64,000 nucleotides of DNA, from contig JANYLQ010000050.1 in assembly GCA_025363755.1 (NCBI GenBank), positions 1 through 64,000 of the forward strand, written 5' to 3'. This document shows, one piece after another, positions 1 to 64,000 of the stretch (the first letter of the stretch is position 1; each line of letters starts with the position of its first letter). Source of the DNA: Hyphomicrobiales bacterium. GTDB lineage: Bacteria > Pseudomonadota > Alphaproteobacteria > Rhizobiales > Aestuariivirgaceae. The notes below the pieces were generated by a model. The model did not search any database. It was not told the origin of the DNA and worked only from the letters and a program-made list of their open reading frames with translations. Both the position numbers and the translations under genes were made by a program.

Positions 1-102
1 TTCTTGTTAGCGGCTGTATGGTTGGCTAGTGGGGGGGCGGACGGAGGACCTGACTTGGGTGGTGGCGAAAGGAGTGTCACGAGCCAGGAAAGGTATCCTG
101 AC
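1..102. other. Upstream region of the truncated plus-strand gene at the window edge
   Basis: No convincing gene is seen here. It contains a G-rich run near 31-37 and a purine-rich stretch (AGGAAAGG, about 88-95) placed as a ribosome binding site for an ATG at 103. Reading the minus strand as a continuation of the dehydrogenase gene gives low-complexity, Arg/Pro-rich sequence, which I read as a shadow. Confidence 0.35.
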
Positions 103-290
103 ATGATCCTTATTGCCAGCATGGCGCAACCCGAGGAATATCCGGCCAATGGCGGTGCCTGGTCGCAGAAAATGCGGTTTGAGGAGTTGACGGGGCATCC
201 GGCGCTGGTCATGCACTACAGCAAGGTCAACCCCGAGTTCATCTCCCGCTATGACATCAAGGCCATGTTCATCACCGGCTTTGGCTATGG
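103..290 (+). pseudogene. N-terminal fragment of an unrelated gene (possibly glutamine-amidotransferase-like)
   Basis: From ATG 103 the plus strand encodes about 62 residues that look truly coding: an opening hydrophobic beta strand (ILIASMAQ), then a segment with EEYPANGGAWSQKM, a mid part with GHPALVMHYSKV, and a second strand ending KAMFITGFGYG. Beyond about 290 the frame becomes the complement of the GcvT-family gene and sense is lost. The sequence loosely recalls class I glutamine-amidotransferase-like proteins, but that is recollection and unconfirmed. The AGGAAAGG at 88-95 is a good ribosome binding site for this start. The gene is cut off by the junction with the minus-strand dehydrogenase. 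Confidence 0.4.
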
Positions 291-1896
291 TGAAGTCACC
301 AATCAATTTGCCTTGCGGGTTCAACATTGGCGTTAAAACAATGCGGCCCAGCTTTGGCATCTTGTTGGTCATCATGTGCGAAAGAAAAGCTTCAGCACCC
401 GAACCTTTGAATGCATATTTGGCAAAGTTGGCAATCTCGGTCACGCCCACGCCATTGCGGGTTCCCAAAACTTCGGCCTTTACATGTTCAAAATCATTTG
501 AGCGGCGGAACGAGAAAATATCCTTGGGCTCCACGCCTTTTGGTGCAAACCAAAGCGGCGTTTCCAAACCCCAGCTGTCGCCCATTACGGCACCTTGCGC
601 AATCATCGTATCATAAAGCGCTGTCGTCTGATGCGGGCGTGCACCCGGCAATTCTTCATTGGGGAACTTGATTGAGAAGCGGCGCGAATAATTCTCGCGC
701 ACTTTTTCATTGGTATAAGCACGCGTGGCCCATTCGCCAAAGCGCGCAACATCCATAGCCCAAACATCAAAACCCGGATCGCCATTCACCATCCATTGCG
801 ACAGCGCCAAACCAACGCCGCCGCCTTGGCTAAAGCCCGCCATAACACCGCACGCGCACCAGAAATTTTTAACCCCTTGCACTGGCCCCACCAATGGGTT
901 GCCATCGGGCGTAAAGGTAAACGGCCCATTGATAATGCGCTTAATGCCAACCTTAGCAAGAGACGGGAAATGCTTGTATCCCAGTTCTAAATTTGGAGCG
1001 ATGCGGTCTAAATCAGGCTGCAACAATTCGCGGCCAAACTCCCATGGGGTTTGTTTTGGCTGCCAAGGCTTGCAATCTTGCTCATAAGTGCCAAGCACTA
1101 GGCCGGAGCGTTCTTGGCGCATATAGATTTCAGATTTGAAATCGATGATATGCGGAAGCTCATGTCCGTGTTCTTGATTGAATGCCACCACTTCTGGCAT
1201 CTCATCGGTTACCAGATACATATGTTCCATGGCAAGCACGGGAAGTTCAATCCCCACCATCCGACCCACTTCACGTGCCCAAAGGCCACCACAATTCACA
1301 ACATGCTCGGCGTGAATGTTTCCCTTTTCGGTAATGACATCCCAACTGCCATCAGCACGGTGCTGCAAATCAGTAACGCGCGTGCCCTGATAGATCTCAG
1401 CTCCACCAATGCGCGCAGATTTGGCATAAGCGTGCGTGGTGCCTTCAGGGTCAAGATTGCCATCAGCTGCATCCAGCATGGCGCCGACAAAATATTTCTC
1501 TTCCAGAAGCGGATTAAGCTTCTTCGCCTCCGCCATTGAAAGCATTTCTGTTTCGAGCCCCAGATAACGCGCACGGGCATGGGCCATTTTAAGCCATTCC
1601 ATCCGCTCTTTGGTATCGGCTAAGATCAAACCGCCAGAACGGTGAAGCCCGCAAGCCTGGCCAGAAATCTTCTCCAACTCATCGTAAAGACCAATGGTAT
1701 AACCCTGCAACTTCGCCACATTCGGATCGCCATTGAGCGTGTGAAAACCGCCAGCAGCGTGCCAAGTGGAGCCGGAAGTCAGGATATCGCGCTCAACAAG
1801 CACCATATCTTTCCAACCTGCTTTCGTGAGATGATAGAGGACTGAGCACCCCACAACACCACCACCAATCACCACCACCTGCGCCGAAGTTTTCAT
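280..1896 (-). pseudogene. GcvT-family FAD-dependent dehydrogenase (sarcosine/dimethylglycine dehydrogenase-like), 3'-truncated
   Basis: A flavoprotein of the sarcosine/dimethylglycine dehydrogenase family. These enzymes oxidise N-methyl groups and pass the one-carbon unit to tetrahydrofolate through a C-terminal GcvT domain. Residues 8-13 form the GGGVVG dinucleotide-binding loop, and STWHAAG near residues 43-49 matches the motif holding the covalently linked FAD histidine. The FAD oxidoreductase domain runs to about residue 390, followed by the central domain and the start of the GcvT domain. Recognisable sequence ends at about residue 537 (GDFTIA.AGD), whereas family members are around 800 residues. 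The remaining ~90 codons to a stop at 7 are antisense to a different gene. So the gene is broken at about 280-295 by rearrangement or mis-assembly. Start is ATG 1896 behind a weak GGAAT. Confidence 0.75.
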
Positions 1897-2104
1897 ATTT
1901 CATTCCATTTTCGAATTCTAAACAAAAACTTAACGACAAACCTGCCGCGCCGCAATCACCAACCCAGGTGAGTTTATTTCAACGCATTTTGGTTATTCAA
2001 AATTAACTAATCTATCTCGGCATTTTGTATTTCATTGCACTAAATCTTAACTGGCATCCTCTAAATTCGCACCCAGTAAGTATTGTGTAACGCGGAGATT
2101 AACA

Positions 2105-3166
2105 GTGAAATTGTCCAGCCGTCGTGCCAGCGACCAGCCTGCACCGCTCTTGTCGATCGTTGTCCCCATGTACAATGAAGAAGACGGCACAGATCTTTTC
2201 TTCAATCGTTTGACGCCTGTTCTCGAAGAAATAACCACTGACTATGAAATAGTCTGCGTTGATGACGGAAGCTCTGATCGTACGATGATCAGCCTAATGC
2301 AGCATCACGCACGTGACCCTCGTATTAAATTTCTCAGCCTTTCCCGCAATTTTGGCAAAGACACCGCGCTGTCTGCGGGTCTTGATTATTGCCGTGGCCA
2401 AGCTATGATTCCGATTGATGCAGATTTGCAGGATCCTCCAGAGTTGATCGGTCGTATGGTCGAAAAATGGCGCGAAGGTTATGATGTGGTATACGCCCGC
2501 CGGGGTTTCCGCGACACCGATGATGCAACAAAGCGCTTAACTGCAGGCCTGTTCTACCGCATGTATAATTGGATCGCCGAGGTGCGCATTCCAGACAATA
2601 CAGGCGACTTCCGTTTGATGGATCGCCGTGTTGTTGAAGCCGTAAAGCACATGCCCGAAAAAACTCGTTTTATGAAAGGCATGTTCGCCTGGGTTGGCTT
2701 TAAACAAGTCGGCATTGAATATCGCCGCGAAGCACGTGCCGCCGGAACAACCAAGTGGCGCTACTGGAAACTGTGGAACTTCGCCATTGATGGCATTACG
2801 GGTTCATCAACTGTGCCGTTGCGCATCTGGACATATTTTGGCGGTGCCATAGGCGTGTTTGCATGTTTCTATGCCTCATGGCTTGTCGCACGCACAATGA
2901 TCTGGGGCATAGACGTGCCGGGCTATGCTTCAATGATGAGTGCCGTTTTATTTCTAGGCTCATTTAACATCATGGCAACAGGAATTTTGGGTGAATATGT
3001 GGGTCGTATTTATTCGGAAGTGCGCAATCGGCCGCTCTATCTGGTGCGCGAAACACGTGGGATTGAGTTTCAAGGGGATAATGAAAAATGGAAAGAACTG
3101 TCTACAACCGCCTCGATCAACTCGAAGGTCAACACTGGTGGTTTACGGCACGCCGCAAGATCCTAA
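2105..3166 (+). CDS. Glycosyltransferase family 2, GtrB/DPM1-like polyprenyl-phosphate glycosyltransferase
   Basis: Probably transfers a sugar from a nucleotide donor to a polyprenyl phosphate on the cytoplasmic face. The GT-A domain starts at residue 15 (LLSIVVPMYNEE). It has the VDDGSSD strand and loop near residue 53 and a DADLQDPPE metal-binding segment near residue 102. Two C-terminal membrane segments (about residues 228-255 and 270-295) are typical of GtrB-like enzymes, as is the 353-residue length. Start is GTG 2105 with GGAG about 8 bases upstream; no in-frame ATG fits better. The 3' end overlaps the methyltransferase by 79 bases, so these genes are translationally linked. With the GtrA-like flippase two genes on, it suggests decoration of a surface glycan. 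Confidence 0.87.
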   Translation: MKLSSRRASDQPAPLLSIVVPMYNEEDGTDLFFNRLTPVLEEITTDYEIVCVDDGSSDRTMISLMQHHARDPRIKFLSLSRNFGKDTALSAGLDYCRGQAMIPIDADLQDPPELIGRMVEKWREGYDVVYARRGFRDTDDATKRLTAGLFYRMYNWIAEVRIPDNTGDFRLMDRRVVEAVKHMPEKTRFMKGMFAWVGFKQVGIEYRREARAAGTTKWRYWKLWNFAIDGITGSSTVPLRIWTYFGGAIGVFACFYASWLVARTMIWGIDVPGYASMMSAVLFLGSFNIMATGILGEYVGRIYSEVRNRPLYLVRETRGIEFQGDNEKWKELSTTASINSKVNTGGLRHAARS

Positions 3167-3819
3167 AAAACGTCATTTCACAGTTTGCGCCTAAAAAAGC
3201 GCAGTTGCGTTTGATGGAAGCTGGATGCGGCACAGGCGGCAATTTGAAAATGCTGTCGTCTTTCGGCAAGCTTGATGCATTTGAACTTGATGATGAAGCT
3301 CGCGTGATTGCCAAAGGCAAATTGCTAATGGATATAAAAAGCGGCATGCTTCCCGACCACGTTCCTTATCAACCTGGCAGCTTTGATATTGTGGTGGCAT
3401 TCGACGTGATAGAGCATGTGGAACGGGATGTTGAAAGCCTGGCCAGTTTAGGCAAACAATTAGCACCGGGCGGTCGCTTGGTGATGACAGTTCCAGCCAT
3501 GCCTTGGTTGTGGAGCAAGCATGACGAAACTCATCACCACTATCGTCGCTACACCAAAGCCAGTTTAAATGAGGCGCTTATGCAGGCTGGCTTGAAGCCG
3601 GTGCGCATCAGTTATTTCAACACACTGTTATTTCCGATGATTGCTAGCATCCGCCTCTTACGCCAAGCATTGAATATTAAAGAAACTGCAGATGATAAAA
3701 TGCCTTCCCCAGCGGTGAATTTGGTTTTGAAATCGATTTTTAGTTTTGAAAGCAACTGGGTCGGTCGCGTTTCAATTCCGGTGGGTGTTTCGCTTCTGGC
3801 GGTTGCGCAGCGCGCCTGA
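3088..3819 (+). CDS. Class I SAM-dependent methyltransferase
   Basis: 243 residues with a class I methyltransferase fold. Motif I is MEAGCGTGGNL near residues 44-54, an acidic strand end lies at DAFELDDE, and the post-motif strand DIVVAFDVIEHVERD is typical of the Methyltransf_11/12 families. The start (ATG 3088) lies inside the upstream glycosyltransferase gene and its TGA overlaps the GtrA-like start (TGATG). Its position within a GtrB/GtrA-type cassette suggests it methylates a sugar or lipid-linked intermediate. That role is inference, since the family is too broad for a substrate to be read from sequence. Confidence 0.8.
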   Translation: MERTVYNRLDQLEGQHWWFTARRKILKNVISQFAPKKAQLRLMEAGCGTGGNLKMLSSFGKLDAFELDDEARVIAKGKLLMDIKSGMLPDHVPYQPGSFDIVVAFDVIEHVERDVESLASLGKQLAPGGRLVMTVPAMPWLWSKHDETHHHYRRYTKASLNEALMQAGLKPVRISYFNTLLFPMIASIRLLRQALNIKETADDKMPSPAVNLVLKSIFSFESNWVGRVSIPVGVSLLAVAQRA

Positions 3820-4214
3820 TGCACGGGCTTCTCAAACAAGCAGCAAAGTTTGCAACAATCGGAGCGGGAGCCACAGCGCTGCATGTTGTTTTCGCGCTGT
3901 TGTTCAATAGTTTTGCTGGTTTCACAGCGCTAGAGTCAAATTTCTTGGCTTTTCTAGTCGCGTCAGTTTTCACGTTTTGCGGAAATTATTTTTGGACATT
4001 TTCGAAAGCTGGAAAATTTGTTAACAGCATACCGCGCTTTGTTGCTTTGAGCAGCACCTGCTTTGCAGTGAATCAGACAATTGTATTTATCGTCACCCAT
4101 ATTTTTCACATGCCGCTCTGGATCGCTATGATACCTGTGGTTGCTTTCATTCCGCCGTTCAGTTTCTGGGTCAGCAAAACACGCGTATTTGTTACACATA
4201 CACCACCGGGTTGA
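3819..4214 (+). CDS. GtrA family membrane protein (polyprenyl-linked sugar flippase-like)
   Basis: 131 residues, with four hydrophobic segments at about 8-28, 33-53, 68-90 and 95-118, the size and layout of the GtrA family. These proteins are thought to flip polyprenyl-phosphate-linked sugars across the inner membrane. The pattern FATIGAGATALHVVFALL followed by a FxGNYFWTF-type second helix fits the family. ATG 3819 overlaps the preceding stop by one base and the gene ends 13 bases before the next start, so it sits in the middle of one operon. The GtrB-like enzyme made two genes upstream is the expected partner. Confidence 0.85.
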   Translation: MHGLLKQAAKFATIGAGATALHVVFALLFNSFAGFTALESNFLAFLVASVFTFCGNYFWTFSKAGKFVNSIPRFVALSSTCFAVNQTIVFIVTHIFHMPLWIAMIPVVAFIPPFSFWVSKTRVFVTHTPPG

Positions 4215-4227
4215 TTGCGAGCGAGCC

Positions 4228-5706
4228 ATGCAACGCGCATTTTTTCTTGTCACGATTGCGATACTCATTGCAGCACAGGCCTATTTGCGTTTTCAATCAG
4301 ATATCATTCAGGATTGCGCGTGGTTTATCGATGTTGCCGAGCGTTTGCTTAACGGTCAGACGCTTTATGCAGATATCAAAGAAGTAAACCCGCCGCTCGG
4401 CATGTGGATGATTGTGCCGGTCGTCTGGCTCGCCAAGGCACTATCGATCAGTGCTGTTTCAACAACTTACATAACTCTGTTGGTCATCAGCGCAGGATCG
4501 CTGTTACTTTGCAATCGTTATTTACGGATGAATGGACTACTTCAATCAACTCCGCGCTACATATTTATTATTACAATTGCAGTGGCAATTTTATTTTTTC
4601 CTGCCGCATTTTTTGCAGAGCGTGAGCATTTCGTCATTCTGTTGTTCCTCCCATGGATACTTTTGCGCGTTTTACCCGCGGCGGCTGAAAGCCCGCTTAG
4701 ACAAGAACGCTTACTCGTGGGGGCTCTGGCAGGAATTGCAATCTGCATCAAGCCGCAAAGTGTTTTTGCACCGGCCTTTGTCGAGCTCATATTGTACGCA
4801 CGCAATTGTAAACTCATTGAAACACTTGCGTATGAAAACTTGGGCGCAGTTGCAGTTGCTATTGTTTATACGTTGAGCGTGATAATCTTTGCGCCTTTGT
4901 TTCTTACGGAAATGATCAGCATCGGTGCAAAAGCATACGTGCCATATTACGGCTATCCAATCTATATCATCGCGTTAAATGCACGCTGGTCGATCATAGC
5001 ATTACTCATTGGCACGATGATCATAATTCGGCTGAAGGCATTAAAAGCCGATATGACTACCATGGCGGTGTTAATGGCCGCATCAATTGGCTTCTTGTTG
5101 TCTTATGCAGTGCAGATGAAAGGCTTCACCTATCAGATCATGCCTGCCAATATTTTGATGTGGCTGACTTGTGCAGCAGGGGCGGTGTTGCTGTGGCAGA
5201 TTGAAAAAAAATTATCGGTTCACATTTTGGCTGCAATCGCAGTGGGAGGCCTCGTTTTGTCTGACGTGCCACAAACCTATGTCAATTCCTACAAATCCGT
5301 CAGCACTCTGCTTGCCAACAACGCACCAAATGCAAAATCAATCTTCATCGCATCGACCAGATTGGACGATGGTTTTCCCTTCGTACAAAAGCATAATTTG
5401 GTTTGGGCCTCCCGCCTGCCAACGCAATGGCTAACGCCATACGCTGCATCAAAATGGCAGAGTGGCTCTCTTCCGCAAGATGATATCGTGAACAGCGCAA
5501 TGGAATGGACGGTGAGCGATCTCATCGCAATGAAACCTGATGTTGTGATGGTAGATACTGGCAAAGACCAAGCTTACGTGCCCGGTGGTTCATTCGACTA
5601 CATTGGTTTTTGGCAGAATGATCCACGTTTTTCGGAAATATGGGCTCACTATCAGTATCGTGAAACTGCGCGTGACCTTGCTGTTTATACACTACGCCAA
5701 AAATAA
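4228..5706 (+). CDS. Multi-pass membrane glycosyltransferase-like protein (GT-C / family 39-like)
   Basis: 492 residues with about ten to eleven hydrophobic segments and a soluble C-terminal part from about residue 390. The first loop after helix 1 carries QDCAWFIDVAERLLNGQ and DIKEVNPPLG, the acidic periplasmic loop expected for GT-C enzymes that use polyprenyl-linked donors. I chose ATG 4228 (MQRAFFLV): it follows the GtrA stop by 13 bases and leads straight into the first helix, whereas the 29 extra codons possible from TTG 4141 overlap gtrA and look non-coding. It closes the cassette and is followed by a hairpin. Acceptor and sugar are unknown. Confidence 0.75.
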   Translation: MQRAFFLVTIAILIAAQAYLRFQSDIIQDCAWFIDVAERLLNGQTLYADIKEVNPPLGMWMIVPVVWLAKALSISAVSTTYITLLVISAGSLLLCNRYLRMNGLLQSTPRYIFIITIAVAILFFPAAFFAEREHFVILLFLPWILLRVLPAAAESPLRQERLLVGALAGIAICIKPQSVFAPAFVELILYARNCKLIETLAYENLGAVAVAIVYTLSVIIFAPLFLTEMISIGAKAYVPYYGYPIYIIALNARWSIIALLIGTMIIIRLKALKADMTTMAVLMAASIGFLLSYAVQMKGFTYQIMPANILMWLTCAAGAVLLWQIEKKLSVHILAAIAVGGLVLSDVPQTYVNSYKSVSTLLANNAPNAKSIFIASTRLDDGFPFVQKHNLVWASRLPTQWLTPYAASKWQSGSLPQDDIVNSAMEWTVSDLIAMKPDVVMVDTGKDQAYVPGGSFDYIGFWQNDPRFSEIWAHYQYRETARDLAVYTLRQK

Positions 5707-5708
5707 AA

Positions 5709-5732
5709 CGGCCCAGCATTTCTGCTGGGCCG
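5709..5732. terminator. Stem-loop between convergent genes, terminator mainly for HU
   Basis: A perfect 10-bp GC-rich stem (CGGCCCAGCA / TGCTGGGCCG) with a TTTC loop lies between the convergent membrane glycosyltransferase and HU genes. On the minus strand it is followed by TTTTATTT, a good intrinsic terminator for HU. On the plus strand only TAAAATTC follows, so it is weaker there. Confidence 0.85.
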
Positions 5733-5753
5733 TAAAATTCAAATTAAAAAAGT

Positions 5754-6047
5754 TTAGATTGTGTCTTTCACTTCTTTAGCAGCGCGGAAGGCCAGCTTCT
5801 TCGATGCCTTGATCTTGATTTGCTCGCCGGTCAGTGGGTTACGACCCAGGCGGGCAGGGCGCTTCTTCACCTGGAAAATGCCAAGACCAGTCACACGAAC
5901 CTTGTGACCCTTTTTCAGGTTCTTAACAACATGGTCTACGAAATCGCTCAAGAACGCAGCAGATGCCTTCTTCGACATTTCATGCGTCTCGGCCAACTCA
6001 GCCGCGATCTTTGTCAACGCAACGGTCAGTACTTTTTCATCAGCCAT
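5754..6047 (-). CDS. hup: HU family DNA-binding protein
   Basis: 97 residues, a small basic nucleoid-associated protein that bends and compacts DNA. The N-terminal helical dimerisation region is followed by GLGIFQVKKRPARLGRNP, the beta arm with the conserved RxGRNP(L)TGE signature, and then a Lys-rich C-terminus. AAGGAG lies 6-7 bases before ATG 6047, and the stem-loop at 5709-5732 terminates it. It is a single gene without operon partners. Its N-terminus is slightly longer than E. coli HU, as in many alphaproteobacterial homologues. Confidence 0.95.
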   Translation of the reverse strand: MADEKVLTVALTKIAAELAETHEMSKKASAAFLSDFVDHVVKNLKKGHKVRVTGLGIFQVKKRPARLGRNPLTGEQIKIKASKKLAFRAAKEVKDTI

Positions 6048-6234
6048 GGCTCTCTCCTTTTTGGTGGCGAATCAAACTAAGCCAAAAACTACAGGAGCAA
6101 GACAGCCAAGAAAACCCTTATTTTTAGGGCCTCTTTTCAAACGAGAATCAAAAGAGCGGCAAAAATACAGGGTTAATTAATGGTTAACGAGGTGTCATAA
6201 AAAGAAACATATGATTACAATGACTTAAGCGATG

Positions 6235-6927
6235 TCAGACAAAATCGAGATGGTTTTTCAGAATAATATCTTTGAGTCCGTGCTTGGCAATCAGCAAATT
6301 TAAATTCTCCTGCCGAGCTTCTCGGTTGGTCTCGCCCGACATATTTTGCGGGTGAACGCGAATTGCGACTGCCGCTTGGCTCGAGTGAGCAATTCGAAAG
6401 TCAGCCTTGGCAACCCGCAAATACCAATCCCAATCCCAATAATAGGGCAGTGTTTCATCGAAATTTCCAATTTGGAAATGCAAGTCACGCCGGTAGCAAA
6501 CTGTCGAAATGAGTATTGTATTATCGGACATCAACGATTGTTTATCTGCGCTTCGAGAAAACGGGCGTTGTTCCCCATTTGGAAATAACATGGCACCATC
6601 GGCAAAGTAAAAATCTGCTAAACCACCCAATTTCGCATTGGCTTGTGCCAGGTGAGAGAGATTGGTCCAGTAGTCATCATCGTCAAGAAAGGCAATATGA
6701 ATGCCGCTTGCCTCTAATATTCCCAAATTGCGAGCAGGCACAGCCCCGCGCATTTTATTATTAACAACGCGCACACGGTCATCACCAAAATCTGCAACCG
6801 GCGTTGCTCCATCATTCACAATCAAGAGTTCAATTTCTGGAAAGCTCTGCTGCAAAACACTCCCAACAGCCTGGGCCAGAAATTCAGGACGATCACGCGT
6901 CGGAATAATGACAGAAATTTTACCCAC
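6235..6927 (-). CDS. Glycosyltransferase family 2
   Basis: 230 residues with a GT-A fold. The opening strand is KISVIIPTRDRPEFL, then LLIVNDGA, then the AFLDDDDYW segment near residues 78-86 that holds the DXD metal-binding motif. No membrane segment is seen, so it is a soluble inner-face enzyme. It lies 42 bases downstream of the fatty acid desaturase on the same strand and is probably co-transcribed. Together they may modify a membrane lipid or lipopolysaccharide, but the substrate is unknown. Confidence 0.8.
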   Translation of the reverse strand: MGKISVIIPTRDRPEFLAQAVGSVLQQSFPEIELLIVNDGATPVADFGDDRVRVVNNKMRGAVPARNLGILEASGIHIAFLDDDDYWTNLSHLAQANAKLGGLADFYFADGAMLFPNGEQRPFSRSADKQSLMSDNTILISTVCYRRDLHFQIGNFDETLPYYWDWDWYLRVAKADFRIAHSSQAAVAIRVHPQNMSGETNREARQENLNLLIAKHGLKDIILKNHLDFV

Positions 6928-6969
6928 GTCGATGTTACGCCATGCAGTTAAAGTTGGATCATAGTGATA

Positions 6970-7905
6970 TCAGGCGATCCAAGACAGGTTTGGATAGGAA
7001 ACACTCTCTTTGGGTTTGAAAAAGTAACGCCGAAATATCTCGCCGTATCCATGCATCAGATAATTGTTATTCTTGCTCAGGAATTCTTCTCGCCTTTTGA
7101 CGTAATAACCGGGCAATTGATACCAAGGCAAGCTGGGCTTGTCATGGTGGGGCAGATGCAAGTTGTTATTCAAAAATAGAAGCGACCAGAAAGCAGAAGC
7201 CTCAACAATAATTGTGCGCTCTCCAACATTTTCCGCAGCTTGATGTTCGCAAAATGAGCGCACCAATGCCAGTGAAATCGCTGGATAGGCGACGAGCAGA
7301 ATGTATTGCCAAATCGGCATCCCTACCCAATAGACAAACGTCAGAACAATGAAACTGGAAACAACAAATCCGCTCCAACACTTCACTGTATCTCGGCGCC
7401 CCTTCAGAATCTGCATTATTTCGTCTGACCAAAAGCGAATGATACCAACAGCTGGCCCGATCAACATGCGGCCTAAGAGGGTGTTGTTGAATGTGTATAA
7501 CGCGCGCTTCAGGCCCGGCATATTATTCCAATCTTTTGGCAGCAGATAGTATGACTCAGGATCCTCAACTGGACATGTAAGATGCGCATCATTATGGTGC
7601 TTCAAATGTAAATCCCGATACCTGCCATAAGGCAGCCAAAGATGCGGGGTCACAAAAACCAAAAGCTCATTCACGGTTCGGCTGCGCGTCGGGTGCCCGT
7701 GCAATATTTCATGTTGCAGCGATGAATGAAGACACGCTGCATATGCACCAAATGGTAAAATAACCCACCATGGCAACAATGCGTGGAACCAAACAAGGCA
7801 AATTACAACAGCATAGACCATCGCAATTAAAGCGAGGGTCGGCCATTCAATACGGGCGATGCGCTGTGAATTCATGGAAGGATTCGAGTTGCCGTTATGG
7901 CTCAA
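6970..7905 (-). CDS. Membrane fatty acid desaturase
   Basis: 311 residues with the three histidine clusters of membrane di-iron desaturases: HEILH near residue 65, HLKHH near residue 100 and HLPHH near residue 243. Hydrophobic segments lie before the first box, between boxes two and three (two or more helices) and around residues 200-220. The protein should sit in the inner membrane and desaturate or hydroxylate an acyl chain or related lipid. It is the first gene of a two-gene unit with the glycosyltransferase downstream. The substrate cannot be decided from sequence; beta-carotene or sphingolipid hydroxylases share the same box pattern. Confidence 0.85.
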   Translation of the reverse strand: MSHNGNSNPSMNSQRIARIEWPTLALIAMVYAVVICLVWFHALLPWWVILPFGAYAACLHSSLQHEILHGHPTRSRTVNELLVFVTPHLWLPYGRYRDLHLKHHNDAHLTCPVEDPESYYLLPKDWNNMPGLKRALYTFNNTLLGRMLIGPAVGIIRFWSDEIMQILKGRRDTVKCWSGFVVSSFIVLTFVYWVGMPIWQYILLVAYPAISLALVRSFCEHQAAENVGERTIIVEASAFWSLLFLNNNLHLPHHDKPSLPWYQLPGYYVKRREEFLSKNNNYLMHGYGEIFRRYFFKPKESVSYPNLSWIA

Positions 7906-7949
7906 TTCTATAGGATGATACCGAAATTGAACAGGCCTGTCGAAGCACC

Positions 7950-8705
7950 ATGACTATCGCATCTCTCCCTATGTATGATTGGCCGGAAATCCGCCAGCAT
8001 ACGGATGCCTTTTGGAAAAGCTTCAAACGTCACTCTGGATTGAGCGTGGAACTTGATCGCGAGAGCGCCTATTCCGACCCGTGGCGCAATCCAGAGCTCA
8101 TTTTTAGCCAAACTTGTGGCTATCCATTTACGCATGAATTCAAAGACTTATTGACTTATGTTGCAACCCCGCATTATGTTTGTGTAGGCTGCAGTGATGC
8201 CGATTATTCCAGTTTCATCTTAGCGCGCCAAGCAACACCACTTCATGAATTTCGTGGAAAAATCCCGGCCGTGAATGCAATGGATTCTATGTCCGGCATG
8301 TTGGCGTTGAAGTTGGTTTTTGCCCCCTTTGTGAAAGGTGGTGAATTCTTTGAACGTAAATTAATTACCGACGGACATCTTAACTCTCTGCAGGCAGTGC
8401 GCGAAGGCAAGGCCGATGTCTGCGCCATAGATGCAGTATGCGTGGCGCTTGCCGAAAAATATCGTCCAGAGGTGTTGGAGGGTCTGGTGAAAATTACCCA
8501 GTCTCCAATGGTGCCAAGCCTTCCGTTCGTCACGCGCTCGGGCAATCCTGAGCACCTGCGCATTGCACTGACAAAAACCTTTGCCGATCCAGAACTCAAA
8601 ACCACACGTGAAGCTTTGCTGATGAATGGTTTTTCAAATCTTGGGGCAGGTGCCTATCACCGTATCACCAATTTGGAAAATGCATTGCCGCCTTTTAATT
8701 TATGA
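7950..8705 (+). CDS. PhnD-like substrate-binding-fold protein, no signal peptide
   Basis: 251 residues resembling the phosphate/phosphonate ABC-transporter binding protein family (PhnD-like, PF12974 type). It starts with MTIASLPMYDWPEI, has FSQTCGYPFTH near residue 52, a domain crossover with NAMDSMSGMLAL and then GKADVCAIDAVC near residue 155, the usual pattern of the family's second lobe. Unlike true periplasmic binding proteins it has no signal peptide, and no permease or ATPase gene is nearby. It may be a cytoplasmic ligand-binding protein or an enzyme. It overlaps the convergent GST by 6 bases. Confidence 0.72.
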   Translation: MTIASLPMYDWPEIRQHTDAFWKSFKRHSGLSVELDRESAYSDPWRNPELIFSQTCGYPFTHEFKDLLTYVATPHYVCVGCSDADYSSFILARQATPLHEFRGKIPAVNAMDSMSGMLALKLVFAPFVKGGEFFERKLITDGHLNSLQAVREGKADVCAIDAVCVALAEKYRPEVLEGLVKITQSPMVPSLPFVTRSGNPEHLRIALTKTFADPELKTTREALLMNGFSNLGAGAYHRITNLENALPPFNL

Positions 8706-9335
8706 TCGCGCTGGCACAGTCTCATTTGCAGCTGGTCTGCAAGATGTAAATTCTTCACGCATTTCACAGTGCATCGAAAGTCTGTGAAGCTTTGGATATT
8801 TATCGGCCGGAAAGGCCTCAGGTACACGCAGCTTAATATATCCCAGCAAGCAACCAATTGAAACATCGGCTTGGCTCATGTGTAAGTCCGAAAACCACGG
8901 CGTTCCGCAATCTTTCTCCAGAGCCACCAGCCCTGCATGTAGCTGATCCCAACAACGCTTTTCCCATTCTTTCGAAAGTGATTTCCCCTCATGAAAATAG
9001 CGTTCAAAAAAAATTGCCATGGTTTTTTCCGTACAACCCGTGGCCAAAGCCACCGCATGCAAAACTTTGCGCCGCTCTGGTCCGTTGGCAGGTGTAAGTG
9101 ATCGCGCTTGCCCCGCCTTATGGTCAAGATAATCAATGATAGCGCCAGAATCGATCAGCGTCTCACCATTCTCAATAATCAGAGCAGGAACGCGCACCAA
9201 AGGATTAATCTCGCGCATCGCCTTCATGTTGGAGAAAACCGAAAGCGCATTGCGCTCAAACGGCATATGATAATGATGCAGCGTGACAGCGACACGGCGC
9301 ACAAACGGCGAGTCATATTGGCCAACTAAGATCAT
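8700..9335 (-). CDS. Glutathione S-transferase family protein
   Basis: 211 residues. The N-terminal thioredoxin-like domain begins MILVGQYDSPFVRRVAV, with the active-site Ser of SPFVRR near residue 9, VRVPALI (the cis-Pro region) near residue 50 and ETLIDSGAI (glutathione gamma-Glu binding) near residue 58. An all-helical C-terminal domain follows with MSQADVSIGCLLGY. It probably conjugates or reduces with glutathione in the cytoplasm. It is a single gene, convergent with the PhnD-like gene. Substrate unknown. Confidence 0.87.
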   Translation of the reverse strand: MILVGQYDSPFVRRVAVTLHHYHMPFERNALSVFSNMKAMREINPLVRVPALIIENGETLIDSGAIIDYLDHKAGQARSLTPANGPERRKVLHAVALATGCTEKTMAIFFERYFHEGKSLSKEWEKRCWDQLHAGLVALEKDCGTPWFSDLHMSQADVSIGCLLGYIKLRVPEAFPADKYPKLHRLSMHCEMREEFTSCRPAANETVPARS

Positions 9336-9381
9336 GCCAATATCATTGCGCTGTTAGGGTATTCGCGCAAGTGGGCAAATA

Positions 9382-10704
9382 TTAGATCAGCCCCATCCGA
9401 TCCAAAACCCGTTGCCGCCCAATGAGCGGCAAAAGCGCCGCCAACTCCGGCCCATGATCTTGCCCCGTCAACACTTGGCGCAACGGCATAAACAGCGCTT
9501 TGCCTTTGCGGTCGGTTGCGGCCTTAATGGCTTCAGTCCAAACCTTCCAAGTGGTCTGATCCCATGGCTCTTGCGGAACAAGTTCGCGTGCCTTCGCGAT
9601 GAAATCTACATCTTCAAGCGCCACATCCATTTTTAAATCCTGCTGAATCACATCATCCCAGAACTTGGCATCATCCAACTTTTCAATATTGCCGCGCACA
9701 GCCAGCCAAAACGCTTCATCTCCAAAATTCAAGCGATCTTTAACAGCGCTCCACGGCGTCATATGCAAAAGCTTCGCATTCAGCCCAGCTAATTCCGCCT
9801 CATCAAAGCGGGCAGGCGCGCGCGATAACTTGGCAAGATCAAACCCGTCCACCAATTCCTGAATATCCGTACACGGATGAATATTGTCAGATGTGCCCAG
9901 CAGCGCCGCATGAGAAACCACAGCCATCGACTCTAATCCGCTTTCACGCAGTGACTGAATGGAGAGCGAACCAATGCGCTTCGATAATCCTTTGCCATCA
10001 GACCCCAGCAACATCGAATAATGCCCATAGGCTGGAACCACGCCACCAATGGCCCGCGTAATCTCAATCTGCACAGCCGTGTTCACCACATGGTCTTCAC
10101 CACGGATAACATGGGTCACAGCCATATCCACATCATCAATCACCGAAGGCAACGTATACAAGTAAGTGCCATCTTCGCGGATGAGCACGGGGTCAGATAA
10201 GGTTGCCGTATCAATATGCACAGGCCCACGGATCATATCCACCCAGTCAACAGGCGCATTGGCCAACTTGAAACGCCAATGCGGTTTGCGTCCCTCAGCC
10301 TGAAACACGGCCAATTCCTCAGCCGTCAACTTCAATGAGGCCCGGTCATAAATCGGCGGCAACCCACGCGCCTGCTGGCGCTTGCGGCGGCGGTCAAGTT
10401 CATCAGCGGTTTCATAGCACGCATAAATCAGCCCACGCGCCCGCAAATCTGCGGCCACTTCGTCATAGCGATCAAAACGCTTGCTCTGCCATTCAACCCT
10501 GTGCGGCGTAATCCCCAGCCACTCCACATCGGTCTTGATGCCATCGGCAAATTCCTGCGTGGAGCGGGCCGTATCGGTGTCATCATAGCGCAAGATAAAT
10601 TGGCCATTTGTTTTCAAAGCAAACAGCCAGTTCAAGATAGCGGCGCGGCCGTTACCGATGTGAATGCGCCCGGTGGGCGATGGAGCAAAGCGTACAATGT
10701 TCAT
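9382..10704 (-). CDS. gltX: Glutamyl-tRNA synthetase
   Basis: 440 residues. It charges tRNA with glutamate. The class I signature starts NIVRFAPSPTGRIHIGN, where the HIGH motif reads HIGN, and the KMSKS loop reads GLSKR near residue 240. I chose ATG 10704 (MNIVRF) because the family begins right at this strand; the seven upstream codons possible from 10725 add nothing recognisable. The length fits the short GluRS form of alphaproteobacteria. Many of these bacteria carry two GluRS copies and make Gln-tRNA by GatCAB, so this may be one of two paralogues. The window cannot settle that. Confidence 0.93.
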   Translation of the reverse strand: MNIVRFAPSPTGRIHIGNGRAAILNWLFALKTNGQFILRYDDTDTARSTQEFADGIKTDVEWLGITPHRVEWQSKRFDRYDEVAADLRARGLIYACYETADELDRRRKRQQARGLPPIYDRASLKLTAEELAVFQAEGRKPHWRFKLANAPVDWVDMIRGPVHIDTATLSDPVLIREDGTYLYTLPSVIDDVDMAVTHVIRGEDHVVNTAVQIEITRAIGGVVPAYGHYSMLLGSDGKGLSKRIGSLSIQSLRESGLESMAVVSHAALLGTSDNIHPCTDIQELVDGFDLAKLSRAPARFDEAELAGLNAKLLHMTPWSAVKDRLNFGDEAFWLAVRGNIEKLDDAKFWDDVIQQDLKMDVALEDVDFIAKARELVPQEPWDQTTWKVWTEAIKAATDRKGKALFMPLRQVLTGQDHGPELAALLPLIGRQRVLDRMGLI

Positions 10705-10776
10705 AATTGCATGCCGTAGCCGCACTCAGCGCATGCGTCAAGAATGGCGTAATTTCGCACCATCTGATAATGAACG

Positions 10777-11769
10777 ATGATGAAACAGAGACAACTTGGA
10801 AAAAACGGCCCCTTGGTTGATGAAGTGGGCTTTGGCGCAATGAGTATTGCTGGCGCATTCGGCCCAGCTGATGATGAAACCAGTCGCAAAGCGCTGGACT
10901 TGGTTTTCGCCCAAGATCGCCCGCACATTGATACTGCACTCATTTATGGCCCCTATATTTCAGAAACCCTGATTGGCGAGCACCTCAAAAAACATCCCGC
11001 CGCTCGAAACAAAATCTCGATCGCCACGAAGGGCGGCATTAATCCAAATCCGCGCGGTGTCAGCAACACCGCGGCGTTCATGCGTGAATGCCTCGAAGGC
11101 TCACTCAAACGTCTCGGCGTCGATCATTTTGATCTTTATTATGTCCACCGCCGCGACCACGCCATTCCCATCGAAGATGTGATGGGCACCATGGCGCAGT
11201 TTGTGAAAGAGGGCAAAATCGGCGGCATCGGCCTTTCCGAAATTGCCCCGCATACTTTGGAGCGCGCTTCAAAAGTGCATCATGTGCGCGCCGTACAAAA
11301 TGAATATTCGATTTGGACACGTCTCCCAGAATTGGGTTTGATCCAAGCCTGTAAACGCCATGGCACGGCGCTGGTGGCTTTTTCTCCCGTGGCGCGCGGT
11401 GTGATGACTGATTCAATTGTTGAGCCCGCAAAAATGCCAGATACGGAATGGCGCAAATCGATGCCACGCTTTAACGAACCGAATTTTACTTACAATATGG
11501 CCTATATCAAAAAGTTCCAAATCTATGCCCATAGCAAAAATTGGACGACTGCCGCCTTGGCTAATGCCTGGGTGCTCGCACAAGGCGACCACATCATCCC
11601 CATCCCCGGTACACGAACAGCAGAACACCACGCCGAAAATCTCAAAGCTTCTGACATAAATCTATCTGCCAAGGACCTCGCAGATATTGAAGAAATTCTG
11701 CCGATCGGCTTTGCCCATGGCAATCGTTATTCGGTGGAACAGCAAGGGTCAGCGGAGCAATACTGCTAA
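10777..11769 (+). CDS. Aldo/keto reductase
   Basis: 330 residues, an NAD(P)H-dependent oxidoreductase with a TIM barrel. Seen in order: GFGAMSIAGAFG near residue 20, HIDTALIYG with the catalytic Asp and Tyr (about residues 49-57), ATKGGI with the catalytic Lys near residue 84, and DLYYVHRRD with the catalytic His near residue 124. The cofactor region IPIPGTRTAEHHAEN lies near residue 275. It is divergent from gltX. Two ATGs (10777 and 10780) are possible. Substrate unknown. Confidence 0.9.
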   Translation: MMKQRQLGKNGPLVDEVGFGAMSIAGAFGPADDETSRKALDLVFAQDRPHIDTALIYGPYISETLIGEHLKKHPAARNKISIATKGGINPNPRGVSNTAAFMRECLEGSLKRLGVDHFDLYYVHRRDHAIPIEDVMGTMAQFVKEGKIGGIGLSEIAPHTLERASKVHHVRAVQNEYSIWTRLPELGLIQACKRHGTALVAFSPVARGVMTDSIVEPAKMPDTEWRKSMPRFNEPNFTYNMAYIKKFQIYAHSKNWTTAALANAWVLAQGDHIIPIPGTRTAEHHAENLKASDINLSAKDLADIEEILPIGFAHGNRYSVEQQGSAEQYC

Positions 11770-11874
11770 GATTTGAATATCAAGAAGCCGTTTAACCCCC
11801 CAATAACCAAACAACGAATTGTGATTTGCCAACCCCACAGATCGGCATAGGCTACTTGCAAAGGAATTGTGCTG

Positions 11875-12102
11875 ATGAACATTTCAAGAAGTCTCGGAAT
11901 TGGTTGTCTTCTCTGCTGTGCATCCAAGGTTGCGATTTTGTCTTTGGGCGGTGGCGCGATATTGGGCGGAACTGCATTGGCCTTGGATCACGGCGCATTG
12001 CCAGGAATTCTGAGTTCGGTTGGCTTGGGCCTGCTATGCATCGCCTTCCACATGATCCAATCCCGCGAAGCCCAAGCAAAACTTTGCCCGGTAAAGACCT
12101 AA
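11875..12102 (+). CDS. Small two-helix membrane protein with a Cys-rich first helix, unknown function
   Basis: 75 residues, with two hydrophobic segments at about residues 6-30 and 40-60. The first contains CLLCC, reminiscent of small metal-transport proteins of the Mer type, but I cannot assign a family. ATG 11875 has AAGGAA 8 bases upstream; a GTG two codons earlier is less well spaced. Its stop overlaps the convergent DUF1989 gene by 4 bases. It stands alone downstream of the aldo/keto reductase. Confidence 0.5.
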   Translation: MNISRSLGIGCLLCCASKVAILSLGGGAILGGTALALDHGALPGILSSVGLGLLCIAFHMIQSREAQAKLCPVKT

Positions 12103-12692
12103 TCCAAAATCTGATAATGCGCTTCGGTTGTGATGCCGTTATTGATTGGCAGCAAATCTTGCGGGCAGGCGGACATCACGATTGTCGTGTCAATCTCGGC
12201 GCGAAATGTGGTGCTGTCGCCCGGCTTGCACAGGCAATTGCCCCATTCAAGTGATCCATCCTGTCGCCACGGGATGTTCATAAATAGGTTCAGAGAGTCT
12301 GGCGTATAGGGCACAAAAATCCCTAAATTGGCCAATCCCGCATGCATATTATCGCGGCAATTGTCGTGATAATGTGTGCAGCCCAAAAGACTATATCGCT
12401 CATTATCGCAAGGCGCGATCAGGGTGTCGTGGCGGCCCGGAGAATTATCCTCGGTCATCGTCAAGATAGCCCGGCGATGGTTGGTTATCATTTTGTCACC
12501 AGCGATGGGGTAAAGTCTACTCCAAAACGCGCGGCAATGTTCCATGCCCATATATTCGCGCAAATCCCCTGCATTAAAGGCCCAAAAATCCACCACCTGA
12601 TTGCCATGGGTGTTGATCACCTTGATGGATTGTCCTGCTTTCAGGCGGGTGGCCACGCCACGGCGGGCAGGGATGGTGATCAATGAGGTCAT
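12099..12692 (-). CDS. DUF1989 (urea carboxylase-associated) family protein
   Basis: 197 residues of the DUF1989/urea-carboxylase-associated family. The start fits [16 protein letters not shown], followed by [15 protein letters not shown] Cys/His-containing core with [11 protein letters not shown] lies near residue 105, and [10 protein letters not shown] near residue 145. In other bacteria two such proteins accompany urea or guanidine carboxylase, but here the gene stands alone. I chose ATG 12692 ([11 protein letters not shown]) over the 19-codon-longer version because the family begins there; the longer start overlaps the ileS promoter region. Function unproven. Confidence 0.82.
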
Positions 12693-12766
12693 TTTGCGCG
12701 TCCTTTGAGAACACTTTATTCCGCAAAGCCTTCCTGTTACAAGCGCCACAAATCAAAAGAGTTCCC

Positions 12767-15679
12767 ATGACCGACCAACCTAAAAAGACCGACCGTTACC
12801 GTGAAACCGTGTTCCTACCGAAAACCGACTTTCCCATGAAAGCCGGGCTTCCTCAAAAAGAACCTGAGCTTTTGAAGCGCTGGGCGGATATGGATTTGTT
12901 CAAGTTGCTGCGCGAGCAATCCAAAGGCAAAGAAAAATTCGTGCTGCATGATGGCCCGCCCTATGCCAATGGCAACATCCATATCGGTCATGCATTAAAT
13001 AAGATTCTGAAAGACCTTGTCGTGCGTGGCGCTCAGATGAGTGGCAAGGATTCCAATTATGTGCCGGGCTGGGATTGCCATGGCCTGCCGATTGAATGGA
13101 AGATCGAAGAAAAATATCGCGCCGCTGGCAAAAACAAAGACGATATTCCAATCAACGAATTCCGCAAAGAATGCCGCGAATTTGCGCAAGGCTGGGTGGA
13201 TATTCAACGCGAAGAGTTCAAGCGCCTCGGCGTGGAAGGTGATTGGGATAATCCCTACCTCACCATGAACTACAAAGCCGAAGCCATCATCGCGCGTGAG
13301 CTGTTGAAGTTTGCGGGCGATGGACAACTCTATCGCGGCTCCAAGCCGGTGATGTGGAGCGTGGTCGAGCGCACGTCTCTGGCTGAGGCTGAAATCGAAT
13401 ATGAAGATATTTCGGTCGATACGATCTTTGTGAAGTTTCCTATCTCTGTGGCGGGCGCAGAAGGAAGCGAAAATTTACAAGAACTTATGAACGCAAGTGT
13501 TGTGATTTGGACAACAACACCTTGGACAATTCCCGGCAACAGGGCAATTAGCTATTCCAACAAAATTGCATATGGTTTGTATGAAGTAACATCTGCGGCA
13601 GAAGGCAATTGGGTTAAAGCGGGTGAAAAATTAGTGATCGCAGATAAACTTGCCTCTGAAGTGTTCAGCCAAGCAAGAATTGAACCTGACGGCTTCAGGC
13701 GCGTTCGTGAGGTTCAGCCGAAAATTCATATAAATGCTTGCCTCCATCCCTTAGAAAATTTGGGATATGATTTCTATGTGCCCATGCTAGATGGCGATCA
13801 CGTTACTGACGACACTGGTACAGGCTTTGTTCACACAGCGCCTTCGCATGGTGCCGACGACTATAATGTCTGGATCGCCAATCAGGCCAATCTGCGCAAG
13901 CGCGGCATCGACGACACCGTGCCCACACCCGTCGATGAAAACGGTTTCTATACTAAAGATGCCCCCGGTTTTGATGGCGCTCGCGTTATCGACCAATATG
14001 GCAAATGGAAAGATGCGAACCCACGCGTGATCGAAGCTTTGAAAGAAGCTGGCATGTTGCTGGCCCACTCAAAAAAGACCATCAGCTATCCCCATTCATG
14101 GCGTTCCAAAAAGCCAATCATCTTCCGCAACACGCCGCAATGGTTCATCTCGATGGACAAGGGCAAGCTGCGTGAAAAGGCGCTTGCCGCCATTGAGCAA
14201 ACGCAATTTTTTCCGCCTACAGGTCAAAACCGTTTGCGTGGTATGATCGAACAACGGCCTGATTGGGTGATCAGCCGCCAACGCGCCTGGGGTGTTCCCA
14301 TCGCCGTTTTTGTGAACAAAGCTACGGGCGAAATCCTCAATGATAACAAGGTGAACCAACGCATTTATGATTCATTTTGTGAACACGGTGCTGATGCTTG
14401 GTATGCCGAAGGTGCGGCCCAAAAATATCTCGCCCCCGATCATAACCCCGACGACTTCGAACAAGTGCGCGATATTCTCGACGTGTGGTTCGACTCTGGT
14501 TGCACCCACGCTTTCGTTCTCGAAGAGCGCCCCGATCTCAAATGGCCAGCCGATGTTTATCTCGAAGGCTCCGACCAGCATCGCGGTTGGTTCCATTCAT
14601 CGCTGCTCGAATCTTGCGGCACAAAAGGCCGCGCACCTTACAACCAAGTGATCACCCACGGCTTTACGTTGGCTGAAGATGGTCGCAAAATGTCAAAATC
14701 CTTGGGCAACACAACGGTGCCACAAGAGGTGATCAAAAACTCTGGTGCCGATATTCTGCGCCTCTGGGTCGCCACCTGTGACTATGCCGATGACATGCGC
14801 ATTGGGCCGGAAATCCTTAAATCCGCCGTGGAAAATTACCGCAAACTGCGCAACACCTTCCGCTATATGTTGGGCGCGCTTGAAGGCCTGCATGATTGGG
14901 AAACGGTCTACCCCAAAGACATGCCGGAACTCGAAGCCTATATTCTGCACCGCTTGTGGGAAACCGGGCAGACGGTGGACGAGGCCTATAAAGTTTACGA
15001 CTATAAAAAAGTCGCAGCTACTCTGACCAACTTCATGAACGTCGAACTCTCCGCCTTCTATTTCGACATCCGCAAAGACACGCTCTATTGCGACCCGTGG
15101 AGCAGCCTGAAGCGCAAAGCCTGCCGCACCGTGATGGATCAACTCTTCCATTGCCTAACAACATGGTGGGCACCCATCATGGTGTTCACGATGGAAGAAG
15201 TCTGGCTGTCGCGCTTTAACGGCGAAGGCTCATCGGTGCATCTCATGCAATTTGCGCAAATGCAGGACGCTTGGAAAAACGAAGCCATCGCCAAAAAATG
15301 GGATACAATCCGCAAGGTGCGCAGCGTTGTAACAGGCGCACTTGAAATCGCACGTGCCAACAAAACCATTGGCTCATCGCTCGAAGCATCACCCAAAGTC
15401 TATGTCGAAAAATTTTATGCGATGAGCAATGAAGACTTCGCCGAAATTTGCATTACCTCGGGAATTGAAGTCATCCGCGCTGAAGCACCAGAAGGCGCGT
15501 TTTTCCTCGAAAATGAAAAACGCGTCGGTGTCGTAGTCGAAAAAGCCGAAGGCACAAAATGCGCAAGGTCATGGAAAATCTCCAAAGACATAGGTACGGA
15601 AAAAGACTTCCCCGACATCACCCCGCGTGATGCCGCAGCAGTTCGGGAGTGGATGCACCGCTTCGGGAAAACCGTATGA
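12767..15679 (+). CDS. ileS: Isoleucyl-tRNA synthetase
   Basis: 970 residues. It charges tRNA(Ile) and edits valine. Seen in order: the HIGH motif in [10 protein letters not shown] near residue 68, the CP1 editing domain with [12 protein letters not shown] near residue 245 and [12 protein letters not shown] near residue 350, [12 protein letters not shown] near residue 573, the KMSKS loop [10 protein letters not shown] near residue 640, and an anticodon-binding helical domain. ATG 12767 begins the family-like N-terminus; the 28 codons upstream possible from 12683 are antisense to the DUF1989 5' region. Its TGA overlaps the lspA start (ATGA), giving coupled translation. Confidence 0.97.
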
Positions 15680-16161
15680 ATTTTCCTAAACTCTGGAGCA
15701 ATCTATCGCCGCTTGCCTTGGCGCTTGTGGCGCTCACCTTCGGCTTCGACCAAACTATAAAATGGTGGCTGCTAAACATTGTGCATATGGAAGAGCGCCG
15801 CCAAATCACCATCACACCGTTTTTTGATCTGGTGATGGCGTGGAACCACGGCATTTCCTACGGTCTCCTCAGCACCAACACGCAAGCCTTACTCATAATC
15901 GTCAGCATACTGATCTCTATCGTGCTGTGGATATGGGCCTGCCGCAGCCACCGCCCAACCACAGCGGCGGCCATCGGCCTCATCATCGGCGGCGCATTGG
16001 CCAATGCACTAGATCGTGCAGTACACGGAGCAGTTGCAGATTTCTTTTTGCTGCACTGGGGCGATTGGAACTGGTATATCTTTAACCCTGCCGACATGGC
16101 GATAGTTGCAGGCGTGGGCTTGCTGCTATATGAATCGTTTATGGATAAACGGCCAGTTTAG
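15676..16161 (+). CDS. lspA: Lipoprotein signal peptidase (signal peptidase II)
   Basis: 161 residues, an inner-membrane aspartyl protease that cleaves prolipoproteins before the lipidated Cys. Four hydrophobic segments are seen. The two catalytic aspartates lie in ANALDR (near residue 116) and FNPADMAI (near residue 139), matching the conserved GGALGN.xDR and FNxAD motifs, and [10 protein letters not shown] near residue 55 fits the WNxGxxFG block. ATG 15676 overlaps the ileS stop by four bases. The next gene encodes a lipoprotein, a natural substrate. Confidence 0.95.
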
Positions 16162-16217
16162 GACATGCATTTGCCAGATTCAGGGGCGATAGGCTGGCGC
16201 GAAGGATATTATTTTTG

Positions 16218-16691
16218 ATGAAAACTGTTTCTACCAAGTTGGTTGTGATTGTGGCTGGGCTGGCCTTGGCTGGTTGTTCGAACGGCTCGTCTTTGTTAAA
16301 CAGCAAATCAAACGTGCCTCAAGCTTCCAACATTCCGGTCGGCAACGCCTTGGCCATGCCACCCGATTTACAGTTGCCTGCTCCCACCCAAACGTCAGAA
16401 AACTATGAACCCAATGGCCCTGTTGTTTCAGAAGCCCTTGATCCAAATCTAAGCGCTCCGGCCACCAAGCCAATGAAGAAAATGGCAAGTGCCGCACCAA
16501 CGGCACCTATTCCTGTCAAGCAAGACCTGTATAGCCAATACGGGATTTCGAAAGTCGACGCAGACGGCAAACCCAAAAAGTCTGAATTGTTGCAGGCTGA
16601 ATTGAAAGCCGCAATTATAAAAAAGAAACGTGAAACCAATCCGAACTACGGAACCGTAAGTAATATAGGCGCAATTTTTAACGACCAATAG
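16218..16691 (+). CDS. Lipoprotein, DUF3035/BamF-like
   Basis: 157 residues. A lipobox LALAGC near residue 19 follows a hydrophobic stretch, so the mature protein should be lipidated and envelope-bound. The body is Pro/Ala-rich and low-complexity, with MPPDLQLP near residue 50, a motif I associate with the DUF3035 lipoproteins that follow lspA in alphaproteobacteria (linked to the BAM outer-membrane assembly complex as BamF in Caulobacter). ATG 16218 is preferred; TTG 16215 would be better spaced from GAAGGA (about 16200-16205) and is possible. Confidence 0.7.
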   Translation: MKTVSTKLVVIVAGLALAGCSNGSSLLNSKSNVPQASNIPVGNALAMPPDLQLPAPTQTSENYEPNGPVVSEALDPNLSAPATKPMKKMASAAPTAPIPVKQDLYSQYGISKVDADGKPKKSELLQAELKAAIIKKKRETNPNYGTVSNIGAIFNDQ

Positions 16692-16692
16692 A

Positions 16693-16726
16693 GCGTTTTA
16701 ACTTTTCAGGGAAAAGTTAAAATCGC
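16693..16726. terminator. AT-rich palindrome after the lipoprotein gene, candidate terminator or repeat
   Basis: An inverted repeat of about 15 bp (GCGTTTTAACTTTTC / GAAAAGTTAAAATCGC) with an AGG loop and one bulged T starts just after the lipoprotein stop. It is AT-rich and lacks a following T run, so it is an unusual terminator. A protein-binding or repeat role is equally possible. Confidence 0.5.
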
Positions 16727-16781
16727 TTAAAGCCTTTCAATTTCATTGTGACGTTCTGGCGCAACAGTCTATCCTGTTCGC

Positions 16782-18517
16782 ATGAGAATCCGTAAACTCC
16801 CCGAAGGCACCATCAACCGCATCGCGGCTGGCGAAGTAATTGAGCGCCCCGCTAGCGTGGTGAAAGAGCTTGTTGAGAATGCTATCGACGCTGATGCCAC
16901 TCAAATTGAAGTGGTGTTCAGGGGCGGCGGCAAATCCCTCATCCGGGTAACCGACAATGGTTACGGAATGTTGCCAGAAGAAATCGAATTGGCGCTCGAA
17001 CGCCACGCCACATCTAAACTCGCGGATGATGAACTGATCCGCATAAACACCTTGGGCTTTCGCGGTGAGGCTTTGCCCTCAATTGCCAGCGTATCCCGCA
17101 TGTCGCTCAGCTCCCGTGCGAGAGGTGAAGTCAATGCCTTTACTTTGCAAATCGAAGCAGGCCATAAATCCGAAATCACCCCTGCGCGGTTAGGCGAAGG
17201 CACCGAGATCGAAATTCGCGATTTGTTTTATGCCACACCGGCCCGCCTGAAATTTCTAAAGACAGATCGCAGCGAAACTTCAGAGGCACTAGACGTTCTC
17301 CGCCGCCTGAGCCTCGCCCACCCCGCAATTGGGTTCGCCTTCATCACGGAAGAAAAGTCTGGCTCGATGCGCCCACAAATGAAAGCCACGAAGATCGTAT
17401 CAAGCGTATTCTGGGCCGTGAATTTTTCGAAAACGCTGTGAAGATTGATCACGCGAATGAAGACATCCGCATCAAAGGCTATGCCAGTCTGCCCACCTTC
17501 GCGCGCGGCCAAAGCACCATGCAATTCGGCTTTGTAAATGGTAGGCCTGTGCGCGACAAGTTGATCTTAGGCGCAATACGCGGCGCCTATGCCGACGTGC
17601 TGCCACCCGGGCGCTATCCCGCAGTGGTATTGTTCATCTCCTGTGCGCCTGACCGTGTGGACGTGAACGTGCACCCCGCCAAAACAGAATTGCGCTTTCG
17701 TGATTCAGGTTTTGTACGTGGCCTTATCGTTTCGGCCATCCGCCGCGCAATTGCGGGAACAATTGCCAAGCCCGATACATCAAAATCATTCACCACAGCC
17801 CAATCCTTCCGGCCCGGATTTAGCAACACTTATAATCAGTACACGGATGGCTTTGCCGAAGGGGCCCAAGCCAACTTCGAAATGCAAATGCCATTGCAGG
17901 CTATGGCGAGCGAAGAATTATCCGAAACCCAAATGGAATTTCCATTGGGCGTGGCCCGCTCCCAAATCCACAACACATATATCGTCTCGCAAACAGCAGA
18001 TGGCTTTATATTGGTGGATCAACATGCTGCCCATGAACGGATTGTCTATGAGCGCCTAAAACGCGAACGCGCGGGGCAGGGCGTAGTCACTCAGCCTCTC
18101 CTCGTTCCGCAAGTGGTCGATCTTGATTCCGGTGCTGTAGCCACAATCGCTTCGGTGGAGAGCCTGCTCGCCAAAGCGGGTCTCGTTACCGAAACATTTG
18201 GCGAAAGCGCCATCCTCGTGCGCGAAGTTCCGGCCGCCTTGAGCAACGCAAACATCGTCGCAATCCTCAGCGACTTATCTGATGATGTGCGCGAATTTGA
18301 AAACATCTCAACCATCGACGAACGTATCAACCTTATCCTGGCCACCATGGCCTGCCATCATTCAGTTCGAGCGGGCCGCGTGTTGCGTGTTGAGGAAATG
18401 AACGCGCTGTTACGCGAAATGGAAGTGACACCCAATTCTGGCCAATGTAACCATGGCAGGCCAACTTTTATTGAATTAAAACTGGTCGACATAGAAAGAC
18501 TGTTCGGAAGGAGTTAG
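16782..18517 (+). pseudogene. mutL: DNA mismatch repair protein MutL, interrupted by a frameshift
   Basis: Two overlapping reading frames together make one MutL. The first (from ATG 16782) has the GHKL ATPase motifs: ELVENAIDA near residue 30, TDNGYGM near residue 60 and NTLGFRGEALPS near residue 92. The second continues at HEDRIKRILG in another frame and carries the C-terminal domain with the metal-dependent nicking-endonuclease motif DQHAAHERIVYE, and CNHGRP near the end. The join lies at about 17371-17375 inside CCC; one extra C there restores a single open frame of about 578 codons. Without it, translation runs 22 wrong codons to TGA 17439. A GTG at 17438 overlaps this stop, but true MutL sequence lies upstream of it, so this is not a natural two-gene split. 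Either a sequencing indel or a real mutator mutation. Confidence 0.9.
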
Positions 18518-19071
18518 GACGCTCTATAAATCCGCACCTGCGTATCACCATAAGCGCGCTCATCAATCAGCGTCACGCCAGCAACATCAGTCACCACAGC
18601 CTTCACATTTTCTTCCAAAACCACAATCGCCCCCGTCGCCAACCAGCCGCCTTGAACCAGCGAAACCAACGCCTTTTCGCCCAAGCCTTTATTATAAGGT
18701 GGATCAGCAAACACCAGCGTGAACGGAGATTGCGGTGCCGATGGCCCTAAATCAGTGGCATCACGCCGCCATATTTTACACTGGCCAATCACACCGCACG
18801 CATCCGTGTTCTTGCGAATGATGCCGCGTGCTTCGGCGGATTCTTCAACAAACAGACAAAACTTCGCTCCACGCGAAATCGCTTCCAACCCCAGCGCACC
18901 CGTTCCTGCAAACACATCCATCACGCGGGCATCTTCAAGCGTAAAATCTCCAATGCCGTGAGCTAGAATATTAAAAATAGATTCGCGCACCCGGTCAGAC
19001 GTAGGGCGGGTGTCGCCCGTGGTAGGCCCCAAAATATCTCGCCCTCGAAACTTTCCACCCACAATGCGCAT
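18514..19071 (-). CDS. rsmD: 16S rRNA (guanine966-N2)-methyltransferase
   Basis: 185 residues. It methylates G966 of 16S rRNA. The family opening MRIVGGKFRGR is complete, with RPTSDRVRESIFN near residue 23, SAM-binding VMDVFAGTGALGLEA near residue 49 and the catalytic (N/D)PPY motif as FADPPYNKG near residue 120. The 3' end overlaps mutL's stop by 4 bases, tail to tail. It is divergent from tadA, 45 bases apart, so the two share a promoter region. Confidence 0.93.
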   Translation of the reverse strand: MRIVGGKFRGRDILGPTTGDTRPTSDRVRESIFNILAHGIGDFTLEDARVMDVFAGTGALGLEAISRGAKFCLFVEESAEARGIIRKNTDACGVIGQCKIWRRDATDLGPSAPQSPFTLVFADPPYNKGLGEKALVSLVQGGWLATGAIVVLEENVKAVVTDVAGVTLIDERAYGDTQVRIYRAS

Positions 19072-19116
19072 TCAAATCCCCTTGACCAAAGCCAAACCCA
19101 TCGCTCATGTACCGCC

Positions 19117-19572
19117 ATGAAACAAAAACTGCCAGAGCCAATGGTGCAAGCCTTTGAGCAAGCCGAAGCCGCAGCCAAACGTGGCGAAGTGCCTGTGGGG
19201 GCGGTGATCGTGGATGCATTGGGAAATATAATCGCCAAAGCGGCCAATCAAACCTTGGAACTCAAAGATCCCACAGCCCACGCCGAAATGCTGGCCATCC
19301 GCGCGGCGGCCCAAGCACTGAACTCAGAACGCCTCATCGATTGTGATCTCTACGTGACGTTGGAACCCTGCGCCATGTGCGCCGCTGCCATTTCATTCGC
19401 ACGCATCAGGCGAATTTATTTCGCGGCAGGTGATGCAAAAATGGGAGCTATCGAAAACGGCCCACGCTTTTTCACCCAACCTACCTGTCACCACGCGCCC
19501 GAAGTTTATAGCGGCATAGGCGAAACTGAAGCTCAAAAATTGCTGAGAGATTTCTTCAAGACACGCCGTTAA
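19117..19572 (+). CDS. tadA: tRNA-specific adenosine-34 deaminase
   Basis: 151 residues, a zinc-dependent deaminase making inosine at the wobble position of tRNA(Arg). The zinc ligands and catalytic Glu lie in HAEMLAI (near residue 54) and PCAMCAAAI (near residue 84), matching HAE and PCxxC. GEVPVGAVIVD near residue 22 and IYFAAGDAKMGA near residue 105 are also typical of TadA. It is convergent with the patatin-like gene (4-base overlap). A generic nucleoside or guanine deaminase is less likely given the length and motifs. Confidence 0.9.
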   Translation: MKQKLPEPMVQAFEQAEAAAKRGEVPVGAVIVDALGNIIAKAANQTLELKDPTAHAEMLAIRAAAQALNSERLIDCDLYVTLEPCAMCAAAISFARIRRIYFAAGDAKMGAIENGPRFFTQPTCHHAPEVYSGIGETEAQKLLRDFFKTRR

Positions 19573-20396
19573 GCCAATGCGTTGACTCGCAATTCCAATT
19601 CGCGCTTCAACTGATCTTTGCTCTTTTCCGCCGCTGCAAAGATATCTTTCACTTTAAAGAAATCACCCGGACCAAATCCATTGATCTCCGGCGAAATATA
19701 AATATCTGGAGGTGTTTGCAAGCGGCGCAATTCAGCCAATTCATTAAACATGATCAACAGAGAGCCAACAGCCAGTTCAATATTGGATGGATGCGCGCGG
19801 CTGATGGCCTTGGGTTTCCCGGTCACATCAATCGCCACCACCAAATCCATACCCTCAGTCACATGATTAAATGGCACGGGATTTTTCACCCCGCCATCCA
19901 CATGAATACGGCCATTGATGCGCGGTGCCGCAATCAATCCGGGGATGGCAATTGATGCTCCAACGGCTTCAAGAATAGAGCCGGAGGTCAAAACCACCTC
20001 CTCCATCCGCTCAAAATCCACAGTCACCAATTTCAATGGAATTTTCTGGTCTTCCACCAACTGAGGCAGATGATCAGGCAGGGCGATATCCGCCAGCTTT
20101 TGCCCATCAAGATGCAGCGAAGTTAAACCTTTCAATGAAAAAATATCGCCGATTCTAGCTTGCTTCGCACTAAAAACATGCCGCGCCATTTCCATCTTAT
20201 TGGAAAGCAATCGAAGCGCATGTTCACGAATTTCCACAGCTGACATGCCACCAGCATAAGCAGCACCCACCACGGCTCCCATGCTGCACCCTGCAATTAC
20301 TGCAGGTTTTAATCCCAACTCATCAAACGCCTCAAGCATCGGAATATGGGCCAAGCCCCGTGCACCCCCGCCCCCTAAAGCCAAACCAATTTTCAT
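19569..20396 (-). CDS. Patatin-like phospholipase family protein (RssA-like)
   Basis: 275 residues, a lipid acyl hydrolase with a Ser-Asp dyad. The oxyanion-hole loop GLALGGGGARGLAH lies at residues 3-16, the nucleophile elbow G-C-S-M-G near residue 37 and the catalytic Asp in HVDGGVKNP near residue 168. No signal peptide is present, so it is cytoplasmic or peripheral, like RssA. It directly follows purD (no gap) on the same strand and is probably in the same transcript. Confidence 0.88.
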   Translation of the reverse strand: MKIGLALGGGGARGLAHIPMLEAFDELGLKPAVIAGCSMGAVVGAAYAGGMSAVEIREHALRLLSNKMEMARHVFSAKQARIGDIFSLKGLTSLHLDGQKLADIALPDHLPQLVEDQKIPLKLVTVDFERMEEVVLTSGSILEAVGASIAIPGLIAAPRINGRIHVDGGVKNPVPFNHVTEGMDLVVAIDVTGKPKAISRAHPSNIELAVGSLLIMFNELAELRRLQTPPDIYISPEINGFGPGDFFKVKDIFAAAEKSKDQLKRELELRVNALA

Positions 20397-21650
20397 TTAG
20401 ACCGCACGCCAGCCAATATCACGTCTACAAAAACTTTCGGGCCAATCAATTTTGTCAACTGCTGCATAAGCCTTCATCTGGGCATCGCGGGGCGTTTTGC
20501 CAAGAGCGGTAACATTCAAAACCCGCCCGCCATTGGCCACAATGAACTCGCCGTCCAGCGCTGTGCCTGCATGAAACACTTCAACGTCTTTGCCAAACTC
20601 CTGTGCCAAGCCATTGATATGACTCCCTTTGACGACATCGCCGGGATAACCCTTTGCGCACATCACAACCGTCAGTGCTGTCTCGTCGCGCCAGCGCACT
20701 GACATTTTATCAAGCGTGCCATCCACACTGGCCATCAGCAGCGTGAGCAAATCGTCTTTCAAACGCATCATCATAACTTGCGTTTCCGGATCGCCAAACC
20801 GGGCATTATATTCAATCAGTTTCGGCCCATCACGCGTGAGAATGAGTCCCGCATACAGAACACCTTTATAAGGATGTCCCATCGATGCCAGCGCTGCCAC
20901 AGTAGGCTTCACGATTTTTTCCAGCGTCTCGGCGCACAAGGCTGGTGTCATGCAAGGGGCAGGCGAATATGCGCCCATGCCGCCGGTGTTCGGCCCAGTG
21001 TCGCCGTCACCCACGCGCTTATGGTCTTGCGCCGTGGCCAATGCCAAAACATTCACGCCATCAGAGAGCGCAAAGAAACTCGCTTCCTCGCCCTCCATAA
21101 ATTCTTCAATCACACATTCGCCCGTCCCGAAACGACCCGCAAAAATTTCGGCGATAGCGTTTTCGGCTTCGGCCATGTTCATGGCCACAGTCACGCCCTT
21201 GCCTGCCGCCAACCCATCGGCCTTTATCACAATCGGCGCACCATGCTTTTTCAAATAGGCGAGTGCCTTGGCCTCATCCGTAAAGCGACCATAAGCAGCG
21301 GTGGGAATGCCAAATTTTGCGCAAATATCTTTGGTGAAACCTTTAGAGCCTTCCAGCTGCGCCGAAAATTTCGAAGGCCCAAACGCCTTGATGCCAGCCA
21401 CCGCTAAATCATCCACCAACCCCGCCACTAAAGGCGCTTCTGGGCCGACAACCACAAAACCAATATCATGCGATTTGCAAAATGAAATCACAGCCGCATG
21501 GTCAGTCACTTTAACTGAAACCAACTCAGCAAGTTTCCCAATCCCCGGGTTGCCTGGAGCGGCATAGAGTTTCGTCAGCAGCGGACTCCGCGCCAAAGCA
21601 AAAGCCAGCGCATGTTCGCGGCCCCCTGAGCCAATGAGAAGAACGTTCAT
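20397..21650 (-). CDS. purD: Phosphoribosylamine--glycine ligase
   Basis: 417 residues, the second step of purine synthesis (phosphoribosylamine + glycine + ATP to GAR). The start [17 protein letters not shown] is the family N-terminus. The ATP-grasp domain shows [11 protein letters not shown] near residue 142, and [12 protein letters not shown] lies near residue 218 with ARFGDPE near residue 285. It is the first gene of a two-gene minus-strand unit with the patatin-like hydrolase, and divergent from xseA. Confidence 0.97.
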
Positions 21651-21716
21651 AGATTGATATCCTGTGCTAGACTGGGTTCTGACATGCCTGCTGCGAGAAT
21701 CAAGAGAAACTAACCT

Positions 21717-23117
21717 ATGTCCACAATGCCCGACTACGACCCCGAAACGGGCGAAATCATCGAAGGCACTAAGCCAAACCTAGGCGAGCAGTCGGTCACC
21801 GAGATTTCCCATGCCTTAAAACGCACGCTGGAAGATCGTTTTGGCCACGTGCGGGTGCGGGGCGAGATATCTGGATATCGTGGCCCACACAGTTCTGGCC
21901 ATGCTTATTTCGCGCTGAAGGATGACGGCGCAAAACTGGATGCTGTAATCTGGCGCGGTGTTTTCAATAAGCTGCGTTCCAAATTGCAAGAAGGTTTGGA
22001 GGTGATCGCCACGGGAAAGATCACCTCTTATCCCGGTAAATCCAACTATCAAATCGTCATCGAAAACGTAGAGACCGCAGGTGTGGGCGCGCTCATGGCG
22101 CTGCTGGAAGAACGCAAAAAAGCCCTTGCCGCTGAAGGACTTTTTGATCAGGACCGCAAGAAACCTCTGCCTTATCTGCCACGCACCATTGGCATTATCA
22201 CATCGCCCACAGGCGCAGTGATCCGTGATATTTTGCACCGTCTCAATGATCGCTTTCCCCGCCATGTGATCGTCTGGCCCGTGCGTGTGCAGGGCGAGAC
22301 AGCAGCGGCAGAGGTGGCGGCGGCCATCCACGGCTTCAATGCCATGGAACACAAGCCTGATCTGTTGATCGTGGCGCGGGGTGGCGGCTCGCTTGAAGAC
22401 CTCTGGCCATTTAATGAAGAGATCGTCGTTCGTGCAGCAGCATCGAGCGCCATTCCGCTGATCAGCGCCATCGGCCATGAAACCGATACCACGCTAATCG
22501 ACTTCGCTTCAGATTTCCGTGCACCCACGCCCACCGCTGCTGCCGAACGCGCCGTTCCAGTACGCGCCGATCTGCTGGCTGAACTCGCCTCACTCAATGC
22601 CCGCCAAAAACGCACCATGGGCCGTGTGATCGGCGATGCCAAAACCAGGCTTCATTCCGCCGCCCGCGCATTGCCAAAACCTGACGAAATTTTGGCCACT
22701 GCACGTCAGCGTTTGGACGTGGCTGCATCAAAATTGCCGAAAGCGCTGAAAGCCAATGTCCAAGTTCATGCGGTTCTACTTGCTCGAAGCTCTGGAAAAC
22801 TCAGCATAAAGCCAATGGCGCAGCGCGTGTCGGAACAGCGCCGCAGGTTGAAAGACCAAAAAGACCGCTTGAAGAGGGCAATGACTCAAACAACGACACG
22901 CAAATCAGATCAGCTAAAATCCGAACTCAAACTCTTTGGCGCGCTCGGTTATCAATCTGTGCTGAAACGCGGCTATGCCGTAATCCGTGATCAACATGGC
23001 AAACCGCTACAAAAAATTGCAGGCGTGAAGCCACCCACTACACTTGAAATCGAAATGCAAGATGGCCGACTGGACGTCATCGCCACCCCGAAAAAATCCC
23101 AGGCTTCGCTCTTTTAA
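21717..23117 (+). CDS. xseA: Exodeoxyribonuclease VII large subunit
   Basis: 466 residues. With XseB it degrades single-stranded DNA to oligonucleotides. An N-terminal OB fold carries [20 protein letters not shown] near residue 43. The catalytic domain has [14 protein letters not shown] near residue 155 and [14 protein letters not shown] near residue 221, then [20 protein letters not shown] near residue 259. A long Lys/Arg-rich coiled-coil region follows. XseB is not in this window. Confidence 0.95.
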
Positions 23118-23146
23118 TTCCCTGTCATAATCGCTAACTGAATGCC

Positions 23147-23353
23147 ATGAATTTCATCGACCCCACTCTGCCACCCCAACGCGAAGCCAAAGTGAAGTAT
23201 CTCGATGGCGATTTCCAGATTGTTCGCGAGGGCGAATATGTGCGCTGTGCCATTTCCGGCGCACCAATTCGCATTGATGATCTGCGCTATTGGAATGTTG
23301 ATAAACAGGTAGCTTACCGCTCAGCTGTCGAATCTTTCGCCGATAAAGGCTAA
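23147..23353 (+). CDS. DUF2093 domain-containing protein
   Basis: 68 residues, a small conserved alphaproteobacterial protein of unknown function. The core reads VKYLDGDFQIVREGEYVRC, then ISGAPIRIDDLRYWNVDKQ, which matches my memory of DUF2093. It follows xseA by 29 bases and is probably co-transcribed. Its stop faces the small membrane protein gene 4 bases away. Confidence 0.83.
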   Translation: MNFIDPTLPPQREAKVKYLDGDFQIVREGEYVRCAISGAPIRIDDLRYWNVDKQVAYRSAVESFADKG

Positions 23354-23357
23354 TAAT

Positions 23358-23645
23358 TCACAGAACCCAATGTTTGAAATTGTAAATAAATGGCTCAATG
23401 CGCTGAAAGTAAAACGGAGCAAATTGATCTTCGCTGAGAATGAAAAGATTGACCAAAAGTAGTATTTCTTGGACAAAGTAATGTGGACGTCGCTTGGCGT
23501 CGGGATTGCGGCGCATGCGAATAACAATAATGGCAATAAGAAAAAGTGCATTCAACGCCACCAATTGCATAAGCAAAGAAGGTTGCCCTGAAGTCAAAAA
23601 GGCTGAAGTTTCGATCCATTGAATCCGATTAAGTAAATCGTACAT
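23358..23645 (-). CDS. Small membrane protein of unknown function
   Basis: 95 residues. A hydrophobic segment at about residues 22-43 is followed by RMRRNPDAKRRPHY (positive-inside signal) and a second segment at about residues 58-72. ATG 23645 has GAGGA 5-6 bases upstream. No family recognised. It is a lone minus-strand gene between DUF2093 and aroG, with ordinary codon use and no competing frame. Confidence 0.6.
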   Translation of the reverse strand: MYDLLNRIQWIETSAFLTSGQPSLLMQLVALNALFLIAIIVIRMRRNPDAKRRPHYFVQEILLLVNLFILSEDQFAPFYFQRIEPFIYNFKHWVL

Positions 23646-23801
23646 CCTATCCTCTACACGTCTTACCGACCCGTACCTCGGCCTTATATTGTCAATAGGT
23701 TAACAGTTCGTCGCAATTTCCATTGCGCCAATCTGTAGTGCTGGATAATAGGAACCAAACGGCCTATACTAAGGGGCTATTTTGTCATTGGAGTTAACAT
23801 A

Positions 23802-25202
23802 ATGAGCGCGACTTGGGCACCTGACAGCTGGCGGAAATTTCCGGTGATGCAGATGCCGGAATATACCGATCTTGAAAAACTGAAAACTGTGGAAGCCCGC
23901 TTGGCTGGATTTCCGCCGCTGGTCTTTGCAGGTGAAGCCCGGAAATTAAAGCGCAAGCTGGCAAATGTTGCGGCAGGCAAGGGCTTTTTGCTTCAAGGTG
24001 GTGATTGCGCAGAAAGCTTCGCAGAGCATTCAGCTGATAATATCCGCGATTTTTTCCGGGTATTTTTGCAAATGTCGGTTGTTCTCACATTTGCGGGCGG
24101 TCAGCCGATTGTAAAAGTGGGCCGCATTGCTGGCCAATTCGCCAAGCCGCGCTCTACGCCGACTGAAACCATTGATGGTGTGGAATATCCAATTTACCGA
24201 GGTGACATCGTCAATGACGCAGAAGCAACGGTCGAGGGCCGCAGGCCCGATCCCGAACGCCAGATCATGGCTTATCGCCAGTCTGCTGCCACGCTGAATT
24301 TGCTGCGGGCTTTCGCTCAAGGTGGCTATGCCAACTTGGAACATGTGCATAAATGGACGTTAGGCAATCTGAAAGATTCTCCCGCTTCTGAACAATATCA
24401 AGCAGTGGCTGATCGGATAACCGAGACGCTTGGTTTCATGCGGGCTTGCGGCATCACTGCTGAAACCGCACCTCAAATGCGCACGACTGATTTCTTCACA
24501 AGTCACGAAGCCCTGCTGCTTGGCTATGAACAGGCAATGACCCGCGTTGATTCCACAAGCGGCGATTATTACGCAACTTCGGGCCATATGATCTGGGTTG
24601 GTGATCGCACACGCCAGCTTGACCACGCGCATATTGAATTCGCACGTGGAGTGAAAAACCCAATTGGCCTCAAATGTGGGCCATCGTTGAAACCAGATGA
24701 GCTAATCAAGCTGATCGATATTCTGAATCCGGAAAACGAACCAGGTCGTCTCACGTTGATTGCCCGCTTCGGTGCAGACAAAGTTGAAAAACATCTGCCA
24801 GATTTGATCCGCGCCGTAAAACGGGAGGGCCGCGTGGTTGTCTGGTCATGCGACCCGATGCATGGCAACACGATCAAGGCAACATCTGGTTATAAGACTC
24901 GTCCATTCGAAGCGATTATGACTGAAGTGCGCCGCTTCATGGGCGTGCACCAAGCTGAAGGCACACACGCAGGCGGCGTTCATGTTGAAATGACGGGCAA
25001 GGATGTAACCGAATGCACGGGCGGCCTTCGTGCCCTTCGTGATGAAGATCTGAACGATCGCTACCACACCTTCTGCGACCCTCGCCTCAACGCAGCTCAA
25101 GCCCTGGAACTTTCGTTCCTTGTGGCCGATGAGCTGAAAAAAGAAATGGCCTCACGCCCTAAGACTTGGGTTGATGAGGAAGCGGCAGAAGCTGCGGAGT
25201 GA
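23802..25202 (+). CDS. aroG: 3-deoxy-7-phosphoheptulonate synthase, class II
   Basis: 466 residues, the plant-type (AroA-II) DAHP synthase that condenses PEP and erythrose 4-phosphate as the first shikimate step. The opening [13 protein letters not shown] is characteristic. [13 protein letters not shown] near residue 66 holds the metal-binding Cys, [14 protein letters not shown] lies near residue 105, and [12 protein letters not shown] (near residue 345) and [15 protein letters not shown] (near residue 388) carry metal ligands. GGAGTT precedes ATG 23802. No feedback domain of the type I enzymes is present. Confidence 0.95.
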
Positions 25203-25261
25203 TTTCGAGTTTCGGAGCTGACTTGCAGTTCCGGAAAATGATGACTATATAAGTTACAGAA

Positions 25262-25414
25262 TACGTTCTCAGGGCGGGGTGTAATTCCCCACCGGCGGTG
25301 TTTGAAGGAAACTTCATCAGCCCGCGAGCGCTTAAGTGAAACGTTTGTTTCGCATAGGGTCAGCAGACTCGGTTAAATTCCGAGGCCGACGGTATAGTCC
25401 GGATGGAAGAGAAC
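25262..25414 (+). promoter_or_regulatory. FMN riboswitch (RFN element)
   Basis: The leader contains the conserved FMN-aptamer blocks in order: CAGGGCGGGGTG and CCCCACCGGCGGT at about 25270-25300, AGCCCGCGAGCG at about 25319-25330, a variable arm (AAACGTTTGTTT), then GGTCAGCAGACTCGG, CCGAGGCCGACGGTATAGTC and CCGGATGGAAGAGAA at about 25360-25413. FMN binding is known to repress downstream rib genes by termination or by sequestering the translation start. It sits 60 bases after aroG and about 95 before ribD, so it should govern ribD-ribE-ribBA-ribH. The expression platform is not clear to me. Confidence 0.95.
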
Positions 25415-25508
25415 AATGATGACGCGCGGAATCTGCTTTTCTTTGGAAAGCGGTGGACGCGTGGTGTCATTTGCCCTGTTGACGTCAGAGTTATGACGAG
25501 TCGAGGGC

Positions 25509-26498
25509 ATGGAGCTTACAAAGGAAAGAGCAAGTTTGGAATCGGCGGCAGGCATCTTGCCAGCCATGAAACTTGCCTTGTCTGAGGCTCTGAAGTTTGA
25601 GGGAGCCACCGCGCCTAATCCTCCAGTTGGCTGCGTATTACTTGATAAAGACAGCAACGTGCTGTCCGTGGCAGCTCACCAAAAAGCAGGCACATTTCAC
25701 GCTGAAGCCTTGGCCATAAGACAATGTGCTAAGCGAGAACTCATTCACAGCGTCGTCGTCACCCTCGAACCTTGCAACCACACGGGCCGCACCGGGCCTT
25801 GCACAGAAGCCATTCTGTCAACGCCTGCAAAAAATGTTTGGATCGGAATGGCTGATCCAAATCCGCATGTTGCGGGCGGCGGTGCTGCGCGCTTGCGCAA
25901 AGCTGGTTTGAATGTGAAGCTTTTGAATGAAGTCGATGCTCCAAAACTGAAATTCGATTTGCAACGCTTAATCGCACCGTTCGCAAAGCGTGCCCTTCAT
26001 GGTCTGCCATGGGTTACAATCAAACAAGCCGTCAATGTGCAAGGCAGCATGATTCCGCCATCTGGTCAAAAGACTTTCACATCGAAATCATCATTGATCC
26101 TCGCCCATCAACTACGCCGCCGCGCTGATGCAATCATTACTGGCTCTGGAACCGTGTTGGCCGATGACCCGCATTTCACTGTGCGACTGGTTGAGGAATT
26201 CGCAAACAAACAACGCCATCTCGTTTTATTCGATCGGCGCCGCCGCGTTCCGCAAATCTATCTCGATGCTGCAATCGAGCGCGGTTTCAAAATTTCATTC
26301 GCTGATAATTTCTTGCAAGTGTTGAAACATCTGGCAGAGCAGGGTGCACTCGAAGTGCTCGTCGAAGCTGGCCCCTCGCTCACCCAATCATTCTTAAACA
26401 GTGGTCTCTGGGATGAGCATGTGCTGATCACCAAGGGCGATCCCGACCAAATCCAAATCATTCAAAACAAGGAATCCCATGTTTTCCGGAATCATTGA
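25509..26498 (+). CDS. ribD: Bifunctional diaminohydroxyphosphoribosylaminopyrimidine deaminase / reductase
   Basis: 329 residues. It deaminates and then reduces the GTP-derived pyrimidine. The deaminase zinc motifs are HAEALAI near residue 63 and PCNHTGRTGPC near residue 88; the reductase half starts at about residue 166 (PWVTIKQAVN) with RADAIITGSGTVLADDP near residue 203 and LVEAGPSLTQSFL near residue 289. It is somewhat shorter than the ~360 usual residues, ending soon after the last reductase strand. ATG 25509 has GAGGGC upstream; ATG 25566 (MKLALSEAL) is the alternative and is closer to the family core. Its end overlaps ribE by 20 bases. Confidence 0.9.
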   Translation: MELTKERASLESAAGILPAMKLALSEALKFEGATAPNPPVGCVLLDKDSNVLSVAAHQKAGTFHAEALAIRQCAKRELIHSVVVTLEPCNHTGRTGPCTEAILSTPAKNVWIGMADPNPHVAGGGAARLRKAGLNVKLLNEVDAPKLKFDLQRLIAPFAKRALHGLPWVTIKQAVNVQGSMIPPSGQKTFTSKSSLILAHQLRRRADAIITGSGTVLADDPHFTVRLVEEFANKQRHLVLFDRRRRVPQIYLDAAIERGFKISFADNFLQVLKHLAEQGALEVLVEAGPSLTQSFLNSGLWDEHVLITKGDPDQIQIIQNKESHVFRNH

Positions 26499-27090
26499 AC
26501 GTGTGGCCAAGGTCACCAATGCCGTGCACGAAAACGGCGCTCTGCAATGCACGGTGGCCACAGGTATCAGCGACCTCAGTCTTGGCGAGAGCATTGCTGT
26601 GAACGGTGTTTGCCTCACTGTTGCAAAGTTCGACAAAGATGGTGCTGCCGATTTCTTCGCCAGTGCCGAAACTTTAGCCCGCACCAATCTCGATAAAATT
26701 ATAACCGGCAGCCACGTCAATCTTGAACGTGCTGTAAGTTTGAACACACGCCTCTCCGGCCACATGGTGCAAGGCCATGTCGATGGCAAAGCGACACTCA
26801 CATCAATCATTCCCGAAGATGGCGCATATCGTTTGGCGTTTGACCTTCCGCAAAGCCTTTCGCGCTATTGCGTGGAAAAAGGTTCGATCTGTCTGAATGG
26901 TATCAGCCTCACCATCAACGGTCTAACCGAATTAAAAAATGGCGACACCCAAGTCGCCATCACCATTATCCCGCACACCTGGGAACACACCAATCTTTAT
27001 GCCGCGAAAATCGGTGACGCCATCAATGTCGAAGTTGATGTGATGGCCAAATATGTGGAGAGACTATGTCAGCCTTATCAAAAGCTCTAG
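26479..27090 (+). CDS. ribE: Riboflavin synthase, alpha subunit
   Basis: 203 residues. It dismutates two 6,7-dimethyl-8-ribityllumazines into riboflavin. The N-terminal MFSGIIE signature is intact and the two lumazine-binding repeats are visible: GESIAVNGVCLTV near residue 37 with GHMVQGHVDG near residue 94, and GSICLNGISLTI near residue 134 with HTWEHTNL near residue 165. It overlaps ribD upstream (20 bases) and ribBA downstream (25 bases), so the operon is tightly coupled. Confidence 0.95.
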   Translation: MFSGIIERVAKVTNAVHENGALQCTVATGISDLSLGESIAVNGVCLTVAKFDKDGAADFFASAETLARTNLDKIITGSHVNLERAVSLNTRLSGHMVQGHVDGKATLTSIIPEDGAYRLAFDLPQSLSRYCVEKGSICLNGISLTINGLTELKNGDTQVAITIIPHTWEHTNLYAAKIGDAINVEVDVMAKYVERLCQPYQKL

Positions 27091-28274
27091 AGCAACTGCG
27101 CAATGGCGGAATGATCATTTTAACCGACGATGAAGACCGCGAGAACGAAGGCGATCTGGTGATGGCAGCGCAATTTGCTACGCCTGAAGCCGTGAATTTC
27201 ATGGCACGTTTTGGCCGCGGCCTCATCTGTTTGCCGATGACGGCGGCGCAGCTTGATAAATTCCACCTGCCGCCAATGGCACCAATCAACCGCGCAAGTC
27301 GTTCAACCGCATTCACAATTTCAATCGAAGCCCGCGACGGCATCACCACCGGCATTTCCGCATTTGACCGCGCTCATACAATCGCGACGGCCATCAACCC
27401 AGGCACCAAACCAGAGGACATCGTATCACCCGGGCATGTGTTTCCACTCCGCGCCGCAGCAGGCGGCGTATTGAAACGCGCCGGCCACACGGAAGGTGCG
27501 GTTGATTTGATGACACTTGCGGGCCTCCAACCCGCTGGTGTGATCTGTGAAATCATGGGTGATGATGGCGAAATGTCACGGCGTCCAGCATTGGAAGTTT
27601 TCGCAAAAACCCACAAACTGCCAATCCTCTCAATTGCCGAACTCATAAAACACCGCTTGCAAACCGAAGTGCTGATCGATGAAGTGGCCAAATCCGAACT
27701 GCCCACAGCCTATGCCGATGAACCACTTCAGATCCATGCCTTCCGTAGCCGCATCGACGGCACAGAGCATCTGGCCATAGTCAAACACCCATTGCCGAAA
27801 ACACCGTTGGTGCGCGTGCATTCCGAATGTCTCACAGGCGAAGCACTTGGTTCGCTGCGCTGCGATTGCGGCCCGCAACTGCAAACCGCAATCCGCATGA
27901 TCTCAGAAAGCGAAGGTGGCATTGTGCTTTATATGCGCAATCAGGAGGGCCGCGGCATTGGCCTTGCCAACAAAATCAAAGCCTATGCCTTGCAAGATCA
28001 AGGTCACGACACGGTGGAAGCCAACGCGATGCTTGGCTTTGCCAATGACTCGCGTGACTATGCGGCAGCGGCACACATGCTAAAGGCGCTCGGCGTTTCT
28101 GAGCTAACCTTGCTCACCAACAATCCTGATAAGACTCACGCTCTGCAAGAGTTGGGTCTTAATGTTGTTGAGCAGCGCCCATTGGTGATCGAAGCCAATC
28201 CTTTCAACGCAAACTATCTGGCCACCAAGCGCGAGAAGCTTGGCCATTCATTTGAACTCAAAGTGAGAAACTAA
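27066..28274 (+). CDS. ribBA: 3,4-dihydroxy-2-butanone-4-phosphate synthase / GTP cyclohydrolase II
   Basis: 402 residues, a fusion of the two committed riboflavin enzymes. The N-terminal DHBP synthase shows the acidic loop TDDEDRENEGDL near residue 20, RASRSTAFTISIEARDGITT near residue 78 and HTEGAVDLMTLAG near residue 140. The C-terminal GTP cyclohydrolase II has the zinc site HSECLTGEALGSLRCDCGPQ near residue 252 and RNQEGRGIGLANK near residue 289. Both catalytic halves look intact, unlike some alphaproteobacterial RibBA proteins with a degenerate second domain. Confidence 0.95.
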   Translation: MSALSKALEQLRNGGMIILTDDEDRENEGDLVMAAQFATPEAVNFMARFGRGLICLPMTAAQLDKFHLPPMAPINRASRSTAFTISIEARDGITTGISAFDRAHTIATAINPGTKPEDIVSPGHVFPLRAAAGGVLKRAGHTEGAVDLMTLAGLQPAGVICEIMGDDGEMSRRPALEVFAKTHKLPILSIAELIKHRLQTEVLIDEVAKSELPTAYADEPLQIHAFRSRIDGTEHLAIVKHPLPKTPLVRVHSECLTGEALGSLRCDCGPQLQTAIRMISESEGGIVLYMRNQEGRGIGLANKIKAYALQDQGHDTVEANAMLGFANDSRDYAAAAHMLKALGVSELTLLTNNPDKTHALQELGLNVVEQRPLVIEANPFNANYLATKREKLGHSFELKVRN

Positions 28275-28275
28275 A

Positions 28276-28725
28276 ATGCCAAAATCAAATTTCCGCATCG
28301 CCATTGTGGTGAGCCGCTTCAACGAACCAGTCACCTCCGGACTCAAACGCGGCGCATTGGCCTATCTGGGCGAGCAGGGGATTAAAGTAGCCGAGGGCGA
28401 TATTTATGCTGCACCCGGCGCGTTCGAAATTCCGCTCATCGCGCAAACCTTGGCCAAATCAAAACAATATGATGGCGTAGTCTGCTTGGGTTGTGTGATC
28501 AAGGGTGACACGGCGCATTTTGAATTCATCAGCTTGGGTGCCACATACGGCTTGATGCAAACCACTTTGAAAATGGAAATGCCCATAACCTTTGGCATCA
28601 TCACTACTTATACCGACGAGCAAGCCATCGCGCGGAGCCGCGATGATGCGCATAATAAGGGCCGTGAAGCCGCTGCCGCTTGCGTTGAAACATTGGAAAC
28701 AATGGCCGCGATTAAGAACGCTTGA
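28276..28725 (+). CDS. ribH: 6,7-dimethyl-8-ribityllumazine synthase
   Basis: 149 residues. It condenses the RibD-derived pyrimidine with DHBP, the penultimate riboflavin step. IAIVVSRFNE at residues 8-17, YAAPGAFEIPL near residue 45 and GCVIKGDTAHFEFI near residue 75 carry the substrate-binding residues. It starts one base after the ribBA stop and closes the riboswitch-controlled operon. nusB, which often follows ribH in proteobacteria, is absent here. Confidence 0.95.
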   Translation: MPKSNFRIAIVVSRFNEPVTSGLKRGALAYLGEQGIKVAEGDIYAAPGAFEIPLIAQTLAKSKQYDGVVCLGCVIKGDTAHFEFISLGATYGLMQTTLKMEMPITFGIITTYTDEQAIARSRDDAHNKGREAAAACVETLETMAAIKNA

Positions 28726-28782
28726 AACCATTTTGCGAAACCCTATATCTGTAATCTAAATAATTACAAAAAGGCTCCCCCG

Positions 28783-29460
28783 ATGATTGACCTGCACTAT
28801 TGGCCCACCCCAAATGGCCACAAAATTACGATTTTCCTCGAAGAGGCAGGCTTGCCTTACACCATCCACAAAGTAGATATTGGCAAGGGCGACCAGTTCA
28901 AGCCAGAATTCTTGAGTATTTCCCCCAATAACCGCATGCCAGCAATCGTCGATAACGCGCCTAAAGATGGTGGAAAACCGATCAGTGTTTTTGAATCGGG
29001 TGCCATACTTCTCTACCTCGCTGAAAAAACAGGCAAGTTTATCTCGTTCGATATCCGCGCCCGAGTGGAAACCCTGCAATGGCTGTTCTGGCAGATGGGC
29101 GGTCTTGGCCCAATGGCTGGCCAAAACGGACACTTCAATGTCTATGCACCTGAAAAAGTGCCTTATGCCATTGAGCGCTACACCAAAGAAACCAACCGCC
29201 TGTATGGTGTGTTGAACAAGCGGCTGGCTGACCGTGAGTTTATGGCGGGCGAATATTCTATTGCTGATATGGCCAGCTATCCGTGGATCGTGCCTTACGA
29301 AAACCATAAGCAAAAACTGGAAGACTTTCCGCATCTGCATCGTTGGTTTAAGGCAATAAAGGCGCGTCCTGCTGTGGTCGCAGCATATGCCAAGGGCTCG
29401 CCACCCAGGCCGATGACAGAAGAGGAAAAGAAGGTGTTGTTCGGGCAGACGGCGCGGTAA
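28783..29460 (+). CDS. Glutathione S-transferase family protein (YfcG/YghU-like)
   Basis: 225 residues. A thioredoxin-like N-domain starts IDLHYWPTPNGHKI, with NNRMPAIVDN (cis-Pro) near residue 48 and SVFESGAILLYLAEKTG near residue 68; the helical C-domain has EYSIADMASYPWI near residue 160. The TPNGHK active-site segment is typical of the YfcG/YghU disulfide-bond oxidoreductase group, which bind glutathione and reduce disulfides. That sub-assignment is from memory of the motif. It is a single gene, ending at a palindromic repeat. Confidence 0.87.
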   Translation: MIDLHYWPTPNGHKITIFLEEAGLPYTIHKVDIGKGDQFKPEFLSISPNNRMPAIVDNAPKDGGKPISVFESGAILLYLAEKTGKFISFDIRARVETLQWLFWQMGGLGPMAGQNGHFNVYAPEKVPYAIERYTKETNRLYGVLNKRLADREFMAGEYSIADMASYPWIVPYENHKQKLEDFPHLHRWFKAIKARPAVVAAYAKGSPPRPMTEEEKKVLFGQTAR

Positions 29461-29461
29461 C

Positions 29462-29573
29462 TAGGCCCCCCTCAGTCCTTCGGACAGCTCCCCCAACAAG
29501 TTGGTGGAGCGCGACAATTTTTACCCTCCCCTAACTTGTTGGGGGAGGTGCCCAAAGGGCGGAGGGGGCCTAA
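29462..29573. repeat. Palindromic repeat element (family A)
   Basis: A ~112 bp imperfect inverted repeat. The outer arms TAGGCCCCCTC and GGAGGGGGCCTA pair, the inner arms CCCCAACAAGTT and AACTTGTTGGGG pair, and each arm contains a small hairpin (GTCCTTCGGAC and GCCCAAAGGGC). The overall shape is cruciform or cloverleaf-like. It fills the space between the convergent GST and EamA genes, and its right edge supplies the EamA stop codon. It probably belongs to a REP/MITE-like family. Only one copy is seen here. Confidence 0.8.
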
Positions 29574-30472
29574 ACCCCACTCACAAAGCCCTCCGGTTCA
29601 GATTTCGTTCGCCCGCGCAGCTCGTTATAAATATGCCCGAATAAAGCCACCAAAACCACAGCCCCACCCAGCAGGGTGGGGCCTTTGGGGACCTCGGCCA
29701 TAAACAGCCAAACCCATAGGGGCGTGAGCGGAACTTCGAGGGCGGCAATCAAAGTTGCCTCAGCAGCAGGCACAAGCCGTGATCCCAGCGTGTAGAAAAC
29801 CAATCCCGCAGCATTTTGTACAACACCGAATAAACCAATCAACACAATATCTTGTGTTGATACGTTCAACGAATCTGCGAACCAGAAGCAAAAGAATGCT
29901 GCTAAATATGCTGAGGCTGCCATGGCAGGCAACATGGGAACATCGCGGTTTCGGCGCAGCAAAACTGAAAAACTAGCCATGCAACACGTCATCGCAAATG
30001 CCAGCATTTTGCCAAACATGGTTCCTCCGCCAAAGCCTGAACCCACCAGCATGATCAGCACACCAGCCAGAGCGACCACCGAGGCAATCATGGTGGAGCG
30101 CGATGGTTTTTCGCCGATGGTCACGTATGCTAGGCCAGCTGTGATAAATGGAACGGTGGCATAAATCACCATGGCATCGGCCACTGACCCATAGCGCAAG
30201 GATCCAATGCCAGTGATCATGCCTGCGGCTGATAACACCGCCACGGCCAATGCGGGCCAACGCAGTTTTTGCAGCGCGTTCCAAGCTTGGCCGCGCTCGA
30301 GAACGAGGAATGCAACAAACACCGCCGTTCCGGAAAACAGCCCGCGCCAGAACAACAGCGCCATCAAGTCCGTTGAAATCGCCCGCGTGAACAATCCAGA
30401 AAGAGACCATGCCAATGGGGCCATGCAACAGATCAAAAGGCCTATTCGATGTTGATCCTGATTCATCACCAT
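29570..30472 (-). CDS. EamA/DMT family transporter
   Basis: 300 residues with ten hydrophobic segments in two EamA halves. The first has APLAWSLSGLFTRAIS and LLFWRGLFSG; the second begins near residue 155. EVPLTPLWVWL and FMAEVP near the C-terminus are typical of the drug/metabolite transporter superfamily. It is an inner-membrane exporter of unknown substrate. Start can be 30472 or ATG 30466 (MNQDQ). Its last codons lie at the edge of the palindromic repeat. A small Cys-containing ORF ends 6 bases upstream. Confidence 0.87.
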   Translation of the reverse strand: MVMNQDQHRIGLLICCMAPLAWSLSGLFTRAISTDLMALLFWRGLFSGTAVFVAFLVLERGQAWNALQKLRWPALAVAVLSAAGMITGIGSLRYGSVADAMVIYATVPFITAGLAYVTIGEKPSRSTMIASVVALAGVLIMLVGSGFGGGTMFGKMLAFAMTCCMASFSVLLRRNRDVPMLPAMAASAYLAAFFCFWFADSLNVSTQDIVLIGLFGVVQNAAGLVFYTLGSRLVPAAEATLIAALEVPLTPLWVWLFMAEVPKGPTLLGGAVVLVALFGHIYNELRGRTKSEPEGFVSGV

Positions 30473-30478
30473 TACTTA

Positions 30479-30634
30479 TCAGCCAGCTTGGGGCGGGGCC
30501 ATGTCGTAAACGGCATGGCAACCCTGTTTCGGGTCACCCTTGACGAAGCAGAAGTTTTCCCGCATTTTGCAACCATGACCACTGCCCGCCCATTCGCTGC
30601 TATTTGCAGCATTATTATTTGCATCTAGCGACAT
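30479..30634 (-). CDS. Small Cys-containing protein upstream of the EamA gene, unknown
   Basis: From ATG 30634 about 51 residues are encoded, with an Asn-rich start then WAGSGHGCKMREN, FCFVKGDPKQGCHAVYDM and a short Pro tail. Three Cys and two His suggest a small metal- or disulfide-stabilised fold, but I recognise no family. Codon choice (AAC, TTC, GTC, GAC, CAG) looks like the neighbouring genes rather than random. A TTG 19 codons upstream could give a 70-residue form. No clear ribosome binding site. It ends 6 bases before the EamA start, so the two may be co-transcribed. Confidence 0.42.
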   Translation of the reverse strand: MSLDANNNAANSSEWAGSGHGCKMRENFCFVKGDPKQGCHAVYDMAPPQAG

Positions 30635-30707
30635 ATCGCTGGCTGGGCGCCGCTTACTCAAAATCTGAATAGCGCATCTCCCAGGCGGCAAGCCAAGAGG
30701 AAGACCT

Positions 30708-32129
30708 ATGACTTTGCGCCTTTACAACACGCTGACGAGAACGAAGGAGGAGTTTTCCCCCATCGATCCGAATAATGTGCGCATGTATGTCTGCGGCCCC
30801 ACGGTTTATGATTTTGCCCATATCGGCAACGCACGTCCGGTGATTGTGTTTGACGTGCTGTTCCGCCTGCTGCGCCATCTTTATGGCGCGGAACATGTTA
30901 CCTATGTTCGAAATATCACCGATGTTGATGACAAGATCAATGCAAGGGCTTTACGTGATTTTCCAAACTTGCCGCTGAATGAGGCGATCCGGGCGGTGAC
31001 TCAAAAAACGGCTGATCAGTTTCAGTCCGATGCCAAGGCACTTGGATGCTTGACACCAACTGAAGAACCGCGCGCCACAGATAACATTCAAGGCATGATT
31101 GATATTATCAGTACACTGATCAATAAGGGTCATGCCTATACGGCTGCTGGTGAGGTGCTGTTCAGCGTTTCGTCGATGGCTGATTATGGAAAACTCTCTG
31201 GCCGCAAACTGGAAGACCAGCAGGCGGGTGCCCGCGTTGCCGTGGAAGCCCACAAAAAAAATCCGGCAGACTTTGTGTTGTGGAAACTATCAAGCGCCGA
31301 CGAACCAGGCTGGGAGAGCCCATGGGGCAGGGGCAGGCCGGGATGGCACATCGAATGCAGTGCCATGAGCAAACGATATCTCGGTGAAATCTTCGACATC
31401 CACGGCGGCGGCCTAGATTTAATCTTCCCCCACCACGAAAACGAAATCGCCCAATCCAGATGCGCCCATGGTTCTAGCGTGATGGCCAATGTGTGGATGC
31501 ATAATGGGTTCTTGCAAGTTGAAGGGCAGAAGATGTCTAAGAGCTTGGGGAATTTTGTGACGATTGCGGATTTGTTGGAAACTGAGAAGTTTGGCGGGCA
31601 AAACTGGAATGGCGAAGTTCTCAGACTTGCAATGTTGATGACCCACTATCGTCAGCCAATAGATTGGACGAAGGACGCACTGCTAGCATCGCAAAAAACA
31701 TTGGTCGATTGGAACGGTGAACTATACAGCAGTCACTTGAAGTTTACCAAAGACAATCAAGAAACTTACAATTCGCTTACTGCGCATGAGGATTTTATTG
31801 ACGCGTTGTCCGATGATATCAATACTCACGCTGGATTTACAGTTCTTCATAAGCTTGCGAAGTCGCGACAAAAAATGGATATTGAATATCTTTTTGGTTC
31901 ATTAAATTTAATGGGTCTAATCGATTATCAATTTTTGTCAGCGAGACAGTTTCCATTGAAAACTAACATCAATCGGGAGTTGGTCGTTGATCTCATCAAC
32001 GACCGCCTCGCTGCTCGTCATACCAAAAACTGGAAAGAATCTGATCGTATTCGGGATGAGTTGGATGCGATGGGGGTTGCGATTAAAGATAACAAGGATG
32101 GGACGACGACGTGGGAAGTGAAGCGATGA
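30708..32129 (+). CDS. cysS: Cysteinyl-tRNA synthetase
   Basis: 473 residues. It charges tRNA(Cys). Zinc ligands start in [10 protein letters not shown] (near residue 27), followed by HIGNARP in place of HIGH (near residue 37). [12 protein letters not shown] near residue 210 and [19 protein letters not shown] near residue 230 complete the zinc site, and the KMSKS loop reads [10 protein letters not shown] near residue 268. The stop overlaps the ATG of the DUF559 ORF (ATGA). With cimA further downstream, cysS probably formed a direct pair with cimA before the DUF559 element arrived. Confidence 0.96.
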
Positions 32130-32749
32130 CGCGGCCCTCTCCTGCTTCGCAAGGGCGAAGCTGTCTCTCCCGCGAGGGGAGAGACTTGAGTAAGGAAGAG
32201 AAGGGCGAACCTGCAGGCCAAGTCTCTCCCCTTGCGGGAGAGACAGACTTGGGGCCCAGCCCCAAGTCAGGAGAGGGGTCGAAGCGGAGCTTCGCTAAAA
32301 AGCTTCGCTCCAATATGACCGATGTTGAAACCAAACTCTGGCAACAACTGCGCGCTAAGCGGTTTGAAGATTACAAGTTCCGCCGCCAAGTTCCAATCGG
32401 GCCATATATCGTTGATTTTATCTGCTTCGAAAAAAGACTGATCATCGAATTGGATGGATCGCAGCATGAAGGTTCGACTTATGATATGAAGCGTGACGCA
32501 TGGTTGAGGTCACAGGATTTTCACGTTTTAAGATTTTGGAATAATGATGTGAACGCGGCAATGGATGGAACGTTGTTGGCTATTCATGATGCGCTTGGAC
32601 TTCCCTCTCCTGCCTCGCAAGAGCGAGGCTGTCTCTCCCGCGAGGGGAGAGACTCAAGCAAGAAAAGGTCGTCTAACAGCCAAGTCTCTCCGCTAGCGGG
32701 AGAGACAGACTTGCGGCTGAGCCCCAAGTCAGGAGAGGGCAGAGCTTGA
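32126..32749 (+). CDS. DUF559 (Vsr/PD-(D/E)XK-like) endonuclease-domain protein between two repeats
   Basis: 207 residues from ATG 32126, which overlaps the cysS stop. The DUF559 core spans about residues 56-160: [16 protein letters not shown], then [15 protein letters not shown], then the catalytic-looking [11 protein letters not shown], then [11 protein letters not shown]. The D...ExD...H pattern fits very-short-patch-repair/PD-(D/E)XK nucleases. Residues before and after the core are translated repeat sequence: both ends contain [23 protein letters not shown] and SPKSGEG. The native start may lie nearer ATG 32315. The gene looks like cargo of the repeat, or its mobiliser. Neighbours cysS and cimA are intact. 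Confidence 0.8.
32135..32277. repeat. Structured palindromic repeat family B, copy 1
   Basis: A 143 bp element bounded by the perfect inverted ends CCCTCTCCTG (32135-32144) and CAGGAGAGGG (32268-32277). Inside are four hairpins: GCTTCGC/GCGAAGC (32144-32161), GTCTCTCCC/GGGAGAGAC (32163-32185), the same stem again (32222-32244) and GACTTGGGG/CCCCAAGTC (32246-32268). The whole could fold as a multi-branched, cloverleaf-like DNA or RNA. It is in direct orientation with copy 2 at 468 bases' spacing. Confidence 0.9.
32603..32739. repeat. Structured palindromic repeat family B, copy 2
   Basis: A 137 bp direct copy of the element at 32135-32277, with the same perfect terminal inverted ends. The first hairpin reads GCCTCGC/GCGAGGC (32612-32629) where copy 1 has GCTTCGC/GCGAAGC, a compensatory T:A to C:G change that keeps the stem. 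The second hairpin stem is identical and the third differs only around its loop. The fourth has mismatches in the upper stem. It is followed directly by the stop of the DUF559 ORF and by cimA. Confidence 0.9.
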
Positions 32750-32751
32750 TT

Positions 32752-34320
32752 ATGAAAACCCGCCTTTCCCTTTTCGACACCACACTCCGTGATGGGCAGC
32801 AAACGCCGGGCGTCACCTTCTCGCTCGACGATAAGCTCGTCATCATGGACATGCTCGATAAGCTAGGTGTCGATTATATTGAGGGTGGGTATCCCGGTGG
32901 GAACCCGACTGACAATCAACTGTTCTCTAAAGAGCGCAACACCAAAGCCACCTTCACGGCTTTCGGCATGACCAAGCGGGCAGGGCGGTCGGTTTCGAAT
33001 GATCCGGGGTTGCAGACTTTGTTGCAGGCCAAATCCAAGGCGATTTGCTTTGTGGCCAAGTCTTGGGATTATCATGTGCGGGTTGCTTTGGGCTGCACCA
33101 ATGAAGAAAACTTAGAAAGCATCGTTGACTCTGTTGCTGTTGCGAAAGCGGTAAACAAAGAGGTGCTTGTTGATTGCGAACATTTCTTCGATGGCTACAA
33201 AGCAAATCCTGAATATGCCACGGCTTGCGCAAAAGCTGCTTACGATTCTGGTGCGCGATGGGTGGTGCTGTGCGACACCAATGGGGGAACTCTGCCTTCT
33301 GAGGTGAGTGAAATCGTCCGTACAATGACGAAAGTCATTCCGGGCTCACATCTCGGAATTCACGCGCATAATGATACGGAGCAGGCGGTCGCTAATTCTC
33401 TGGCGGCGGTTGAAGCGGGTGCATGCCAAATTCAAGGAACGCTGAATGGCATAGGCGAACGTTGCGGCAACGCGAATCTCATTTCGATCATTGGCACGCT
33501 GGCGCTGAAACGTCAGTACACGGAGCGATTTGAGCTTGGTGTTGATGTCAAACAGCTCACATCAATCTCGCGTGGCTTTGATGAACTGCTGAACCGTGCC
33601 CCCAATGCGCAAGCGCCTTATGTTGGCAAAAGTGCATTTGCGACCAAGGCCGGCATACATGCTTCAGCTTTGGCGAAAGAGCCAGAAACTTATGAGCATG
33701 TTCCACCCTCAAGTGTAGGCAATAATCGGCGCATTCTGGTTTCTGATCAGGCGGGAAAATCGAATTTGCTGGCTGAACTCACGCGCATCAATCTTGATAT
33801 TGCGAAGGATGATCCGCGTTTGGATCATCTGTTGCGCGAAGTGAAAGAACGCGAGAACAACGGTTATTCTTATGATGGCGCTGACGCTTCGTTTGAATTG
33901 CTGGCAAGACGCACGCTTGGCAATGTGCCGCATTATTTTGATGTCGAAACGTTCCAGGTGAATGTGGGCCAACAGAATGGTCAGATGTATTCGCAGGCCG
34001 AAGTGAAAGTGAAGGTGGGCGATGAAATCCTCACCAGCACGGGCGAGGGCAATGGCCCTGTGAGCGCACTTGATGTCGCTTTGCGCAAAGACCTTGGACG
34101 TTATCAACGCTATATCGATGATATGGAATTGGTTGATTACAAAGTGCGTATCCTCAATGGTGGCACCAGTGCGACGACGCGGGTTTTGATCGAAAGCAAA
34201 GATGCGAAGGGTGAACGCTGGTTTACGGTTGGTGTTTCGCCAAATATCGTTGAAGCATCATTCCAAGCCTTGCTCGATGCAATCATCTTCAAGCTGTTGC
34301 GCGAAGGTGTGAGCGCATAA
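32752..34320 (+). CDS. cimA: Citramalate synthase
   Basis: 522 residues. It condenses pyruvate and acetyl-CoA to (R)-citramalate, giving 2-oxobutyrate for isoleucine. LFDTTLRDGQQTPG at residues 6-19 is the catalytic and metal-binding opening of the DRE-TIM family; LGIHAHNDTEQAVANS near residue 204 and NGIGERCGNANLI near residue 235 follow, and a LeuA-type C-terminal domain starts at about residue 395. The LEGGYPGGNPTD-like region and the length favour CimA over 2-isopropylmalate synthase. ATG 32752 is used; TTG 32746 overlaps the previous stop. Confidence 0.9.
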   Translation: MKTRLSLFDTTLRDGQQTPGVTFSLDDKLVIMDMLDKLGVDYIEGGYPGGNPTDNQLFSKERNTKATFTAFGMTKRAGRSVSNDPGLQTLLQAKSKAICFVAKSWDYHVRVALGCTNEENLESIVDSVAVAKAVNKEVLVDCEHFFDGYKANPEYATACAKAAYDSGARWVVLCDTNGGTLPSEVSEIVRTMTKVIPGSHLGIHAHNDTEQAVANSLAAVEAGACQIQGTLNGIGERCGNANLISIIGTLALKRQYTERFELGVDVKQLTSISRGFDELLNRAPNAQAPYVGKSAFATKAGIHASALAKEPETYEHVPPSSVGNNRRILVSDQAGKSNLLAELTRINLDIAKDDPRLDHLLREVKERENNGYSYDGADASFELLARRTLGNVPHYFDVETFQVNVGQQNGQMYSQAEVKVKVGDEILTSTGEGNGPVSALDVALRKDLGRYQRYIDDMELVDYKVRILNGGTSATTRVLIESKDAKGERWFTVGVSPNIVEASFQALLDAIIFKLLREGVSA

Positions 34321-34323
34321 TTC

Positions 34324-35220
34324 ATGCTGAAAAATTTGAGTGAGCCAAACAAGGGCGTTCTCTTTGCCGTCATCGCCCATTTGTTCTGGGGCGGCATGGC
34401 AGTCTATTTTGGATTGATCCGACACATCAATCCGATGGAGATCGCCGTCAATCGCGGAGTGTGGTCAATTCCGATTGCGGCCGTTGTGGTGTGGTGGCTT
34501 GGCCAATTCACTGAAGTTTTGGCTGTTATCAAAAATCCGAAGATGGTTTTAATTTTAACATTGACGAGTGCCATTATCGTTTTCAATTGGACGCTTTATA
34601 TTTGGTGCATTCAACATGGTCGTGCACTTGAAGCTAGCCTTGGTTATTTTATCAATCCGTTGATGAATGTGGCCGTTGGTTATGTTTTTCTGCATGAGCG
34701 TTTTAACAAGTTGCAGATGTTGGCCATTGGATTGGCTTGCGTTGCGGTGACGTTTGAAACGATTGCAACAGGTGTATTTCCGTTTTTGGGATTGTCTCTG
34801 GCTGCCACATTTTGTTTATATGGGTTATTGCGCAAGACAATCGCTGTTTCGCCCGTTCCTGGTTTTTTTGTCGAAGTGCTTTTGATTGCACTGCCGCTTA
34901 TTGGTGTTGAGATTTGGCTCGCAAAAAATGGGATGACGCATTTTGGGGATAACGCTTTTAATACGTTAATGCTTATGGGCTGTGGCGCTTTAACTTCTGG
35001 AGCGCTGATTTTCTACGCGGCTTCTCTGAAACGTATCCGCTATTCAACTGCGGGATTGTTACAATATCTTTCACCGACGATGGTTTTCTTGGCGGCGATT
35101 TATGTTTTCCATGAGACTATTGATCAATGGAAATTGATCTCGTTTGGGATCATTTGGCTGGCACTTGCGATATACTCGATTTCTGCGCTTCAAACAGAAA
35201 GTTCTAAAGAAGTAAAATAA
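34324..35220 (+). CDS. rarD: RarD-type EamA family transporter
   Basis: 298 residues with about ten membrane segments. The opening KGVLFAVIAHLFWGGMAVYF, then INPMEIAVNRGVWS, is typical of RarD; NWTLYIWCIQHGRALEASLGYFINP near residue 80 is the family's most conserved block. Inner-membrane permease, substrate unknown. It starts 3 bases after cimA's stop and is likely co-transcribed. A promoter-like palindrome and a repeat follow it. Confidence 0.9.
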   Translation: MLKNLSEPNKGVLFAVIAHLFWGGMAVYFGLIRHINPMEIAVNRGVWSIPIAAVVVWWLGQFTEVLAVIKNPKMVLILTLTSAIIVFNWTLYIWCIQHGRALEASLGYFINPLMNVAVGYVFLHERFNKLQMLAIGLACVAVTFETIATGVFPFLGLSLAATFCLYGLLRKTIAVSPVPGFFVEVLLIALPLIGVEIWLAKNGMTHFGDNAFNTLMLMGCGALTSGALIFYAASLKRIRYSTAGLLQYLSPTMVFLAAIYVFHETIDQWKLISFGIIWLALAIYSISALQTESSKEVK

Positions 35221-35223
35221 TCC

Positions 35224-35252
35224 TTGACACCGTACGGTGGATCAGCTAGAGA
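35224..35252 (+). promoter_or_regulatory. Orphan promoter with TetR-type palindromic operator
   Basis: TTGACA (35224-35229) is followed 17 bases later by TAGAGA (35247-35252), a weak -10. The perfect 12-bp palindrome CACCGTACGGTG (35228-35239) overlaps the -35 box, an arrangement familiar from TetR-family autoregulated promoters. No plausible plus-strand gene lies downstream; only a palindromic repeat and the tail of the convergent LOG gene. It may be left over from a lost regulator or efflux gene. Confidence 0.45.
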
Positions 35253-35316
35253 CCTATAAATCCAGTGAGCTGGGACAGAGGACATGCCGAGCAATTCGGT
35301 CAATTCTCCATAGTCC

Positions 35317-35398
35317 GTCATTCCCGCGAAGGCGGGAATCTTTGTTTCAACACAACATCCGGATTTAAAACACAGATTCCCGCCTACGCGGGAATGAC
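35317..35398. repeat. Palindromic repeat family C, copy 1 (ATTCCC-N8-GGGAAT pair)
   Basis: An 82 bp inverted repeat made of two 20-bp hairpins: ATTCCCGC-GAAG-GCGGGAAT near its left end and ATTCCCGC-CTAC-GCGGGAAT near its right end. They are separated by about 37 bases with AT-rich arms (TCTTTGTTT and AAACACAGA). GTCATTCCC at the left edge is mirrored by GGGAATGAC at the right. Each hairpin matches the ATTCCC-N8-GGGAAT pattern known as dRS3 in Neisseria. A second copy is at 58947-59020. Confidence 0.85.
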
Positions 35399-35429
35399 GA
35401 CAATAGGGATAGGCAAAGCTAAAAAGTTT

Positions 35430-36032
35430 CTAAAGCTTATCCTGAATTATCTTCAACGGAACTTTGTCAACAGTCACTGAACGGCGATGCTGGTAGATCG
35501 GCACGACGTCTGCGGCTGTTTTTGCCACTTCAACCAAAACTTCCATGCCCGCCCGGATAAAGCTTTCGGCGCGCATGTGATTAAGCAACACCAATAAAGG
35601 ATCCCAATAATTTTCAATATTGCACACAATCAAGGGCTTGGCGTGTTGGCCAAGCTGCGCCCATGTGGTGATCTCAGCCAGCTCTTCGAGCGTGCCAACG
35701 CCGCCGGGCAGGGCCACAAAGCCTGTGGCTTTTTCAAACATCATGGTTTTGCGTTCGTGCATTGTGTTAGTGACAATGAGTTCCGAAACGCCTTCAAGCA
35801 TCCGTTCGCGGTTCACCAGAAACTCAGGAATAATGCCCGTCACATGGCCGCCCGCCGACAAAACACCACGCGCCACTTGGCCCATCAGCCCCATGCCGCC
35901 ACCGCCATAAACCAACCCAATGTCAGCCTTGGCCATCGCAATGCCCAGATCGTCGGCGGCCTGCATATAAGCCGGGTTCCGGCCCGGGCCAGAACCGCAA
36001 TAGACGCAGAGGCGATGAGTAGGAATAGCCAT
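35430..36032 (-). CDS. LOG/TIGR00730 family Rossmann-fold protein (cytokinin-activating nucleotide hydrolase type)
   Basis: 200 residues. LOG proteins cleave ribose 5-phosphate from nucleoside monophosphates such as AMP or cytokinin nucleotides. LCVYCGSGPGRNP near residue 8, GLVYGGGGMGLMG near residue 39, HERKTMMFEKATGFVALPGG and then VGTLEEL (PGGxGTxxE, near residue 107) form the active site. ATG 36032 (MAIPTHRL) has GGAG 5-6 bases upstream; longer starts up to 36167 overlap the divergent LysM gene and look non-coding. It is divergent from the LysM gene. Confidence 0.9.
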   Translation of the reverse strand: MAIPTHRLCVYCGSGPGRNPAYMQAADDLGIAMAKADIGLVYGGGGMGLMGQVARGVLSAGGHVTGIIPEFLVNRERMLEGVSELIVTNTMHERKTMMFEKATGFVALPGGVGTLEELAEITTWAQLGQHAKPLIVCNIENYWDPLLVLLNHMRAESFIRAGMEVLVEVAKTAADVVPIYQHRRSVTVDKVPLKIIQDKL

Positions 36033-36138
36033 GGTTTCTCCAGTTTGCATTGTGTAAAGCGGGGCCTTATGAAGCGCCCGACTCGTGCTTATATAGCAAC
36101 TATAACGTTTTGACTTAACCCGACGGATTTTAAACAAC

Positions 36139-37293
36139 ATGAAGATTAACCCCATCGCCGTATTCACCTCACTTGCTGTAATTGCGGCAGGTGCCTTTGG
36201 TTATGTTTCCACCCGTCCGGTTACGTTGCCCGAACCAACAAAGGTCACAGCACCTGTTGCCGAAACGCCCAAAGCTGAAGTGCCCAAGACTGAAGTGCCT
36301 GTTGTTGAAGCGCCAAAAGTTGAACCAGCAAAACCCGTTGAGCAACAAGTGGCCGCTGCTGTTACACCAGCAAAGCCAGTGGAAGTGCCAAAGGTGGTTG
36401 AACCCATCATCCCAAGCTTTGATACCGTTCGAATTGAAACCAATGGCGAGGCTGTGATCGCCGGTCGTGCAACACCGGGCAGCGATGTAGTGGCCAAACT
36501 CAACGGCTTAGTTGTCGCTACAGCGAAGGCGACTGCGGATGGTTCATTCGTGATGATTCCTGAAAAAGCACTTCCGGCGGGGGCAGGCGCGCTGACACTG
36601 GAAACCACCACTGCAGGCAACACTCAAGTCTCCTCGCAAACAGTTGCTGTTGCTGTAAAGCCAAAGGGCGAAGGCGAGAATACTGTTGCTGTGCTGACGC
36701 CTGATGCGCCGACGAAAATAATTCAAGCGCCGAAACCATTGACAAATGACGTGGCGCTTGATGCCATTGATTATGGCGCCACGGGCGATATTTTGTTTGC
36801 GGGCCGTGCTTCGGCAAATGCGCCTGTGCGCCTTTATGTTGATAATATTTATCTAGGCGAAACCAAGGCTGATGATTTGGGAAAATGGAATTACAGTGGT
36901 GGCACGTCGATTAAACCCGGAACGTTTACGCTGCGCCTCGACCAGATGGATGCCAAGGGCGATGTGGCTTCGCGCATTGAAGTTCCGTTCAAGCGTGAAG
37001 ATGCAGCAAAGGCCGCAGCTGTTGTTGCCGCTGCCAATCCACCTGCCAAGGTTGAAACGCCAGTCCCAGAGGTGAAGGTTGAATCAGCGCCTGCCACGGT
37101 AAAAGTTGAAGTGGCAAAGCCAACAACACTTACGATCCAGCCCGGCGATAATCTCTGGGTGATTTCGAGAAATCTTTATGGTTATGGTCGTCAGTACACG
37201 GTTTTGTATGAAGCCAACAAAGCGCTGATCAAAAATCCGCGCCTGATTTATCCTGGTCAGATTATTACAACGCCGCTGGCCGCAACTCCATGA
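36139..37293 (+). CDS. LysM domain-containing envelope protein
   Basis: 384 residues. An N-terminal hydrophobic segment (about residues 5-24) acts as signal or membrane anchor; a Pro/Val/Glu/Lys-rich spacer with repeated KxEVPK-type units follows (residues 30-90). Two Ig-like or bacterial-adhesion-like modules come next (about 95-175 and 210-280), and a C-terminal LysM domain (LTIQPGDNLWVISRNLYG, about residues 332-380) should bind peptidoglycan. The function is probably structural or lytic-enzyme related but no catalytic domain is present. Its stop overlaps the ABC exporter start (ATGATG). Confidence 0.87.
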   Translation: MKINPIAVFTSLAVIAAGAFGYVSTRPVTLPEPTKVTAPVAETPKAEVPKTEVPVVEAPKVEPAKPVEQQVAAAVTPAKPVEVPKVVEPIIPSFDTVRIETNGEAVIAGRATPGSDVVAKLNGLVVATAKATADGSFVMIPEKALPAGAGALTLETTTAGNTQVSSQTVAVAVKPKGEGENTVAVLTPDAPTKIIQAPKPLTNDVALDAIDYGATGDILFAGRASANAPVRLYVDNIYLGETKADDLGKWNYSGGTSIKPGTFTLRLDQMDAKGDVASRIEVPFKREDAAKAAAVVAAANPPAKVETPVPEVKVESAPATVKVEVAKPTTLTIQPGDNLWVISRNLYGYGRQYTVLYEANKALIKNPRLIYPGQIITTPLAATP

Positions 37294-39173
37294 TGGATTC
37301 GACGATGACGAAACCCACTGGCGAAACCAGCCAGTGGGAAACCATGAAGGGTTTACTGCCGCTGCTCTGGCCCAAGGGCCGGACGGATATCAAGACGCGC
37401 GTTGTGATCGCATTATTGTTGCTGGTGAGTTCGAAGATCATCACCGTTCTCACCCCCTATGCATTTAAGTGGGCGACGGACTCATTGGCGGCCAGCAAAG
37501 GCATTGAAGTGGCTCTGCTCAGTGTGCCTTTCTTTATGGTTATGGCATATGGCGTTGGGCGCATCATGATGGTGGTGTTTGGCCAGATGCGGGATGCGGT
37601 TTTTGCCAAGGTGGGCCAACGCGCGGTGCGTGAGCTTTCCTTTAGCACGTTCAAACATTTGCATGCCTTGAGTTTAAAGTTTCACTTGGAACGCCGCACA
37701 GGTGGACTTTCGCGCATTATTTCGCGCGGCATAAATGGCGTCGATTCTGTTTTGCGATTTTCGCTGTTCAACACTTTTCCGACCATGCTCGAAATCGCTT
37801 TGGTGTGTGGTGTGTTGGCCTATTCATTTGGTTGGACTTATGTTGCGGTGATCGCGGCGACGGTTGTAGCCTATCTCTGGTTTACTTATTGGGCCACCGA
37901 GCGCCGGATTGATATTCGTCGTACCATGAACAACGCCGACAATGATGCAGGCACCAAAGCCATCGACTCCTTGCTCAATTTCGAAACCGTCAAATATTTC
38001 GGCAATGAAGCCCATGAGGCCAACCGCTATGACAGTTCAATGGCTGTCTACGAACAGGCGGCAATCAAGACTTGGGTGTCGCTCGCCGTATTGAACGCTG
38101 GTCAAGCAGCGATTTATTCGGTGGGCCTCACCATTGTTATGGTCATGGCCGGACTGTCGATTACCAAGGGCGCCAGCACGATCGGTGACTTTGTGATGAT
38201 CAATGCCCTTATGATCCAACTCTATATGCCGCTCAATTTTATTGGCTCATCATACCGTGAAATCAAGCAAGGCCTTATCGATGTGGAAGGCATGTTTGGC
38301 ATTTTGCGCCAGAACGCCGAGATTGCCGACAAGCCAAACGCGCCGGAATTTAAAGCAGCGAAGGGCGATATTGTTTTTGATAATGTTTCCTTTGCCTATG
38401 ATGCGGCGCGACCCATTTTAAAAAATATCTCACTGCATGTGCCAGCGGGAAAGACTGTGGCTATCGTCGGCCCTTCAGGCGCTGGCAAATCAACGATATC
38501 GCGTTTGTTGTTCCGCTTCTATGATATTACGGGTGGGCGCATTTTGATTGACGGGCAAAACATTGCTGATGTGCAGCAAGAATCATTACGCCGCGCAATC
38601 GGCATGGTGCCGCAAGACACGGTGCTGTTTAACGATACGATCCGCTATAATATTCGCTATGGGCGCCCTGACGCCACCGACGCCGAAGTGGAAGAAGCGG
38701 CAAAGATGGCGCAGATCCATAAATTCGTGATGAGCTTGCCGCTGGGATATGATGCCATGGTGGGTGAGCGTGGATTAAAACTTTCGGGTGGTGAAAAGCA
38801 ACGCGTGTCGATTGCACGAACGATCTTGAAAGGCCCGCCCATCCTTGTTCTGGATGAAGCAACGTCGGCGCTGGACAGCTTGACGGAGCAAGACATTCAA
38901 AACGAATTGAAGCGGATTTCAAAAAATCGCACTACGGTCGTTATCGCGCACCGCCTTTCGACCGTTGTTGATGCCGACGAAATCATCGTGCTTGAAAAGG
39001 GTCAAATCGCTGAGCGGGGCACGCATAAAGTATTGCTGAAAAAGAAGGGCCTCTACTCTGATATGTGGAACCGCCAGCAAGAGGCTGATGAGGCGCGGCG
39101 CAAATTGGCGCAGAATTTGGACGAGCGCGGACCGAAAGCTGAAGAGCTATTAAGAACCAAAGTGAATGCTTAG
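37290..39173 (+). CDS. Atm1-type ABC exporter (fused permease and ATPase)
   Basis: 627 residues. An N-terminal six-helix ABC type I exporter domain (about 25-320) is fused to one ATPase: Walker A GPSGAGKST near residue 393, Q-loop VPQDTVL near residue 436, signature LSGGEKQRV near residue 497 and Walker B ILVLDEATSALD near residue 518. The FNTFPTMLEIAL and RYDSSMAVYEQAA segments fit the Atm1/HMT group that exports glutathione-linked sulfur or metal conjugates. It works as a homodimer in the inner membrane. It is translationally coupled to the LysM gene. Confidence 0.92.
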   Translation: MMDSTMTKPTGETSQWETMKGLLPLLWPKGRTDIKTRVVIALLLLVSSKIITVLTPYAFKWATDSLAASKGIEVALLSVPFFMVMAYGVGRIMMVVFGQMRDAVFAKVGQRAVRELSFSTFKHLHALSLKFHLERRTGGLSRIISRGINGVDSVLRFSLFNTFPTMLEIALVCGVLAYSFGWTYVAVIAATVVAYLWFTYWATERRIDIRRTMNNADNDAGTKAIDSLLNFETVKYFGNEAHEANRYDSSMAVYEQAAIKTWVSLAVLNAGQAAIYSVGLTIVMVMAGLSITKGASTIGDFVMINALMIQLYMPLNFIGSSYREIKQGLIDVEGMFGILRQNAEIADKPNAPEFKAAKGDIVFDNVSFAYDAARPILKNISLHVPAGKTVAIVGPSGAGKSTISRLLFRFYDITGGRILIDGQNIADVQQESLRRAIGMVPQDTVLFNDTIRYNIRYGRPDATDAEVEEAAKMAQIHKFVMSLPLGYDAMVGERGLKLSGGEKQRVSIARTILKGPPILVLDEATSALDSLTEQDIQNELKRISKNRTTVVIAHRLSTVVDADEIIVLEKGQIAERGTHKVLLKKKGLYSDMWNRQQEADEARRKLAQNLDERGPKAEELLRTKVNA

Positions 39174-39404
39174 TGAATCAACTTTTCGGTAAGCACGATC
39201 TCCAAGCAGCCATTAACCCAGTCGCTCAAATGAGCTGATAATTCGCTTCAAATTTGATGCAAATGCGATTCAGATTCATCTTTGTTTACGTTTGCAACCT
39301 AATACTACCTCCATCAACCGCAAGCTTAATGCGGGAAACGGGACCGGTGCTAAAGTTTTCGAATAACAGAAGACAGCACCATAACAATTTGGGGACTAAG
39401 TCAA
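39174..39404. other. Intergenic region before the YbjQ gene
   Basis: 231 bases without a recognisable gene. It contains scattered AT-rich stretches and GGGGA about 10 bases before the YbjQ start. An open plus-strand frame from 39254 has irregular composition and no ribosome binding site, and I do not accept it as a gene. No tRNA or clear small RNA is seen. Confidence 0.6.
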
Positions 39405-39830
39405 ATGAAGATTACCACGATGGAGACTATTGCTGGGCGTAGTACAGAAGAAACGCTCGGTGTTGTGCGCGGATCGGCCCTTTGGTCGAAGCGCATCACA
39501 AAGTATAGCTACGGCGGCCAACGCACCTTGCAATATTCCAGCATGGACGACATGGCTGAAGGATTGAACGTTGCGAGAGAGGAGGCCGAAAAAAAGGCTC
39601 AGGCGCAGGCGAAGTTCCTAGGTGCTGATGCAATCATCGGCATGCGCTTGGAAGTGTTTGAAATGTCGGAAGGCATGTTTACAGCGGTTGCTACAGGTAC
39701 AGCAGTGCGCACCGAAGCATTGCCAGCAGCGATGCCAGCCTTTGAGAATGCCGACAACGACGATGCATTCTCGGCAATCCCGTTCATCCCCAAGCCAGCG
39801 CTGCGGGTTGTGGGAAGCTATCTGCACTAA
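39405..39830 (+). CDS. YbjQ/DUF74 family protein
   Basis: 141 residues. The first ~105 residues match the YbjQ (DUF74, heavy-metal-binding-like) family: [40 protein letters not shown] and a core ending [11 protein letters not shown]. The family forms pentamers of unclear role. A short extension with acidic and hydrophobic residues follows to the stop. It is a single gene with its own terminator. Confidence 0.85.
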
Positions 39831-39852
39831 GTTTATTAAACGCTCTAAAATG

Positions 39853-39887
39853 GCCCGCCTTGCTCCCTCCAGCAATGCGGGCTTTTT
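39853..39887 (+). terminator. Intrinsic terminator after the YbjQ gene
   Basis: GCCCGC and TTGCT on the left pair with AGCAA and GCGGGC on the right (one mismatch), around a CCCTCC loop, and are followed by five T. It separates the YbjQ gene from psd. Confidence 0.9.
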
Positions 39888-39948
39888 ACTGTTATACAGT
39901 GACAACGAATTGATTCCATTACCCAGTCAAACCCGCTACAGAGTGCCC

Positions 39949-40653
39949 ATGTCGATTATCCAAAGCGTTACCAGTTCATTTGCCCCGATCCACCGCGAGG
40001 GTTGGCGGTTTATTGCCATATTTGCAGGTGTGACCCTGCTGCTGTTTTGGCTGGGCTATCAACCTATCGCATGGATTGGCGTGGTGCTGACCGCTTGGTG
40101 TGCTTATTTCTTCCGTGATCCTGAGAGGATGACACCACTCGGAGATAGTTTGGTGATTTCGCCTGCCGATGGCCGTGTGAGTGCCATTGAAAGCGTGATC
40201 CCGCCACCAGAGCTTGATCTGCCGCGTGAGATGATGACCCGCATTTCGATTTTCATGAATGTGTTTGACGTGCATGTAAACCGCAGCCCGATTGCTGCGC
40301 GTATCATTAAGCTTACTTATGTGCCTGGGCTTTTTGTGAATGCTGAACTTGATAAGGCCAGCGAAGATAATGAACGCCAAGCTTTAACATTGCAGACCGG
40401 GGCAGGTGTGAATATCGGTGTTGTGCAAATTGCAGGGTTGATCGCACGGCGCATTGTGAAATTTGTTGATGAGGGAACAAGCTTGCAGGCTGGCCAGCGT
40501 TTTGGTTTGATCCGGTTTGGAAGCAGGGTGGATGTTTATTTGCCAAAGGGCGTGGCGAGCCTTGCCTGTTTGGGCCAACGCGCTGTTGCGGGCGAAACGG
40601 TTTTGGCAGATTTAAGTCAACTGGGACCGAGCAGAAATGGCCGCAAAGACTGA
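39949..40653 (+). CDS. psd: Phosphatidylserine decarboxylase proenzyme
   Basis: 234 residues, the short proteobacterial/archaeal-type enzyme. It makes phosphatidylethanolamine. An N-terminal hairpin of hydrophobic segments (about 20-50) anchors it; [10 protein letters not shown] near residue 72, [13 protein letters not shown] near residue 102 and the self-cleavage site FGSRVD near residue 185 (pyruvoyl from Ser) are intact. ATG 39949 starts the family-like sequence; the open frame upstream crosses the terminator and is not coding. Its TGA overlaps pssA's ATG (TGATG). Confidence 0.93.
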
Positions 40654-41435
40654 TGTCTGACATGTTGCCACAGGATAGCGAACGCAAACGATTTAAGCCC
40701 GTGCCGATCAGATTTCTGTTGCCGAATCTTTTGACGCTGCTCGCACTTTGCAGCGGCATCACGGCGATCCGCTTTTCTGTCGAAGGGCGTTATGAAATTG
40801 CTGTCAGCTTTATCATTCTGGCCATCGTACTTGATGCGATGGATGGCAGGTTGGCGCGCTATCTCAACGGCACATCACGCTTTGGAGCAGAACTTGACTC
40901 GCTCGCAGACTTTGTGAATTTTGGTGTGGCACCAGCGCTGATGCTTTATTTTAGTGCGTTGAGCAGCCTTAAAACGTTTGGATGGGTGGTGTGCTTGATG
41001 CTGGCCATTGCTGCCGCATTGCGCTTAGCACGTTTTAATGTGGCGTTGGACGACCCGCATAAGCCGAGCTGGGGCGCCGCTTATTTTACAGGTATTCCTG
41101 CACCGGCTGGCGCGTTATTGGCGCTTTCGCCATTCTATTATCAGTTTCTAGGGTTTTATGCTGATGCACATGACCACGCCAAATTTATTGCGGGTTTTGT
41201 GGTTTTGATTGCCATTTTAATGGTGAGCCGTGTGCCAACCTTTTCTGGCAAAACTTTAGCGCGCGTTCCACGCGAGGTGGTGTTGCCGCTGCTTGCAGCG
41301 ATGGCTTTGGGCGTTTTATTTTTGATTGCATTTCCTTGGGAGTCGCTGGCGATTATTGCTGGCTTCTATTTGTTGTTGATACCGGTGAGTTTTGTGTCTT
41401 ATCAAAGGCGTAAGCGAGGGCAGGCGGCAAACTAA
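40653..41435 (+). CDS. pssA: CDP-diacylglycerol--serine O-phosphatidyltransferase
   Basis: 260 residues with about eight hydrophobic segments, an integral CDP-alcohol phosphotransferase. The signature D-x2-DG-x2-AR-x8-G-x3-D-x3-D is seen as DAMDGRLARYLNGTSRFG followed by AELDSLAD near residues 65-92. It supplies phosphatidylserine to the decarboxylase encoded just upstream, so the two genes form the phosphatidylethanolamine route. It overlaps the next gene by one base. Confidence 0.95.
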   Translation: MSDMLPQDSERKRFKPVPIRFLLPNLLTLLALCSGITAIRFSVEGRYEIAVSFIILAIVLDAMDGRLARYLNGTSRFGAELDSLADFVNFGVAPALMLYFSALSSLKTFGWVVCLMLAIAAALRLARFNVALDDPHKPSWGAAYFTGIPAPAGALLALSPFYYQFLGFYADAHDHAKFIAGFVVLIAILMVSRVPTFSGKTLARVPREVVLPLLAAMALGVLFLIAFPWESLAIIAGFYLLLIPVSFVSYQRRKRGQAAN

Positions 41436-43999
41436 TGAACCGCATTCCGAGAAAGACACTGTTTGACGATTACACCCCTGAACTCAGGCCGCAACGGCTT
41501 CAGCCCAACATGTTTGCGAAAATTGCGCGTTTTGCATTTCGCAATGCAACTTTCGTTCTTTTGCTGTGGTGTGCCATCATCGGAATGGCCAGTTATGTGG
41601 CTGTTCAAAAAATTTCAACTGTCGAGCAACACCCATTCGAATTCTCTGTAAATTCAGTGCCGTTGGAAAATATGAAAATTCTAAATCAGAATTTTCCACA
41701 TTTAGAATCTCTTATCACCATTACATTGAGCAATCCCAATCCCCAAGCTTTAAGCCAAGTCCGAGAGACGTTGGTCAAAAAGCTGGAAGTACAAAAGGAT
41801 AAGTTTGATCTGGTCTTTGCGCCGGGAACAGGACCCTATTACGAAGACCACGCTATTTTATATTATTCAAAAACTGAAATCGATACGCGTGTGGCTTATG
41901 CTCTTTCGCTGCGCCCACTTTTTTCAGCAATCGCCGCAGCCCCAAGTGCGGAAAGTCTGTCGACTTTGGTCAACGAAGTATCGGCGACAATAAAACAAGG
42001 CCGTGATCCGCAAGGCCTCGACGAGTTATTTTCGCAATCAGCCAAATCATTGCAGGCACTGATGCAGGGCACAAATGAGCCAGTCGATTGGACACAAATT
42101 GCCGGCCTCAACTTAGACCCCACACCGACTGCAGCCTTGGTGCTGGTTCTTCCGAAGGAGGGGCAGACCGAAAACGTGGATTTGTCTCTGGCGCAAAGTT
42201 TGAAAACATTAGAGCAAGACAAAACAACGCATGTTGTGGTCGAACAGCCACTTCATAAATCACCCGAGGTTTCGCCGCAGCTTGTGCCGCAGAACCGTAT
42301 CGTCCAAGCCATTTTTATGGGGTGCTTGTTGTGTTTTATGGGGCTCTATTCTGTGTTGGGTCGTGTCAATCTCATTGTCATAATTGGCTTGCCAATGGCG
42401 GCGGGAATTTCAATTGCTGTGGTCTTTACATGCTTTGCATTGCCCGCAACGGTGATCGCGCTCTGGCCTATCTATGTGGGAATTGGGTTCAGCGCGTTGA
42501 TTATGGCAGCGCGCACGTCCTTTGCAAATGTTGAAGCAATGTCAGAAGGCCGTTCAATCGAAACGGCCATTATGTTTGCCGCGCAAAAACAGGGTGCCGG
42601 AATTGCGTGGCAGGCAGCCATCGGCATTGCCGTGTGGATTGGATTTTTGGCGCTGTGGGGGAGGTCAGCAGTTTTTCTCGCTGCGACTGCCAGCATCGGT
42701 ATACTAGCGTCGTTCATTGCAAACATGATGATCGCGCCAGCAATTATCGGGCTTTCTGGCAGGCCGATTGATTGGCGCGCGCAAGATTGGATTGTGCCGT
42801 TACTGGGTACGATTTTTGGTAACAAGGCTTGGCGAGGGTTAAGAACGATCCTGACACTCGTATTGCTGGTTGCGGCTTGTGCTGGGTTGTTTCTCGCACC
42901 CAATGTTTTGAAGACAAAGGTTTTGAAAGAGGCTGCCGACCAACCTGTTAACATCGTCGCCTCAAACCTTGATGAAGCCCAGAAATCACTTCTGAAATTA
43001 ATGCTCATCCCGCAAGCCAAAGCCGTGCGTTGGCTGGGCGCATTTTTGCCACAAGATGTTGATGCGAAGAAACAAGCGCTTGCACCATTGCAAGATCAGT
43101 TCCCCAAGATTGGATCTTTGGTTGCTCAAACACCTGATGATTTGCGCGACCAAATTTCAACTTTGCAGGATAGTTTGAGTGACATCGCTGCAGAGCCCGC
43201 AACACGCCCGGAATTGCGCAAAGCAGCAGATGAGTTTAGGCGCAGTTTGGCATTGCTGTCTGCCACAAGCAGCAATGCTGAAGTTATCGAATTTGAAAAT
43301 CGCATCTTTGGCAGATTCAACGCGCTGCATGACCGCGCCAATCAACTGGTAGCGATTGAGGAACCAAATTTAGAAGAGCTGGACGCGAGACTGAAAACGC
43401 TGTTTTTATCTGGTGATAATGTGTACCGACTTGAAGTAACTCCGGTTCAGGGCGAAACCAATGCATCGCTTGCACAAATACTTTTCCAACAGGGCATGAA
43501 TGTGGCCCATCCATCTTTGGTGATTAATCAACAGCAGCAAGCCACCAGATCGTCTGTTCTCATTGTATTTGTATCGAGCGTTTTCGCTGGGTTTGTTGTT
43601 GCGAGTTTGGCGATAGGGGAAGCAGCTGGAGTGGCCGCCGCGTTTTTGACAAGCTTGGCTTTTGTTCTGGTGTTCACTGCTGGATTGGGGTTTGCAGGCA
43701 TAGTACTTTCTTCTGAATTATTATTCACCGCTATGGCTTTGCTCTCCTTATTGTTCAGCCTGTTGGTATCGGCTTTCTTAAAGGCCGAAATTTCAGATAC
43801 CGGTTTGCCGGGAGCGCTTCATGCCATCGAAGCTTGGTTACCGGTTATCATCCTCACGGGTTGCGCCATTCCGATCTATCTTCTCAATATACAAAAAGTC
43901 TTTATGCCTGTCAATTTGCTATTGACTGGAGCCACGCTGGCAACACTTGTTGTCGGGTTTTTGTTGCGCCCCTTGTGCATTTATTTTCGGAACGTTTAG
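41435..43999 (+). CDS. MMPL/RND-superfamily lipid transporter, HpnN-like
   Basis: 854 residues. The N-terminal membrane segment (about 34-55) is followed by a large periplasmic domain, a five- to six-helix bundle starting near residue 288, a second periplasmic domain and a C-terminal bundle from about residue 705. The layout matches MMPL/RND exporters. The early motif FAPGTGPYYEDHAILYYS recalls the hopanoid transporter HpnN. No hopanoid genes are near; instead it follows psd-pssA with one-base overlap, which points to phospholipid or other lipid trafficking to the outer membrane. Substrate is inference. Confidence 0.77.
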   Translation: MNRIPRKTLFDDYTPELRPQRLQPNMFAKIARFAFRNATFVLLLWCAIIGMASYVAVQKISTVEQHPFEFSVNSVPLENMKILNQNFPHLESLITITLSNPNPQALSQVRETLVKKLEVQKDKFDLVFAPGTGPYYEDHAILYYSKTEIDTRVAYALSLRPLFSAIAAAPSAESLSTLVNEVSATIKQGRDPQGLDELFSQSAKSLQALMQGTNEPVDWTQIAGLNLDPTPTAALVLVLPKEGQTENVDLSLAQSLKTLEQDKTTHVVVEQPLHKSPEVSPQLVPQNRIVQAIFMGCLLCFMGLYSVLGRVNLIVIIGLPMAAGISIAVVFTCFALPATVIALWPIYVGIGFSALIMAARTSFANVEAMSEGRSIETAIMFAAQKQGAGIAWQAAIGIAVWIGFLALWGRSAVFLAATASIGILASFIANMMIAPAIIGLSGRPIDWRAQDWIVPLLGTIFGNKAWRGLRTILTLVLLVAACAGLFLAPNVLKTKVLKEAADQPVNIVASNLDEAQKSLLKLMLIPQAKAVRWLGAFLPQDVDAKKQALAPLQDQFPKIGSLVAQTPDDLRDQISTLQDSLSDIAAEPATRPELRKAADEFRRSLALLSATSSNAEVIEFENRIFGRFNALHDRANQLVAIEEPNLEELDARLKTLFLSGDNVYRLEVTPVQGETNASLAQILFQQGMNVAHPSLVINQQQQATRSSVLIVFVSSVFAGFVVASLAIGEAAGVAAAFLTSLAFVLVFTAGLGFAGIVLSSELLFTAMALLSLLFSLLVSAFLKAEISDTGLPGALHAIEAWLPVIILTGCAIPIYLLNIQKVFMPVNLLLTGATLATLVVGFLLRPLCIYFRNV

Positions 44000-44020
44000 C
44001 CTTCAAGGATAAGGGAATAG

Positions 44021-46351
44021 TCAATTCTCCAATGATGCTCCGCGCAACCTGAGTGCATTGCCGATCACGCTGACTGAACTCAAAGCCATAGCTGCCGCTG
44101 CAATCATGGGAGAGAGCAGAACTCCGAAGACCGGATAAAGAACGCCTGCGGCAATGGGAACGCCTGCTGCATTATAGACGAAAGCAAAAAACAAGTTCTG
44201 TCGAATATTGCCCATCACCGCTTTGGAAAGGCTACGGGCGCGAACGATGCCCATCAAATCACCACGCAGCAATGTGATGCCAGCACTTTCTATCGCCACA
44301 TCGGTACCAGTTCCCATGGCGATGCCAACATCAGCGGCGGCAAGGGCTGGCGCGTCGTTTACGCCATCGCCCGCCATAGCCACAACACGATCTTGCGATT
44401 TGAATTTGGCTACGATGTCTGCTTTCTTATCAGGCAGTACGTCGGCTTCAACTTCGGTAATGCCTAGGCGCTTTGCAATGGCATCAGCCGTGATACGATT
44501 ATCGCCCGTCAGCATCACAATGCGAATGCCCGCGTCGCGCAATGCGGCGAGCGCTTTTGGGGTCGTTTCTTTCACCGCATCGGCAATACCTATTATGCCT
44601 GCCAACTTGCCGTTGATGGCCACAAATACGGTCGTCGCACCATCGCCGCGCATTGCATCGGATTTGGCAGAGAGACTATCGACGGTTATATTGAGTTCGG
44701 CCATGAACTTGGCATTACCAATGGCCATACGCTTACGCTCCACCACGCCGATGGCCCCTTTGCCAGAAGGCGAGTCAAAACCCATTACCTTTACAAGTTC
44801 CAGCTTGCGTTCCTTTGCTGCTTTCACAATGGCTGCTGCCAAGGGGTGTTCACTTGACTGTTCAACCGAAGCCGCAAGCCGCAGCAGCTCATTTTCAATT
44901 TGACCATCAATTACAATGATTGACGTGACCGAAGGTCTACCTTCCGTCAAGGTGCCTGTTTTATCGATGACAATTGTATCGACTTTTTCCATGCGTTCTA
45001 AGGCCTCAGCATCCCGAATGAGAACACCCAACTGAGCGCCGCGCCCGACACCCACCATGATTGACATCGGCGTAGCGAGACCCAGCGCGCAGGGGCAAGC
45101 GATGATGAGAACAGCCACAGCAGCAACCAATCCGTAAGAAAAACGAGGTTCCGGCCCCCAAATCGACCACGCGGCAAATGCCACCATAGCCGCAGCAATA
45201 ACTGCAGGCACGAAGTAGCCCGAAACACGATCTGCCATGCGCTGAATGGGGGCACGGCTGCGTTGCGCATTGGCGACCATCTGGACAATGCGGGCCAGCA
45301 TGGTTTCACTGCCTATTTTTTCGGCCCTCATCACAAAGCTGCCGCTGGCATTTAAGGTACCACCAATCACCTTCTCGCCAACCTCTTTGCTGACGGGCAT
45401 AGACTCGCCCGTCACCATGGATTCATCCAGCGATGAACGCCCCTCCGTAATCTCACCATCGACGGGCACCTTCTCGCCGGGCTTGACGCGGAGATGAACT
45501 CCTATAGCGATGAGATCAAGCGATACCTCTTCTTCGTCACCTTTGGCATTCAGCCGCCGTGCTGTTTTTGGTGCAAGTCCGAGAAGTGCTTTGATTGCTC
45601 CCGACGTCTGATCGCGGGCGCGAAGTTCAAGCACCTGTCCCAGCAAGACCAGCACCGTGATCACGGCAGCCGCTTCGAAATAAACTTCGACCGCACCATC
45701 CATTTGCCGAAATGCGGCAGGGAATATGTTGGGAGCAACTGTTGCAATGATACTGTAAATCCACGAGACCCCTGTGCCCATGGCAATCAACGTGAACATA
45801 TTGAGGTTGCGCGTGAGCATCGATTGCCAGCCTCGCACAAAAAACGGCCACCCCGCCCACAACACAACAGGTGTGGCCAATGCCAATTGAATCCAATTAG
45901 AAAGCTGTTGCCCCAGCAACATCGTGAGGCCTGTCACATGGCCACCCATTTCCAAGATAAAGACCGGAAGCGTCAGTGCAAGGCCAATCCAGAAGCGACG
46001 TGTCATGTCGATCAGTTCATGGTTCGGGCCACCATCTGCCGTTACAGTTTGTGGTTCAAGCGCCATGCCGCAAATCGGACAGGTGCCGGGGCCAATTTGC
46101 TGGATTTGTGGGTGCATGGGGCAGGTGTAGATCGCACCTGCAATAACGGGCTCGGCAACCTTGGCACTCACATCAAGATATTTTGCGGGACTAGCCTGAA
46201 ACTTGGTTTTGCAGCCTGCGCCACAAAAATAATAAGTCTGTTCCTGGTAATTGGCTATGTTCTTGGCAGTGGCAATATCCACGCTCATACCGCAAACAGG
46301 GTCGACAGCGGTGCCATCTTTCAAATGATTCATTTCAAACTTGTGATCCAT
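44021..46351 (-). CDS. copA: Copper-translocating P1B-type ATPase
   Basis: 776 residues. Residues 15-52 form a YHS-type metal-binding domain ([16 protein letters not shown]), and residues 73-90 a second Cys-rich motif ([18 protein letters not shown]). Eight membrane helices follow, with the transport motif [10 protein letters not shown] near residue 421, phosphorylation motif DKTGTLTEG near residue 465, the HP motif (SSEHPLAAA) near residue 500 and [11 protein letters not shown] near residue 669. AAGGAG precedes ATG 46351. It is divergent from csoR, sharing the operator. It should export Cu(I); the leading YHS/heavy-metal modules replace the usual HMA domain. Confidence 0.92.
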
Positions 46352-46367
46352 CGTGCAATCTCCTTAC

Positions 46368-46396
46368 TTGACACCTATACCCCCTATAGGTATTTA
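46368..46396. promoter_or_regulatory. CsoR-type operator within the csoR promoter
   Basis: TTGACA (46368-46373), a 17-base spacer and TATTTA (46391-46396) form a good promoter for csoR. The spacer and -10 start contain the palindrome ACCTATA-CCCCC-TATAGGT (46373-46391), the known look of CsoR/RcnR-family operators. On the minus strand TTGATA (46399-46394) could serve copA. The predicted csoR +1 lies about at its ATG. Confidence 0.8.
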
Positions 46397-46402
46397 TCAA
46401 GT

Positions 46403-46678
46403 ATGCAGAAAGAAGCCAAAATCGCCGTGTTCAAACGGTTCAAACGCATAGAGGGCCAAGTGGGTGGTCTTTCCCGCATGGTTGAGGATGGCCGCTATTG
46501 CATTGACATTGTCACGCAGATTTCTGCGGTGCGAGCGGCCTTGCGCCGTGCTGAAGAAGAAATTCTCCGCGATCACGTTAGCCACTGTGTCGAACACGCC
46601 ATTTCGAGTGGCAACAAACAAGACCAGCGCCAGAAAATCTCTGAAATCATTGAGATTTTAGGGCGTAGCAACAAATAG
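46403..46678 (+). CDS. csoR: CsoR/RcnR-family metal-sensing repressor
   Basis: 91 residues, all-helical DUF156 repressor. It binds the shared operator and is released by Cu(I). KRFKRIEGQVGGLSRMVEDG near residue 10 is the conserved first helix; the metal ligands are the Cys of GRYCIDI and the His and Cys of HVSHCVEHA (C-H-C pattern of copper-type CsoR). ATG 46403 is the natural start; a much longer open frame reaching back to 45494 is antisense to copA and not real. No Shine-Dalgarno is seen, because the promoter's -10 ends six bases before the ATG. Confidence 0.92.
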   Translation: MQKEAKIAVFKRFKRIEGQVGGLSRMVEDGRYCIDIVTQISAVRAALRRAEEEILRDHVSHCVEHAISSGNKQDQRQKISEIIEILGRSNK

Positions 46679-46706
46679 AATTTTATATTCAAATTGGAGA
46701 TCTAAC

Positions 46707-47363
46707 ATGAATACAAAAGGCATCATGGCTGTTGCCCTTATCGCTCTTGCTGCTTCAGCAGGCTATGCATTCGTGCAAAGGACAGGATCCACCAATATGC
46801 CGGGTATGGATCATTCGGCCATGACGATGGCAAACGCGTCGGATTCCACAAAGGGTTACGAGATTGCGATGGCTGGAATGATGAAGGGTATGATGATGCA
46901 AATGACAGGAAAGCCCGATCTGGATTTTGTTCAGGGCATGATGCCCCATCACCAAGGGGCCATCGATATGGCCAAAGTGGTTTTGCAATATGGCAAAGAC
47001 CCTGAGATTAAGAAACTGGCAGAAGGTGTGGTCAAAGCCCAAGAAGGCGAAATTGCCTTCATGAAAGATTGGCTTACTAAAGCAGATCAAGCAGCATTTC
47101 CCGTCGTTCCTGACTCTGCCAAAGCCAATGAACAAGCAATGTCAGTGATGATGAAAAATATGTCAGCAACTTATTCTGGCGATGCTGATGTTGATTTCGT
47201 AAATGGCATGATTCCGCACCATCAAGGTGCAATTGATATGGCGAAAGTTGCGCAGCAATACGCGAAAGACCCTTCATTGCTCAAATTGGCGGGTGATATT
47301 GTGGGTGCGCAGGAAGGTGAGATTACCTTCATGAAGGACTGGCTTAAAAAGAATGGGCACTGA
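46707..47363 (+). CDS. Secreted protein with two DUF305 domains
   Basis: 218 residues. A signal peptide or anchor (about 5-22) leads into a Met/His-rich segment (MPGMDHSAMTM) and two DUF305 repeats, each with FVxGMxPHHQGAIDMAKV and an EGEIxFMKDWL end (about residues 70-130 and 153-216). The repeats are nearly alike, so this is an internal tandem duplication. DUF305 proteins (CopM-like) bind copper in the periplasm. GGAG precedes ATG 46707. Context with csoR and copA supports a role in copper tolerance. Confidence 0.88.
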   Translation: MNTKGIMAVALIALAASAGYAFVQRTGSTNMPGMDHSAMTMANASDSTKGYEIAMAGMMKGMMMQMTGKPDLDFVQGMMPHHQGAIDMAKVVLQYGKDPEIKKLAEGVVKAQEGEIAFMKDWLTKADQAAFPVVPDSAKANEQAMSVMMKNMSATYSGDADVDFVNGMIPHHQGAIDMAKVAQQYAKDPSLLKLAGDIVGAQEGEITFMKDWLKKNGH

Positions 47364-47913
47364 TACTTTAGTGCAGAAGCTAAAGTCACCGCGATACACC
47401 AAGACGGCCATTGCCCTGCATTGGTTGATGGCCGTGCCTATTCTTGGCCTACTGCTTTTTGGACAGCAGACTATGGGCAGTCATAACGCACATTTTTTAC
47501 CAACTGTCCATGCCAGTCTTGGATTGTTGATTGTCCTGATGCTTGGTTTCAGACTTTATTGGCGCTGGAAAAATCCATCTCCGGCGCCATTGGAGGCTTC
47601 TTATTGGAAGAAGAGGGCTGCGAGGCTTGCGCACATTATGCTCTACGCGGCCATGGTGTTGATTCCCCTTACGGGATGGCTTGCTTTTACTGAGCATGTG
47701 CGACGCTCTTTGGGTGCGCGACCCGCAAGCTGGTTTGGATTCAAAATCCCCCTTCTCCCTGACTTTGGCATGAACTGGCATATGGTTCACAATTGGGGCG
47801 GCAAGCTTGTGTTAGTTCTCATTGGCCTGCATGTTGCAGCAGCGCTCAAACATCATTTCATTGATCGTGACGACACCCTGAAACGAATGTTGCCGAGCGG
47901 AAATTTTCATTGA
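47353..47913 (+). CDS. Cytochrome b561 family protein
   Basis: 186 residues with four hydrophobic segments and the heme-ligand histidines of prokaryotic b561: ALHWLMAVPI (helix 1), HASLGLLI (helix 2), WHMVHNWGG and GLHVAAALKHHFI (helices 3-4). It is an inner-membrane electron carrier, probably taking electrons from the quinone pool to a periplasmic acceptor. It overlaps the DUF305 gene by 11 bases, so the two belong to one transcript and may act together in metal redox handling. Confidence 0.87.
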   Translation: MGTDTLVQKLKSPRYTKTAIALHWLMAVPILGLLLFGQQTMGSHNAHFLPTVHASLGLLIVLMLGFRLYWRWKNPSPAPLEASYWKKRAARLAHIMLYAAMVLIPLTGWLAFTEHVRRSLGARPASWFGFKIPLLPDFGMNWHMVHNWGGKLVLVLIGLHVAAALKHHFIDRDDTLKRMLPSGNFH

Positions 47914-48127
47914 CTCTCGAGCAAGAATTTCTGCAGTTTGCATTTCTTCCACCAAGCTGCCATACTAATCATATGAAAATTCATTCCACCATTATTGGTC
48001 GGACTTTACGCGATGACGTTATGGTCAATTGTGCGCGTATCGGATTCAAGCCTTAGCATTTCTGCCCTGATTGTTATGTGAAACCAGCCCTGAACGCTGG
48101 AACCCTTTTCGTATCTGGAGCACCATC
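47914..48127. other. Intergenic region before the aminotransferase
   Basis: 214 bases. A 27-codon frame starts with ATG 47973, but it has no ribosome binding site or neighbour support and I leave it out. No tRNA, terminator or repeat is evident. It presumably holds the promoter of the polyamine block. Confidence 0.5.
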
Positions 48128-49510
48128 ATGAACGTCGTCCCAAAAAACATTAATCTCGAAGAAATCGTTAAAGCCGATATCGCCCACCATTTTCATCCGT
48201 TCACGGATCACAAGGCCTTTCACGCCAATGGCGGCCCGCGCGTGATGACTCATGCCGACGGCGTTTATATTTGGGACGGCAAGGGCAACAAGATTTTGGA
48301 CGGCATGGCTGGCCTTTGGTGCGTGAATATTGGCTATGGCCGCAAGGAATTGGCCGAAGTTGCTTATAAACAAATGCAGGATTTGCCGTTTTACAACACC
48401 TTCTTTAAAACCACGACAGTGCCGACCACCATGCTTGCAGAGAAAATCTCGAGCGTGTTGCCTGAGCGTTTCAAGCACATTTTCTTTGCCAATTCCGGCA
48501 GCGAGACGAATGATACGATTGTGCGTTTCATCCGTCATTATTGGAAGCTGATGGGCAAGCCTTATCGCCAGCACATTATTGCCAGGCGTCGTGGCTATCA
48601 TGGCTCGACTTGGGTTGCTTCAAACTTAGGCGGCTTTCCGGCCATGCACGGGCAGGGCGGTGATTTGCTTCCTGGCTTCCACCACATTCAACAACCCTAT
48701 TGGTATGATTTTGGTGGCGATAAAACACCTGAAGAATTCGGCCTAGAAGCGGCACAAGAGTTGGAAAAGAAAATTCTTGAATTGGGGCCAGATAATGTGG
48801 CTGCGTTTTACGGTGAACCCCTTCAAGGCGCTGCAGGCGTTCTCATTCCGCCTTCAACCTATTGGCCTGAAATTCAGCGCATCTGCAAAAAATATGGCGT
48901 GTTGATTGTGGCCGATGAAGTGATCTGCGGCTTTGGCCGCACGGGCAATTGGTTCGGCTTTGAAACTTTTGGTTTTGACCCTGATATTGTGGCCATGGCC
49001 AAAGGACTATCATCCGGTTATCAGCCGATTGGAGCTGCAGCTTTCAGCGAACATTTGATTAAAGACTTCTTTGCAAAAGGCGGCGAATTCTACCACGGCA
49101 TGACATATGCGGGCCATCCTGTGTGTTCTGCTGTTGCATTGAAAAATATCGAAATCATTGAAGATGAAAAGCTGGTTGAACGTGTGGCTGAGCTGGCACC
49201 TTATTTTGCCGCTGGCCTTGCCTCGCTCAACGATCATCCCATCGTTGGTGAAACGAGGTCGGTTGGATTGATTGGTGCCATCGAAATTGCCAAAAACAAA
49301 AAGACCCGTGAGCGCTTCCATGACTGCGGCCGCGTGGGCACAATCTGCCGCGATCATTCGATCAACAACGGCCTTATTATGCGCGCGTGTTGGGATACGA
49401 TGGTGCTTTCACCGCCTTTCATTATTTCGAAGAAGGAAATTGATGAAATGATCAGACTCGTGCGGCTGGCATTGGATAAGACCTATGCTGATGTGAAAGC
49501 GGAGATGTAA
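48128..49510 (+). CDS. Class III aminotransferase, putrescine/polyamine--pyruvate type (SpuC-like)
   Basis: 460 residues, PLP-dependent omega-aminotransferase. FHPFTDHKAFHANGG near the start is typical of the SpuC/putrescine-pyruvate group; NSGSETNDTIVRF near residue 124 binds the PLP phosphate, VADEVICGFGRTG holds the PLP Asp near residue 262 and the Schiff-base Lys is in AMAKGLSSGYQPIGA near residue 291. It starts the polyamine block, 64 bases upstream of the binding protein gene. It should convert putrescine (or other diamines) to aminobutyraldehyde. Confidence 0.87.
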   Translation: MNVVPKNINLEEIVKADIAHHFHPFTDHKAFHANGGPRVMTHADGVYIWDGKGNKILDGMAGLWCVNIGYGRKELAEVAYKQMQDLPFYNTFFKTTTVPTTMLAEKISSVLPERFKHIFFANSGSETNDTIVRFIRHYWKLMGKPYRQHIIARRRGYHGSTWVASNLGGFPAMHGQGGDLLPGFHHIQQPYWYDFGGDKTPEEFGLEAAQELEKKILELGPDNVAAFYGEPLQGAAGVLIPPSTYWPEIQRICKKYGVLIVADEVICGFGRTGNWFGFETFGFDPDIVAMAKGLSSGYQPIGAAAFSEHLIKDFFAKGGEFYHGMTYAGHPVCSAVALKNIEIIEDEKLVERVAELAPYFAAGLASLNDHPIVGETRSVGLIGAIEIAKNKKTRERFHDCGRVGTICRDHSINNGLIMRACWDTMVLSPPFIISKKEIDEMIRLVRLALDKTYADVKAEM

Positions 49511-49574
49511 AGTAGTTTATAAAACGCAATTTTGTTTGATTTGAAACTTCAACAGATAATCAAGGGAGAAAACC

Positions 49575-50648
49575 GTGAATAATATAAAAAGTAATCGCCG
49601 ACAACTTCTCAAGGGTGCAGGGGCCGCAATGGTCGGGATCACCTTGATGCCTTATAAATCCATGGCAGCTGAAGAAAAGAAACTGAACGTCTACAATTGG
49701 GATACTTATATCGGCGAAACGACCCTCGCTGATTTCAATGCGGCGACGGGGATCGACGCCAAAATGGATTTGTTTGGCAGCAATGATGAGCTCTTTGCCA
49801 AGTTGAAGGCGGGTAATCCCGGCTACGACGTCATTGTCCCTTCAAGCAACTACATCGAACGGATGGTCAAGGCCAATATGTTAATGCCGATCGACCATGC
49901 GAAAGTGCCAAACATCGCCAATCTTGATAAGCAATTTCAGGACGCTGATTTTGATCCGGGCCGCAAATATTCATTGGCCTATATGTGGGGAACTTTTGGC
50001 ATTGGCTACCGCAAGTCAAAAGCCAAAGCGACGCCCGATTCATGGCATTTATTGCTGGATGATCCAACCTATGCGGGCCGTATTTCAATTCAAGGAACAG
50101 CCGAATTTGGCTTTGGAATTGCTTTGAAAACGCTTGGTTATAATTGGAATTCGACTGATGCAACCGAGCTTGGCAAGGCTAAAGATCTGCTGATTGCGTC
50201 GAAAAAGAACATCAAGATTTTTGCAAAAGACAATGGTCAAGATTTACTTGCATCAGGTGACGTTGACGTTTGCGCTGAGTATTCTGGTGACATCGTACAG
50301 GTTATGAAAGCCGATACGACCAATGATTTGGGTTATGTCATTCCCAAAGAAGGATCAAACCGTTGGCAAGATACGGTTGCCATTGCGGCAGGTGCACCTC
50401 ATCCAGAAAATGCACACGCTTTCTTGAACTTTATCTTGGATGGGCAAAACAACGCCAACATCGTAAAAACCATAGGCTATGCCACGCCAAATGCCGCTGG
50501 CCGCGCTTTGATGGATGATGAGTATAAAAACAACAAAAATATCTTCCCGTCGGATGAGCAGTTAGCCATGTGCGATCCGGGTAAATATCTCGGTGAAGAT
50601 GCAACCAAATATCGCGACGAATTGTGGACTGCAATTCAAGCAGCGTAA
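49575..50648 (+). CDS. Polyamine ABC transporter, periplasmic binding protein (PotF/SpuD-like)
   Basis: 357 residues. The leader NNIKSNRRQLLKGAGAAMVG has a twin-arginine-like motif, so export may be by Tat. LNVYNWDTYIGETTLADF opens the mature protein, the hallmark of PotD/PotF. YDVIVPSSNYIERM near residue 85 and DVCAEYSGDIVQVM near residue 234 shape the ligand site. GTG 49575 follows AAGGGAG. A hairpin follows the stop. Putrescine or spermidine is the likely ligand. Confidence 0.92.
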   Translation: MNNIKSNRRQLLKGAGAAMVGITLMPYKSMAAEEKKLNVYNWDTYIGETTLADFNAATGIDAKMDLFGSNDELFAKLKAGNPGYDVIVPSSNYIERMVKANMLMPIDHAKVPNIANLDKQFQDADFDPGRKYSLAYMWGTFGIGYRKSKAKATPDSWHLLLDDPTYAGRISIQGTAEFGFGIALKTLGYNWNSTDATELGKAKDLLIASKKNIKIFAKDNGQDLLASGDVDVCAEYSGDIVQVMKADTTNDLGYVIPKEGSNRWQDTVAIAAGAPHPENAHAFLNFILDGQNNANIVKTIGYATPNAAGRALMDDEYKNNKNIFPSDEQLAMCDPGKYLGEDATKYRDELWTAIQAA

Positions 50649-50658
50649 TCAAACAAGG

Positions 50659-50684
50659 GCGGCTGGCATCCAGCCGCTCTTTCT
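50659..50684 (+). terminator. Hairpin between binding-protein and permease genes, likely attenuator
   Basis: GCGGCTGG and CCAGCCGC form a perfect 8-bp stem with a CAT loop, then TCTTTCT. It probably causes partial termination or protects the upstream mRNA end, so the binding protein is made in excess over the permeases. Confidence 0.7.
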
Positions 50685-50732
50685 ACTACGATTGAACGGG
50701 CGGCAACAGCTCGGATAGCGGGAGCAGGGAAT

Positions 50733-51605
50733 TTGGATTATTGGAAAGACTTTCGGAAAGTCTTTTTCACATTGATGACGCTGGGCTCGTTCTGGATGCT
50801 GCTTTTCTTTGTGGTGCCCATGGGGTTTCTGTTTGTTTTGTCGTTTTCATCTAAAGCCATCGTGAATGGCGAAACCTCAATTCTCGATTACAACTATTTT
50901 TCGACCATTGCGAATTACGTTGATGCTGCGGGATCGAGCTATCTGGTTCTGCTCGGACGAGCGGTGCTATGGAGCGCCATTGCGACAATCGTATGCCTTT
51001 TGTTAGCCTATCCGCTTGCCTTTGCAGTGTGTTTTTCCGCCCCCAAATGGCGGCCGATATTGTTGCTTCTTTTGATCCTGCCATTCTGGATAAATTTGTT
51101 GATTAGAACCTATGCGTTGATTCAGGTTTTGCGCACAAACGGCTTTCTCAATCAGGCTTTGGGTTTCTTTCATTTGCCACAAACCGATATTCTATTTGGT
51201 ACAAGTGCGGTGATTATGGGCCTCGTTTATGTGTATTTGCCATTCATGGTGCTGCCGCTTTATTCCACAATTGAAAAGCTCGATAAGTCCTATTTGGAGG
51301 CAAGTCTTGATCTGGGCGCAAGCCAGCCAAGAACGTTCTGGAGCATTACCCTGCCTCTCACAATGCCGGGCGTGATCACTGGAATCATCCTGGTTTTCAT
51401 TCCCTGCCTCGGCTCATTTCTAACATCAGATTTGTTGGGCGGGCCGAATAATTGGATGATTGGCAATGCTATTCAAAACCAATTTGGCGAAGCAAATAAC
51501 TGGCCGTTTGGCGCGGCCCTTTCTTTCATTTTGATGTATGCCACTTTTTTTGTTCTTTTCGTCCGCGCCATGCTGACCCGCAGATCAAAGGGAGTCGATG
51601 CATAA
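50733..51605 (+). CDS. Polyamine ABC transporter permease (PotB/PotH-like)
   Basis: 290 residues with six membrane segments and the ABC permease EAA loop (EASLDLGASQPRTFWSITLP, near residue 189). LPFWINLLIRTYALIQVL near residue 109 is typical of the PotB/PotH subfamily. A TTG at 50733 with GGAG eight bases upstream is the best start; the first ATG (50775) would cut into the N-terminal region. It overlaps the next permease by one base. Confidence 0.92.
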   Translation: MDYWKDFRKVFFTLMTLGSFWMLLFFVVPMGFLFVLSFSSKAIVNGETSILDYNYFSTIANYVDAAGSSYLVLLGRAVLWSAIATIVCLLLAYPLAFAVCFSAPKWRPILLLLLILPFWINLLIRTYALIQVLRTNGFLNQALGFFHLPQTDILFGTSAVIMGLVYVYLPFMVLPLYSTIEKLDKSYLEASLDLGASQPRTFWSITLPLTMPGVITGIILVFIPCLGSFLTSDLLGGPNNWMIGNAIQNQFGEANNWPFGAALSFILMYATFFVLFVRAMLTRRSKGVDA

Positions 51606-52450
51606 TGGCCGCACGATTGAAACCGGGCCAAGGCCCGCTTGATTATGGCTCGCGTCTCTGGCTGAAAATTTTATTCGCAGTCGTATTATTGTTTCTCTAT
51701 GCGCCGATCGCCTCGCTGATCGCCTTCTCATTCAACGTTGATAAGACCGGCGTGTGGCATGGCTTTACGTTTCAAAATTATATCAAGGCTTGGCATAATG
51801 ATGCGATCTTCAATGCTTTGTCCAACTCGCTGGCCATCGCATTTTGTTCGACCATTTTTTCCACAATTTTAGGTGCCATGACGGCGCTCGCATTGTGGCG
51901 CTTTAAATTTCCTTTCAAAACGCCCTTTGAAGGTTTCCTTGCACTCCCCATCGTCGTGCCGGAAATCTGCATGGGTGTGGCACTTGCACTGTTTTATTCA
52001 AAAACCGGCATGATGACGGCTGTGCGTGACTGGATTTGGCCATTGAATTTGATCAACATTATTATTGCACATATCGCCTTCTCATTTCCCTTCGTGGCGG
52101 TCGTCGTAAGGTCACGTCTTGTTGGGTTTAACCGCCAACTCGAAGAAGCATCGAAGGATTTAGGTGCTTCGGAATGGCAAACTTTTACCAATGTGATTGT
52201 GCCCTTTTTGATGCCCAGCCTCATCGCTGGCGGCCTTCTGGCATTCACGTTATCGCTTGATGATTTCGTCATCACCTTCTTCTCATCGGGGCCAAACTCG
52301 GTAACTTTTCCGGTGAAGATATATTCCATGGTCAAGACCACCATAACGCCGCAAATCAATGCGGCCTCAACGGTGTTGATTGTCATTACATTGTTGGCAA
52401 CTTTCATTGCCATGAAAATTCAAGCGCCTGTCAAAACGGAAAAATCTTAA
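51605..52450 (+). CDS. Polyamine ABC transporter permease (PotC/PotI-like)
   Basis: 281 residues with six membrane segments; the EAA loop reads EEASKDLGASEWQTF near residue 180. FLYAPIASLIAFSFN near residue 30 and LSLDDFVITFF near residue 216 are typical of PotC/PotI. It pairs with the preceding permease as a heterodimer in the inner membrane. It ends one base before the ATPase start. Confidence 0.92.
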   Translation: MAARLKPGQGPLDYGSRLWLKILFAVVLLFLYAPIASLIAFSFNVDKTGVWHGFTFQNYIKAWHNDAIFNALSNSLAIAFCSTIFSTILGAMTALALWRFKFPFKTPFEGFLALPIVVPEICMGVALALFYSKTGMMTAVRDWIWPLNLINIIIAHIAFSFPFVAVVVRSRLVGFNRQLEEASKDLGASEWQTFTNVIVPFLMPSLIAGGLLAFTLSLDDFVITFFSSGPNSVTFPVKIYSMVKTTITPQINAASTVLIVITLLATFIAMKIQAPVKTEKS

Positions 52451-52451
52451 C

Positions 52452-53540
52452 ATGACCGATCCCATCGTCTCCATCCGTAATGTGTCTAAACGCTTTTCTG
52501 GCGGGGTTATGGCTGTCGACAATGTATCAATCGACATTGCCCAAAATGAATTCTTTGCATTGCTCGGTCCTTCAGGCTGCGGCAAAACCACCTTGCTGCG
52601 CATGATCTCTGGGCTTGATTCACCAACCCAAGGGCAAATCATGATTGGTGGCGAGGATATGGCGCTCACGCCACCAAATCTTCGCCCAACCAATATGGTG
52701 TTCCAATCCTATGCCGTGTTTCCACATATGACGGTGATGGATAATGTTTCATACGGGCTGCGCGTAACGGGCGTGGCAGCTGATGAAGCCAAGCGCCGCA
52801 CCATCGAAGCCTTGGAAATGGTGAAGTTGGAACATCTGGCAGAACGAAAACCGGACCAAATGTCGGGTGGTCAACGCCAACGTGTTGCTTTGGCGCGCGC
52901 ATTGGTAAAGCGCCCAAAAGTTTTGCTGCTCGATGAACCACTCTCGGCCCTTGATGCAAAGCTGCGCGATGGCATGCGGCTTGAACTTACACGCTTGCAA
53001 GAAACTGTCGGCATTACCTTCATTATCGTTACACATGACCAAGATGAAGCGCTCTCTATGGCCACGCGCATCGCAGTGATGGATAAGGGTGCTGTTCAAC
53101 AGATCGCCACACCTGCTGAACTTTATGAACAACCGCGCACCAGATTTGTGGCTGACTTTATTGGCAAGGTGAACTTGATAGACGCTGCCGTGCTGGGCCA
53201 AAATGGCAAGACTGCAAATTGCGTGGCCGCTGGCCTCGGCAAGATTGAGGTGGGCACCGATAAAACCTGCGGTGATAAGGCCACTATTGCCATACGCCCG
53301 GAAAAATTGAAGCTTTCGACAGCCGAACCCAAAGGCGCGAGCTTGATCAAAACCAAAGCGACGATTCGTGATGTGGCGTATTATGGCGATACCAGTCACG
53401 TGGTTGCAGATATTGCCGACGGCCAACATTTGGATATTAACGTGCAGAATAATTCACGCGTCGGTGGCTCTGGTTTTGATCGCGGCCAGAAGCTATGGGT
53501 GAGCTTTGATCCCCAAGACGCACTTTTGTTAACGGAGTAA
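52452..53540 (+). CDS. Polyamine ABC transporter ATP-binding protein (PotA/PotG-like)
   Basis: 362 residues. Walker A GPSGCGKTT near residue 39, Q-loop VFQSYAVFPHM near residue 80, signature MSGGQRQRVALARAL near residue 137, Walker B VLLLDEPLSALD near residue 156, and a C-terminal TOBE domain (from about residue 275) with IRPEKL. It drives the two permeases encoded just upstream. It ends 3 bases before the agmatinase gene. Confidence 0.94.
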   Translation: MTDPIVSIRNVSKRFSGGVMAVDNVSIDIAQNEFFALLGPSGCGKTTLLRMISGLDSPTQGQIMIGGEDMALTPPNLRPTNMVFQSYAVFPHMTVMDNVSYGLRVTGVAADEAKRRTIEALEMVKLEHLAERKPDQMSGGQRQRVALARALVKRPKVLLLDEPLSALDAKLRDGMRLELTRLQETVGITFIIVTHDQDEALSMATRIAVMDKGAVQQIATPAELYEQPRTRFVADFIGKVNLIDAAVLGQNGKTANCVAAGLGKIEVGTDKTCGDKATIAIRPEKLKLSTAEPKGASLIKTKATIRDVAYYGDTSHVVADIADGQHLDINVQNNSRVGGSGFDRGQKLWVSFDPQDALLLTE

Positions 53541-53543
53541 ATT

Positions 53544-54539
53544 ATGGCACTTGAAATGGATAAGCTAACCCGCCCGCCCGGCGATGAAGCTTTTCGCCGC
53601 GAAAGCTTGAAGGGCACGCAATGGGAACCGACCTATGCGGGTGCGCTTTCATTCATGCGCCGCAAATATACCCGCGATTTGACGGGCGTTGATATTGCGG
53701 TGACGGGTGTTCCTTTTGATCAAGCCGTGTCTCATCGTTCGGGCACACGCATGGGGCCGGAAGGCATTCGTAAGGCTTCGGCGGAGAATGCGTGGGGGCC
53801 ATTTTGGCCTTGGATGTTTGATCCATTTGATACGCTGGCCGTCGCAGACTATGGCGATTGTTTTTTCGATTGGGGCAAGAAAGAAGATTTCCCAGCCACG
53901 CTGGAAAAACACACCGCTGATATTTTGAATGCGGGTGCAGAAACCATAACGCTTGGTGGCGATCACTATATTTCTTATCCGGTTCTCAAAGCCTATCACA
54001 AAAAGCACGGGCCATTGGCGCTGGTACATTTTGATGCGCACCGCGATGTGGAGATCGACAATGGTGGCCGCATCGACCACGGTACAATGTTTGGCTATGC
54101 CGTGCGCGAGGGTTTGATTGACCCGCATAAATCTGTCCAAATCGGTATCCGCACGACTTTCGCTGGCGAAACCATCATGGGCTTTCGCATCATCTACGCC
54201 GATGAAGTGCACGCTACATCCACAGCTGATCTGATTTCGATCATTGAAAAAAAGGTTGGCAAGCAGAAATCCTATTTGACCTTCGACATCGATTGCCTCG
54301 ATCCATCAGCCGCACCAGCAACGGGCACGCCTATTCCAGGCGGCCTGACATATCACCAAGCGGCATCAATCATCCGTGGGCTGAAGAATATTAATTTTGT
54401 TGGAATGGATATGGTTGAAGTGTCACCGCCTTATGATCATGCGGAGATTACCAGCGGCGCAGCGGCGGGTTTGGTCATGGAATATATTTGTTTGCGCGCT
54501 TGGCAGAAGGGTGCGCGGGCGGAGAAGATGCCGGATTAA
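53544..54539 (+). CDS. speB: Agmatinase / guanidinobutyrase-type ureohydrolase
   Basis: 331 residues of the ureohydrolase family. The binuclear manganese ligands are in GGDHYISYP near residue 134, HFDAHRD near residue 160 and TFDIDCLDPSAAPATGTP near residue 247. The substrate would be agmatine (giving putrescine and urea) or a related guanidino compound. The operon with polyamine uptake favours agmatine or guanidinobutyrate. It overlaps the convergent oxidase gene by 4 bases. Confidence 0.9.
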   Translation: MALEMDKLTRPPGDEAFRRESLKGTQWEPTYAGALSFMRRKYTRDLTGVDIAVTGVPFDQAVSHRSGTRMGPEGIRKASAENAWGPFWPWMFDPFDTLAVADYGDCFFDWGKKEDFPATLEKHTADILNAGAETITLGGDHYISYPVLKAYHKKHGPLALVHFDAHRDVEIDNGGRIDHGTMFGYAVREGLIDPHKSVQIGIRTTFAGETIMGFRIIYADEVHATSTADLISIIEKKVGKQKSYLTFDIDCLDPSAAPATGTPIPGGLTYHQAASIIRGLKNINFVGMDMVEVSPPYDHAEITSGAAAGLVMEYICLRAWQKGARAEKMPD

Positions 54540-55813
54540 CTCAACGCATCCCGCACTCTGTAATAAGCCATCGCCGCTACCAGCAGCGGGGTGCGCAAGC
54601 GCCCGCCGGGGAAGGGCAGGTGTTTGATTTTGGCCAAGAGATCAAAGCGCTCTGCCGTGCCGCGCACGCACTCGGCCATCAGTTTGCCGTACATGCCCGC
54701 CAGCGAAACGCCTTGGCCGGAATAGCCGTGGGCGTAGAAGACCGTGGGGGAAAGTCTGCCACAATCGGGAATGCGGTTTGAGGTGATGGCGATGAAGCCG
54801 CCCCATGCGTAATCGATTTTCACATCTTTGAGTTGGGGAAAAACCGATGTCATCCGCGGGCGCATATATTCGCCCAAATTTGGCGGTTCGAAAGTCGAAT
54901 ATGAAGCGCGGCCGCCAAACAACATGCGGTGATCAGCCGAGCGCCGATAATAATCGACAATGAAATTCGTATTGGCCACGGCTTCATTATCGGCAATCAA
55001 AGATTTCGCGCGGTTTTCGCCCAGTGGTTCGGTAGCGATGATGTAACTGCCCACAGGCATCACTTTGCCTTCAAGCGGCTTTACCAATTGGCCGAGATAG
55101 GCATTGCCGCCAATGATCATGAATTTGGCGGAAACTTTTCCTTTCGCCGTGCGCGCCCATGGGGCAGGGCCGGTGTCAACCTCAACCACGCGCGAATGTT
55201 CACACACCACGGCGCCCGCCTTGATTGCCGCCGCCGCCAAACCCAAACAATAGTTCAAAGGATGGAAATGCCCGGCATGAGATTCCCTTAAAGCGCCATG
55301 ATATAGGTTGGTTCCAAGTTTTTGTTCTAATTCAGCTTTTGTGAGCAGCGTGTTACCGCCATAGCCCAATGCTTCATATTCATCCGCCCATTCTTGCAAG
55401 TGCTTGAACTGGTGGGCTTTGGGGATGCAATGCATGTAGCCCCAGCGAATATCGCAATCGATTTTGTGTTTCTCGACACGGTCTAATATCAGCTGTTTGG
55501 CCTCTTCTGATAAATCAAAAGCGCGTTTAGCGTCAGCCTTGCCAATTTGCCCTTCAATCTTGCTTTGGCCTGACGAGAACCCCGTGCAAATTTGCCCGCC
55601 ATTTCGGCCTGACGCGCCAAATCCAATTGTTTCTGCTTCCAACACGACGACTTTGTATCCCGCTTCGGCCAGTTCCAACGCGGCCGATAGACCCGTGTAG
55701 CCAGCCCCAATGATGCAGACATCCGCCGTCACATTGCCTTCGAGCGGAACAGTAGAGATGGTGCGGTTGGCAGTGGCTTGATAGTATGATTTATTTGAAA
55801 TGGATGCGGGCAT
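54536..55813 (-). CDS. puuB: FAD-dependent oxidase, gamma-glutamylputrescine oxidase-like (PuuB/OrdL)
   Basis: 425 residues, DAO-type flavoprotein. The FAD-binding loop is ADVCIIGAGYTGLSAA near residue 30, an E ends the second strand (VVVLEAETIGFGASGRNGGQ) and LFGGRASYSTF lies near residue 299. GYSGQGVSLAGMYGKLMAE near residue 381 is the closing FAD contact. These features fit PuuB/OrdL, which oxidises gamma-glutamylputrescine to the aldehyde. It is divergent from the puuA-like gene, 85 bases apart. It could also act on another N-substituted amine. Confidence 0.87.
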   Translation of the reverse strand: MPASISNKSYYQATANRTISTVPLEGNVTADVCIIGAGYTGLSAALELAEAGYKVVVLEAETIGFGASGRNGGQICTGFSSGQSKIEGQIGKADAKRAFDLSEEAKQLILDRVEKHKIDCDIRWGYMHCIPKAHQFKHLQEWADEYEALGYGGNTLLTKAELEQKLGTNLYHGALRESHAGHFHPLNYCLGLAAAAIKAGAVVCEHSRVVEVDTGPAPWARTAKGKVSAKFMIIGGNAYLGQLVKPLEGKVMPVGSYIIATEPLGENRAKSLIADNEAVANTNFIVDYYRRSADHRMLFGGRASYSTFEPPNLGEYMRPRMTSVFPQLKDVKIDYAWGGFIAITSNRIPDCGRLSPTVFYAHGYSGQGVSLAGMYGKLMAECVRGTAERFDLLAKIKHLPFPGGRLRTPLLVAAMAYYRVRDALS

Positions 55814-55898
55814 TAATCCTTCTAACCTCCCCCCTTCCTATTGGTCAACAACCCGCGCTAAGCTGCGACTCAATATCAACAACGCAGTATAAGGTGTC

Positions 55899-57248
55899 AT
55901 GAGCCAAGCCAAATTTGAGGAATATATTTCAAGCAACCGCATCTCGGAGGTAGAATGCCTTGTCGCCGATATGTCAGGCACAGCGCGGGGAAAAATCCTG
56001 CCGCCTAAAAAATTCCTCTCTGGCCATAAATCCAAGGGCCTGCGCGTTCCTGAAGAAGTATTTACACTTACTATCAACGGCCGTTTTGTGTCTGACACCA
56101 ATGCGGTGAGCGACAGTGCCATCGATATTTATATGCAGCCTGATGTGGATACGATCCGCATTGTGCCTTGGTACACCGAACCCACAGCGCAAGTGATTTG
56201 CGATGCGTTTCATTTGAACCATGATCCCGTTACAATCTCGCCTCGCCATGTGCTGCAGCGCGTGTTGCAACTATACAAAGATAAGGGCTGGCGGCCTGTG
56301 GTGGCCCCTGAGCTTGAGTTCTATCTGGTGAAGAAGAATTTTGATCCCGATTATCCCCTCGAAGCCGCTGTCGGTAGATCAGGTCGCAAGGAATCCGGCG
56401 GCCAAGCATATGGCATCGACGCCGCCAATGATTTCGATCCGATCGTTGAAGATATTTATGATTGGTGTGAAGCCCAAGAACTTGATGTTGATACGTTGAG
56501 CCATGAAGCGGGCCCAGCTCAACTTGAAATTAACTTCAACCACGGCGACCCGCTGGAACTGGCAGATCAGGTTTTCCTGTTCAAACGCACCGTGCGCCAA
56601 GCGGCCTTGAAACATGATGTTTATGCCACCTTCATGGCCAAGCCGCATGAAAACGAACCAGGCTCTTCCATGCACATTCATCAATCGGTGATGGATTCAA
56701 AAACCGGCAAAAATATCTTCACTGGAAAAGATGGCCAGCCTTCAAAACTTTTCCTCAACCATATCGGCGGATTGCAAAGATATTTGGCGGGCGCTTTGCC
56801 CCTGCTGGCACCAAATGTGAATTCTTACCGAAGGTTGGTGCCTGAATCCGACGCGCCAACCAATGTGCATTGGGCCACCGATAACCGCACGGTTTCTTTG
56901 CGTGTACCAGCATCCGACCCTGCCAATTTGCGTGTTGAAAACCGGGTTGGTGGTGCTGACTCTAATCCGTATCTCGCCTTTGCGGCGTCATTGGCTTGCG
57001 GCTATCTGGGCATGATGGAAAAAATAAAGCCTTCCGAACCTGTTACGGGTTCGGCCTATCGCTATGCGCACACCTTGCCGATCAGCTTGGACGAAGCGCT
57101 TGATAAGTTGAATTATAACAAGCCACTGAAGCAAGTTTTGGGTGAGCAGTTTGTTGAAGCTTACCAAGACGTCAAATTTCAAGAAATGCAGCATTACCGC
57201 AAAGTGATCAGCTCGTGGGAACGCGAGTTTTTGCTACTCAACGTTTAG
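55899..57248 (+). CDS. puuA: Glutamine synthetase family, gamma-glutamylputrescine synthetase-like
   Basis: 449 residues. The N-terminus VECLVADMSGTARGKILPP and the catalytic block AGPAQLEINF near residue 206, then ATFMAKPHENEPGSSMHIHQS near residue 247, followed by NSYRRL and SLRVP, belong to the PuuA-like GS group. It should ligate glutamate to putrescine (or another amine) with ATP. The neighbours, a PuuB-like oxidase and a polyamine importer, support that role over ordinary glutamine synthesis. Confidence 0.9.
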   Translation: MSQAKFEEYISSNRISEVECLVADMSGTARGKILPPKKFLSGHKSKGLRVPEEVFTLTINGRFVSDTNAVSDSAIDIYMQPDVDTIRIVPWYTEPTAQVICDAFHLNHDPVTISPRHVLQRVLQLYKDKGWRPVVAPELEFYLVKKNFDPDYPLEAAVGRSGRKESGGQAYGIDAANDFDPIVEDIYDWCEAQELDVDTLSHEAGPAQLEINFNHGDPLELADQVFLFKRTVRQAALKHDVYATFMAKPHENEPGSSMHIHQSVMDSKTGKNIFTGKDGQPSKLFLNHIGGLQRYLAGALPLLAPNVNSYRRLVPESDAPTNVHWATDNRTVSLRVPASDPANLRVENRVGGADSNPYLAFAASLACGYLGMMEKIKPSEPVTGSAYRYAHTLPISLDEALDKLNYNKPLKQVLGEQFVEAYQDVKFQEMQHYRKVISSWEREFLLLNV

Positions 57249-57290
57249 TTTCGCGCTATGATGATTTGAGTCGAACACGGCGAGGAAAGA

Positions 57291-58889
57291 ATGCGAGTTT
57301 TATTGCGATTTGTTGTTGTCGTTGCGTTGTTGTTGGTGGCTCCTTTCTCAGCGCTTGCCCAAGATGCGGGCCAAGTGCAGGCTGCCATTGCGCAGCTGCT
57401 AACCAGCGGCCAGCGCCTCGCCCTTCCTGTTGAACGCATCCGTCCTGCGCTCACTGCACATTATGTAAATGGCCGTGGTGCTATTTACTGGGTCGGGACT
57501 GGCCGCATGGACAGTTTTATTGCACGGCTAAAACAGGCAAAACTTGATGGGCTGAATTCGGCAGATTATCCGGTCGCATTTTTGTCGTCATTGCGCGATG
57601 ATCTGAATCCGAATGATCCACAGGCTGCTGCGCAAGCCGAACTGGCTTTTTCTGCGTTCTTCGTTTCATATGCCGCCGATTTAAAAATTGGCCGCATCGC
57701 GCCACAAAAGGTTGACCCCAATCTTTTTCGCGCACAGAAGACCATTGATGTGCAGCGTGTGCTGACTGATCTCAAAAAGCAGTCCGATCCCAACAAATTT
57801 TTGGCGGGCTTTGAGCCTCGCAATGTTCACTATCAATCATTGAAAAAAATGTTGAAAGTTTACACCCAAGTGATTGATGAAGGCCTATCGTGGCCGACCA
57901 TCGCACAAGGGGCCGTGGTGAAAGCGGGTGCGTCTGATCCGCGCATTCCGGGCGTACGTAAAATTTTGAGCATCACAGGTGATTATGAATGGAATGACAC
58001 GGGCTCAGCAATGTTTGACCAAAACCTCGCCATTGCTTTGCGCAAATTTCAACTGCGACATGGCTTGGAAGCCAAGGGGCTTTTAGGCAAACAAACCATC
58101 GTCGCTTTGAATATCTCGCCAGAAGAACGCCAACGCCAAATCATGCTCAATATGGAGCGCTGGCGCTGGATGCCGGATAATTTGGGTGACGAACATTTCC
58201 TCGTAAACATCGCGTCGTTTCAACTGCAACATTGGCAGTCCAATATCATTGTTGATCGGATGGATGTTGTGGTTGGCGCTGTGGCCACGCAAACGCCAGA
58301 GTTTTCAGGCGCCATGCAATATCTCGAGCTCAATCCTTATTGGACGGTGCCATATTCTATAGCCACCAAAGAAATGCTCCCCAAATTGCAAGCCAACCCG
58401 ATGGCTTATGCGGGTGATTTTGAGGTGTTTGCAGGTGGCAAAGTGGTTGATTGGAATTCGATCAATTGGTCATCTTATGGTGGCGGTGGCTCATTTCCAT
58501 TCACTTTTAGACAGTTGCCAGGACCTAAGAATGCACTTGGTAAAGTAAAGTTTATGCTGCCGAATAAATTTAACATTTACCTTCACGATACTCCAGCCAA
58601 AGATAAATTCGCCAACAGCACAAGAGCCTTCAGCCACGGCTGCATCCGCCTGTCTGATCCAACAAGATTGGCTTACTCATTACTTGAACGCAGCGGAATG
58701 GATCAATCCGCCGTCAACAATGTGTGGGCAGGAGGTCAAAACACCAGAGTAAACCTGCCCGCGCCCATCCCGGTTCATCTGATTTACGCGACCGCGTTTT
58801 CAAGCGAAAATGGCATTGAGTTTAGGACTGATGTTTATGGGCGTGACCGGAAGCTTTATGAGGCACTGTTTGGACGGGCAGGGAGTTAA
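57291..58889 (+). CDS. L,D-transpeptidase family protein (YcbB/LdtD-like)
   Basis: 532 residues. A signal peptide (MRVLLRFVVVVALLLVAP, likely cleaved after ALA) is followed by a scaffold domain, a peptidoglycan-binding PG_binding_1-like region near residues 210-270, and a YkuD domain with the catalytic SHGCIRLSDP near residue 447. Such enzymes cross-link peptidoglycan by 3-3 bonds in the periplasm. GAGGAAAG precedes ATG 57291. The length and LYxxLNPYWTVP region fit the large YcbB/LdtD type. Confidence 0.92.
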   Translation: MRVLLRFVVVVALLLVAPFSALAQDAGQVQAAIAQLLTSGQRLALPVERIRPALTAHYVNGRGAIYWVGTGRMDSFIARLKQAKLDGLNSADYPVAFLSSLRDDLNPNDPQAAAQAELAFSAFFVSYAADLKIGRIAPQKVDPNLFRAQKTIDVQRVLTDLKKQSDPNKFLAGFEPRNVHYQSLKKMLKVYTQVIDEGLSWPTIAQGAVVKAGASDPRIPGVRKILSITGDYEWNDTGSAMFDQNLAIALRKFQLRHGLEAKGLLGKQTIVALNISPEERQRQIMLNMERWRWMPDNLGDEHFLVNIASFQLQHWQSNIIVDRMDVVVGAVATQTPEFSGAMQYLELNPYWTVPYSIATKEMLPKLQANPMAYAGDFEVFAGGKVVDWNSINWSSYGGGGSFPFTFRQLPGPKNALGKVKFMLPNKFNIYLHDTPAKDKFANSTRAFSHGCIRLSDPTRLAYSLLERSGMDQSAVNNVWAGGQNTRVNLPAPIPVHLIYATAFSSENGIEFRTDVYGRDRKLYEALFGRAGS

Positions 58890-58946
58890 ATAGCCTGACG
58901 CGCTAAAGTGTGATCTTAGCGTAGCAAATTTCGTTCAAATCAGAAC

Positions 58947-59020
58947 GTCATTCCCGCGAATGCGGGAATCTTTGTTTCCTTTGCTTTCAAACACAGATGC
59001 CCGCTTTCGCGGGCATAACG
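58947..59020. repeat. Palindromic repeat family C, copy 2
   Basis: A 74 bp inverted repeat with two hairpins: ATTCCCGC-GAAT-GCGGGAAT at the left and ATGCCCGC-TTTC-GCGGGCAT at the right, separated by an AT-rich middle with TCTTTGTTT and AAACACAGA as in copy 1. The right hairpin carries a paired change (T to G and A to C) that keeps the stem. It lies between convergent L,D-transpeptidase and TPP-enzyme genes. Confidence 0.85.
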
Positions 59021-59056
59021 GTTTAAAGTAGTGGATCAGTCAACGATAATCAAAAT

Positions 59057-60691
59057 CTACCCCTTCAACACACCACCAGCCGACAACGCCTTCGCACTCG
59101 ATTTCACGTGCAAAACAGCTGCACCCTTGGAACCCAAGAACGCACCCACCACGGCCTCAACATTATCCCCCATCGCAAGCTCAAATGCCTCCACGCCAAA
59201 GCTTTTGGCCCATGCTGTAAAATCAGGATTCACCAAATTGGTGCCTGAAACTCGTCCAGCATAGTTCTTTTCCTGATGCGAGCGGATGGTGCCATAAATG
59301 TTGTTGTTGGAAATCACAATCTTTATTGCCAGCCCATAAGCCATTGCGGTGGCAAGTTCATTGCCGGTCATCAGCACACCACCATCACCCACTAAGCAAA
59401 TCGCCATGCGGCTTGGATAAACTAATTGTGCGGCCACGGCGGCGGGAACGCCAAAACCCATGGCTCCGGCGATGCAACCCAGCAGCATACCATTTGGTGT
59501 CATCGGCCAGTGCCTGTGATGCCATGTGCTCATATTGCCAGCATCTGTTGTGATAATTGCGTCAGCAGGTGCCAATTTGGCCAGCGCCATCGTCACCACA
59601 CCAAAATCAACCCCGTCATCTGGCATGGGCGATGTAAATTTCTGCGCGGCCCTGGTGGCGGCGTTCACGTCGCTCACCCAACGCTCACGCACCGCAGATA
59701 CAACGCGCACTGTTTGCGAAAGGCCGTTCAAGACTTGAACAGGATCAGCAACAATTCCGAGGTCAGCGCGGATCACTTTGCCAATTGGCGCTGCGTCAGG
59801 ATAGATATGAACCAGTGTCTGTTTCGGAACAGGGGCTTCGGGCAATGTAAATCCGAGTGTTGCAAAATCCCCAAGCCTTGTGCCCACTGCGATAATCAAA
59901 TCCGCTTCGGCCAAGACTTTGCGCTGAGCTGCCGTCGCGGAAGGTGTTAAGTGGCCTGCAAACAAATCAGAACCATTGTCAAACACATCCTGATTTTTCC
60001 ATGTCACTGCAACAGGAATGCGCTGTGAAGATGCAAAGCGCGCCAATGCATCAGCTCCCGAAGTGCCACGAAGCTTCGCACCCGCCATGATCAAAGGCCG
60101 CTCGGCTTGCACAATCAGCTCTTGAATCTTTAAAATTTCTTGGGGGCCACCACCAATTGAGGGCAGGGGAAAGACGACCGGTTCTGGAGCATCAATTTCA
60201 TCGCGCAACATATCTTCAGGCAGCGAAATGACAACAGGGCCTGCAACGCCCTCGCATGCAAGGCGGAACGAACGCGGCAACAGTTCAATCAACTTGGCGC
60301 CTTCATTCACTTCATAAATGCCCTTAGCCATGCCACCAAAGAACTGGCCGTAATCCACCTCTTGAAACACCGCCCGCGTGCGTTCATCGCGAGCAACTTG
60401 GCCAATCATCACAATGAGTGGGACACCGTCCTGTTCGGCAGAATGAACAGCGATCGAAGCATTAGTTGCCCCCGGTCCACGGCTGACCAGCAACACAGCG
60501 GGTTTACCCGTGAGCTTGGCCTCAGCCATCGCCATAAAACCCGCACCACCTTCATGCCGACAAACAATGATCTCTATGCCGCTTTTATGAAGCGCATCCA
60601 GCAAAGCGAGATAGCTTTCACCAGGCACACAATAGACCCGCGCAACGCCATGGGCTTTAAGACTGGCAACAATAAAATCAGCAGCGCGCAT
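59057..60691 (-). CDS. Thiamine-pyrophosphate enzyme, acetolactate-synthase-like
   Basis: 544 residues with the three TPP-enzyme domains. YCVPGESYLALLDAL near residue 19, the proton-relay Glu in CRHEGGAGFMA near residue 46, LVSRGPGATN near residue 67, a central FAD/Rossmann-like domain, and the cofactor motif GDGGVLMTGNELATA followed by NNNIYG near residue 437. It may be an acetolactate synthase-like enzyme or a decarboxylase; no small regulatory subunit gene is adjacent, so a role in valine synthesis is not certain. It is a single gene. Confidence 0.88.
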   Translation of the reverse strand: MRAADFIVASLKAHGVARVYCVPGESYLALLDALHKSGIEIIVCRHEGGAGFMAMAEAKLTGKPAVLLVSRGPGATNASIAVHSAEQDGVPLIVMIGQVARDERTRAVFQEVDYGQFFGGMAKGIYEVNEGAKLIELLPRSFRLACEGVAGPVVISLPEDMLRDEIDAPEPVVFPLPSIGGGPQEILKIQELIVQAERPLIMAGAKLRGTSGADALARFASSQRIPVAVTWKNQDVFDNGSDLFAGHLTPSATAAQRKVLAEADLIIAVGTRLGDFATLGFTLPEAPVPKQTLVHIYPDAAPIGKVIRADLGIVADPVQVLNGLSQTVRVVSAVRERWVSDVNAATRAAQKFTSPMPDDGVDFGVVTMALAKLAPADAIITTDAGNMSTWHHRHWPMTPNGMLLGCIAGAMGFGVPAAVAAQLVYPSRMAICLVGDGGVLMTGNELATAMAYGLAIKIVISNNNIYGTIRSHQEKNYAGRVSGTNLVNPDFTAWAKSFGVEAFELAMGDNVEAVVGAFLGSKGAAVLHVKSSAKALSAGGVLKG

Positions 60692-60763
60692 TATTCACCT
60701 TCAAAAATAAATCTTGTCGGTGAATTAATGCCCTTATCGGTCGGAATTGTCGATAACAAAAGG

Positions 60764-62119
60764 CTATTGCGTCGAAGCCACGACACCCGCATCGGCCGCT
60801 TTCTTATACCAGTCAGCAGCAATCTTCGCGTCGGGTTGAAGACCAACCACATTCAGCTGGGCAAAGACTTTTGGATCATAGCTGCGCCCCACCCCAAAAC
60901 TTCCCTGCGCATTGCCCATTTCAGAGGCCCGCAAAAAGAATTGCCTTGCCGAAACGATATCACCGCTTTCCAAAAGTGCGTTGCCTTTGGTGACCAAATC
61001 TTCTGCCTCAGATTTAGGTGTCGGAATTGCAGATGGCTCATTAAGCTTTTCAATTGCGGTTTCCGGGGCGGCATTGACCGGAGAAACCACAATGGGTGGA
61101 GGAAGCGTTGTCGCAGCCAATTCAGCATTTACTTTACCATCACCAACTTGGGTGAGAGGCAGAGCGGCGGGTTTCGGAGCCACGTTTTGGAGTTCCACAC
61201 TCATAGCTTTGATAGGCGCAACCAGCTGGCCAGTACGGTCTTCAATCGCCGCCACTTCCATTTCAAACTGTTTGACATCGGAATGAGGAACAACGAGATT
61301 CACATCACCAAGTTCAGACGGTTTGAGCGTCCAATTTCCTTGCGCGGATTTCACGCCAGCTGTTAAATAGGCTTGATCAGGAAGCCCTGAAATTTTGAGT
61401 GAAATAGGCTCTGATGAATCCGCGTTTTGCGCGGTGAGCAGCAAAGGGATCATACCACCCAATGTGCCTCTGACATCATTTACGTCAAGTGTTGCGGTGA
61501 TAATCGATTTCTTTGTGATAACACTTTCATGACTTGCAACAACAACCGACTTTGCCAGCGCAACGGGCGGAGAGCGGGTAAGTGATTCAATATTGGTTTG
61601 CAACATTCCCAAAGCTGCTTGATATTTTTGTTTGACGAATTCACCATTCGAAAACCCATATCCAGCAATAGTGCCGACGCCTATTGCAACAATGCCGAAC
61701 GCCATCATTCGCATCCACGGAAGCGAGGAGGCTTTACCTTTTGCCATCTGCCCTGCATGATCTTGTTGTTCCAACTGATAATGCCGTTTACGGCCGTTTA
61801 TTTCATGAAGTGGCAAAGTTGGTCTGCGTGGCTGTGGGCCTTTGAGATTTGCTGGTGGTGCCACGAAATTAGGTTGATCATAAACCGCTTGGGCGTCGCG
61901 GAAGCGCTGTTCTAATCTGAGTTTATAGGACTCGTAAGCCTGAGCGTCTGGTGTTTCGATATAAGGCTGAGAATAGATATCGTTATACAAGTCTTGCGAT
62001 GTTTCCTGTGGCTCCTGCACGAACCAACTCGGTGTTTTGAAATTTGATTGTTTTGAATCGCCCGAAGCCGAGTTCACGTCAGAAGAATGGTCATTTTGCT
62101 TTGCGCGTATTTGCGTCAT
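60764..62119 (-). CDS. Membrane-anchored Sel1-repeat protein
   Basis: 451 residues. A hydrophilic, Gln/Asp-rich cytoplasmic N-terminus of about 130 residues precedes one membrane segment (about 137-157). The periplasmic part has a low-complexity middle and C-terminal Sel1-like repeats (LLESGDIVSARQFFLRASEMG then IAADWYKKAADAG). The layout recalls Sel1 proteins that localise to the envelope or assemble complexes. Its 5' end overlaps the TAXI gene by 4 bases, so the two form one unit. Function unknown. Confidence 0.72.
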   Translation of the reverse strand: MTQIRAKQNDHSSDVNSASGDSKQSNFKTPSWFVQEPQETSQDLYNDIYSQPYIETPDAQAYESYKLRLEQRFRDAQAVYDQPNFVAPPANLKGPQPRRPTLPLHEINGRKRHYQLEQQDHAGQMAKGKASSLPWMRMMAFGIVAIGVGTIAGYGFSNGEFVKQKYQAALGMLQTNIESLTRSPPVALAKSVVVASHESVITKKSIITATLDVNDVRGTLGGMIPLLLTAQNADSSEPISLKISGLPDQAYLTAGVKSAQGNWTLKPSELGDVNLVVPHSDVKQFEMEVAAIEDRTGQLVAPIKAMSVELQNVAPKPAALPLTQVGDGKVNAELAATTLPPPIVVSPVNAAPETAIEKLNEPSAIPTPKSEAEDLVTKGNALLESGDIVSARQFFLRASEMGNAQGSFGVGRSYDPKVFAQLNVVGLQPDAKIAADWYKKAADAGVVASTQ

Positions 62120-63060
62120 GGTTTGCTCCCTGTAGGTGTAATAGTGGCGCCGTTCAAACTGTTTGCTTGTGATTGATCTAAAACTCTTTGCGATTCAGCA
62201 TGGCGCTTCCAGCCCGGAACTGCAGCGGCCAGATTTCCTCCACTATCGCCAGCGGATAGCTTGAACATCATCGAGGTGAAATTCTGGAGAGATTTTGCAT
62301 GGGCTAGATCATTTGGCTTGTCATAGACAGCCAGCGTCAGAGAGGTTGCCAGTGTTTCCACACTCTGCTTACCCACAACCAACCCTGGTAATTCACGCGA
62401 AGTCAAAATGGCGGGTTGATAGATTTTCGCAAGCTGTGGCGGCACCTGTAATTTTAAAACATGGAAGCGTCCGTCGCTTAATGCAGCTGTCGAAATGTCT
62501 GTTCCCAAAATTAAGGCTGCGTCAGCTTCACCATTGTTTAGGGCATCAATTGCCGCATCATCTTGTTTTGCAACACGCGTGAACTGAATATTGAGGCCGT
62601 TGAACACCAGTTCGCCCGTGGCGAATGCTGCACTTTGTGCTGGTCCCGTTGCGACGCGTTTGCCTGCCAAACCTTCAACATTGGCAATGTCACGTCGCGC
62701 TATCAACACCACATCAACAGCAGAAAGCCTCGCAATGTAACTGAACTTAGCTTGTAGTCCGTTTAGGATATCTTGTTGAGCTGCATAGATCAGCGCATCC
62801 GAAGTTATGATTGCAGCATCAGCAACGGGTAAACTCTCCAGATCGTTAAGCGCGCGAAGCCCGCCTGCACCTAACATCGGCACTACACGAATGCCGTTTT
62901 CATGATCAAGCTTTGTTGCTATTTTTGCTGCTGCAGAAAGCCATTGTGGCTCTGCGGCAAGCAATCCAATCACTGTCTCTTGAGATTTTGTTTCTGCTCC
63001 AGCAAAACTCGTGCTGATCAAGAAAGAACACAACCCTAGAGCTGATAAGATTGCTCTCAT
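62116..63060 (-). CDS. TAXI-family (TRAP-type) solute-binding protein
   Basis: 314 residues. A signal peptide (about 1-22, ending SFAGA) leads to a periplasmic binding-protein fold: IATKLDHENGIRVVPM near residue 45, LNDLESLPVADAAIITSD near residue 65, LAGKRVATGPAQSAA near residue 125 and NNGEADAALILGTDI near residue 175. It looks like the TAXI group of TRAP binding proteins, though no TRAP permease is nearby. ATG 63060 has GGAGGAG upstream and is better than a start five codons earlier. It is paired with the Sel1 protein downstream. Confidence 0.74.
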   Translation of the reverse strand: MRAILSALGLCSFLISTSFAGAETKSQETVIGLLAAEPQWLSAAAKIATKLDHENGIRVVPMLGAGGLRALNDLESLPVADAAIITSDALIYAAQQDILNGLQAKFSYIARLSAVDVVLIARRDIANVEGLAGKRVATGPAQSAAFATGELVFNGLNIQFTRVAKQDDAAIDALNNGEADAALILGTDISTAALSDGRFHVLKLQVPPQLAKIYQPAILTSRELPGLVVGKQSVETLATSLTLAVYDKPNDLAHAKSLQNFTSMMFKLSAGDSGGNLAAAVPGWKRHAESQRVLDQSQANSLNGATITPTGSKP

Positions 63061-63174
63061 GGCAAACTCCTCCACCTACATACTGCACCATCCCGCCCTG
63101 CAAAAACTGAAACTGTTTTGCAACACGCAAGCTTTTTCAGCTCGGATTGTGGCGATCAGGGGGCAGGTTAAAGG

Positions 63175-64000
63175 TTATCTCTGGGCAATCGGCAGATAGG
63201 CGCGCAGCCCTGGACCATCATAAAGTGTGAGGGGACGGATCAAGATATTATTCTGCATTTGTTCGATGCATTGTACCGTCCAGCCCGGCACGCGGCCAAC
63301 GGCGAAAATAGGCACGAATAAATCTGGTGCAATGCCATTTAGATAATAGATAACTCCAGAATAGAAATCGACATTCACATTTACGCCAAACCGCGCATAG
63401 GGTTTCATCGCATCGACAACGGCTTGCAAAATCGCAAACCACTTTGGTTCTCCCATTTCGAGGCTTAGTTTTTCTACGCCGTCTCGCATATGCCGCGCAC
63501 GTGGGTCTTCGGTGCGGTAAACGCGGTGTCCGAAACCTGTCACCGCTTCGCCAGCGGCGCGTTTGGCTTTCACATAAGCAGCTGCGTTTTCGGGTATTCC
63601 AATTTCCTGTGCCATGCGCATGACATCCTCCGCCGCACCACCATGCGCAGGTCCTGCAAGAGCAGCAATAGCAGCAGTTATTGCACCATGAAGATGAGCT
63701 TCGGTTCCGATCACCACGCGAGCGGTGAAGGAAGACGCGTTACTGCCATGCTCAGCATGAAGAATAAGGTCGCAGTCCATTAATTGCGCAGCATCGGCAG
63801 AGGGCGTGCGACCTGTGATCATCCAGAGGAAATTTGCGGCGTGGGATAATGATGGATCAGCCTGTGGAATTGGTTTGCCAGCTCGAATGGCCGCATGGGC
63901 CGCAACAATCATCGGGATCTGCGATGAAAGCCTGACGCCTTTTGTGCGCGCGGCTTCAATAGATTTGTCGGTCTCAAGGGGATCGAATGCGCTCAAAGCA
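63175..64000 (-). CDS. Citrate synthase family protein, C-terminal part (window-truncated)
   Basis: About 275 residues of the C-terminal portion; the 5' end lies beyond the window. The catalytic residues are visible: His in LHAEHGSNASSF, His in GFGHRVYRTEDPRARHM, and Asp in VDFYSGVIYYLNG. The size and RPLTLYDGPGLRAYLP end fit a citrate (or 2-methylcitrate) synthase. The apparent ATG near 63996 is internal. No second gene partner is visible. Confidence 0.88.
   Translation of the reverse strand, partial: ALSAFDPLETDKSIEAARTKGVRLSSQIPMIVAAHAAIRAGKPIPQADPSLSHAANFLWMITGRTPSADAAQLMDCDLILHAEHGSNASSFTARVVIGTEAHLHGAITAAIAALAGPAHGGAAEDVMRMAQEIGIPENAAAYVKAKRAAGEAVTGFGHRVYRTEDPRARHMRDGVEKLSLEMGEPKWFAILQAVVDAMKPYARFGVNVNVDFYSGVIYYLNGIAPDLFVPIFAVGRVPGWTVQCIEQMQNNILIRPLTLYDGPGLRAYLPIAQR

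Follow-up and report, generated by a model that had tools for sequence, protein, structure and literature searches.

Among the repeat systems described in bacteria, the REPs and REPINs associated with RAYTs (Y1/HUH transposases) come closest to what we report here. REPs are defined as sequences of 20-40 nt that carry a GTAG or CGTC tag (PMC3733652). Other comparisons can be made with the Rickettsia palindromic elements (RPE), described as palindromes of ~150 bp lying in frame in coding genes (PMC10969869); possibly with the Rhizobium intergenic mosaic elements (RIME1 and RIME2); with MITEs; and with whalefall-1 (RF01762), published as a likely non-coding RNA occurring only in whale-fall sequences (PMC2864571). 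On the protein side the comparison is with DUF559 (PF04480), which Pfam still labels a protein of unknown function, and with the EDxHD homing endonucleases. A DUF559 gene of Thermosynechococcus has been assigned to EDxHD (PMC9403480), recombination hotspots of Legionella include three segments that contain both a transposase and DUF559 (PMC12308824), and Caulobacter VsrA (CCNA_02930) contains DUF559 and causes an SOS response in cells without the cytosine methyltransferase ScmA (PMC12907096), from which it follows that DUF559-type proteins can act in the cell. We found no paper that links DUF559 to repeats among the open-licence PMC papers, as far as their accessible text goes, and an earlier description elsewhere is possible.

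The locus described here lies in a 64,000-nucleotide stretch of DNA from a Hyphomicrobiales bacterium, which was analysed as a whole and which we call the window (Table 1). A preliminary description had reported a DUF559 nuclease gene between cysS and cimA, and the family match bears this out (PF04480, E 4e-40). The three genes run in the same direction, the ATG of the DUF559 frame overlapping the cysS stop (ATGA) and its own stop lying two bases ahead of the cimA ATG. The description had also stated that two structured repeats bracket the gene, which is correct in that E1 and E2 flank the core, but the repeats are not only beside the gene: the single open frame spans both, they are translated in the same reading frame as the core, and they therefore code for the N- and C-terminal tails of the protein. 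Translated repeats also form the tails of many other DUF559 frames. A search with PADLOC found no defence-system family at E values up to 1, and a defence-system reading was rejected on this basis.

Table 1. Features of the cysS-DUF559-cimA locus, with the loci that carry elements in pyruvate dehydrogenase (pdh) linkers
Feature	Position	Strand	Basis or remark
cysS, cysteinyl-tRNA synthetase	30708..32129	+	Pfam PF01406, E 4e-116; sequence
Left ATGA	32126..32129	+	With the ATGA at 32752-32755 bounds the 626-bp block missing from G003
Single open frame, 207 aa	32126..32749	+	Element-coded N tail, DUF559 core, element-coded C tail
E1, 143-nt palindromic element	32135..32277	+	Predicted outer stem and three hairpins; in frame
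DUF559 core	32282..32596	+	Predicted Vsr-like/EDxHD-like nuclease fold; PF04480, 138 bits, E 4e-40
E2, 137-nt second copy	32603..32739	+	In frame
cimA, citramalate synthase	32752..34320	+	PF00682 and PF08502; named from family and position
pdh-linker element loci			L022, L260, L263, L272, L276, L279, L281, L282, L291, L293

The analogy with RAYT/REPIN pairs that had been drawn for this locus fits in several respects: a nuclease gene is flanked by repeats that are also dispersed without a gene, the repeat families are genome-specific and the units have multiplied. It differs in the enzyme, which belongs to DUF559 (Vsr/EDxHD-like) and is not a Y1 HUH transposase, and in the elements, which measure ~100-170 nt and not the 20-40 nt of REPs. 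No GTAG or CGTC tag was seen at the element ends when 65 elements were read by eye; the elements begin CCCTC or similar.

E1 (143 nt) and E2 (137 nt) are direct copies of the ~140-bp element that had been reported, sharing 89% and 92% identity in two conserved blocks (63 and 61 nt), and the perfect 10-bp terminal inverted ends attributed to them are present in both (CCCTCTCCTG/CAGGAGAGGG, 10 nt complementary). Their predicted folds are far more stable than those of shuffled sequences, with z = -10.4 for E1 folded as DNA, z = -8.4 for E2 folded as RNA, and none of 200 shuffles as stable in either case. Each fold consists of an outer stem and three hairpins, that is, a four-way junction, and a count of four internal hairpins, as in the preliminary description, requires the long central hairpin to be divided into its two inner palindromes. 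The compensatory changes between the copies (GCTTCGC/GCGAAGC in one, GCCTCGC/GCGAGGC in the other) are real. When E1, E2 and the four other full copies in the window's genome are aligned (6 rows), two-sided changes affect 7 of 45 pairs, and the hairpin arms vary from copy to copy, yet pair in most. In an alignment of 112 rows, which is model-fitted and counts both strands of most elements, two-sided changes affect 38 of the 45 pairs, and 91.9% of the cells are paired, against 48-61% when the partner is slid. By comparison, the plan of the element is two inverted half-elements around a short loop (~30-60 nt by eye in gene-less copies), each half comprising an outer end, a variable-arm hairpin and an inner palindrome of the CTCCC..GGGAG type.

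This plan recalls whalefall-1, whose hairpin, variable hairpin and tail match each half-element. All four half-elements of the window (32134-32278 and 32598-32740) are matched by the whalefall-1 model, the best at 32.1 bits (E 2e-6), but this is below the gathering score of 37. At the lax threshold of E 10, the 12 matches listed in the window's genome are all at element sites, and matches also occur in 11 of 14 control genomes. A structured regulatory RNA was considered and rejected, all Rfam matches lying under their gathering scores.

At least four full copies accompany E1 and E2 in the window's genome. Those in contigs C45 and C57 are apparently intergenic, while the two in C29 (L022:2245-2375 and 4009-4133) lie in frame, in the linkers that follow lipoyl-type domains in apparent pyruvate dehydrogenase E1-beta (pdhB) and E2 (aceF) genes, which we named from their sequence only. 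Their reading frame is that of the copies in the DUF559 gene (...QPSPGAKAPVSP...GETQ...VSPLAGET...GEG). Contigs C49, C20 and C57 contain halves or variants of the element, and C4 a weaker model match. In-frame palindromes of several sequence families were seen in the apparent E1-beta/E2 lipoyl-domain linkers of eight genomes of the genus, and the presence of several families at these linkers suggests conversion in place or repeated insertion. Both pdh copies of the window's genome are common to its nearest relative, G003, so recent movement of this family is not demonstrated. The open frame extends 120 nt beyond both ends in 23 of 44 dispersed copies, a count for which the chance level was not computed. 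Palindromes that lie in frame, in the tails of DUF559 and in the pdhB and aceF linkers, resemble RPEs, as these have been described, in size and in being read in frame; the difference is that here a nuclease gene is linked.

The preliminary description had proposed that relatives be compared for an empty cysS-cimA site, and G003, the closest relative as judged by cimA (94% identical over 137 residues), has one: cysS and cimA are joined by ATGA, a clean absence of the 626-bp block. The only repeat at the borders of the block in the window is the 4-bp ATGA, which is also the stop/start overlap. DUF559 occupies cysS-cimA in six of the 21 genomes listed for the genus, the window's included, and is absent there from the other 15; G026, G034 and G036 also have DUF559 at the cysS place. 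Other genomes carry a single full copy at cysS-cimA, placed upstream and in some cases accompanied by a half copy downstream, and the two direct full copies first described are not the general layout. Different palindromes, of the CCCGGCGAAAGCCGGG type or similar, lie between cysS and cimA at L233, L238, L240, L243 and L247, which marks the gap as a recurrent repeat site, and at L234 (G002) half-elements stand on both sides of a small cysS-cimA ORF without DUF559. DUF559 with repeats recurs beside aminoacyl-tRNA synthetase genes, at L019 (pheS, named from its sequence) and at the cysS loci, in several parts of the tree; the tree of 90 cores, which has few columns and many weak forks, calls for four changes at cysS and for three at pheS.

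How closely are the elements tied to DUF559 beyond this locus? We built a covariance model, R1, from E1, E2 and the four other full copies in the window's genome, two of its six source sequences being those on either side of the window's DUF559. It matched 83 places in 35 of 100 related genomes, and 20 of these places, in 17 genomes, were less than 200 bp from a DUF559 core, compared with ~0.07 expected (18 of 76 when the window's genome is left out). The cores were taken from 137 of the 150 DUF559 places listed in the 100 genomes, 13 weak or partial rows having been dropped. With 150 PIN-domain places as a control, none of the 83 was within 400 bp, the closest being 77 kb away. These counts speak against an element unrelated to DUF559, the possibility by which the preliminary description had left its proposal open to challenge. 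The check that it had suggested at the level of whole genomes came out in the expected direction, with DUF559 in 33 of 35 element-bearing genomes versus 30 of 65 others, but PIN genes follow the same trend (31 of 35 versus 37 of 65); because PIN genes co-occur too, we dropped genome-level co-occurrence as proof. A pattern for a second family, CACCTTCTCCC-NNN-AGGGGAGAAGG, was found in 22 of the 100 genomes and its reversed control in none, and DUF559 is present in 21 of these 22 and in 42 of the 78 others. The exception, G064 (L286), is 99% complete and has 3 R1 places (5 matches) and 11 pattern matches, with no DUF559 among the matches listed; we regard it as holding an orphan repeat population.

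The repeats beside DUF559 are also related to the dispersed repeats of the same genome. Using 65 of the 83 R1 places, with elements of 98-174 nt, we made 10 comparisons in seven genomes, and in all 10 the DUF559-adjacent elements were closer to dispersed copies of their own genome than to copies from elsewhere (p = 0.002), a result to be read with the points that comparisons within a genome are not independent, that the one for G021 is close and that the baseline does not take in similarity among the dispersed copies themselves.

The link does not depend on the R1 model. We read 90 of the 137 loci in 120-nt windows, correcting the folding energy for G+C and taking z below -3 as extreme. Of the 90 DUF559 loci, 61 had an extreme fold within ~330 bp of the core; bands farther out gave 1-5 of 90, and the PIN loci one of 30. 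Twenty of the 90 had been picked by hand, five of them already known to lie beside an R1 element; without these 20, the count is 46 of 70 loci taken in E-value order, and the 70 represent 44 independent locations, 30 of which have a structured flank. A phylum sample of 29 new loci, which are those returned and not all places listed, and which includes the window's own order, gave 20 of 29 (farther bands 3, 4, 1 and 0), and a mixed-phyla set, in which L027 is the same place as L099, gave five of 13 (farther bands 1 each). The flank of E. coli YcjD was borderline (z -3.2). Conversely, 29 of the 90 loci, nine of the 29 and eight of the 13 have no extreme flanking fold.

Inverted repeats face each other across the gene at 65 of 89 DUF559 loci (48 of 69 without those picked by hand), compared with 0 of 75 when the flanks are taken 500 bp farther out, eight of 89 in swapped pairs and 0 of 30 PIN loci. 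In many loci, then, the DUF559 gene sits in the loop of a large palindrome. The signal is weaker in the phylum sample (13 of 29, against four in swapped pairs), and among the mixed-phyla loci it is three of 10, against one swapped; one of the 90 DUF559 loci and three of the 13 mixed-phyla loci, with flanks of fewer than 60 bases, are omitted from this test. The PIN-gene, far-band and swapped-pair controls led us to reject chance, or a general abundance of intergenic hairpins, as an explanation, and the 44 locations, 30 with a structured flank, led us to reject a single inherited insertion as the full explanation.

Whole units have multiplied in the genomes of two other species. G042 has a 592-bp repeat-DUF559-repeat unit at unrelated places, 93% identical, with a third copy at 92%, and G055 has a 641-bp unit, also at unrelated places, at 97.5% identity; the matching stretch is in each case the gene with its inverted structured ends. 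Queried with these units, G042 gave 95 matches and G055 145, strands being counted apart and sites overlapping, and most among the matches listed are ends without the gene; 20 of the G042 places of unit ends were fetched and read. Three units of 633-683 bp (L336, L341 and L308; two from G055 and one from G059) have 17-bp inverted ends, CAGGACTGTCCGGGGAA (CAGGACTGTCC), with one mismatch in the ends of one unit, and exact target duplications of 10, 10 and 9 bp. The 17-bp ends are not part of the shared halves, and of the loci fetched only those of G055 and G059 showed them; read by eye, two of the three units are nested in the loop of a further repeat palindrome. The ends are missing from five other units, of G055 and G042, and for this reason the three may have been moved by another, trans-acting transposase. 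Complementary ends, short gene-less copies and full-length units with a gene between inverted ends are features shared with MITEs. The units of 592-683 bp are too small for a DDE transposase, and terminal inverted repeats with target duplication were found only for the three units, all of one genus.

The enzyme itself appears intact. E16, D45, E56, D58 and H62, which we take to be catalytic-type residues of the Vsr-like/EDxHD motif, together with R35, Q36 and R71, are 98-100% conserved in 132 cores (of 133, one being too short), and all are present in the window, so that a core lacking conserved catalytic residues, the other outcome that had been named as counting against the proposal, was not found. 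The predicted model of the core (mean pLDDT 89.9) points to a Vsr-like catalytic fold with its acidic and histidine residues in place. Its nearest solved fold is 3hrl, a DUF559 protein of Neisseria gonorrhoeae, followed by I-Bth0305I (TM 0.70), and Vsr ranks seventh (E 0.004), behind two mitochondrial ribosome chains and the restriction enzyme PvuRTs1I. The predicted fold is a point of likeness to the EDxHD homing endonucleases, the difference being that structured repeats, and no intron or intein, surround the window's gene. The clean absence in G003 would be compatible with an enzyme that cuts a cognate target and so has its own gene copied there. DUF559 occurs in at least 80 of 299 genomes drawn from the phylum.

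Taken together, these observations suggest that enzyme and repeats form one mobile or self-copying unit, and we hold with moderate confidence that the DUF559 gene and the palindromic element are a single selfish repeat system. The best reading, by analogy, is that DUF559 would be the selfish, homing-endonuclease-like nuclease of a palindromic repeat family, a RAYT/REPIN-like arrangement with an unrelated enzyme. On the mechanism we would propose, DUF559 would recognise the element, as a duplex palindrome or as an extruded four-way junction, and would nick or cut it, after which repair or recombination may copy the element or convert sites to the cognate family. Copies without a gene would stand to the unit as REPINs stand to RAYT, in the role of the non-autonomous form. 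In the window the unit lies in the cysS-cimA gene row, and its repeats have become the coding tails of the nuclease. The case is one of comparison between sequences: physical linkage, structure under covariation, cognate families, multiplied units and conserved nuclease residues. The earlier proposal of nuclease and element as a mobile system is upheld in part, in its positional link and in its analogy; genome-level co-occurrence proved not to be specific, and the two-copy layout is not general.

The main rival, which we consider unlikely, is that DUF559 is cargo and the repeats are non-autonomous, moved in trans by an ordinary transposase. Three units, with their 17-bp inverted ends and their exact duplications of 9-10 bp at the target, look as transposition would leave them, the five other units of G055 and G042 without these ends can be counted on the same side, and G064 has elements with no DUF559. 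Cargo would, however, have had to be DUF559 again and again, the link being present at 30 of 44 independent locations, with several repeat families in the selection of flanks compared, whereas for PIN, likewise a small accessory nuclease family, one of 30 loci has such a flank. Could DUF559 instead be a free-standing homing-type nuclease that lands in abundant palindromic repeats and does not spread them? The fold like that of I-Bth0305I would suit such an enzyme, as would the position of two inverted-end units, which by eye occupy the loop of a palindrome that was there before them, and the variety of the DUF559s at the cysS place, which come from four parts of a tree with weak resolution. 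The multiplied units include the flanking halves themselves, however, and the adjacent repeats match the family of the same genome, and we judge this explanation to be quite unlikely.

It is very improbable, in our view, that DUF559 acts alone in repair, as a Vsr-type endonuclease whose work has nothing to do with the repeats around it; the Caulobacter VsrA response without ScmA (PMC12907096) would agree with a role in repair, which some members may have, but the strength and specificity of the positional link speak against an absence of any link. That a RAYT moves the repeats and DUF559 is incidental we find scarcely credible: there is one Y1_Tnp match in the window's genome, but Y1_Tnp is no commoner in element-bearing genomes (five of 35) than in others (nine of 65), and this want of association led us to reject RAYT as the mobiliser.

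We return to the selfish repeat system as our preferred reading. Its wider form, which we offer tentatively although we see it as a serious possibility, is that a large class of bacterial palindromic repeats, so far unrecognised, has DUF559 proteins as its dedicated mobility enzymes. A gene between inverted half-elements would be the autonomous form and gene-less palindromes its derivatives, and the Vsr/EDxHD-type nuclease, by cutting the structured element, would spread and homogenise the repeats. If true, a REPIN-like system would exist whose enzyme has no relation to the Y1 transposases associated with REPs, and the Rfam family whalefall-1 may correspond to one half of a DNA repeat. Should the link be functional, an enzyme with a core of ~105 residues would have been named for one group of such repeats, the DUF559 tails that are translated repeats would be explained, and the spread of REP-like DNA would become directly testable.
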